Shown piece after piece: positions 1 through 33,826 of a stretch of DNA of 33,826 bases (position 1 is its first letter; every line of letters begins with the position of its first letter). The notes beneath the pieces are model-generated. The model saw nothing but the letters and a program-made list of their open reading frames with translations, was not told the DNA's origin and made no database searches. A program made the translations under genes and the position numbers. The stretch is from Oscillospiraceae bacterium (GTDB lineage: Bacteria; Bacillota; Clostridia; Oscillospirales; Oscillospiraceae): the NCBI GenBank assembly GCA_015067935.1, contig SVLL01000017.1:1-33826 (forward strand). The letters run 5' to 3'.

Positions 1-1
1 G

Positions 2-598
2 TCCTACACTGCATCCGTCGAGTCTCTGGCTCTGTCCATGCTGCCCAAGAACGCAAGCAACGCAAAGGTTTGCCGTATTCTGGTTGATATGCTAAACTAC
101 GGTGCAGCTGTCCAGACTACCTTCGACCACAATGCTGACTACCTGCCCAACACCAATCTGGGCGAGTATGCCAATATGGGCACTGCTACCGATCCCGAGA
201 TGAGCGCAACCAACTCTTCCACCGGTACCGGTTCCGTTTCCATCCTGCAGACCTCCGTCAGTATGCAGTCCAAGGTTGAGATCCAGCTGGCCTTCACCGG
301 TGACATCTCCGCCTACACTCCCAAGGCTACCATCGGCAGCAAGGAGCTGACCTGCATCGTTGATGCTGACACCTATGCCGCCTACGGTATGACCGCGATC
401 CGTATCGCCATCGGTGCTGCCAATATGCGTGACACCGTCACCTTCGCTCTGTACGACACCAATGGCAACCCCGTGACCGCTGTCCAGTCCATCAGTGTTG
501 AGGCTCTGGTCAAGAACCTGACCACCTCCGCACAGGGCAATGTCATTCTGGCTATGATGCGTTACGGTGATGCAGTTGCTGCATTCGCTGCCGGCTAA
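2..598 (+). CDS. C-terminal end of a secreted/surface-type protein (partial)
   Basis: The reading frame is open from the left edge, so the start lies outside the window; 198 C-terminal residues are visible. I do not recognise a named family. The visible part begins with a helical stretch containing CRILVDMLNYGAA, followed by Ser/Thr/Gly-rich text and beta-rich segments (for example IGSKELTCIVDADTYAAYG and VTFALYDTNGNPVTAVQ), which look like an Ig-like or adhesin-type extracellular domain. There is no membrane anchor, LPXTG motif or S-layer homology repeat at this end. Codon choice is strongly biased to C-ending codons, like the ATP synthase genes here, suggesting high expression. A hairpin 30 nt after the stop ends the unit. 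Extracellular location is inferred from composition only. Confidence 0.6.
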   Translation, partial: SYTASVESLALSMLPKNASNAKVCRILVDMLNYGAAVQTTFDHNADYLPNTNLGEYANMGTATDPEMSATNSSTGTGSVSILQTSVSMQSKVEIQLAFTGDISAYTPKATIGSKELTCIVDADTYAAYGMTAIRIAIGAANMRDTVTFALYDTNGNPVTAVQSISVEALVKNLTTSAQGNVILAMMRYGDAVAAFAAG

Positions 599-629
599 TA
601 CCTGACAGTCAAGTAAATATCTGATACCC

Positions 630-655
630 GCGCCCGGCTCGCAAGAGTCGGGCGC
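630..655 (+). terminator. Hairpin after the surface-protein gene
   Basis: An 11-bp stem (GCGCCCGGCTC / GAGTCGGGCGC, one G-T pair) has a GCAA tetraloop and starts 32 nt after the stop codon. The following T-run is poor, so it may be a weak or Rho-assisted terminator. The rest of 656-833 holds no gene I can support. Confidence 0.6.
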
Positions 656-844
656 ATACTTATCCAAAATGATTTGCCAAACTGAGCACAGTATACTCAG
701 ACGCAAAGCATCCGGCGTGTTCAAAAAAACAAACCATTTCCAAAAACTGCGTGTCTTTCCTAAAAGAAACAATCATATTTCGCTTCTTTTCGGCAATGCT
801 ATGTTTGCGGAAGAAAACCGCAAGAGATGTAAAAAGGAGCGTAT

Positions 845-1045
845 ATGGATATGAAGAACAACAACCAGATCAATGTCCCTCAGGCCCGTGAGGCAATGGA
901 CAAGTTCAAGATGCAGGCAGCTCAGGAAGTGGGCGTTAACCTGACCAACGGTTACAACGGTCACCTGACCTCCCGCGAAGCCGGCAGCGTCGGCGGCCAG
1001 ATGGTCAAGAAGATGATCGAGGCTTACGAGCAGGGTCTGCAGTAA
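845..1045 (+). CDS. Small acid-soluble spore protein, alpha/beta type
   Basis: This 66-residue protein belongs to the DNA-coating proteins made in the forespore, which saturate spore DNA, protect it from UV and chemicals, and are degraded by the GPR protease at germination. The sequence shows the family layout: a polar N-terminus (NNNQINVPQAREAMDKFK), the first conserved block around residues 26-34 (AAQEVGVNL), a short loop, then the second block REAGSVGGQMVKKMIE near the C-terminus. Length fits the family (60-75 aa). The start is set by AAAAAGGAG 6-10 nt upstream. A small TTGCGG/CCGCAA hairpin (805-823) lies just before the ribosome site. I could not identify a convincing sigma-G promoter. 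It is a single-gene unit with its own terminator. It is direct evidence that the host lineage sporulates. Confidence 0.93.
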   Translation: MDMKNNNQINVPQAREAMDKFKMQAAQEVGVNLTNGYNGHLTSREAGSVGGQMVKKMIEAYEQGLQ

Positions 1046-1052
1046 CCAAGCA

Positions 1053-1088
1053 AAACAACCGGTCACAGTGTATTGTGACCGGTTGTTT
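1053..1088 (+). terminator. Terminator of the spore protein gene
   Basis: A perfect 14-bp stem (1053-1066 / 1075-1088) with an 8-nt loop begins 8 nt after the stop. The right arm is followed by GTTT. Both arms contain A/T-rich ends, so it can act on either strand. Confidence 0.85.
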
Positions 1089-1100
1089 GTTTAATGCGAT

Positions 1101-1225
1101 TGCATCCGCCACCGGCGGCGCAGGGCGGCTGGGCCGGACTCTCACCTCCGGCTCGAGTCCGTCATCCATCTGATAATATTAAATGGGCAATCCCAAGAGG
1201 GATTGCCCATTTAATGGTGCCGGTA
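1101..1225. repeat. Distal copy of a ~125-bp tandem repeat derived from the tRNA-Leu downstream region
   Basis: This copy matches 1307-1430 almost base for base; the obvious difference is one extra base near 1126. Read on the minus strand, it holds in order the last 11 nt of tRNA-Leu (ending CCA), a copy of the terminator hairpin (1178-1215), a CGGACTC/GAGTCCG stem, and a CCGCC-GGT-GGCGG hairpin (1106-1118). Beyond 1225 the tRNA similarity decays, so this is not a second functional tRNA. No gene is supported in 1089-1419; frames that open there are made of the repeat itself. Confidence 0.9.
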
Positions 1226-1306
1226 TCCGGTTTGCGGTGCCCGGCGAATGTCCTTGGCGCGAACGCCTGCGTCCCTCGCCGACCGCTGCACAACCAGCCA
1301 CCCTGC

Positions 1307-1430
1307 TGCATCCGCCACCGGCGGCGCAGGGGGCTGGGCCGGACTCTCACCTCCGGCTCGAGTCCGTCATCCATCTGATAATATTAAATGGGCAATCCCA
1401 AGAGGGATTGCCCATTTAATGGTGCCGGTA
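1307..1430. repeat. Proximal copy of the ~125-bp repeat, overlapping the tRNA-Leu 3' end
   Basis: This is the copy directly joined to the intact tRNA-Leu gene, sharing its last 11 nt (1420-1430). It carries the tRNA terminator hairpin (1383-1420), then on the minus strand a CGGACTC/GAGTCCG stem (1360-1366 / 1340-1346) and the CCGCC-GGT-GGCGG hairpin (1312-1324). The two copies are separated by an 81-nt unique spacer (1226-1306). Confidence 0.9.
1383..1420 (-). terminator. Terminator of tRNA-Leu
   Basis: A perfect 17-bp stem (1383-1399 / 1404-1420) with a 4-nt loop begins at the last base of the tRNA CCA end on the minus strand. The run after it is A/T-rich (ATTATC). An identical hairpin is duplicated at 1178-1215. 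Confidence 0.85.
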
Positions 1431-1506
1431 ACCGGACTCGAACCGGTACGATGTTGCCATCGAGGGATTTTAAGTCCCTTGTGTCTACCGATTTCACCAT
1501 ACCGGC
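1420..1506 (-). tRNA. tRNA-Leu (anticodon TAA)
   Basis: This 87-nt class II tRNA has an encoded CCA. The acceptor GCCGGTA pairs with TACCGGC, with discriminator A. The anticodon stem GGGA/TCCC encloses the loop CTTAAAA, so the anticodon is TAA (reads UUA/UUG). A long variable arm precedes the T-arm with GGTTCGAGTCC. It has its own promoter 12 nt upstream. Confidence 0.97.
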
Positions 1507-1517
1507 AAGCAATAGCT

Positions 1518-1546
1518 ATGGTATCACATTTTCTTCAAACCGTCAA
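1518..1546 (-). promoter_or_regulatory. Promoter of tRNA-Leu
   Basis: On the minus strand, TTGACG (1541-1546) and TACCAT (1518-1523) are separated by exactly 17 bp. The -10 ends 11 nt before the mature tRNA 5' end. It sits in the short gap after yfbR, so the tRNA need not depend on the upstream operon. Confidence 0.75.
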
Positions 1547-1549
1547 GCC

Positions 1550-2125
1550 TTACAACTGGTCGATATTCAGAGAAAATGCGGGCAGGCACTTTTCAATAAA
1601 CCAATCCAGCTCCGGTCTGCCCATATCCCGCATAGAGGTCATTGTCTGGACGGCAGCGGACTCAAATTCCGTATTGCCAGCCTTCTGTTCTTCTACACAC
1701 TTGATGTAGGCCGACAGCTTATCAGCTGCCTTGACGATGATGCCGATTTCCTCGTCGCTCTCCAAAAGGGCACTTTCGTAGAAAGGCTGCAATTCTTCCG
1801 GCAGCATTTGCAGCAGCCGTTCGCCTGCGATCCGCTCCACTTGCTTGTAGGCTGCCCGGATTTCCGGATTGTAGTATTTGATGGGAGTGGGCATATCTCC
1901 CGTGAGGGTTTCGGACGCGTCGTGATACAGTGCCGCCACCGCACATTTATCGGGATCGGGACTCTTTAGTTTCAGAATCTCCCGACGAATGAGTGCCAGC
2001 GCGTGGGCGAGAATCGCTACCTGATGGCTATGCTCCTGAATATTTTCGGAAAAAGTGTTGCGCATCAGGCTCCAGCGGGTGATATTGCGCATACGACCCA
2101 TCAGCGCGTAAAATTCATTTGCCAT
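1550..2125 (-). CDS. yfbR: 5'-deoxynucleotidase YfbR-like, HD domain
   Basis: The product is a 191-aa cytosolic metal-dependent phosphohydrolase that removes the 5' phosphate from deoxynucleoside monophosphates, a housekeeping step in dNTP pool control. It aligns from memory with E. coli YfbR (199 aa) along its length, sharing the substrate segment INRW/ITRWSLMRN at residues 15-23 and MPTPIKYY near 78-85. The HD metal ligands are visible: H32 (EHSHQVA), H68-D69 (YHDASE) with E72, and a later Asp in KAADKLSAY. The start is set by AGGAG 7 nt upstream. It is the last gene of a dnaD/loader/yfbR unit, 13 nt after the loader stop. Pairing a replication loader operon with a nucleotidase suggests growth-linked expression; that is inference. 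Confidence 0.92.
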   Translation of the reverse strand: MANEFYALMGRMRNITRWSLMRNTFSENIQEHSHQVAILAHALALIRREILKLKSPDPDKCAVAALYHDASETLTGDMPTPIKYYNPEIRAAYKQVERIAGERLLQMLPEELQPFYESALLESDEEIGIIVKAADKLSAYIKCVEEQKAGNTEFESAAVQTMTSMRDMGRPELDWFIEKCLPAFSLNIDQL

Positions 2126-2138
2126 ATTCTACTCCTGC

Positions 2139-3125
2139 TTACAGCTTTCCCTGACCCGTTTTCAGCCGAATGTCTTCGCCGATGAAAGCCAGCCGCTGGA
2201 AATTGCCCCTGAGGCGGGATGCGATTTGCGGATTGTATCGACGGGCGATGCCGTCGGTGGTCAGATTGGTGGAAATGATCGTCGCCTTTTTACTGAGGAT
2301 TCGATCGTTGATCAGCGTGTACAGGGCGGTCAGCGTGAATTGACCGACAATTTCTGTGCCCAGATCATCCAAAATCAACAGGTCACAATCGGTATACTTC
2401 TGAACCTTTTCCCGAGCTTCTGCGTCGTTTTCGAAGCGGGCACGCTCCATATTGGAGAACAGATGCACCGCACTCTCATAAGCCACGGAAAAACCCTTGG
2501 CAGCAACCTCCTTGGCAATGCAGGCGGACAAAAAGGTTTTTCCCAGACCGGTGTCACCGGAAAACAGCAGATTGCCGGAAAAATAGTTAAAGTTTTGGGC
2601 ATACTGCCGGCAGGTATCAAAGGTCTTTGCCATCACAGTGCGTGTGTTCACGCCCCAACGGGGATCGACGCTGTCAGCGTAGTATTCCAGACAGAACCGG
2701 TCAAAGGATGCGTCGCTGCCGGCAAGCAGAGTCAGTTCTTTTTCCTGCTCCTCAAGGCACAGTGCCTTCAAACAGTCGCACATAGTGCTGCCCATATAGC
2801 CCACGCCGCCGCAACGGCTGCAAATAGGGGTTTCATCCAGCCAACCCAGACGGAAATTGGCTTCCACCAGAGCTTTGCGCTCTTCCTGCAAACGCAGATT
2901 ATCCTGCTTGATATTCTCAATTGCGGCTTGCACATCCTGACCGCCGGAAAAAGCGGCCTGCACGGCAGAAGCCATACTCAGCCGCAGCTGACGGTCAATT
3001 TCCCGCAGACGGGGAACCTGACGGTAAGCCTCCGTCAGCCGCTGGGCAAGCTGAGATTCTCTCCGGGCTTTGCTGATGGCCAGTCGTTCCTGCGCCCGGG
3101 AAATAACATCTTTACTGTATGCCAC
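2139..3125 (-). CDS. DnaC/DnaI-like helicase loader ATPase
   Basis: This 328-aa AAA+ ATPase of the DnaC/IstB group probably loads the replicative helicase. Residues 1-95 are charged and helical. A zinc-binding module follows at C102, C105, C116 and C118 (CSRCGGVGYMGSTMCDC). The ATPase core has Walker A GDTGLGKT at 190-197, Walker B LLILDD at 249-254 followed by LGTE, a sensor-1-like STNLT, and an Arg-rich end (ASRLRGNFQRLAF). The N-terminal Zn module resembles Bacillus DnaI. Start is GTG, placed by GGAGGGGG inside the end of dnaD, 3 nt after the dnaD stop. The dnaD neighbour supports a replication role over an IS-linked IstB role; no transposase is nearby. Confidence 0.88.
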   Translation of the reverse strand: MAYSKDVISRAQERLAISKARRESQLAQRLTEAYRQVPRLREIDRQLRLSMASAVQAAFSGGQDVQAAIENIKQDNLRLQEERKALVEANFRLGWLDETPICSRCGGVGYMGSTMCDCLKALCLEEQEKELTLLAGSDASFDRFCLEYYADSVDPRWGVNTRTVMAKTFDTCRQYAQNFNYFSGNLLFSGDTGLGKTFLSACIAKEVAAKGFSVAYESAVHLFSNMERARFENDAEAREKVQKYTDCDLLILDDLGTEIVGQFTLTALYTLINDRILSKKATIISTNLTTDGIARRYNPQIASRLRGNFQRLAFIGEDIRLKTGQGKL

Positions 3126-3128
3126 GGC

Positions 3129-4007
3129 TTATACCCCCTCCAAAAGTTTTTTGATGGCCGCTCTCTCGTCCTCATCCAGCTGACGGGGTGCGGTTTTATC
3201 GGTTCCCTTACGGTCACCGGCGAGGATTTCATCCTTCGTATGCCATCCTGCTTCCTTCCAGCGGAGCAGGATTTTATTCATATAATTCCAGCTGAGTCCA
3301 CCGGTGTTCAGACAGGTGCGCTCATAGGCCATTGCCAGAACATCCCATTCAAAGCCCATCTCCAACCATGCGTTGGCAAGCCGTTCCTCTGCAGGTGTGA
3401 GATTCCGGCCGCGAACCTGCAGCAGCTCCAGCAGCTGATACAGCTGAGTCTGCCGGGTATTTTGGGTTTGAATATAGGCAGCAGCGGATTCCAGTGTATC
3501 AATACCGTTTTCCGCCCAATAGTAGGCCTCTTTTTCAATGTTGCGCAGGCTGGGGTTGCGGGGATTGCCCTTGCGGCGGGATCGGTCCTTGCAAAAGGAC
3601 ACCAATACGGAAACCACTTCCGCAGGAAGTCCCAGATAGTGGACAAAACCCAGAAGGATCTTCAAATCTTCCGTATTCAGATTCCGGCCCAGCAGACGCT
3701 GGACTTCGCCCCGGAGCAGGCGGAAGGAATCTTCCCCGTTCATTGCCTCCAAAACATCCTTTTCAGAATACTGAGGACGCTCACCGGGCACAAAGGCCGT
3801 GCGTTTCTCTTCCGGCCACAGACCCAGCTGCCGCAATGTGGATCCGGCACAGGAAAACCGGGTTGCCGTAAAGCCCAGCTGGTCGCATACCGTCTGGGGA
3901 TCGTTGCCGCTGCGAATGTACAAATACAGAAGTGCGGCATCACCGCTGCCGGTGCTGAGAATCTTGCGCAGGTCTACGGCATCTATTTGAAAAGCTTGTA
4001 TGTTCAT
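3129..4007 (-). CDS. dnaD: DnaD-domain replication initiation protein
   Basis: The product is 292 aa. Low-GC Gram-positives use DnaD/DnaB proteins to remodel origin DNA and recruit helicase together with the loader encoded next. The visible layout is an N-terminal region with a winged-helix feel (residues ~1-85), then two C-terminal DnaD-type repeats: one around residues 90-160, and one ending in GLSWNYMNKILLRW, whose W-x-Y-I/M-x-x-I-L-x-x-W pattern is the family signature. I chose the internal ATG at 4007 rather than the frame-opening codon at 4067. GAGGAA lies 7 nt before 4007, and a promoter occupies 4039-4067, so the longer form would begin inside the -35 box. It starts the dnaD-loader-yfbR unit. 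Confidence 0.87.
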   Translation of the reverse strand: MNIQAFQIDAVDLRKILSTGSGDAALLYLYIRSGNDPQTVCDQLGFTATRFSCAGSTLRQLGLWPEEKRTAFVPGERPQYSEKDVLEAMNGEDSFRLLRGEVQRLLGRNLNTEDLKILLGFVHYLGLPAEVVSVLVSFCKDRSRRKGNPRNPSLRNIEKEAYYWAENGIDTLESAAAYIQTQNTRQTQLYQLLELLQVRGRNLTPAEERLANAWLEMGFEWDVLAMAYERTCLNTGGLSWNYMNKILLRWKEAGWHTKDEILAGDRKGTDKTAPRQLDEDERAAIKKLLEGV

Positions 4008-4038
4008 AATCGTTCCTCGAAAAAAGTCGGTTACACTC

Positions 4039-4067
4039 ATTATAGCACAGACCGCGTTGGTATACAA
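4039..4067 (-). promoter_or_regulatory. Promoter of the dnaD operon
   Basis: TTGTAT (4062-4067) and a consensus TATAAT (4039-4044) lie 17 bp apart on the minus strand, 32 nt before the chosen dnaD start. It lies in the 68-nt gap after the PHP phosphatase gene; no terminator is visible there, so some read-through is likely. Confidence 0.82.
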
Positions 4068-4075
4068 TAAAGAAA

Positions 4076-4861
4076 TTATAATTTGTGGAAAACCGGCTGC
4101 CGATTTTTAAATGTGCAAACATACCCAAAGACCTCTTTGGCAAGGGCGATGGCATCGCTGCAATGCTGACCCACCCGGTCAGAGTTATGTGCATCGGAGC
4201 CGACGGTGACGATCTGACCGCCCAGCTGCTTAAACAGCTTCAGATAGGCAAGCCCCGGCAGAAAATCTCCGCAGCGATCCACACCGCTGGTGTTGATTTC
4301 CAAGCCTTTTCCCTTGGAAATCAGGTTCTCCATAATGGCCACCACCAGTTCCATATGGTCCTCGGGAGGAATTACCCGCAGGCTGGGGCGGGCACGCAGC
4401 TTGCTGATATAGGTCAGGTGACCTAAAACATCAAAATCGCTGTGCATCTGCACATTTTGGAGCATTTCCTCAAAATACAGCCGTTCGCCCTCAAAGGCAC
4501 CGTGCTTGGTCCAAAACTCCGGGTAGTAAATGTCCTCGTCCTCGATAAAGTGGATCGAACCGATAACAAAATCATAGGGATATTTTCGCAGATCGTCCTC
4601 CATTTCCTCTTTGTTCCATGGCATCAAGGCCACTTCCACGCCGTGGCGGATGGTCAGACCCGGCACTTCCAGATTATCGTAGGCAGCGCGGTAGTTTTCC
4701 GGGGTAAAGGTAGTCTGCTCCCGAGGGATGAAACGCTGGTAATCCAAATGGTCGGTGAAACAGATTTCCTGCATACCGGCCTTCACAGCTGCCTTGGCCA
4801 TTTTCAGGGGCTGACTATGACCGTCATAAGAAATGGTGGAGTGCATATGAAAATCAAACAT
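4076..4861 (-). CDS. PHP-domain phosphatase, histidinol-phosphatase (HisJ/HisK) family
   Basis: The 261-aa protein is of the PHP metal-dependent phosphoesterase fold. The metal-binding motifs run in order: HMHS at residues 5-8 (FDFHMHSTISYDGH), TDHLDY, a central GVEVAL Glu, GSIHFIED, DVLGHLTY, EINTSG, and the terminal GSDAH. This set and length match the clostridial/Bacillus histidinol-phosphatase family (L-histidinol phosphate to L-histidinol). No other his gene is present here, so the exact substrate is uncertain. The start is taken at 4861 because GGGAGG is 8 nt upstream and the ATG overlaps the mutY stop region by 8 nt, which points to translational coupling with mutY. An upstream in-frame ATG would lie inside mutY without a ribosome site. 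Confidence 0.85.
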   Translation of the reverse strand: MFDFHMHSTISYDGHSQPLKMAKAAVKAGMQEICFTDHLDYQRFIPREQTTFTPENYRAAYDNLEVPGLTIRHGVEVALMPWNKEEMEDDLRKYPYDFVIGSIHFIEDEDIYYPEFWTKHGAFEGERLYFEEMLQNVQMHSDFDVLGHLTYISKLRARPSLRVIPPEDHMELVVAIMENLISKGKGLEINTSGVDRCGDFLPGLAYLKLFKQLGGQIVTVGSDAHNSDRVGQHCSDAIALAKEVFGYVCTFKNRQPVFHKL

Positions 4862-5900
4862 CTTGAATTTCCTCCCAAAATTGTCGGAATGCAGTGGGCA
4901 ATGCCGCATCTTGACGGATCTGATTCGGAGTCAGCCAATGAAAACCTCCGCCTTTTTCCGTTACTTCCAGATAAAGTCCCTGCATTTGCCACTGAATGTG
5001 AGTGAATATATGCTGCCGCTGCACCTGGCGCAGTGGCTGACGGGGGGTAAGACCCCACCCCTTTACAATTTCCAAGCCTTTTGCCATATCCAGCTGCCCC
5101 GGGATGTTGGGGAATTCCCAAAGACCGGCCAGCAAGCCCTTGTGGGGTCTTTTCCGCAAGGCATAAAAGCCGTTGCAGGAGAGAATAAAAACTGTTTTAT
5201 CTTCCTGTTTCTTTGCCTTTTTTGGAGAACGGACAGGCAGCTTTTCTGCCGTTCCTGCACTATGGGCTTTGCAGAAGGTCCTACAGGGACATTCTGCGCA
5301 GCGTGGTGCCCGGTTTGGACCGCAGAGCGTTGCCCCCAGCTCCATCAGGGCTTGGGTAAAATCACCGGCAGAGGCCGGATAGATTGCTGCCAGACGCTGT
5401 TCCACGCTTTTTCGGTAGGCAGGGCTGTCGATAGGGGTGTCCTCATTGCAGAGCCGGGAAATGACCCGCAGCACATTGCCGTCCACAGCTGGGGTGGGCA
5501 GATCGTAACAAATCGATGCGATCGCACCGGCGGTGTACGGACCGATGCCCGGGAGTGCGAGAATCTCAGGGTGGGAGGTAGGAAATTGCCCGTTGTGGCG
5601 GGTCATAATCACCTGTGCCGCCTTTTTTAGGTTGCGCACGCGGCTGTAATAGCCAAGACCCTCCCAGAGCTTGTGGAGCAGCTCGTCGTGGGCTGTTGCC
5701 AGTTGGGGGAGAGTGGGAATCTCTGCCAAAAAACGGGCGTAATAGCCCTTTACAGCCTCCACACGGGTCTGCTGAAGCATAATTTCCGAGAGCCAGATAT
5801 GATAGGGATCTTTGTCCTGCCGCCATGGCAGATCCCGTTTTTCCTTTTCAAACCAGGGGAGTATTGCCCCGGGCAGCTGGGTCAAAATATCGCCGTTCAT
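4854..5900 (-). CDS. mutY: A/G-specific adenine glycosylase MutY
   Basis: This 348-aa base-excision repair enzyme removes adenine mispaired with 8-oxoguanine. The HhH-GPD domain contains catalytic E39 (SEIMLQQTRV), hairpin-helix-hairpin LPGIGPYTAGA (116-126) and catalytic D140 (VDGNVLRV). The iron-sulfur loop has C193, C201, C204 and C210, spaced Cx7Cx2Cx5C, one residue longer in the first gap than E. coli; I believe this is common in clostridial relatives. Residues ~225-345 form the Nudix-like domain that recognises 8-oxoG (GLLAGLWEFPNIPG). The start is set by AAAGGATGA upstream and a TTGACA/TAGAAT promoter. It heads a two-gene unit with the PHP phosphatase. Confidence 0.96.
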   Translation of the reverse strand: MNGDILTQLPGAILPWFEKEKRDLPWRQDKDPYHIWLSEIMLQQTRVEAVKGYYARFLAEIPTLPQLATAHDELLHKLWEGLGYYSRVRNLKKAAQVIMTRHNGQFPTSHPEILALPGIGPYTAGAIASICYDLPTPAVDGNVLRVISRLCNEDTPIDSPAYRKSVEQRLAAIYPASAGDFTQALMELGATLCGPNRAPRCAECPCRTFCKAHSAGTAEKLPVRSPKKAKKQEDKTVFILSCNGFYALRKRPHKGLLAGLWEFPNIPGQLDMAKGLEIVKGWGLTPRQPLRQVQRQHIFTHIQWQMQGLYLEVTEKGGGFHWLTPNQIRQDAALPTAFRQFWEEIQDV

Positions 5901-5920
5901 ACGCTCATCCTTTCGCCTTT

Positions 5921-5950
5921 ATTCTACATCAAAGGCGGCAATTCTGTCAA
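5921..5950 (-). promoter_or_regulatory. Promoter of mutY
   Basis: A consensus TTGACA (5945-5950) and TAGAAT (5921-5926) are spaced 18 bp on the minus strand, 20 nt before the mutY ATG. It is back-to-back with the tRNA-Arg promoter. Confidence 0.82.
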
Positions 5951-5996
5951 CCAATCCGCCCCTTGGAAAAAAATTATTCTTTTTTTAAAAAAAGGC

Positions 5997-6025
5997 TTGC
6001 ATTTTCTCTTTTCTTGTGCTAATAT
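5997..6025 (+). promoter_or_regulatory. Promoter of tRNA-Arg
   Basis: TTGCAT (5997-6002), 17-bp spacer, TAATAT (6020-6025). The mature tRNA begins 21 nt later. An A/T tract (5968-5993) upstream could act as an UP element. Confidence 0.8.
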
Positions 6026-6046
6026 ACTTAGGCGCTTGAGCGCTAT

Positions 6047-6123
6047 GCGCCGGTAGCTCAGTTGGATAGAGTGACTGGCTACGAACCAGTAGGTCAGGGG
6101 TTCGAGTCCCTTCCGGCGTACCA
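6047..6123 (+). tRNA. tRNA-Arg (anticodon ACG)
   Basis: This 77-nt tRNA has an encoded CCA. The acceptor GCGCCGG pairs with CCGGCGT (G-U at the first pair), with discriminator A. The anticodon stem ACTGG/CCAGT encloses CTACGAA, giving ACG, which reads CGN codons after A34-to-inosine editing. The T-arm is GGGGTTCGAGTCCCT. Its 3' side is repeated in inverted form 49 nt downstream (6164-6178). Confidence 0.97.
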
Positions 6124-6160
6124 AAAATAAAAGGCACCCTTTTGGGTGCCTTTTATTTTT
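6123..6160 (+). terminator. Terminator of tRNA-Arg
   Basis: A perfect 17-bp stem (6123-6139 / 6144-6160) with a TTTT loop starts at the last base of CCA. The right arm ends in a T-run. Confidence 0.92.
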
Positions 6161-6293
6161 AGTCGGAAGGGACTCGAAAGGGCGTTAAGAAAACTGTCCG
6201 GTGGACAGTTTTTAGCCCGTGGGAGAGTCCATGGGAAAAAACAAATTGTTCAATATAAAGTAAATCGCACCCAACAGGGTGCCTTTTATTTTT
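6161..6293 (+). repeat. Post-tRNA element: inverted tRNA-Arg T-arm copy plus nested hairpin
   Basis: Positions 6164-6178 are the exact reverse complement of tRNA-Arg 6101-6115. A nested fold follows: outer stem GGACTC/GAGTCC (6170-6175 / 6225-6230), then GGGC/GCCC (6180-6183 / 6215-6218), then a 10-bp stem AAAACTGTCC with triloop GGT (6190-6212). The block ends in a second weak terminator (6267-6289), whose right arm plus T-run (6277-6293) repeats 6144-6160 exactly over 17 nt. Together with the operator and promoter at 6365-6413 this accounts for most of the gene-free 6124-6436; no complete gene is supported there. Confidence 0.7.
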
Positions 6294-6297
6294 CACG

Positions 6298-6384
6298 AAA
6301 GAGTATGCAGAGCAGGTGATGGCAGTTGATATTTACCGCGTTCTGCAACTAGTGGTTGAACGGTGTCAATCAACGAAAGGTTGA
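6298..6384 (+). pseudogene. Possible C-terminal remnant of an upstream regulator gene
   Basis: One frame is open for about 28 codons and reads KEYAEQVMAVDIYRVLQLVV, then ERCQSTKG and a TGA at 6382-6384. It looks like an amphipathic helix and ends inside the operator palindrome. It has no plausible start or ribosome site of its own. It could be the tail of a degraded regulator gene of the exporter, or chance. Confidence 0.2.
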
Positions 6385-6389
6385 TTGAC
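6365..6389 (+). promoter_or_regulatory. Operator-like palindrome over the exporter promoter
   Basis: A perfect 10-bp inverted repeat, GTCAATCAAC / GTTGATTGAC, is separated by 5 nt (GAAAG). The right arm supplies TTGAC of the -35 box, so a dimeric repressor bound here would block RNA polymerase. The size and position are typical of TetR or MarR-type operators. No regulator gene lies in the adjacent region. Confidence 0.65.
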
Positions 6390-6413
6390 GCATGTGACAT
6401 CCTGTGCTAGAAT
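6385..6413 (+). promoter_or_regulatory. Promoter of the MFS exporter
   Basis: TTGACG (6385-6390), 17-bp spacer, TAGAAT (6408-6413). It rules out the GTG at 6404 as a start codon and fits the TTG at 6437, giving a leader of about 17 nt. Confidence 0.82.
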
Positions 6414-6436
6414 CCTCGGCAAGGGGGTGGTCTGCT

Positions 6437-7651
6437 TTGGAAAGAAAACTATGGAATAAGGATTTCGTGCTGCTTTTGCAGGGAAATGCAATCAGTACCA
6501 TCGGGGATCTGATGTACAGTGTGGCCATCGGTTACTGGGTATTTGAACAGACCGGCTCCAACAGCCTGATGGGTATCATGTCCTCTATTTCCATGTTTAT
6601 GACGATGTTTCTATCTCCCTTCAGCGGCAGTATAGTAGATAGATATAATCGTAAATGGGTGCTGGTGGGGATGGATTTACTGCAAAGTGCGGTGATGCTG
6701 ACCATTGGCATTTTGGCGTATACGAACAAGCTGAATGTCCCCGGAGTGCTGATTGCTGCAGTTCTGGCGGCTTTGGGCAGCGTATTTTACAGCCCTGCGG
6801 TGAGCACCCTGATGATCGACATCATCCCTCACGATGATATGGTCCGGGGACGCTCTGTGTTTTCCGGGGTGTATTCTCTTATCCATATGGTGGGAACAGC
6901 CTTCAGCGGCGTAATGGTAGCCTTCTTCGGCGTGCCGTTGATTGTAATCATCAACGGTCTGAGCAACCTGTATTCTGCGATCACAGAGCTGTTCATCCAT
7001 GTACCACGAACGGTACAGCAGGGCACTCCGGTGACCGTCAAGGGTATTTTACAGGATTCCCAAGCCGCGATCAAAGCGATCCTATCTGAACCCTGCCTGC
7101 GCATTTTCATACCTTGTGCACTGATTCTGAATTTGTTGGGAGCAGGACCGTCCACTCTGCTCTTGCCATTTTGTATGGAAAAGGGTTTTACAGTGGATAT
7201 GTATGGCTATCTGATGAGCGTAAGCACAGTGGCTTCTCTAATCTGCGTGGTGCTGTTGGGTGCGGTGAAGCTAAAGCCGGCAGTACGATTCTGGATGCTG
7301 GCGATTGGTTTTTCCGTATCCGGAGTATTCTCAATCCTAACCTATCTCTCCACTGATTTTCCGGCTATGTGCGTATTCTTTTTTATCAGTACTTTTTTGA
7401 ACTGTGCCGGTAATTCTGTGTTTAATGCGGCCCTGATGCTGGCTCTTCCTGAGAAGAATCGCGGTGCAATTCTTGGTTTTATGGAATCTGCCTGCGTGGG
7501 CGGTTCAGCCCTGTCTGCGGTCTTGTACGGTGTGCTTGGGGATATATTCCCAATGCAATGGTTATTCTCGGCAGGCTGCCTTCTTACACTTGGGCCAATG
7601 CTTTATTTGTGCTTCAATTCCAAAATTAAGAACTTTATATTAGAACACTAA
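6437..7651 (+). CDS. MFS transporter, MefA/MFS_3-type exporter
   Basis: This 404-aa major facilitator has about 12 hydrophobic helices. It probably exports a drug or small hydrophobic compound by ion antiport; the substrate cannot be read from the sequence. The N-terminus KLWNKDFVLLLQGNAISTIG is typical of the macrolide-efflux-like MFS_3 group. The loop between helices 2 and 3 carries the MFS signature as GSIVDRYNRKWVL. The second half repeats the six-helix pattern from about residue 210. I chose TTG at 6437 because AAGGGGGTGG lies 6 nt before it and the promoter excludes the upstream GTG. Translation from a TTG and an operator over the -35 suggest tight control. It is a single gene ending at a bidirectional terminator. 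Confidence 0.88.
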   Translation: MERKLWNKDFVLLLQGNAISTIGDLMYSVAIGYWVFEQTGSNSLMGIMSSISMFMTMFLSPFSGSIVDRYNRKWVLVGMDLLQSAVMLTIGILAYTNKLNVPGVLIAAVLAALGSVFYSPAVSTLMIDIIPHDDMVRGRSVFSGVYSLIHMVGTAFSGVMVAFFGVPLIVIINGLSNLYSAITELFIHVPRTVQQGTPVTVKGILQDSQAAIKAILSEPCLRIFIPCALILNLLGAGPSTLLLPFCMEKGFTVDMYGYLMSVSTVASLICVVLLGAVKLKPAVRFWMLAIGFSVSGVFSILTYLSTDFPAMCVFFFISTFLNCAGNSVFNAALMLALPEKNRGAILGFMESACVGGSALSAVLYGVLGDIFPMQWLFSAGCLLTLGPMLYLCFNSKIKNFILEH

Positions 7652-7658
7652 AAGCAAT

Positions 7659-7690
7659 ACACGGGTCATCCTTCTCAGGATGACCCGTGT
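7659..7690. terminator. Bidirectional terminator between the exporter and LCP genes
   Basis: A perfect 13-bp stem (7659-7671 / 7678-7690) with a 6-nt loop lies between two convergent genes, 8 nt after the exporter stop and 3 nt beyond the LCP stop. Confidence 0.85.
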
Positions 7691-7693
7691 TCC

Positions 7694-8737
7694 TTACTTA
7701 AAAAGTGCTGCCAGAATCTTGCGGTTGGCATCAAGGTCGCAGACCTTGGCATCTACCACATTACCCACGGCCATACTCTGGTAGGTTCCCTCCGCGGGAA
7801 TCTGCTGGTTGCCAATGGACATAGACGACAGCATTGGGAAGAGCTTGCGTGTATAATACATTATTTCTTCCGCACTCATATCCGTTTCCACAAAGCCGGT
7901 GGCGACAATTTCCTCGGTCAAGGTAATCATTTCTGTCAAGGGCTTGTTTTTGTAGGCATTGATCAGGGCGGTCAGCACATTTCTCTGCCGCTGGGCGCGC
8001 TTTGCATCCATATCAATTTTTCGAATCCGAGAGTAGAACAATGCCTTCACACCGTCAAAATGATTCAGTCCGGGCTTTAAATCCCAACCCAGCTGATTGT
8101 TCTCGTTCATATACTTGGCTTCTTTTGCGGTAAGATTGATGTCCACACCGCCCAGCATATCAATCACACCGATGAAGCCTTCAAACTGCACCATTACGCA
8201 GGCATCCACATGGACTCCAAAATAGGCCGCTAAGGTCTGCTTCAGGGTAAAAGGTCCGCCGTACTGATAAGCCGCATTCAGCTTATCCGCCCAGTAACCG
8301 GGAATTTTTGCGATGTAGGTATCCCGAAGAAACGAGATCATCGTCATCTTGTTGGTCTTTGTATTGAAGCTGCACAGAATCATAGAGTCTGACCGCTGGC
8401 GGTACTTTTCGCCCTTGCGGTCCTCACCGATGAGAAGAATGTTGACAATTTCCTTGTCATCTGTGATAGGCGGAAGGGTGTCCTGCGGTACATATTCCGT
8501 ACTGGGACCGGTAAAGCCAGGGATATAACCCGGAGAAGAAGTGGCAGTAGCCAAAACCTCCGGCGGCAGCGTCTCGTTGAGATGGCTGTTATCATCTCCG
8601 GTGATATAGCTGAGCAGATGGTGTACATAAGCGGTTGCGGCGATCATCGCAGTCAAGATCAGGGCAAGCAGTACACATAGAATAATCAGGCATACCCGTT
8701 GCCAGGTGACGCGCTTTGTTGATTTTTCGTTTTCCAT
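7694..8737 (-). CDS. LytR-CpsA-Psr (LCP) family cell-wall ligase
   Basis: The 347-aa single-pass membrane protein belongs to a family that transfers lipid-linked wall polymers (teichoic acid or capsule-type glycans) onto peptidoglycan outside the cell. A short cytoplasmic tail is followed by a membrane helix at about 15-37, a Ser/Thr/Pro-rich spacer (~50-95), then the LCP domain. Visible LCP signatures are NILLIGEDRKGE, RSDSMIL, SFLRDTYI with its conserved Arg-Asp, LNAAYQYGG, GGVDINL, and YSRIRKIDMDAKRAQRQR, which carries the Arg/Asp residues that hold the polyprenyl pyrophosphate. CGGAGG lies 6 nt before the start. There is no C-terminal LytR_C extension. It is the only gene of its unit. Confidence 0.93.
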   Translation of the reverse strand: MENEKSTKRVTWQRVCLIILCVLLALILTAMIAATAYVHHLLSYITGDDNSHLNETLPPEVLATATSSPGYIPGFTGPSTEYVPQDTLPPITDDKEIVNILLIGEDRKGEKYRQRSDSMILCSFNTKTNKMTMISFLRDTYIAKIPGYWADKLNAAYQYGGPFTLKQTLAAYFGVHVDACVMVQFEGFIGVIDMLGGVDINLTAKEAKYMNENNQLGWDLKPGLNHFDGVKALFYSRIRKIDMDAKRAQRQRNVLTALINAYKNKPLTEMITLTEEIVATGFVETDMSAEEIMYYTRKLFPMLSSMSIGNQQIPAEGTYQSMAVGNVVDAKVCDLDANRKILAALFK

Positions 8738-8779
8738 ACGGGCCTCCGAAATGCTGATACAAATCAGTGCTTTTTCTAC

Positions 8780-8808
8780 ATTATACTGCTACTTGTTTTA
8801 AAATTCCA
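8780..8808 (-). promoter_or_regulatory. Probable promoter of the LCP gene
   Basis: A consensus TATAAT (8780-8785) lies 42 nt before the LCP start. The best -35 at 17-bp spacing is only TGGAAT (3 of 6 matches), so strength or activator dependence is uncertain. Confidence 0.5.
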
Positions 8809-8825
8809 GTGTTTTCACAAAAAAT

Positions 8826-9251
8826 TTACTCCTGAGCCGGGATTTCTCCCGGTATCATTCCCACAATGCCGCTTAGATACAGTGCCCGCCGGGGATCAAT
8901 GCACTTCCACGGACCGTCACCGATGCGTAAAAAACGGTCCGCACGCTGTTGATATCGGAATTGGGAGCCGTCGGAATAGGTGAGCGTGATTTCGTATTTT
9001 CGGTCGTTCAGCTGCTCCGGATTCTCCCGTGGCGTGCCGTAGGGATCTACAAACCGCAGATAGTCCAGAATCGGCCGGATGTTTTCCTCCTGAAAATACT
9101 GACGGTGCAGCTGCATCGCTCCGTTTTCGTAGACCACATCCACCTGCGTTACCACCCGATAGGGAACAGAATCCGGATTATCCAACGGGCAACAGCCGGT
9201 TAAAAGAGTTTCCAGCAGGAATATAAGGAAAATAATTCTCAATGCTTTCAT
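8826..9251 (-). CDS. Small predicted lipoprotein of unknown function
   Basis: The 141-aa product begins MKALRIIFLIFLLETLLTGC, a short basic-hydrophobic signal ending in lipobox LTGC with C20 as the lipidated Cys. The mature part (~120 aa) has alternating beta-like segments (VVTQVDVVYENGAMQLHRQY and YEITLTYSDGSQFRYQQ) and one Trp/Cys-containing turn (GPWKCIDP). I do not recognise a family. The start at 9251 is preferred over an upstream ATG because GGGAGGG is 10 nt before it and the lipobox then sits at the usual distance. A TATAAA -10 (9296-9301) without a good -35 is the best promoter seen. It lies divergently from another lipoprotein gene. Confidence 0.75.
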   Translation of the reverse strand: MKALRIIFLIFLLETLLTGCCPLDNPDSVPYRVVTQVDVVYENGAMQLHRQYFQEENIRPILDYLRFVDPYGTPRENPEQLNDRKYEITLTYSDGSQFRYQQRADRFLRIGDGPWKCIDPRRALYLSGIVGMIPGEIPAQE

Positions 9252-9359
9252 TTTGTGCGATCCCTCCCGGATTAGAATGCACACAAAATACATTTTTTAT
9301 AGCAAGCATAATTTGTCGATGAAAAAGTTTGAGAAAACGCAGGAACTGCGGCATTTCCC

Positions 9360-9389
9360 TTGAAAGAGCCAAGACCTTTTCTTTATAAT
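9360..9389 (+). promoter_or_regulatory. Promoter of the plus-strand lipoprotein gene
   Basis: TTGAAA (9360-9365), 18-bp spacer, TATAAT (9384-9389), 34 nt before the ATG at 9424. It overlaps an earlier in-frame ATG (9388), which is therefore not the start. Confidence 0.72.
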
Positions 9390-9423
9390 GCCAATACGCT
9401 TTTTTATGAAAGAAGGGGATCGG

Positions 9424-10116
9424 ATGGGAAGAATTCGGCAGTTAATATGGGTGATCGTCGCCGTGGGCCTGCTGACGGGCTGTGCTACACAGCCAATGCC
9501 CCATACCGCGCAGACGGAAAGCCGCCCTGCTGAGAAGGCCGCAACAATCACACCGATGAACTTCCCCCAGATTTTACCTGATGGTTTGGTGGCGGAGAAG
9601 CTAAGTACCTACACCGGCCCCTATTGGGAGGACGGCAGTGAGGAGTATGTGGAAAAAGTGACAGCGTTGACCGTATACAATCCGACAGAGCAGATGCTGG
9701 GCTTTGGTGCTTTTGCGGTGGAGCAGGCAGGGGAGACCATATACTTTTTTGTCCATCGTCTGCCGCCAAACAGCCGATGCCTTGTCTTGGCATATGCAAA
9801 AAAGACCTGTGACCTCTCCGAAGTAACCGCTTGTCGGGAACTTAGCATTCGCTGGGAGTATCCCCAATTCTCCCGGGAGCAGCTGGACTATGTATGTTTG
9901 GGAAAAAAGGTGACCGTTATCAACCGGGATGTACGGGTGCTTCGCCAAGTGACAGTGTGGTACAAGCGTTATGATCGGGCAGGGGATTGCTATATGGGCG
10001 GTATAGCTTATGCAGCATACCTGCATGCTATGCAGCCACAAGAACAAAGAACCCTGCAGCCGTCCCATTACGATGCGGCGGATGCCCGAATAGTGGGCAT
10101 TGAACTGGAAATATAA
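9424..10116 (+). CDS. Predicted lipoprotein of unknown function
   Basis: The 230-aa product begins MGRIRQLIWVIVAVGLLTGC, with lipobox LTGC and lipidated C20, followed by a Thr/Pro/Ser linker (~21-45). The mature domain contains beta-rich text such as VTALTVYNPTEQMLGFGAFA and ETIYFFVHRLPPNSRCLVLA, which resembles small extracellular domains that follow a SLAP/FxLYD-like pattern (VYNPT..., PPNSRCLV). That resemblance is weak and I assign no function. The start is set by GAAGGGG 5 nt upstream. It is a single gene, divergent from another lipoprotein with the same lipobox at the same position, and ends in a terminator shared with mreB. Confidence 0.78.
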   Translation: MGRIRQLIWVIVAVGLLTGCATQPMPHTAQTESRPAEKAATITPMNFPQILPDGLVAEKLSTYTGPYWEDGSEEYVEKVTALTVYNPTEQMLGFGAFAVEQAGETIYFFVHRLPPNSRCLVLAYAKKTCDLSEVTACRELSIRWEYPQFSREQLDYVCLGKKVTVINRDVRVLRQVTVWYKRYDRAGDCYMGGIAYAAYLHAMQPQEQRTLQPSHYDAADARIVGIELEI

Positions 10117-10144
10117 AAAGAGCCTGCTGTTTGCAGGCTCTTTT
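10116..10144. terminator. Bidirectional terminator between the lipoprotein and mreB
   Basis: A perfect 12-bp stem (10116-10127 / 10133-10144) with a 5-nt loop has A-run and T-run flanks suited to both strands. It ends the recD2-comF-mreB unit from the other side. Confidence 0.92.
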
Positions 10145-10145
10145 G

Positions 10146-11183
10146 TTATCCGCGCATAATGCGCTTTCTTGCAATATTGATGGGACCTTCCTGCATGTGG
10201 TTGATCCACGCAAGACTCTTGCCGCAGCCATAGGCCACACAGGATTCGGCATCATCTGCCAGGGTGCAGGTGATTCCGGTAGCATCTGATAACACCTTGT
10301 CCATACCCCAAAGCTGGCTTCCGCCGCCGGTGAGGGTAATGCCGTTTTCAGAGATGTCGCTGACCAGCTCCGGGGAGGTCATATCCAGAACGGAGCGCAC
10401 CTCATCTACGATGGGCTTGACTGTCTTTTCCAAGACCGCATAGATCTCTTCGGACAAAAGGTGCACCTCCCGTGGAATGCCGGTTTTCAGCTCCCGCCCC
10501 TTGACGGTACAGCTGGCACTTTCCGGACGGGGGCTGACGGAGCCGATTTGAATTTTTACATCCTCGGCAGTTGCCTGACCGATAACCACACCGTGTCTGC
10601 GGCGCACATGGCGGGCGATGGCTTCGTCAAAGGCATTACCGGCAACCTTAATGGAAGAAGAAATGGCTACACCGTTCAGCGTCAGCACAGCCACATCCGT
10701 GGTACCGCAGCCGATATTAACTACCATATGTCCTTTGGGAGACCGCAGGTCCAAGCCTGCCCCCAAACCTGCGGCCAGAGGCTCTTCAATCAGATATACC
10801 CGGCGGGCACCGGCCTCAATGGCGGCATTGATAACAGTGCGCTCTTCCACCTCCGTGACACCGCTGGGTACACTGATGACCACACGGGGCTTGGGGGTGA
10901 ACAAAGAGGTCTTGGAGGCCTCCTTGAACAGCTCCCGGAGCATCTGTACCGTCATTTCATGGTCGGAGATCACGCCGTCCTTCAGCGGATGCATAGCCAC
11001 CACATTGCCGGGGGTACGGCCCAGCATATTCCGTGCTGCTGCACCCACCTGAATGATCTTGCCGGTATTCTTGTCCACAGCCACCACACTGGGCTCACGG
11101 ACCACAATACCCTTGCCGTCCACAAAAATCAGCACATTGGCAGTGCCTAAATCGACACCTAAATCGTGAGAAAATAATCGCAT
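10146..11183 (-). CDS. mreB: Rod shape-determining actin homolog MreB/Mbl
   Basis: This 345-aa actin-fold ATPase polymerises under the membrane and guides peptidoglycan synthesis to keep a rod shape. It shows the actin phosphate-1 motif DLGVDLGTAN (residues 7-16), connect-1/adenosine segments including YLIEEPLAAGLGAG, phosphate-2 VNIGCGTTDVAV, and ITLTGGGSQLWGMD. Length matches MreB/Mbl (330-350). I chose the ATG at 11183 over a GTG at 11192 because AGGTGA lies 5 nt before it; that ribosome site contains the comF stop codon, so the genes are coupled. No mreC, mreD or rodA follows, so this may be a second MreB paralog (Mbl/MreBH type). Confidence 0.93.
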   Translation of the reverse strand: MRLFSHDLGVDLGTANVLIFVDGKGIVVREPSVVAVDKNTGKIIQVGAAARNMLGRTPGNVVAMHPLKDGVISDHEMTVQMLRELFKEASKTSLFTPKPRVVISVPSGVTEVEERTVINAAIEAGARRVYLIEEPLAAGLGAGLDLRSPKGHMVVNIGCGTTDVAVLTLNGVAISSSIKVAGNAFDEAIARHVRRRHGVVIGQATAEDVKIQIGSVSPRPESASCTVKGRELKTGIPREVHLLSEEIYAVLEKTVKPIVDEVRSVLDMTSPELVSDISENGITLTGGGSQLWGMDKVLSDATGITCTLADDAESCVAYGCGKSLAWINHMQEGPINIARKRIMRG

Positions 11184-11188
11184 AGCAT

Positions 11189-11842
11189 TCACCTAACCTT
11201 GTTATTTGCCTGGCGTCTGGCCACAGCCATAGCACCGCAATGAACTTCTTTTGCGCCTGCAGTCAGCAATACCCGGGCGCATTCCCCGGCAGTTGTGCCG
11301 GTTGTAATGATGTCATCCAACAGTACAATCCGCTTGCCGCTGAACAAATCGGGATTCTCGGCACGGTAGACGCCCAGCACATTGGCCCGACGCTTGGCTT
11401 CACCTACAATGCCGGATTGGGGGCGGTTGTGGCGGATTTTGCGCAGCAGAGGAACCGGAGTAATGCCCAATTCCTCACCCACGGCCATTGCCAGCAGCTG
11501 CACCTGATCATAGCCTCTTGTGAGCCTGCGAAGCGGGCTGACAGGAACCCAAGTGAGCAGATCAAAGCCGTCGGGATGGCTTTCCTGCAGCTTCATCGCC
11601 AGCAATCTGCCGTAGCCCTTGGCGTAGCTTCGCGCGCCCCGGAATTTGTACCGAAGCAGGCTGCGCCGGGCGTTGTCTTCATAATACCAAACCGCTGTCC
11701 AACTGTCAATAAAAGGAAGCTTTTTTCGGAAATTTGTACACTCGGGACCATCTGTGCGGCACCCACGGCACAAATCCAGCTCTTCCTCCTTTAAAATCCT
11801 GCGGCACAGCAGACATTTGGGCGGAAACAGCAAATCAAACAT
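11189..11842 (-). CDS. comFC: ComF family phosphoribosyltransferase-like protein
   Basis: The 217-aa protein is related to ComFC/GntX, which in transformable bacteria helps bring single-stranded DNA into the cytosol. The N-terminal zinc module has CLLC (residues 10-13) and CRGC (25-28). The C-terminal phosphoribosyltransferase-type fold carries the PRPP loop VLLDDIITTGTTAGE, and the family stretch RGYDQVQLLA ... RPQSGI is intact. It starts 1 nt after the recD2 stop and ends in the mreB ribosome site. No comFA partner is adjacent, so whether it serves competence is unknown; these proteins are widespread in species not known to take up DNA. Confidence 0.9.
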   Translation of the reverse strand: MFDLLFPPKCLLCRRILKEEELDLCRGCRTDGPECTNFRKKLPFIDSWTAVWYYEDNARRSLLRYKFRGARSYAKGYGRLLAMKLQESHPDGFDLLTWVPVSPLRRLTRGYDQVQLLAMAVGEELGITPVPLLRKIRHNRPQSGIVGEAKRRANVLGVYRAENPDLFSGKRIVLLDDIITTGTTAGECARVLLTAGAKEVHCGAMAVARRQANNKVR

Positions 11843-11843
11843 T

Positions 11844-14054
11844 TTACGCCTTTCCCTGCAGACGCAGCTTCAGTCCCGTATAACGGCGGCCCCGTTTGGC
11901 GTTTTCCGTCATGGCGGTAACGGTTTCCTCTCTGCCGACAATAATCAGCAGCTCCCTTGCCCGGGTAATGGCGGTGTACAGCACACTCCGGCTGAGCAGA
12001 TACGCAGAGCCGTTCCACGCACAGAGGATCACCGCCCGGTATTCGCTGCCCTGACTCTTATGGACTGTCATGGCATAGGCCGGTTCCAGCTCACCCAGCT
12101 GTGTAAAATCATAGTCCGCTTCCCGGTCATCGAATACAACGGTCAGGGTTTCCATTTGGGGATCAATGGCGGTGATGATACCCACATCTCCGTTGAACAT
12201 TCCGGTGCCCACCGCACTGCCGTCACACTTTTTCCACACAATGTCATAATTGTTGCGGATCTGCATCACCCGGTCACCCTCCCGGAAGGCAAAGTCACCG
12301 AATTGCCGCTCTCTTTTTCCAACGCCCGGAGGATTTAATGCCCCTTGCAGTATCACATTCAGCGCGCCGGTGCCCACGCCGCCTTTGCGGGTAGGGGAGA
12401 GCACCTGAATCTCCGAAGCAGGGATGCCCATTTTCTGAGGAAGACGGGTGGCACAAAGCCCAGTGACGGTTTGGCGCATTTCTTCTTCCGACCGACAAGG
12501 CAGGAAGAAGAAGTCACTTTTCACATTTCGAAGGTCCGGTATTTGTCCGTTGTTGACCCGGTGGGCGTTCATAACGATCAGGCTCTCCTGTGCTTGACGG
12601 AAAATCTCCGTCAGCCGAGCAGAGGGCAGTGCGTTGCTGCGGAGCATATCTCCGAAGGGAAAACCGGGACCGACAGGGGGCAGCTGATCCGGGTCGCCAA
12701 CAAAAATCATCCGCGCTTTGGAAGGAATTGCCCGCAGCAGGCTGTCCAATAGCAGCACATCCACCATGCTCATCTCATCCACGATCACCACATCCGTTTT
12801 CAGGGGATTGGCTTCGTCCCGCAAGAATACCATCTCTCCGGATGTGGGGTCAAGGGTACATTCCAACAGACGGTGGATGGTGGAGGCTTCCTCGCCGGTG
12901 ACCTCCGTCAACCGCTTGGCGGCACGCCCGGTGGGGGCGGCCATCACATAGCTGAGCCCCAGCTGCGCCAAAAGGGAGAGAAGTCCCTTCATAATGGTTG
13001 TTTTACCGGTGCCGGGACCGCCGGTGATCAGCAGAACGCCGTTTGTTGCACCGGCCCGGATGGCCTCTTCCTGCTGAGCGGAATAGGACATACTGTTTTC
13101 TTTGGCAATGGCGGCAATCAGCTTATCCAAATTTCGGGGGGCAGGATAAGTCTTGGTACCTGCCGCCAACAGCCGCCGGGTGATGTATTCCTCCGCTTCA
13201 TAAAGCGCAGGCAGATAAAGCACCGTAATGCCGGCAAGAACGGCACGAATCAGCTGCTTATTGCTGATGAGTTCCTCCACACCGCCCCGGATGCTTTCAT
13301 CATCTACACTAAGCAGCTGTGCGGTGGCAGGAATCAGCTTGTCCGCCGGCAAGAAGCTGTGACCTGCCGAAAGGTTATAGTTCAGTTCAAAAAGGATACC
13401 GGCCCGGATGCGGCGTGCGTCATTGCCTGCCACACCCAACTCAATGGCAAAGCGATCCACCGCACCAAACGGAGCCTCCAGACCCTGCTCCATCAGAAGA
13501 TAGGGATCGTCATATAACAGCTCCACAGTGGACTCTCCGTAGACCTTATAGGTGCGTACTGCCAGCTCTGCCGGCAGCTGATGCTGGGCAAAAAACTCCA
13601 TCAGCTGACGCATACCCACCCGGCTCCGGAATTCCTCGCCGATGGTTCGGGCTTTCTGGGCGGATATGCCCGTAACTTCCGCCAAACGCTCCGGCTGCTG
13701 CTCCATAATGACAAGGGTCTGATCGCCAAATTTTTGCACGATCCGAGCGGCAGTTTTGGGACCGATACCTTTGATGATCCGGCTGGAGAGATAGCCTAAT
13801 ATTTCATTGGCGGTCTGGGGCAGCAGACGCTCCAGAAACTCTGCCTCAAACTGACGGCCGTAGCTGGCGTGGTTGCCCCATTTTCCGGTAACCATCAGCC
13901 GTTCACCCACAGCCGGTAGGGGAATGGTGCCGACCACCGTCACTGTAGCACCACCGCCAACGCTCAGGCGCAAAACGGCATAGCCGTTGTCATAGTTCTG
14001 ATAAACAACCGCACCGATGGTGCCCTGAATGATTTCCAGTTCCTGCTCTGCCAT
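11844..14054 (-). CDS. recD2: ATP-dependent 5'-3' DNA helicase RecD2
   Basis: The 736-aa SF1B helicase is of the RecD2 type found in bacteria lacking RecBCD, where it acts in replication-fork and recombination repair. The N-terminal OB-like domain (~1-75) is followed by helix-hairpin-helix repeats (IIKGIGPKTAARIV near 93-106 and EVTGISAQKA near 126-135). The motor has Walker A GGPGTGKT at 345-352, motif II VVIVDEMSMVD, motif III FVGDPDQLPPVGPG, a UvrD-C-like part with AYAMTVHKSQGSEY and YTAITRARELLIIVG. Length is normal. GGAGG stands 9 nt before the ATG. It heads a recD2-comF-mreB transcript. Confidence 0.96.
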   Translation of the reverse strand: MAEQELEIIQGTIGAVVYQNYDNGYAVLRLSVGGGATVTVVGTIPLPAVGERLMVTGKWGNHASYGRQFEAEFLERLLPQTANEILGYLSSRIIKGIGPKTAARIVQKFGDQTLVIMEQQPERLAEVTGISAQKARTIGEEFRSRVGMRQLMEFFAQHQLPAELAVRTYKVYGESTVELLYDDPYLLMEQGLEAPFGAVDRFAIELGVAGNDARRIRAGILFELNYNLSAGHSFLPADKLIPATAQLLSVDDESIRGGVEELISNKQLIRAVLAGITVLYLPALYEAEEYITRRLLAAGTKTYPAPRNLDKLIAAIAKENSMSYSAQQEEAIRAGATNGVLLITGGPGTGKTTIMKGLLSLLAQLGLSYVMAAPTGRAAKRLTEVTGEEASTIHRLLECTLDPTSGEMVFLRDEANPLKTDVVIVDEMSMVDVLLLDSLLRAIPSKARMIFVGDPDQLPPVGPGFPFGDMLRSNALPSARLTEIFRQAQESLIVMNAHRVNNGQIPDLRNVKSDFFFLPCRSEEEMRQTVTGLCATRLPQKMGIPASEIQVLSPTRKGGVGTGALNVILQGALNPPGVGKRERQFGDFAFREGDRVMQIRNNYDIVWKKCDGSAVGTGMFNGDVGIITAIDPQMETLTVVFDDREADYDFTQLGELEPAYAMTVHKSQGSEYRAVILCAWNGSAYLLSRSVLYTAITRARELLIIVGREETVTAMTENAKRGRRYTGLKLRLQGKA

Positions 14055-14081
14055 ACCGTTGCCCTCCTTTCAATCGTATCT

Positions 14082-14110
14082 ATGATATAGTTTACAATAT
14101 TTTTGTGCAA
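14082..14110 (-). promoter_or_regulatory. Probable promoter of recD2-comF-mreB
   Basis: TATCAT (14082-14087) with TTGCAC (14105-14110) at 17-bp spacing on the minus strand, 27 nt before recD2. The -35 matches only TTG. Confidence 0.55.
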
Positions 14111-14197
14111 TTGCAAAGGCTTTTCCAAATTATTTTACGAAAAAAAGAAAATGATAAATTTCAAGTGGGTATATGGGTTTATTTAACAATTTTGTCA

Positions 14198-14225
14198 TTG
14201 ATTTTCCGGAAGTTTCGGTTATAAT
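14198..14225 (+). promoter_or_regulatory. Promoter of the ATP synthase operon
   Basis: TTGATT (14198-14203), 16-bp spacer, consensus TATAAT (14220-14225), 44 nt before the first gene. The gene-free 14111-14197 is A/T-rich and holds nothing else I can name. Confidence 0.72.
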
Positions 14226-14269
14226 AGGATCAGTATACTGGCGTATTGTAGGCGGAAGGGAGAAAACGG

Positions 14270-14527
14270 ATGAAAGAGCTGTCTTTGCTGACTTGGCTGA
14301 CCCAGCTGGGGCTGTCGGTTGCAATGCCTTTGGCAGGCTTTGTCTTTCTCGCCCTGTGGCTGCGCAGCCAATTCGATTTGGGTGTCTGGGTGATTATCGC
14401 AGGGATCGTTCTGGGGCTTCTGTCCGCTTGGAATGGCTTGTGTACATCGTTAAAGCTCCTGAATCAATTGAGCCGTAAGAAAAAGGATGAGGAAGCTCCC
14501 CCTGTATCCTTCAACGACCACGACTAA
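14270..14527 (+). CDS. AtpZ/AtpI-like small membrane protein of ATP synthase operon
   Basis: The 85-aa protein has two hydrophobic helices (about 12-32 and 36-58) and a Lys-rich tail (SRKKKDEE). Size, topology and place as first gene of the atp operon fit the AtpZ group (ATPase_gene1), thought to help Mg2+ supply or c-ring assembly. Sequence identity to the family is too low for me to name it beyond that. AAGGGAG is 7 nt before the ATG. Confidence 0.75.
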   Translation: MKELSLLTWLTQLGLSVAMPLAGFVFLALWLRSQFDLGVWVIIAGIVLGLLSAWNGLCTSLKLLNQLSRKKKDEEAPPVSFNDHD

Positions 14528-14537
14528 TGGAGGCATT

Positions 14538-14942
14538 ATGGATTCCCGTAAATTTGTTTTAAAGCAGACGGCAATGATCGCCATCGGTCAAGCCCTTTGT
14601 GTGGCAGCGATGATCGGCATCTATGCGCTGTTGGGACAATTTAATATGGCAGTCCTCTGGGGCAGTTTGGTCGGCGGCGTGCTGGCAATTGCGAACTTCT
14701 TTTTGATGGCCGTCGGTGCTATGAGAGCAGCTGACAAAGCCCAGCAGCAGGATGTGAAGGGCGGTCAGGCAACCATCAAAAGCTCTATGCTCCTGCGGTT
14801 GGCTCTGATGGCTTTGGTTTTAGTTGCTTTCAGCATCAGCGGCATCTGCAATGTGCTGGCAATGCTGCTGCCTTTGGCCTTTACCCGTCCGATCCTGACC
14901 CTTTTGGATTTCTTCGGAAAGGCAGGTGGGGATAAGAAATGA
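14538..14942 (+). CDS. atpI: AtpI-like ATP synthase assembly protein
   Basis: The 134-aa protein has four predicted helices (about 10-30, 35-57, 78-98 and 102-120), matching AtpI, which assists c-ring assembly and is encoded just before atpB in many operons. The pattern GSLVGGVLAIANFFLMAVGA is typical of the family's second helix. The start at 14538 has TGGAGG 5 nt upstream; an earlier in-frame ATG overlaps the preceding gene and lacks a site. Its TGA overlaps the atpB ATG (ATGA), indicating coupled translation. Confidence 0.82.
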   Translation: MDSRKFVLKQTAMIAIGQALCVAAMIGIYALLGQFNMAVLWGSLVGGVLAIANFFLMAVGAMRAADKAQQQDVKGGQATIKSSMLLRLALMALVLVAFSISGICNVLAMLLPLAFTRPILTLLDFFGKAGGDKK

Positions 14943-15838
14943 GCTTGGATGTAAGCGGTGCATTTGTATATTTTACCATTCCGATCCTTGGCGGCATTCC
15001 CATTACCCAGACCACGGTTTCGTCCTTTGTGGTGGCAGTGATCCTATGTATCCTATCCATCACCTTGGGCAGAAATCTGCAGAAGCGTCCCACCGGCGTG
15101 CAGGTACTGGTGGAAAAAGGTGTGTCAATGATTACCAACCTGACGGTCAGCGTTATGGGTGAGCATAATGTCCACTGGACACCCTTTATGGGCACGATTT
15201 TTCTCAGTAGTATCTGTGGCTCTTTCATCGGCTTGACCGGATTTCTCCGTTCTGCAACAGCGGACCTGAGCTGCGTGCTGGTGTGGGCGATTATGGTCAG
15301 CGTGATCATCTGGTACAACAATATCAAGCACAATGGCTTTTTGGGCTGGCTCAAGGGCTTTACGGAGCCCATTGTGGTAATGACCCCGATGAACATCGTG
15401 TCCGAGATTGCTCAGCCGTTTTCAATGGCCTTCCGTCACTTTGGCAATGTGGCTGGCGGCGGTGTTATCTCGTCCATTATCTATGCGGCCTTCGGTCTGC
15501 TGTCCAGCGCGGTGCTGAATCTGGTGGCATCCGTTGGCTGGCTGATGGGGGTAGGTTTGATGCTCATTGGTGTTGGTCTGTTTATCGCGTGGCGGAAGAA
15601 ATTACCGATTCTGATTCTGAGCATCGTCTCCTTCGTGATCGGTGCCTTCGGTCTGCTGCAGACCTTCGGCATACTTTCTGATGTGCCCATTTTGTCGTTG
15701 GGCATTCCGGCAGTGCTGTCGTGCTACTTTGATCTGTTTTCCGGATTCATTCAGGCACTGGTGTTCACGCTGCTGACTATGGTATATATTTCCGGCTCGC
15801 TCCCTGTACCTGAGGCCGGTCAAACAAAAGATAAATAA
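14939..15838 (+). CDS. atpB: F1Fo ATP synthase subunit a, with an extra hydrophobic hairpin
   Basis: The 299-aa stator subunit forms the two ion half-channels against the c-ring. The essential Arg is R166 (FSMAFRHFGN, the family SxxxRxFGN motif), and the last helix has CYFDLFSGFIQALVFTLLTMVYIS (residues 262-285), as in clostridial a subunits. Usual length is roughly 220-270. Here about 55 residues (~194-248) appear inserted between the helix after R166 and the final helix pair. They contain two hydrophobic stretches (197-218 and 222-242) joined by a basic RKK turn, so a membrane hairpin is likely. The ATG overlaps the atpI stop. Alignment with other Oscillospiraceae would show whether this is lineage-wide. 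Confidence 0.93.
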   Translation: MSLDVSGAFVYFTIPILGGIPITQTTVSSFVVAVILCILSITLGRNLQKRPTGVQVLVEKGVSMITNLTVSVMGEHNVHWTPFMGTIFLSSICGSFIGLTGFLRSATADLSCVLVWAIMVSVIIWYNNIKHNGFLGWLKGFTEPIVVMTPMNIVSEIAQPFSMAFRHFGNVAGGGVISSIIYAAFGLLSSAVLNLVASVGWLMGVGLMLIGVGLFIAWRKKLPILILSIVSFVIGAFGLLQTFGILSDVPILSLGIPAVLSCYFDLFSGFIQALVFTLLTMVYISGSLPVPEAGQTKDK

Positions 15839-15865
15839 AAAGTAATTTTTCAGGAGGATATTATT

Positions 15866-16111
15866 ATGGAAATGGCAGAAGCTTTGGCAATTATCGGTAA
15901 GGCATTGGGCGCTGGCCTGTGTATGGGCATTGGTGCAATCGGTCCCGCTCTGGGCGAAGGCAATGCAGTCAGTAAGGCTCTGGAGGGTATGGCCCGTCAG
16001 CCTGAGTCCGCAGATACCCTGCGTACCAATATGATCGTCGGCTGTGCAGTTACCGAAACCACCGGTATTTACTCCCTGCTGATCGCTATTCTGATTCTGT
16101 TCGCACTGTAA
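15866..16111 (+). CDS. atpE: F1Fo ATP synthase subunit c, two-carboxylate (Na+-type) site
   Basis: The 81-aa rotor subunit has two helices (about 5-42 and 54-80) with the conserved loop ARQPE (43-47). Key ion-site residues are E31 in helix 1 (GPALGEGNA), and E64, T65, T66 and Y69 in helix 2 (VTETTGIYS). These align with Q32, E65, S66, T67 and Y70 of the sodium-binding Ilyobacter tartaricus ring. An acidic residue at the Q32 position together with E65 is the two-carboxylate arrangement described for Fusobacterium nucleatum, also Na+-coupled. Thr in place of Ser66 should still offer a hydroxyl ligand. GGAGG precedes the ATG by 8 nt. Ion choice is inference from these residues. Confidence 0.96.
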   Translation: MEMAEALAIIGKALGAGLCMGIGAIGPALGEGNAVSKALEGMARQPESADTLRTNMIVGCAVTETTGIYSLLIAILILFAL

Positions 16112-16157
16112 GCACACCCCTTTCTCAGTATTTTGACAGAAAGGAGTTGGATTTCAG

Positions 16158-16676
16158 TTGGACAACTTTTTGGACAGATTTCAGGATTTTATTGGTGTTG
16201 ACTTCTGGACAGGGCTGTTCGTTCTGCTCAACACCCTGCTGATCTTTTTCGTTGCCAAAAAATTTCTCTTCAAGCCGGTGATGAAGCTGATTCAGGACCG
16301 GCAGGACGAAATAGATGCAATGTACCGGGATGCCAACACCGCCAAGGACGAAGCCCTTGCGCTGGAGGCAGAATATAAGGAAAAGCTCTCCCAGGCCCAG
16401 CAGACCGGCGAGCGGATGGTCCGCGAGGCCACCGAGCGCGGTCAAAAGCGGGAAGAGGAAATCATCCGTCAGGCCAATGCGGAGGCTGATGCGATTAGGG
16501 AAAAGGCATCTGCAGACATCGCCCGGGAAAAGAAAAAGGCCCTGAACGATGCCAAGGACGAGATTTCCGACATCGCTATGGCCATTGCGGAAAAGGTAGT
16601 GGGCAGAGAACTGAGCGATACAGACCATTCCGACTTGGTGGACGGCTTTATCAACCGATTGGGTGAGCAGGCATGA
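16158..16676 (+). CDS. atpF: F1Fo ATP synthase subunit b
   Basis: The 172-aa peripheral stalk subunit has one membrane helix (about 15-37: FWTGLFVLLNTLLIFFVAKK) and a long charged coiled coil from ~45 to 150, as expected for b dimers. Start is TTG at 16158; AAGGAG lies 11 nt upstream and no better ATG exists in frame. The rare start and long spacing could lower b output relative to c. Its TGA overlaps the atpH ATG. Confidence 0.94.
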   Translation: MDNFLDRFQDFIGVDFWTGLFVLLNTLLIFFVAKKFLFKPVMKLIQDRQDEIDAMYRDANTAKDEALALEAEYKEKLSQAQQTGERMVREATERGQKREEEIIRQANAEADAIREKASADIAREKKKALNDAKDEISDIAMAIAEKVVGRELSDTDHSDLVDGFINRLGEQA

Positions 16677-17212
16677 CAGAGGTTGGAACAATTTTTGGCG
16701 GCGCACTGTATGATTTGGCCGCATCAGAAGACCTGACCGAGGAGATTTTTGCGCAGCTGAAGGTGTTGTCCGTCAGTTTTGCACAGGAGCCTGCCTTTGT
16801 AAAGCTGCTTTGCGCCCACAGTCTGCCCAAAAATGAGCGGTGCAAGATTCTGGACGATAGCTTTGGCGGCAAGGTGCATCCCTATGTGCTGAATTTTCTG
16901 AAAATTCTCACAGAAAAGGGCCATGTCCGCTATTTTGCCGATTGCTGCGCAGCTTTTCGCATCCGCTACAATGAAGCACATAACATTCTGCCGGTGACGG
17001 CAGTAACCGCTGTGGCACTGACGCAGGCGCAATCTGCCCGGCTGACGGAAAAACTGGAAAAGCTCACCGAGAAAAAGATTGAGCTGCACAATCGCATCGA
17101 TGCTCAGGTTCTGGGCGGCGTGCGGTTGGACTTTGACGGCAAAACTGTGGATGATACGCTGGCGAACCGCTTGGCATCCATCAGCCATTTGCTGAATAAC
17201 ACCATACTCTGA
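16673..17212 (+). CDS. atpH: F1Fo ATP synthase subunit delta
   Basis: The 179-aa stalk subunit links F1 to the b dimer. It shows the N-terminal helical bundle ([12 protein letters not shown] to about 105) and the C-terminal segment with [20 protein letters not shown] and [21 protein letters not shown], the family's signature end. It overlaps atpF by 4 nt (ATGA). Confidence 0.94.
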
Positions 17213-17232
17213 TGGTAGAAAGCAGGAACAGT

Positions 17233-18747
17233 ATGGAATTAAGACCCGAAGAAATCACGAAAATCATTCGTGCACAAATTAAAAATTACGAAAATACCCT
17301 GCAGGAAAGCGAAACCGGCGTGGTCATCCTTGTGGGTGACGGCATTGCCAGAGTTTCCGGCCTGTCGGGCTGTATGGCAGGTGAACTGCTGGAGTTTCCC
17401 AATGGTGAATTTGGTATGGCCCAGAACCTGGAGGAAGATACGGTTTCCGTTGTTGTCCTCGGTTCTGATGGCGGCATCAAGGAAGGCGATATGGTCAAGC
17501 GCACCGGCAAAGTGGTGTCCGTGCCCGTAGGTAAGGATCTGATTGGCCGTGTCGTAAATGCCCTCGGTGAACCTATCGACGGCAAGGGCGGCATTACCGC
17601 AGAGGCCTACCGTCCCATCGAAATGCCTGCTCCCGGTATCATCGACCGCCAGCATGTGAGCCGACCTCTGCAAACCGGTATAAAGGCAATTGACTCTATG
17701 ATCCCCATCGGTCGCGGTCAGCGTGAGCTGATCATCGGCGACCGTCAGACCGGTAAGACCACCATCGCAACGGATACCATTCTGAACCAGAAGGGCAAAA
17801 ATGTGATCTGCATTTATGTGGCTATCGGTCAGAAGCGTTCTACGGTGGCACAGCTGGTGGAGAATCTCACCGCCGGCGGCGCAATGGATTACACCATTGT
17901 CGTTTCCGCAACTGCCTCCGAGTTGGCACCTATGCAGTATATTGCACCCTACACCGGCTGCGCGATGGGTGAGCATTTTATGCATCAGGGCAAGGATGTG
18001 CTGGTCATTTATGATGACCTGAGCAAGCACGCTGTGGCATACCGTGCCATCTCCTTGCTGATCCGCCGTCCTCCCGGACGGGAAGCATACCCCGGTGATG
18101 TTTTCTATCTCCACTCCCGTCTGCTGGAGCGGGCAGCACAGCTGTCCGATAAGCTGGGTGGCGGCAGCCTGACTGCACTGCCCATCATCGAGACGCAGGC
18201 TGGCGATGTATCTGCTTACATTCCCACCAATGTGATCTCCATCACTGACGGTCAGATCTTCTTGGAATCCGAGCTGTTCAACGCCGGCATTATGCCTGCT
18301 GTAAACCCCGGTATTTCCGTGTCCCGTGTGGGCGGTGACGCCCAGATCAAGGCGATGAAGAAGGTCGCCGGCAGCCTGAAGCTGCTGTACTCCCAGTATC
18401 GGGAGCTGCAGAGCTTTGCTCAGTTCGGCTCCGATCTGGATGCCGACACCAAGGAAAGACTCTCTTTGGGTGAGCGTATCGTTGCGGTGCTGAAGCAGAA
18501 GAACAATGCTCCCGTGGAAGTGGCCCATCAGGTGTGCATCCTGTATGCTGTCACCAAGGGCTATCTCAAGGATATTGCCGTTAAGAAGATTCCTGAATTT
18601 CAGCTGCAGCTGCAGGAATTTATGGATAATCGCTACAGCTCCGTGCTGGAGGCAATCCGTGCCACCGGCAAGCTGGAAAGCGATACCGAAGAGAGCCTGA
18701 AAAAGGCTTTGAGCGAACTGGTCGCAGATTTTACCGCAGGAAAATAA
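17233..18747 (+). CDS. atpA: F1Fo ATP synthase subunit alpha
   Basis: The 504-aa regulatory nucleotide-binding subunit of the F1 head has an N-terminal [12 protein letters not shown], a beta-barrel domain (~25-95), P-loop GDRQTGKT at 169-176, and the alpha signature [18 protein letters not shown] chose 17233 over an ATG at 17212 that overlaps the atpH stop: AGCAGGA lies 6 nt before 17233 and the resulting N-terminus matches the family. Length is standard (~500-505). Confidence 0.97.
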
Positions 18748-18762
18748 GAAAGGAGGGAGCCT

Positions 18763-21463
<2,701 letters not shown>

Positions 21464-21465
21464 GA

Positions 21466-21497
21466 AAAATCCCTCGGTTACCAAACCGGGGGATTTT
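21466..21497 (+). terminator. Terminator of the ATP synthase operon
   Basis: A 14-bp stem (21466-21479 / 21484-21497, one T-G pair) with a 4-nt loop has an A-run on the left and TTTT on the right, immediately after atpC. Confidence 0.9.
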
Positions 21498-21500
21498 GTG

Positions 21501-21582
21501 TCAGAAGGGACGATCGCCGTCGGCGGCAACAGTCCACCGGACTGTTGCATTTCGTTTTTCGAATCTCTATCGTCAAACAAAT
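21501..21582 (-). repeat. Post-tRNA element downstream of tRNA-Lys
   Basis: Read on the minus strand after the tRNA-Lys terminator. It contains GAGATTCGAA, which inverts the T-arm's TTCGAATCTC (10 nt), then a 10-bp hairpin GCAACAGTCC with triloop GGT (21526-21548). All this is enclosed by an outer GACGAT/ATCGTC stem (21569-21574 / 21509-21514). The plan and the GGT triloop closed by CC/GG match the element after tRNA-Arg. Confidence 0.6.
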
Positions 21583-21620
21583 AAAAATTAGAAGACACCA
21601 AAAGGTGCCTTCTAATTTTT
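21583..21620 (-). terminator. Terminator of the tRNA-Gln/tRNA-Lys unit
   Basis: A 17-bp stem with one A-C mismatch (21583-21599 / 21604-21620) and a 4-nt loop starts at the tRNA-Lys CCA end. On the minus strand its second arm ends in a T-run. Confidence 0.9.
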
Positions 21621-21695
21621 GGTGACCCGCTGGAGATTCGAACTCCAGACCCATTGCTTAAAAGGCAATTGCTCTGCCAACTGAGCTAGCGGGTC
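21620..21695 (-). tRNA. tRNA-Lys (anticodon TTT)
   Basis: This 76-nt tRNA has an encoded CCA. The acceptor GACCCGC pairs with GCGGGTC, with discriminator A. The anticodon stem ATTGC/GCAAT encloses CTTTTAA, giving TTT. The T-arm is CTGGAGTTCGAATCTCCAG. It lies 4 nt after tRNA-Gln and is cotranscribed with it. Confidence 0.97.
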
Positions 21696-21699
21696 ATAT

Positions 21700-21774
21700 T
21701 GGCTGGGATGGCAGGATTTGAACCTACGAATGCCAGAGTCAAAGTCTGGTGCCTTACCGCTTGGCGACATCCCA
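21700..21774 (-). tRNA. tRNA-Gln (anticodon TTG)
   Basis: This 75-nt tRNA has an encoded CCA. The acceptor TGGGATG pairs with CATCCCA, with discriminator G. The anticodon stem CCAGA/TCTGG encloses CTTTGAC, giving TTG. Its leader contains a GTCC/GGAC hairpin. It has no element of its own because tRNA-Lys follows directly. Confidence 0.97.
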
Positions 21775-21805
21775 ATGTCCGCGTCCAACACCGGACACGC
21801 AGGAC

Positions 21806-21834
21806 ATTATAGCATAAAATTTAAAATATTGCAA
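21806..21834 (-). promoter_or_regulatory. Promoter of tRNA-Gln/tRNA-Lys
   Basis: TTGCAA (21829-21834), 17-bp spacer, consensus TATAAT (21806-21811) on the minus strand; the tRNA begins 31 nt after the -10. Confidence 0.85.
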
Positions 21835-21861
21835 TACCTTTTTTAAAATAACCGGAAAGTT

Positions 21862-21889
21862 AAAAAGTACCGCAAAGGCGGTACTTTTT
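21862..21889 (-). terminator. Terminator of the phosphate-transport unit
   Basis: A perfect 12-bp stem (21862-21873 / 21878-21889) with a 4-nt loop overlaps the DUF368 stop codon by two bases; A-run and T-run flanks fit either strand. Confidence 0.88.
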
Positions 21890-22751
21890 ATGCTTTTTCT
21901 TTTCCGGAAAATAGCTTGACGATCCGGGCGTTGTTTCCCTTGATATCGCCTAAATACATGGAAATCAGCGCGCCTGCGAGGGCAAAGCCTACGGCCACAC
22001 AGCCATCAGTTACAGAGGTGATCCGGCAGCTTTCCTGCATTACTACAGTTGGAATCACTGCCAGAAACAGACCAAAAATCGTGGAAAAGGTGGCTGTATA
22101 TGCGTGCTTGAGCAACAGATTCATAATCACAGAAAAGACCAGCGCGCCCACCAACAAACCACCCAAAGCCGGCAGCAGAATGATAAAATCCAAATTCGCC
22201 AACGAGCTAACATACAGCTCATACAGACCAAAGGCGGATAAGATTGCTGCACTGTCCACGCCCGGAACGATAGAGGAGCCGGCTACTGCAACACCCAGAA
22301 GAATAGATTGCCACCAAGTGGGTTCTGTGACAGCAGGGAACAGATGGCGGTTGAAGCCGAAAAGGAAAAAGCCCAATCCGGCTGCCACGGCAATCAAAAT
22401 ATAATAGCCCTTTGGAAAGCCATTTTTCCGTACTTCCCGGTTAAAAAGGGGAATTGTACCTAAAATCAGTCCAAGGAAGGCATATCTTGTCTGAAATTCA
22501 AAGGTGCCCAGCAAATAATCCACTGCTTGGCTGAACAGCAAAACACCGACACCCATGCCGGCCAGTAATGGCAGCAGGAGCAGAAAATTCTGCTTAAAAT
22601 TCCGGAACAGCGTGCCGATGGCGTGAACCATCTTTTCGTACATACCCAGAATCACCAAGAGCACACTTCCGCTCAGGCCCGGGGCTACGCCGCCAACGCC
22701 GGCAACGATGCCCTTTAAAAAGTTTTTAAGGAAAGTCATTCCCTGACACAT
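21888..22751 (-). CDS. DUF368 membrane protein, PopT-like undecaprenyl-phosphate translocase family
   Basis: The 287-aa protein has about 8-10 hydrophobic helices. The family marks are the two related motifs GVGGVAPGLSGSVLLVILGMYE (residues ~18-39) and SSIVPGVDSAAILSAFGLYE, an internal inverted duplication. DUF368 proteins (PopT in Staphylococcus aureus) have been reported to return the carrier lipid undecaprenyl phosphate across the membrane for reuse in wall synthesis. AAAGGA lies 4 nt before the ATG at 22751; a second ATG four codons on is possible but has no spacing to a ribosome site. It begins 11 nt after the DUF47 stop, in a unit with a phosphate transporter. Confidence 0.88.
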   Translation of the reverse strand: MCQGMTFLKNFLKGIVAGVGGVAPGLSGSVLLVILGMYEKMVHAIGTLFRNFKQNFLLLLPLLAGMGVGVLLFSQAVDYLLGTFEFQTRYAFLGLILGTIPLFNREVRKNGFPKGYYILIAVAAGLGFFLFGFNRHLFPAVTEPTWWQSILLGVAVAGSSIVPGVDSAAILSAFGLYELYVSSLANLDFIILLPALGGLLVGALVFSVIMNLLLKHAYTATFSTIFGLFLAVIPTVVMQESCRITSVTDGCVAVGFALAGALISMYLGDIKGNNARIVKLFSGKEKA

Positions 22752-22762
22752 CCTGTCCTTTA

Positions 22763-23383
22763 TCAGCTATTCTTCATCACAACCATTTCCACGCAGTCAC
22801 CCACATGCTCGCAGGTGTCGGCGCAGTTTTCCAGACGGTTGTAGATCTCGCGCCAGGAGATGATGTCCAGCGCATTGTCACACCGGTCGGGGAGCAACAT
22901 AGTGGCATTGATATACAGTGCGTCGCATACCTCTTCCCGATGACTCAGCTCGATGATCATTTCGTGGAGCTTCTGAGGCTTCTTGAAATTGACGAACTCC
23001 ACCAGCATATCCTTCATCAACTGACAGCACTCAGTGATCCGCTGAGCAAATTCCACAGCCTCGGGTACCACAGTCTGGATGCGGTACATATAGAAAGCCT
23101 GCAGCACTTCCTCGATGCTGTCGGTTACATCGTCGATGTTCTGGCTGATGAGAGCCAGGTCCTCCCGATCTACGGGAGTGACGAATGCTTTTGCCAGAGC
23201 GGCGGACATCTCGTGCTTTTTGCCGTCACCGGCGTGTTCGTGCTTGTGCATAGTCTCCAGCATTTCCTTCAGCTGTGCAGGATTGTAGTTGCTGAGACAT
23301 TCAGCCAGATAATTGGCAGCGTTGCATGCAAATTCTGCAGAGGCAACCAGATTCTCAAAATACAAACGGTCTGCTTTCGCCAT
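22763..23383 (-). CDS. DUF47 (PhoU-like) Pit accessory protein
   Basis: The 206-aa all-helical cytosolic protein is of the PhoU/DUF47 group, regularly encoded beside PiT transporters and thought to regulate or assist them. Acidic/His metal-type motifs typical of PhoU-like bundles are visible: HKHEHAGDGKKHE (~46-58), a DREDL...NIDDVTDSIEE stretch (~74-95), and a C-terminal ENCADTCEHVGDCVE that may bind metal. AAAGGAAA lies before the ATG, 26 nt after the pit stop. Confidence 0.9.
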   Translation of the reverse strand: MAKADRLYFENLVASAEFACNAANYLAECLSNYNPAQLKEMLETMHKHEHAGDGKKHEMSAALAKAFVTPVDREDLALISQNIDDVTDSIEEVLQAFYMYRIQTVVPEAVEFAQRITECCQLMKDMLVEFVNFKKPQKLHEMIIELSHREEVCDALYINATMLLPDRCDNALDIISWREIYNRLENCADTCEHVGDCVEMVVMKNS

Positions 23384-23409
23384 AATTATTTCCTTTCCGT
23401 TCCATTATG

Positions 23410-24465
23410 TTACAGGAATAACCACATAAACAGTTTGGTCATTAAAAAGCTGATAAGTCCGCAGCCGGGGAAGGTCAGCACCCAGGTCAGACACATCTCT
23501 TTCACCACGCCAAGGTTAATGGCCTTGATGCTTTTGACAGCACCCACGCCCATAATGGCGGTGGTCTTTGCGTGGGTGGTGGACACCGGCAGACTCAAAA
23601 CAGAGCACAGCAGCAGGGAAGTGGAGGCGGCAAGATCTGCGGAGAAGCCCTGATACTTTTCCAGTTTTACCATATCCATACCCACGGATTTGATGATCTT
23701 CTTGCCGCCGATGGCAGTTCCCACTGCCATAATCACAGCGCAAAGAATCATAATCCAGGTGGCGGGCTGCATTCCGCCGGGAATGGGCTGGCCTTGCGAC
23801 ATAAACAGGCACAGAATGATGATACCCATAAATTTCTGACCGTCCTGCGCACCGTGCATAAACGCGGAGTAAGCGGCACCGGCGATCTGTGCATAGCGGA
23901 AGATGGGTTCTGTTTTCCGCCGTTCCACATTGTAGAAGATCTTCGTTACCAGCTTGCATACCAGCCAGCCGAGACCGAAGCCCAAGGTGACGGAAATGAC
24001 AATACCGTACAACACCTTCACCCATTCCGCACCGTTGACACCGGCCAAGCTTCCATGGAGCGCAATGGCACTGCCGGTCAGGCCGGCGATCAGGGCGTGA
24101 CTCTCACTGGTGGGGATGCCGAAAAAGAAGGCGACTGTTGCCCAAGTGACGATGGCGAACATAGCTGCGCTCAGTGCCACAATGGCTTCCTTGGGTTCTG
24201 TGCCGAAGTCCACCATTTTGGTGATGGTCTCCGCGACCTTCGGGCTGAGCAGGGTCATCACATACACACCCAGAAAATTGAAAATTGCAGCCATAACAAT
24301 GGCAGAACGGGCAGACATACAGCGGGTGACCACGCAGGTAGCGATTGCATTTGGTGCATCCGTCCAGCCGTTAACGAGGATAACACCCAGTGTCAGCGTT
24401 ACGGCAATAAAAAGCAGGGGATTGCCGGTCATCTGATTCCAGAAATAGGATAGTGACAGATCCAT
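23410..24465 (-). CDS. pit: PiT family inorganic phosphate transporter
   Basis: The 351-aa permease takes up phosphate with H+ or Na+. It has about ten helices. The PiT signatures occur in both halves: NGWTDAPNAIATCVV (residues ~32-46) and the second-half ASTSLLLCSVLSLPVSTTHAKTTAI. FFFGIPTSESHALIAGLTGSA is the matching first-half re-entrant segment. GGAGG lies 8 nt before the ATG, and a strong promoter 46 nt upstream. I saw no PhoB/PhoP-box repeat near it. Confidence 0.93.
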   Translation of the reverse strand: MDLSLSYFWNQMTGNPLLFIAVTLTLGVILVNGWTDAPNAIATCVVTRCMSARSAIVMAAIFNFLGVYVMTLLSPKVAETITKMVDFGTEPKEAIVALSAAMFAIVTWATVAFFFGIPTSESHALIAGLTGSAIALHGSLAGVNGAEWVKVLYGIVISVTLGFGLGWLVCKLVTKIFYNVERRKTEPIFRYAQIAGAAYSAFMHGAQDGQKFMGIIILCLFMSQGQPIPGGMQPATWIMILCAVIMAVGTAIGGKKIIKSVGMDMVKLEKYQGFSADLAASTSLLLCSVLSLPVSTTHAKTTAIMGVGAVKSIKAINLGVVKEMCLTWVLTFPGCGLISFLMTKLFMWLFL

Positions 24466-24511
24466 CGTTTAACCTCCCGTATTTTGTGGGATTTTTCAGT
24501 GTACCGGTAAT

Positions 24512-24540
24512 ATTCTAGCACGAATCTTTTGGGATGTCTA
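24512..24540 (-). promoter_or_regulatory. Promoter of pit-DUF47-DUF368
   Basis: TAGACA (24535-24540), 17-bp spacer, TAGAAT (24512-24517) on the minus strand. The rest of 24541-24648 is A/T-rich with no gene. Confidence 0.82.
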
Positions 24541-24648
24541 CCATATTTTTTTTAGTGTGTGCGGATTAAATGCTGATTACTCCCAATATAAACAGGGCAT
24601 ACTTTATTATTATTTATAAATTCTTAAAAGAAAAAACCGTAAAAAAGG

Positions 24649-24677
24649 TTTACAAAATCCAACTTTTGGTGTATATT
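24649..24677 (+). promoter_or_regulatory. Promoter of the calcium-type ATPase
   Basis: TTTACA (24649-24654), 17-bp spacer, TATATT (24672-24677), 62 nt before the ATG. Confidence 0.78.
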
Positions 24678-24687
24678 TAATAACCTA

Positions 24688-24711
24688 ACAATGGGTTTGT
24701 ATGCCCATTGT
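24688..24711 (+). promoter_or_regulatory. Palindrome in the ATPase leader
   Basis: ACAATGGG / CCCATTGT, 8-bp arms with an 8-nt centre, located 10 nt past the -10 box and before the ribosome site. It could be a repressor site or an RNA hairpin; there is no T-run. Confidence 0.45.
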
Positions 24712-24739
24712 CAATGAATCCTATAAGGAAGGAATGTAA

Positions 24740-27427
24740 ATGAAGCATTATCTGGAAACCGTTGAGGCGGTATTCAAGGAAGTGCAATCCAGCGAAGCAG
24801 GTCTGACCTCTCAGGAGGCTGCCGCCCGGCTGGAACGCAACGGCAAGAACAAACTTGCTGAGGCAAAGAAGCAATCGATGCTCAGCCGGTTCTTCGATCA
24901 GATGAAGGACCCTATGATCATCATCCTGCTGGTGGCAGCCGTCATATCGGCAGTTACCCACATCATTGAGCACGGTTGGGAAGTGCCCACAGATTCCATT
25001 ATTATTCTGGCTGTGGTGCTTATCAATGCTGTGCTGGGTGTGATTCAGGAAAGCAAAGCGGAAAAGGCAGTGGAAGCCCTGCAGAAAATGTCTGCGGCAA
25101 CCACAAAAACTCTCCGGGACGGTAAAATCGTCAGCATCAAGAGCGAAGATCTGGTGGTTGGCGATGTGATCATTCTGGATGCAGGCGATGCTATCCCCGC
25201 GGACTGCCGCATTATCGAGTGCGCCAGTATGAAGATCGAGGAAGCTGCCCTTACCGGCGAATCCGTCCCCGTCAACAAGCTGATTCAGGCTCTGACCCTT
25301 GGGGAAAACAAGGGAACGGAGGTTTCTCTTGGTGACCGGAAGAATATGGCTTATATGGGCTCCACGCTGGTCTATGGCCGCGGCAAGGCTGTGGTTGTTG
25401 CCACCGGTATGGATACCGAGATGGGCAAGATCGCGGATGCCATTGCACAGGCAGAGGAAGGAAAGACTCCCTTGGAAATCAAGCTGGAGGAGCTGTCCCG
25501 GATTTTGACCAAGCTGGTCATCGGTGTTTGTATCGTCATTTTTGGCTACAATATTATTACCAAGTATTTCCTTGGCGGACCGGAAGCTCAGTTCTTCGGC
25601 ATTGCGCTGGATAGCTTCATCACCGCCATTGCACTGGCCGTTGCCGCCATTCCCGAGGGATTGGTTGCGGTTATGACCATTGTGCTTTCCATCGGCGTGA
25701 CCAACATGTCCAAGAAAAATGCTATCATCCGTCGGATGACGGCGGTGGAAACGCTGGGCTGTACCCAGATCATCTGTTCCGACAAGACCGGCACGCTGAC
25801 CCAGAATGTAATGACGGTCGTGGATCATTATGCCCCCGACGAAACAAAGCTTGCTACCGCAATGGCTCTGTGTACCAATGCTGAGGTGGATGAGGACGGC
25901 AAGAGCACCGGTGAGCCGGATGAAGTGGCACTAATCAACTATGCCGCGTCCCTGAATCTGCCAAAGGCTGACTTGGTGGCGGCAAATCCCCGGGTGGGAG
26001 AGGTTCCCTTCGACTCCGGCCGTAAGATGATGTCCACCGTTCATGCCGTAGACGGTAAGTTCGTCCAGTATACCAAGGGCGCACCGGATGAAATCTTAAA
26101 GAAGTGCACCCACGCATGGGTGGACGGTCAGGTGGTGGCAATGACGGAGGAGATCCTCAACAAAGCCGCCGAGGAAAATACCCGTATGGGCAACAAGGCA
26201 CTGCGTGTTTTTGCTGTTGCCTACAAGGTTTACGATGCCGCACCCACTGAGTATGAGGCGGCTGCACTGGAGAACAACCTGATCTTCATCGGTCTGACCG
26301 GTATGATCGACCCGGTCCGTCCCGAGGTTAAGGATGCCATCGTGGAGTGCCGCAGCGCAGGCATCAAGCCTATTATGATTACCGGTGACCACATTAACAC
26401 CGCAAAGGCCATCGCCCGGGAACTGGGCATTCTGACCGATGATTCTCAGGCAATGATGGGCAGCGATATTGATAAGTACACCGACGAGGAATTTGCTGCT
26501 ATCGTGGAGAATATCTCCGTTTACGCCCGTGTCCAGCCTGAGCATAAGACAAGAATCGTCAACTGCTGGCGGGAGAAGGGCTATGTCACCGCAATGACCG
26601 GTGACGGCGTTAACGATGCCCCCTCCATCAAGTCTGCCGATATCGGCGTGGGTATGGGTATCACCGGCACCGATGTGACCAAGAATGTGGCGGATATGGT
26701 GCTGGCTGACGATAACTTTGCAACCATTGTTGCTGCAGTAGGCGAGGGCAGACGGATCTATGACAATATCCGTAAGGCCATCCAGTTCCTGCTGGGCTCC
26801 AATCTGTCCGAGGTGCTGTCCATCTTCTATGCGACCATTATGGGCTTTACCATTCTGAAAGCACCCCACCTGCTGTTTATCAATCTGGTAACCGACTCCA
26901 TTCCCGCCCTTGCGCTGGGTTTGGAAAAGCCGGAGCGGGGCATTATGAACCGTAAGCCCAGAGGTAAGAACGACGGTATTTTTGCCGGCGGTCTGGGCGT
27001 GGATGTGGCCTATCAGGGCCTGCTTGTAACGATTCTGACGGTCATTGCCTTCTATATCGGTGAATTTTTGGAGACCGGTCACCTGCTGCTGCATACTATT
27101 CCGGACAGCGAAGCCGGTATGACTATGGCCTTCTTTACCATGGCGATGTGCGAGATTTTCCACTCCTTCAATATGCGTTCTCAGCGGCAGAGTGCTGTGG
27201 GAATGCTGTTCAAGGGTCACCACAACTGGGCTCTGTATGGCGCAATGATCGGCTCTTTCCTACTGACTACCGCAGTAGTGGAAATTGATTTCCTGTCCAA
27301 TCTGTTCGGCTTCACCCATCTGGGTCTGGAGCAGTACCTGATTTCTCTGGGCCTGGCATTTTTGATTATCCCCTTGGTGGAGATCATCAAGTTCTGCCAG
27401 CGCAAGTTCGGCAAAAAGCACGACTAA
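24740..27427 (+). CDS. Cation-translocating P-type ATPase, P2A (Ca2+) type
   Basis: The 895-aa pump probably exports Ca2+. In order: an N-terminal cation ATPase domain, TM1-2 (~58-105), actuator loop TGES at 172-175, TM4 with AIPEGL (E306), phosphorylation motif DKTGTLT with D348, nucleotide-binding KGAP, hinge TGDGVNDAPSIKSADIG, TM5 LLGSNLSEVLSIF, and TM6 NLVTDSIPALALG. Residues equivalent to SERCA E309, N768, E771, N796, T799 and D800 are all present (E306, the N and E of TM5, and NxxTD of TM6), supporting Ca2+ at both sites. The C-terminal helices include MAMCEIFHSFNMRS. GGAAGGAA stands 7 nt before the ATG. It is a single-gene unit. Confidence 0.94.
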   Translation: MKHYLETVEAVFKEVQSSEAGLTSQEAAARLERNGKNKLAEAKKQSMLSRFFDQMKDPMIIILLVAAVISAVTHIIEHGWEVPTDSIIILAVVLINAVLGVIQESKAEKAVEALQKMSAATTKTLRDGKIVSIKSEDLVVGDVIILDAGDAIPADCRIIECASMKIEEAALTGESVPVNKLIQALTLGENKGTEVSLGDRKNMAYMGSTLVYGRGKAVVVATGMDTEMGKIADAIAQAEEGKTPLEIKLEELSRILTKLVIGVCIVIFGYNIITKYFLGGPEAQFFGIALDSFITAIALAVAAIPEGLVAVMTIVLSIGVTNMSKKNAIIRRMTAVETLGCTQIICSDKTGTLTQNVMTVVDHYAPDETKLATAMALCTNAEVDEDGKSTGEPDEVALINYAASLNLPKADLVAANPRVGEVPFDSGRKMMSTVHAVDGKFVQYTKGAPDEILKKCTHAWVDGQVVAMTEEILNKAAEENTRMGNKALRVFAVAYKVYDAAPTEYEAAALENNLIFIGLTGMIDPVRPEVKDAIVECRSAGIKPIMITGDHINTAKAIARELGILTDDSQAMMGSDIDKYTDEEFAAIVENISVYARVQPEHKTRIVNCWREKGYVTAMTGDGVNDAPSIKSADIGVGMGITGTDVTKNVADMVLADDNFATIVAAVGEGRRIYDNIRKAIQFLLGSNLSEVLSIFYATIMGFTILKAPHLLFINLVTDSIPALALGLEKPERGIMNRKPRGKNDGIFAGGLGVDVAYQGLLVTILTVIAFYIGEFLETGHLLLHTIPDSEAGMTMAFFTMAMCEIFHSFNMRSQRQSAVGMLFKGHHNWALYGAMIGSFLLTTAVVEIDFLSNLFGFTHLGLEQYLISLGLAFLIIPLVEIIKFCQRKFGKKHD

Positions 27428-27431
27428 TAAC

Positions 27432-27459
27432 AAAAGCCTCGCCGTTCGGCGAGGCTTTT
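27432..27459. terminator. Terminator after the P-type ATPase, shared with the convergent kinase gene
   Basis: A perfect 12-bp stem (27432-27443 / 27448-27459) with a GTTC loop, A-run on the left and T-run on the right. Confidence 0.93.
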
Positions 27460-27470
27460 TGCTGTGTTAA

Positions 27471-28535
27471 TTACTTGCTGCACTCTGCGACAATGTGCTT
27501 CATTTCTGCCCACTTGCCTTCCATATCGGCAACCAGCTTGAACTGGGTGCGGCAGCGGTCCAGATTCTGACCCTCATAGTGGGTGCGGAAGTAGGTATCA
27601 CCGTTTAGGTAGTCAGTCAGAAAACGGACACCGCATTCCAGCGTCATCAGCTTGGCACCCATGGGCAGCATCTCCCGCTCGTTCTCAGTCAGACCGGGGC
27701 AGGCGGACAGGAAACCCTTGGTGTAGGTCTCAAACAGCGTGATGTCCATCTCCACCTTGCTCAGATCCTTTTCGTCCTCAGCAGCGGTAGCGGCACCGAA
27801 ACGGATGGAATCGCCGTAGTCATACAGGCTCAGGCCGGGCATCGTGGTATCCAGATCAATGACGCACAACGGCTTGCGGGTGACTTCATCCAGCATAACA
27901 TTGTTCAGTTTGGTATCATTGTGGGTAACGCGCAGGGGGAGCTTACCCTCGGCAAGCATATTCACCAGCGTACCGGCTTCTTCCTCACGCTCCAGCGCGA
28001 ACGCGATCTCTTCCTGTACGCTTGCGGCACGGCCGCAAACATCGGCTGCCAGTGCTTCCCGGAAAATGCGGTAGCGGTCAGCGGTGTTGTGGAAGTTGGG
28101 AATGACCTCGCACAGAGTGGCGGCAGGGAAGTCCTTCAGCTGCTGCTGGAAGGTACCGAAGGCCACGGCACTCTGATAGAAATCCTCGGGGGATTCCGGA
28201 GCCTGCAGGCAGATGGACTGCTCTACAAAGTCGTAAACGCGCCAGTAGCTGCCGTCTTCGAACCGCAGGAAGTCCGCACCGTCAAGGGTAGGAACCAGCG
28301 TCAGCACGCCACGGGGATCGTCGATCATAGTACGCAGATACTTGGTCACAGCGGCAATGTTGCCCATCAGACCGGGAACATCCTTGAAGATGCTGTTATT
28401 GATCTTCTGCAGAATGTAGCGGCGGCCGGACTCGGTTACCACCAGATAGGTCACATTGATGTGGCCAAAGCCGTATTTTTCGCAGTAAACAGGGGCACTA
28501 TCCAAAGAAAATGCCTTTAAAACTTGATTTGTCAT
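27471..28535 (-). CDS. APH-fold phosphotransferase, N-acetylhexosamine 1-kinase (NahK)-like
   Basis: The 354-aa cytosolic kinase belongs to the aminoglycoside phosphotransferase/choline kinase superfamily. It shows a nucleotide loop-type YGFGHINVTYLV (residues 21-32), VLQKIN-like lysine strand ILQKINN (41-47), catalytic THNDTKLNNVML (204-215; H205, D207, N212) and metal-binding VIDLDT (225-230). The wording GHINxTY and DLDTTMPG with the following YDYGDSIRF is what I associate with NahK-like sugar 1-kinases that feed GlcNAc/GalNAc into UDP-sugar pathways, as in Bifidobacterium. No lacto-N-biose phosphorylase or epimerase is adjacent, so the sugar is unproved. AAGGAG stands 8 nt before the ATG. 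Confidence 0.85.
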   Translation of the reverse strand: MTNQVLKAFSLDSAPVYCEKYGFGHINVTYLVVTESGRRYILQKINNSIFKDVPGLMGNIAAVTKYLRTMIDDPRGVLTLVPTLDGADFLRFEDGSYWRVYDFVEQSICLQAPESPEDFYQSAVAFGTFQQQLKDFPAATLCEVIPNFHNTADRYRIFREALAADVCGRAASVQEEIAFALEREEEAGTLVNMLAEGKLPLRVTHNDTKLNNVMLDEVTRKPLCVIDLDTTMPGLSLYDYGDSIRFGAATAAEDEKDLSKVEMDITLFETYTKGFLSACPGLTENEREMLPMGAKLMTLECGVRFLTDYLNGDTYFRTHYEGQNLDRCRTQFKLVADMEGKWAEMKHIVAECSK

Positions 28536-28583
28536 AACTTTTGCTCCTTAAAAGGGGGATTGGCTGCACAAAACGCCTATTCG

Positions 28584-28611
28584 ATTATACCACTATTTTC
28601 CAACAATGCAA
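28584..28611 (-). promoter_or_regulatory. Promoter of the NahK-like kinase
   Basis: TTGCAT (28606-28611), 16-bp spacer, TATAAT (28584-28589) on the minus strand, 48 nt before the ATG. Confidence 0.75.
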
Positions 28612-28708
28612 GACATCTCCTCAATTTCGTTGAAAGATGCAAATTTCCCGTTAAAGTTTGTAAATGAAGCAGTAAAAGACCGCCTTCCGGATTTGTTTTG
28701 TTATATGC

Positions 28709-28738
28709 TAATGGCAGACACTTTTGTGTCTGCCATTA
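28709..28738 (-). terminator. Hairpin after the cysteine-rich anchored protein
   Basis: A perfect 13-bp stem (28709-28721 / 28726-28738) with a TTTT loop starts 13 nt beyond the stop at 28752. The T-run afterwards is short. Confidence 0.75.
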
Positions 28739-28751
28739 TGTATGTGTTGAT

Positions 28752-29585
28752 TTAAGATGCTGCAGCGGGTTTGCCGGGAACCATCGTACCAATGGGCTGC
28801 AAGGTCAGGTTTTCCAAATTCGAGGCAATGGCATTAACTTGTTCTTCACCGTTAAAGGTGTAATAGACCAGCAGGTATTCCTGCACATAGTCAAAGCGGA
28901 TATTGGCATCTGGGAAACCCACATAGATATGATGAATTTGGGCCTTCGCGTTTTTCGTGGACCGGACTTCCACCTGCAGATGACCGAAGCCTCCCACATC
29001 CTCCAGCGTGATCGTGGTAACGGTCCAGCTTTCGCCGGAAACGGTGCTGCGCAGCTGGGTTTGACCGCAGGCACTGCAATTGCGGCTTTCCCGTTCAGGG
29101 GCTTCGGTGGCTGTCCACGACGAAAAGGCGTGGGCGGCCTCTACAATATCTGTTCTCTCCGTTTGGTTGCAACGGCTGCAGGTGCGCTGCGTACAACCAT
29201 CCTCAGTGCAGGTGGGAGGGATGACAATGAAATCTCCGTAAATATGCCCCAGAGAGGGAACATAATCCTGATAGTCCGCCTCACCGCATTCGCAGGTGTA
29301 GACAGTATAGCCCAGCATATCGCAGGTGGGCGCGTAGGTCTTGCCCTTGATGGTAAATTCACACTGATGCAAAGGGACAGTGCTGCTGGACGGCGGAACA
29401 GAAGAGGGTGCAGAGGGCGGAACAGACTCCGAAGAGGATGGGGGAGTTTGCAGAGCGTCTCCGGTTGGGGGAGGGGAGGGCATTAAAAGAGTCAGTACCC
29501 GATCCACCAGAACGATGCCCACGGCTACTGTGGCGATCAGGGTCACACACATCAGAATCAAGGCAATATTCTTTGCGGTTTTCAT
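28752..29585 (-). CDS. Membrane-anchored extracellular cysteine-rich protein, function unknown
   Basis: The 277-aa product begins MKTAKNIALILMCVTLIATV, an uncleaved signal-anchor (~6-32), then a Pro/Ser linker (~35-70). Cys-rich repeats follow: CEFTIKGKTYAPTC, YTCECGEADYQD, PTCTEDGCTQRTCSRCNQTE, and RNCSACGQTQ (~73-170). These CxxC/CxC knuckles with PxCTEDG...Y-x-C-x-x-C-G wording are a common surface repeat in gut Clostridia. The last ~90 residues are a beta-rich domain with WTVTTITLEDVGGFGHLQVE. I know no function; metal binding or disulfides are both possible. The start is taken at 29585, with AAAGGAAG upstream and a clear promoter; a longer upstream frame is rejected. Confidence 0.78.
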   Translation of the reverse strand: MKTAKNIALILMCVTLIATVAVGIVLVDRVLTLLMPSPPPTGDALQTPPSSSESVPPSAPSSVPPSSSTVPLHQCEFTIKGKTYAPTCDMLGYTVYTCECGEADYQDYVPSLGHIYGDFIVIPPTCTEDGCTQRTCSRCNQTERTDIVEAAHAFSSWTATEAPERESRNCSACGQTQLRSTVSGESWTVTTITLEDVGGFGHLQVEVRSTKNAKAQIHHIYVGFPDANIRFDYVQEYLLVYYTFNGEEQVNAIASNLENLTLQPIGTMVPGKPAAAS

Positions 29586-29609
29586 GCTTTTCGCTTCCTT
29601 TCGCCTGCT

Positions 29610-29638
29610 ATTATAACGCAAGATTTTGCCGATTGCAA
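29610..29638 (-). promoter_or_regulatory. Promoter of the cysteine-rich anchored protein
   Basis: TTGCAA (29633-29638), 17-bp spacer, TATAAT (29610-29615) on the minus strand, 24 nt before the ATG. Confidence 0.8.
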
Positions 29639-29652
29639 GTGTGCTGTGGGAA

Positions 29653-29666
29653 TTCCTGCGCAGGAA
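29653..29666. promoter_or_regulatory. Perfect 14-bp palindrome between divergent promoters
   Basis: TTCCTGCGCAGGAA lies 14 nt from the minus-strand -35 and 21 nt from the plus-strand -35, so one bound dimer could influence both genes. No regulator is known. Confidence 0.4.
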
Positions 29667-29687
29667 ATGAAAGGGCGGTGGCAAATC

Positions 29688-29716
29688 TTGACTTTTTATG
29701 AAAAAATGCGTATAAT
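29688..29716 (+). promoter_or_regulatory. Promoter of the topoisomerase B/A pair
   Basis: TTGACT (29688-29693), 17-bp spacer, TATAAT (29711-29716). Transcription should begin near 29723, leaving a leader of about 30 nt. Confidence 0.85.
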
Positions 29717-29752
29717 AAACTGGAATTACTATGGATAAGTGTGGTATCAAAT

Positions 29753-31750
29753 ATGGCTAATAACAAACAGGAACAATATGGAAATACCAGCATTGTTTTG
29801 CTGAAGGAAGAGGAGCGCGTTCGTGATCTTCCTGCGGTCATTTTCGGCTCTGACGATCTGGAGGGCTGTAAGCACGGTATGTTTGAAATCCTGTCCAATG
29901 CATTGGACGAGGCCCGGGAAGGCTACGGCAATACCATCATCGTCACCCGGTACGAGGACCTGAGCATTGAGGTCGAGGATTTTGGCCGTGGCTGTCCCGT
30001 GGACTATAACGAACGGGAAAAACGGTACAACTGGGAACTGGTGTTCTGTGAGATGTATGCAGGCGGTAAGTACAAGAAGCGCAGCGCCAGCTACGGCTAT
30101 TCTTTGGGTATGAACGGCTTGGGAGCTTGCGCCACCCAGTACACATCCGAATTTTTCGATGCTACTGTCTGGCGTGACGGCTTCCGCTACGATTTGCACT
30201 TTGAAGAGGGCAAAAACATCGGCGGTATGAAGAAGGAACCCACTGACCGGGGCAAAAAGACCGGCTCCCGTTTCCGTTGGCGTCCGGATAAGAAGGTGTT
30301 TACGGGAATCGACATTCCCGTGGAGTATTACCGGGATGTACTGCGCCGTCAGGCTGTGGTCAATAAGGGTGTTACCATCAAGTTCCGCTATCAGGTCGGC
30401 AAGAAATTTGAAGAGGAAGAATACCTCTATGAAGACGGCATCCGGCAGTATGTTAATGAGATTGTGGGCGACAATGCATTCACAATGCCAACCTTCTGGG
30501 AAGCCGAGCGCAAGGGTCGGGATGCAGAGAACCGTCAGGAGATGAAGCTGAGAATCACCTGCTCCTTCTGCTTCAGCAAGAAGATCAGTAAGGTGGAATA
30601 CTATCACAACTCCTCTTGGTTGGAGCACGGCGGCAGCCCGGATCGGGCCGTTCGCTTTGGCGTGACCGCGGCCTTTGATAAGTATCTGCGCGACACAGGC
30701 AAATATACCAAGAGCGAGATGGAGGGAAAGAACAAGATCATCTTCCAGGATATTCTGGATTCTATGGTGATGATTACCAACTGTTTCTCTAATGTCATCA
30801 GCTTTGAAAACCAGACCAAGAAAGCGGTGAACTCCAAGTTCACGCAGGAGGCGATGACCGCCTTCTTCAAGGAGCAGTTTGAGATTTGGTTCATTGAGAA
30901 CAAGCAGGAGGCGGAGCGCGCTGCCGAGCAGATTCTTATCAACAAGCGCGCCCGTGAATCCGCTGAACGGACTAAAACGAGCATCAAGAAGAATCTCTCT
31001 GCCAAGGTGGACATTGCCAACCGGGTGCAGAAATTCGTGGATTGCCGCAGCAAGGATACGGATAAGCGCGAGCTGTACATTGTGGAGGGTGACTCCGCAT
31101 TGGGCAGCGTCAAGCTGAGCCGGGATGCCGATTTTCAGGGCATTATGCCGGTGCGTGGCAAAATCCTCAACTGCCTGAAGGCAGATTATAACAAGATTTT
31201 TGCATCTCCCATCATTACCGACCTGATGAAGGTGCTGGGCTGCGGTGTGGAAGTGCAGGGCAAGAAGGCCAAAGAGCTGAGCAGCTTTGATATTACTCAG
31301 CTGCGTTGGAACAAGGTGGTCATCTGTACCGACGCGGATGTGGACGGTTTCCAGATCCGCACGCTGATTCTGACGATGCTGTACCGCCTTTGTCCCACCC
31401 TGATCCGGGATGGCTATGTGTATATTGCGGAGTCTCCGCTGTTTGAGATCACCTGCAAGGACAAGACATGGTTTGCCTATAATGAGGTAGAGAAAGCGAA
31501 GATCCTCTCTGATTTGGAGGGCAAAAAGGTGACCATTCAGCGTTCCAAGGGCCTTGGTGAAAACGATCCCGAGATGATGTGGATGACCACGATGAATCCC
31601 GAAACGCGCCGCCTTATCAAGGTGATGCCTGAGGATGCAGAGCGTACCAGCCGGTATTTTGATATTTTGCTGGGTGATGCGCTGCAGGAACGCAAGAATT
31701 TTATTGCCGAAAACGGTGCCAGATATCTGGATCTGGCGGATATTTCCTGA
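29753..31750 (+). CDS. Type IIA DNA topoisomerase subunit B (GyrB/ParE family, divergent paralog)
   Basis: The 665-aa ATPase/TOPRIM subunit works with the A subunit encoded next to pass duplexes and decatenate or relax DNA. The GHKL domain has EILSNALDEA (E45, N49) and EDFGRG (75-80), but the ATP lid reads SYGYSLGMNGLGACATQ instead of the gyrase SGGLHGVGxSVVNAL. The TOPRIM domain has VEGDSALGSVK (E445), MPVRGKILN and CTDADVDG (D527, D529, D531), so cleavage chemistry looks intact. This divergence fits the extra topoisomerase pair of many clostridia rather than the main gyrase, but parE is possible. No good Shine-Dalgarno precedes the ATG, and a 9-codon frame (29731-29760) overlaps the start. 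Confidence 0.9.
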   Translation: MANNKQEQYGNTSIVLLKEEERVRDLPAVIFGSDDLEGCKHGMFEILSNALDEAREGYGNTIIVTRYEDLSIEVEDFGRGCPVDYNEREKRYNWELVFCEMYAGGKYKKRSASYGYSLGMNGLGACATQYTSEFFDATVWRDGFRYDLHFEEGKNIGGMKKEPTDRGKKTGSRFRWRPDKKVFTGIDIPVEYYRDVLRRQAVVNKGVTIKFRYQVGKKFEEEEYLYEDGIRQYVNEIVGDNAFTMPTFWEAERKGRDAENRQEMKLRITCSFCFSKKISKVEYYHNSSWLEHGGSPDRAVRFGVTAAFDKYLRDTGKYTKSEMEGKNKIIFQDILDSMVMITNCFSNVISFENQTKKAVNSKFTQEAMTAFFKEQFEIWFIENKQEAERAAEQILINKRARESAERTKTSIKKNLSAKVDIANRVQKFVDCRSKDTDKRELYIVEGDSALGSVKLSRDADFQGIMPVRGKILNCLKADYNKIFASPIITDLMKVLGCGVEVQGKKAKELSSFDITQLRWNKVVICTDADVDGFQIRTLILTMLYRLCPTLIRDGYVYIAESPLFEITCKDKTWFAYNEVEKAKILSDLEGKKVTIQRSKGLGENDPEMMWMTTMNPETRRLIKVMPEDAERTSRYFDILLGDALQERKNFIAENGARYLDLADIS

Positions 31751-31796
31751 TTTTCTGTACAGGGCGAGGAATTTCTCCTACCGCCATGGAAAGGCT

Positions 31797-31842
31797 TGAT
31801 GCAGAATATTCGGCGGGAGCAAGCCCCCGCCCTACGATATAT
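31797..31842. repeat. Palindromic intergenic element between the topoisomerase genes
   Basis: GGCGGG (31812-31817) pairs with CCCGCC (31826-31831), flanked by A/T-rich AATATT and GATATATT. It has the look of short dispersed palindromes common in gut Clostridia intergenic DNA. Only one copy is in this window, so its repeat status is a guess. Confidence 0.4.
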
Positions 31843-31856
31843 TAAGGAGTGCAACT

Positions 31857-33826
31857 ATGGCACGAAAGAAGAAAGAACCGGAACAGAATAAGAAAAAGAT
31901 CGATACCAGCGGTATTATGGGACTGGTCGGCTCCACTACGGAGCAGGCCATCTCCGAAACGCTGGAGATCAACTATATGCCCTATGCCATGTCGGTGATC
32001 GTATCCCGGGCCATTCCCGAGATCGACGGCTTTAAGCCCTCCCACCGCAAGCTGCTGTACACGATGTACAAAATGGGACTTTTAAACGGCGGCCGCACCA
32101 AATCCGCCAACATTGTGGGCCAGACTATGCGTTTGAACCCCCACGGTGATGCTGCAATTTATGAAACGATGGTCCGCCTTGCCCGCGGCAATGAGACCCT
32201 GCTGCATCCTTTTGTGGATTCCAAGGGTAACTTCGGTAAGGTGTTCTCCCGGGATATGGCTTATGCAGCTTCCCGTTATACGGAGGCAAAGCTGGATAAG
32301 TTCTGCGAGGAGTTGTTCCGGGACATCGATTCTGATACGGTGGATATGGTAGACAATTACGATGCCACGATGAAGGAGCCCAGCCTGCTGCCCACAACCT
32401 TCCCCAATGTGCTGGTTTCCGCCAATCAGGGCATTGCTGTCGGTATGGCGTCCAATATCTGCTCCTTTAATCTGAAGGAGGTCTGCAATACTGCCATCGC
32501 CCTGATGGAAAATCCGGACCACGATATTCTGGAGACCTTGCCGGGTCCCGATTTCTCCACCGGCGGTGAGCTGCTGTTTGATGCCGCTGCCACCCGTGAG
32601 ATCTACCGCACCGGCCGGGGCAGCTTTAAGCTCCGGGCCAAGTGGCGTTATGTGAAGGACGGTAACCTGATCGAGATCTACGAGATCCCCTATACCACCA
32701 CCACCGAGGCAATTATGGACAAGGTGGCGGAGCTGATCAAGGCAGGTAAGATCAAAGAAATCAACGATATGCGCGACGAGACCGACTTGGGCGGTCTGAA
32801 GCTGACCATCGATCTGAAGCGGGGTGTGGAGCCGGAAAAGCTGATGCAAAAGCTCTTCCGCCTGACTACTTTGCAGGATAGCTTCCCCTGCAATTTCAAC
32901 ATTCTCATTGCCGGTATGCCCCGGGTTATGGGCGTGGATGAGATTCTGGAGGAGTGGACCGCGTGGCGTATCGAATGCATTAAGCGGCGTCTGTTCTACC
33001 AGATTCAGAAGAAGGAAGACCGTTTGCATCTGCTCAAGGGCTTGGAGCGGATCCTTCTGGATATCGACAAGGCCATCAAGATCATCCGGGAGACCGATTT
33101 GGATGCAGAGGTTATCCCTAACCTGATGATCGGCTTCGGCATTGATGAGACTCAGGCAAATTTTGTGGCGGAAATCAAGCTGCGTAATATCAACAAGGAA
33201 TACATTCTGAAGCAGACCAAGGCAATCTCCGAATTAGAGAAGGAAATCAAGGAGATGAAGAGCATCCTGAACAGCCATACCAAGCTGCAGAATGTGATCG
33301 TCACCGAGCTGAAGCAGGTGGCGGATAAATACGGTCAGGACCGCAAGACCGAGATCATCTATGACGCCGGTAATGCAGAGCCGGAGGACGAGGAAGAGTC
33401 CGTGCCCGATTACCCGGTGACCATATTCCTCTCCAAGGATGGCTATTTTAAGAAGATCACTGCCCAATCCCTGCGGATGAGCGGTGAGCAGAAGTTCAAA
33501 GAGGGCGACAGTCTTCGCTTGACAATGGAGGCCAATAATCGGGATGAAATGCTGGTATTTACCGATCAGTACCAGTGCTACAAGACCCGTCTTTCTGATT
33601 TTGAGGATGGCAAGGCATCCCAGTTGGGCGATTATCTGCACAGCAAGCTGGGGATGGATCAGGGCGAGAGCGTGGTTCAGATCGTTCTGCCCGGAGATTA
33701 CAAGAGCTTTGTGCTGTTCTTCTTTGAAAACGGCAAGGCCGCCAAGGTGCCGCTCAGTGCCTATGAAACCAAGACCAACCGGAAAAAACTCACCGGCGCG
33801 TATTCGGATAAGAGCCGTTTGGTGGA
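31857..33826 (+). CDS. Type IIA DNA topoisomerase subunit A (GyrA/ParC family), partial at the right edge
   Basis: About 656 residues are visible and the frame is still open at the window end. This is the DNA-cleaving subunit: Lys-rich N-terminus, winged-helix domain with GFKPSHRKLLYTM (59-71), KSANIVGQTMRLNPHGDAAIYETM (82-105) and catalytic Y141 in AASRYTEAKL. The tower and coiled-coil gate follow (EEWTAWRIECIKRR, EKEIKEMKSILN). From about residue 520 a beta-pinwheel-like part begins (VTIFLSKDGYFKKIT), but I see no GyrA-box within view. Gyrase positions 83 and 87 correspond to A99 and E103. AAGGAG stands 7 nt before the ATG, 106 nt after the B subunit, so one transcript is likely. Confidence 0.92.
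   Translation, partial: MARKKKEPEQNKKKIDTSGIMGLVGSTTEQAISETLEINYMPYAMSVIVSRAIPEIDGFKPSHRKLLYTMYKMGLLNGGRTKSANIVGQTMRLNPHGDAAIYETMVRLARGNETLLHPFVDSKGNFGKVFSRDMAYAASRYTEAKLDKFCEELFRDIDSDTVDMVDNYDATMKEPSLLPTTFPNVLVSANQGIAVGMASNICSFNLKEVCNTAIALMENPDHDILETLPGPDFSTGGELLFDAAATREIYRTGRGSFKLRAKWRYVKDGNLIEIYEIPYTTTTEAIMDKVAELIKAGKIKEINDMRDETDLGGLKLTIDLKRGVEPEKLMQKLFRLTTLQDSFPCNFNILIAGMPRVMGVDEILEEWTAWRIECIKRRLFYQIQKKEDRLHLLKGLERILLDIDKAIKIIRETDLDAEVIPNLMIGFGIDETQANFVAEIKLRNINKEYILKQTKAISELEKEIKEMKSILNSHTKLQNVIVTELKQVADKYGQDRKTEIIYDAGNAEPEDEEESVPDYPVTIFLSKDGYFKKITAQSLRMSGEQKFKEGDSLRLTMEANNRDEMLVFTDQYQCYKTRLSDFEDGKASQLGDYLHSKLGMDQGESVVQIVLPGDYKSFVLFFFENGKAAKVPLSAYETKTNRKKLTGAYSDKSRLV

Follow-up and report, generated by a model that had tools for sequence, protein, structure and literature searches.

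Palindromic inserts at tRNA 3' ends in Oscillospiraceae: a worn copy behind tRNA-Arg and its relatives

CTX-type phages use the XerC/XerD of their host on folded single-stranded DNA. The attC sites of integrons are palindromes 57-142 nt long, with 9-11 nt at one end pairing with the other end and with AAC and GTT in the R'' and R' boxes (PMC2727003). For phages and integrative and conjugative elements (ICEs) that integrate into tRNA genes, a duplicated tRNA 3' half next to a rebuilt tRNA is a hallmark (PMC8371274). Here, we describe a block behind tRNA-Arg(acg) in a stretch of Oscillospiraceae DNA of 33,826 nt (the window), which is contig C25 of a 1.78-Mb genome that is 79% complete. The block is no local oddity but one of many short palindromic sequences, all of one family, that are inserted at the 3' ends of tRNA genes.

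The features of the window that concern this family are given below, with R1 denoting a covariance model of the family core.
6047..6123, + strand: tRNA-Arg(acg), the putative docking gene (ARAGORN, Rfam, sequence)
6103-6123, + strand: last 21 nt of tRNA-Arg(acg), C56 to A76 (sequence)
6124..6160, + strand: intrinsic terminator after tRNA-Arg (sequence; filled versus empty locus)
6164..6178, + strand: inverted T-arm of the own tRNA-Arg, which is the left arm of the palindrome and R''-like (sequence; own-tRNA test)
6180..6218, + strand: inner hairpin block, GGGC/GCCC and a 10-bp stem with CC-GGT-GG apex; the family core
6223..6230, + strand: right arm GAGAGTCC, R'-like (sequence; own-tRNA test)
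6267..6293, + strand: second, partial terminator copy, GCACCC/GGGTGC and a T-run (sequence)
21620..21695, - strand: tRNA-Lys(ttt), the second putative docking gene (ARAGORN)
21522..21567, - strand: module 3' of tRNA-Lys, with inverted T-arm at 21558-21567 and hairpin at 21526-21548 (R1, 62.1 bits)
1420..1506, - strand: tRNA-Leu(taa), the third putative docking gene (ARAGORN)
1300..1419, - strand: tRNA-Leu terminator and module copy 1, with inverted T-arm within 1340-1366 and apex CGCCGCCGGTGGCGG at 1312-1326
1215..1230, - strand: incomplete repeat of the tRNA-Leu 3' half, CCGGATACCGGCACCA, separating the two tandem modules
1106..1214, - strand: module copy 2 at tRNA-Leu (sequence)

A preliminary description of the window had pointed out an inverted copy of the tRNA-Arg T-arm just past the tRNA terminator, and its coordinates were reproduced when we derived them again. 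The sequence at 6164-6178, CGGAAGGGACTCGAA, matches the reverse complement of tRNA-Arg 6101-6115 in every position, and the terminator (6124..6160) lies between the two. The 17-nt direct repeat said to bracket the block is present as well (6144-6160 and 6277-6293). It stems from the partial terminator copy, the repeat being the distal half of the terminator. All elements of the proposed nested fold are found, namely the 10-bp stem with GGT loop (6190-6212), GGGC 6180-6183 with GCCC 6215-6218, and GGACTC 6170-6175 with GAGTCC 6225-6230. As single-stranded DNA, the bottom strand (6160-6235) is predicted to adopt this nested fold (z -4.3), whereas the top strand favours other pairings outside (z -3.75). 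The inner hairpin block scored 56.9 bits with R1 (E 1.9e-9). The right arm GAGAGTCC is the sole remnant of a second tRNA 3' half, of which the best direct copy matches 11/20, and judging from its sequence the Arg copy is worn.

Related blocks had also been proposed behind tRNA-Lys and tRNA-Leu, and both are there. The Lys module has lost its second tRNA 3' half (best match 10/20) and likewise looks worn. At tRNA-Leu, 88 nt are exactly duplicated in tandem (1332-1419 and 1127-1214, spacing 205 nt); module copy 1 is of a divergent subtype that the R1 search missed. By eye, we also noticed an extra common tail, GCGGTCGGCGAGGGACG...GACATTCGCCGGGCACCGC or its end, near some units (window 1231-1300, L048, L338, L174 and L175). 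In the window, the tail is found at the Leu units; it is shared by further genomes and families.

A search of the window's own genome identified relatives of the Arg block at other tRNAs and at the tmRNA. A complete unit consists, in order, of a tRNA 3' half (C56-A76), a terminator, the inverted T-arm of its own tRNA and one to three hairpins, after which the second tRNA 3' half follows; the terminator of complete members is thus inside the insert, before the inverted T-arm. Hairpin 1 has a 10-bp stem, often with a CC-GGT-GG apex, and the outer arms read GGRNTCGA / TCGANYCC. Units mostly span about 115-165 bp between the two tRNA halves. Among 28 units with at most two arm mismatches, 27 measured 86-125 nt, a few flanking bases included, and one 198. 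Most contain no ORF, and they stand singly or in tandem, up to four together.

For model R1, we used 37 of 46 cores, all picked for a CCGGTGG apex and at least six stem pairs; its apex and inner six pairs are therefore conserved by choice, while the four outer pairs are not. Eight of the ten pairs of hairpin 1 were found changed on both sides, with 35 two-sided changes in the four outer pairs. We kept 103 of 139 R1 matches, the dropped ones being mainly the named loci L184-L208, largely from the same contigs. Together with 29 matches from genome G078, these yielded 90 unique units in which an arm could be recognised and a tRNA lay no more than 600 nt away. Tandem copies, which are not independent of one another, are among the 90. 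The 90 units adjoin 28 tRNA isoacceptors and the tmRNA.

A search with R1 found the family in the genus and the order. Units were carried by 86 of 101 genomes of the window's genus and, in a sample of the order, by 31 of 295 genomes in 17 of 148 genera; matches outside the window's genus were weaker and of other subtypes. A strict pattern matched 25 stretches in named genomes, 19 of them Oscillospiraceae, two Candidatus Faecousia and four assigned only to Eubacteriales, Clostridiales or Bacillota. All 25 came from metagenome-assembled genomes, many from animal gut by title. We found no description of this palindromic insert family in a literature search outside which most subscription papers and bioRxiv fell.

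Other repeats were seen in the course of this survey. L227 (5087, - strand), L118 (5113, + strand), L383, L389, L391 and L399 represent a subtype in which one more hairpin, such as GGCACCAGTGCGCACACTGGTG, stands between AGGGCG and TAAAAA. A GCATCCNGTANGGATG-like hairpin lies 3' of several copies of this subtype, and in L383 and L399 the subtype is, by eye, seemingly nested before the tail of the common one. A second repeat family, ...TTACTTATTCACTCTTCACTATTCACT... with an inverted partner, follows tRNA terminators in the 3' flanks of L059 (tRNA-Cys), L366, L353 and L388; in some cases, it is followed by an ORF that we take to encode a four-helix-bundle protein.

To what extent units are tied to tRNA genes can be seen in G078, which is 97% complete. 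Here, 26 of 29 R1 matches lie within 600 nt 3' of a tRNA on the same strand, where 0.7% are expected, so the blocks are far from equally common away from tRNAs. Of the other three, the first stands close to the beginning of a contig and has no tRNA in front, the second is separated from a tRNA by 1.6 kb, and the third follows a tmRNA called by ARAGORN. At least one unit stands behind 18 of the 41 tRNA genes over the cut-off (42 listed).

The inverted arm is specific to the tRNA beside it. Counted from C56, the 90 arms match their own tRNA over a mean run of 9.46 nt versus 5.13 nt for other tRNA types, and the largest mean run in 200 shuffles that re-paired arms with other tRNA types was 5.66. 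Runs against the own tRNA reached at least 9 nt in 69 of the 90 units and at least 14 in nine, and stayed below 6 in five. The Arg arm has a run of 14 nt from the C56 side, and over the 90 units the match to the own tRNA exceeds what chance would give. Unusual T-arms are mirrored too (GGGAGTCGA in Gly(ccc), GGGATTTGA in Ser(cga) and GGGAATCGA in Glu). A direct copy of the 3' half of the own tRNA (at least 18/20) follows 58 of the 90 units, compared to 0.6% of mismatched pairs in 10 shuffles. A good second 3' half is missing in 32, including the Arg and Lys copies of the window.

We determined the boundaries of the duplicated half in 102 tRNAs that have one, a set mostly fetched for carrying units and thus no estimate of frequency. 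The repeat starts sharply, as 97 of the 102 share zero or one base upstream of C56. Half of the second halves (51/102) are identical over at least 21 nt; 18 of these stop at exactly 21, the tRNA end, and 34 end at 21-24, so intact repeats mostly end at or just past CCA. The remaining 51 have a mismatch before 21 nt. Decay of the second half is frequent, which would be expected once tRNA is no longer made from it. In 86 of the 102, it lies 114-167 nt after CCA (searched range 60-400 nt).

To compare filled and empty sites, we sampled 30 loci each of tRNA-Lys and tRNA-Arg(acg) by tRNA similarity, not unit similarity. The site test scored an inverted arm as an exact 8-mer within 120 nt and a Lys second half within 330 nt. 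Enough flank was available at 27 of 30 loci in either sample. The Lys loci included 14 with an inverted arm and 11 with a second half, while 17 Arg loci had an inverted arm, ten of these with a second half, and ten had neither. All seven R1-negative genomes in the Lys sample were without inverted arm and second half by this test; one of them, G007, has GGGGATTCGAACC farther out from its tRNA-Lys. The same tRNA site is filled in some genomes and empty in others.

One pair of genomes was clear: leaving the insert out of G075, its alignment to G060 extends 138 nt past tRNA-Lys, and otherwise 3 nt. Three comparisons gave 101 versus 3 nt (G019 and G081), 35 versus 15 nt (G015 and G069) and, past tRNA-Arg, 59 versus 0 nt (G078 and G101), but are weaker because the shared flank is of a terminator or repeat type that is also present at other tRNAs and may come from a different locus. 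Among the 21 filled sites (11 at Lys and 10 at Arg), the remaining 17 lack a close counterpart that is empty, and they align over at most 19 nt past the tRNA; in several, the untouched sequence aligns further (for example 25 versus 11, 35 versus -4 and 36 versus -2). By sequence comparison, the clear case shows that a unit was inserted and the tRNA restored, and the three weaker ones are in line with it.

A small number of copies flank stretches that carry genes, which we found at four loci. Behind tRNA-Tyr in G008 stand three units that share a terminator; the first interval, of 2.3 kb, holds ORFs of 195, 71 and 199 aa, and the second, of 1.2 kb, an ORF of 159 aa. Two units 2.4 kb apart surround ORFs of 159, 424 and 83 aa at tRNA-Gln in G000, and units 3.85 kb apart surround ORFs of 574 and 322 aa at tRNA-Arg(ccg) in G033. 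Two units in G019 are 4.5 kb apart on a piece without a tRNA. Six ORFs from the Tyr and Gln arrays (L044 and L107) had no Pfam match above the cut-off, and their best PADLOC match had an E-value of 0.025. L211 has an integrase-like ORF of 151 aa downstream of two units, and the piece shows no third unit beyond this ORF. Tandem copies may in part be plain homologous duplications. The 424-aa ORF behind tRNA-Gln (L044:1969-3243), which has no Pfam match, has a C-terminal LDIYIPSKKLAFEYQGLQHF stretch that by eye recalls small nucleases.

Of the two explanations offered in the preliminary description, that of a small element which enters tRNA genes at their ends and brings the tail of the tRNA with it is the one that fits the sharp start of the 3' half, the filled and empty sites, the own-tRNA specificity, the tandem copies and the gene-bearing arrays. 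We propose that the Arg block is a worn member of a family of palindromic inserts that enter at T-loop C56 and leave the tRNA whole. They are likely mobile mini-cassettes, moved by a putative recombinase that is supplied in trans and reads folded DNA, with the tRNA docking them as attI does. We give this reading a probability of roughly 0.55.

Under this proposal, the outer arms of a unit would pair and its hairpins would extrude from one strand, and the left arm with the downstream tRNA half would form a double-stranded-like crossover site. The putative trans-acting recombinase would act on the one folded strand, exchanging strands between T55 and C56. The incoming unit would supply a working 3' half and terminator and push the old ones downstream. 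Surviving units would be own-tRNA specific, as only those with a 3' half fitting the target would leave a working tRNA. Own-tRNA specificity would thus reflect at least selection, because a foreign 3' half would spoil the tRNA.

We searched for the enzyme among tyrosine recombinases. PF00589 gave 71 matches in 13 genomes, from which 51 loci were clustered. One XerD-like and one XerC-like recombinase recurred, while the rest were patchy. The XerC/XerD-like proteins were present in seven of nine carriers searched, the exceptions being genomes of 68% and 82% completeness. They are the sole tyrosine recombinases common to carriers among those clustered. As they are also present in three of four R1-negative genomes, the clustered set held no candidate specific to carriers. 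The R1-negative G035, 98% complete, had neither of them in the PF00589 search. Among the eight proteins of the 71 matches that were scanned for an integron integrase, the best TIGR02249 score was 128.8 versus a cut-off of 265. The third tyrosine recombinase of G000 is presumably a Tn916-type integrase. Two other enzyme classes were rejected as movers of the units, as their presence does not track them: Y1 transposase (PF01797) was found in 5 of 13 genomes and in none of the carriers G078 (29 units), G118, G002, G011 and G012, and reverse transcriptase in 5 of 13, not G078, and untied to units.

Next to this, the cores were compared with one another. The nearest neighbour of a core (n = 69) was at another tRNA of the same genome in 25 cases, at the same tRNA of another genome in 8 and neither in 36; 39 of 500 permutations were at least as high. 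Mean identity was 0.627 for the same genome and another tRNA, 0.638 for another genome and the same tRNA and 0.612 for neither, and the fractions of pairs with at least 0.75 identity were 0.207, 0.118 and 0.065, respectively. In G078, one core is found at Leu, Pro and two Ser tRNAs, which for this genome is suggestive of homogenisation of cores. A more far-reaching and so far tentative idea is that of a 'tRNA integron', in which nearly half of a genome's tRNA genes would be separate docking sites, units would be addressed by T-arm complementarity, and a shared enzyme would serve 28 or more addresses and re-arm cores on jumping. We consider this possible but doubtful.

The inserts could instead be scars or minimal att sites of ordinary tRNA-integrating phages and ICEs. 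TRNA-specific integrases would then each have left an attP and a tRNA 3' half, with the palindrome as the arm-site region and no common system behind them. The duplicated 3' half and the rebuilt tRNA are what such elements leave, and most of the 13 genomes searched contain several tyrosine recombinases. Conversely, a single core with the CC-GGT-GG type of apex, itself partly a search criterion, recurs at 28 isoacceptors and the tmRNA, and the second half keeps its distance from CCA within a range searched far more widely. An inverted T-arm is, to our knowledge, no feature of att sites. In a viral collection, one of three patterns matched, on two contigs and beside a tRNA near the contig end, and the four matches in a phage collection were partial, extending over the terminator part of the query (33-42% of its length). 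We regard scars of unrelated elements as unlikely. A plasmid collection had no match for the one unit searched. The two viral-filed contigs, L412 and L413, have the unit and its tRNA near one end, which is probably the host flank of a provirus. ARAGORN calls a tRNA-Ser in L412; in L413, the 3' part of what resembles a tRNA-Leu was seen by eye.

A poorer fit are REP- or MITE-like palindromes moved by a transposase that makes a 21-nt target-site duplication at tRNA genes. The units are small, mostly without ORFs, palindromic and dispersed, and as every tRNA has 21 nt from C56 to A76, an identical repeat would result from a cut staggered by 21 nt. However, 21 nt is unusually long for a target-site duplication, and G078, with its 29 units, had neither the PF01797 transposase nor the reverse transcriptase that were each found in five of the 13 genomes. 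We consider such an origin improbable.

Whether the stems are maintained as DNA or RNA is reflected in their mismatches. In 107 regions after hairpin 1, the unit stems comprised 1321 Watson-Crick, 19 G-T and 14 A-C pairs. The stem finder favours perfect stems but penalises G-T and A-C equally, so the ratio of these two is the fair measure. As a control, we took 152 unique tRNAs of these loci, whose acceptor and T-stems had 1649 Watson-Crick, 153 G-T and 6 A-C pairs (Fisher p 2e-20 for the G-T share). This shows that unit stems are kept as DNA inverted repeats. Folded as single-stranded DNA, a complete unit is predicted to form a 10-bp outer stem with three hairpins (z -6.7), and a second subtype had a z of -3.5. 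Since the stems are kept as DNA and the units fold as such, the other earlier explanation, an RNA device based on misfolding of read-through products that pair with the T-arm, is very improbable, as is a variant that regulates or traps tRNA precursors: own-tRNA complementarity downstream of the terminator and hairpin covariation would suit it, but the G-U signature is absent, the tRNA 3' half is duplicated, units are present or absent between relatives and stand in tandem, and no Rfam family reached the cut-off on the units scanned (window, L121, L168, L107 and L001). An accidental effect on read-through tRNA precursors may exist.

If the mini-cassette reading is correct, a large group of gut bacteria would have an array of addressed docking sites in its tRNA genes, and most sampled genomes of one genus would carry a family that so far has no name. 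Folded-DNA recombination would reach beyond integrons into Clostridia, part of the repeats at tRNA 3' ends in Clostridia would be explained, and a natural tRNA-addressed integration tool would be at hand.

Among known systems, REP/RAYT elements and MITEs share with the units that they are short dispersed palindromes, but the units are site-specific at tRNA T-loops with a 21-nt direct repeat, and the five carriers named above had no Y1 transposase match. CTX-type phages show how an element with no enzyme of its own can rely on the Xer proteins of its host acting at a DNA hairpin, and XerC/XerD-like proteins are common to the carriers searched; the units, however, target tRNA instead of dif, and a link to Xer would be one of analogy. 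With tRNA-integrating phages, ICEs and genomic islands (PMC8371274), the units share T-loop insertion, a rebuilt tRNA and the 3' half duplicated at the far end, which we observed for 58 of 90. They differ in being short and mostly geneless, with one core across many tRNA species and an inverted T-arm, and typical units are too short for the integrase gene that marks such elements.

In architecture, the units resemble integron cassettes. A palindromic module of similar size lies at the 3' end of the unit, with complementary ends of about 8-10 nt and the junction by the right arm. Units stand head to tail behind one site, most of them empty, and the ORF-bearing stretches at the four loci above may correspond to gene cassettes. 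The size of 27 of the 28 units mentioned above and the 10-bp outer stem of the complete example agree with the palindromic, end-paired attC site (PMC2727003). We do not file the units as an integron, as their ends are tRNA T-loop and T-stem sequence (TCGA..) in place of the AAC/GTT boxes given there, and the proteins scanned here included no integron integrase. The units also differ from integron cassettes in that their docking site would be the tRNA gene and that they bring a tRNA 3' half and a terminator with them.
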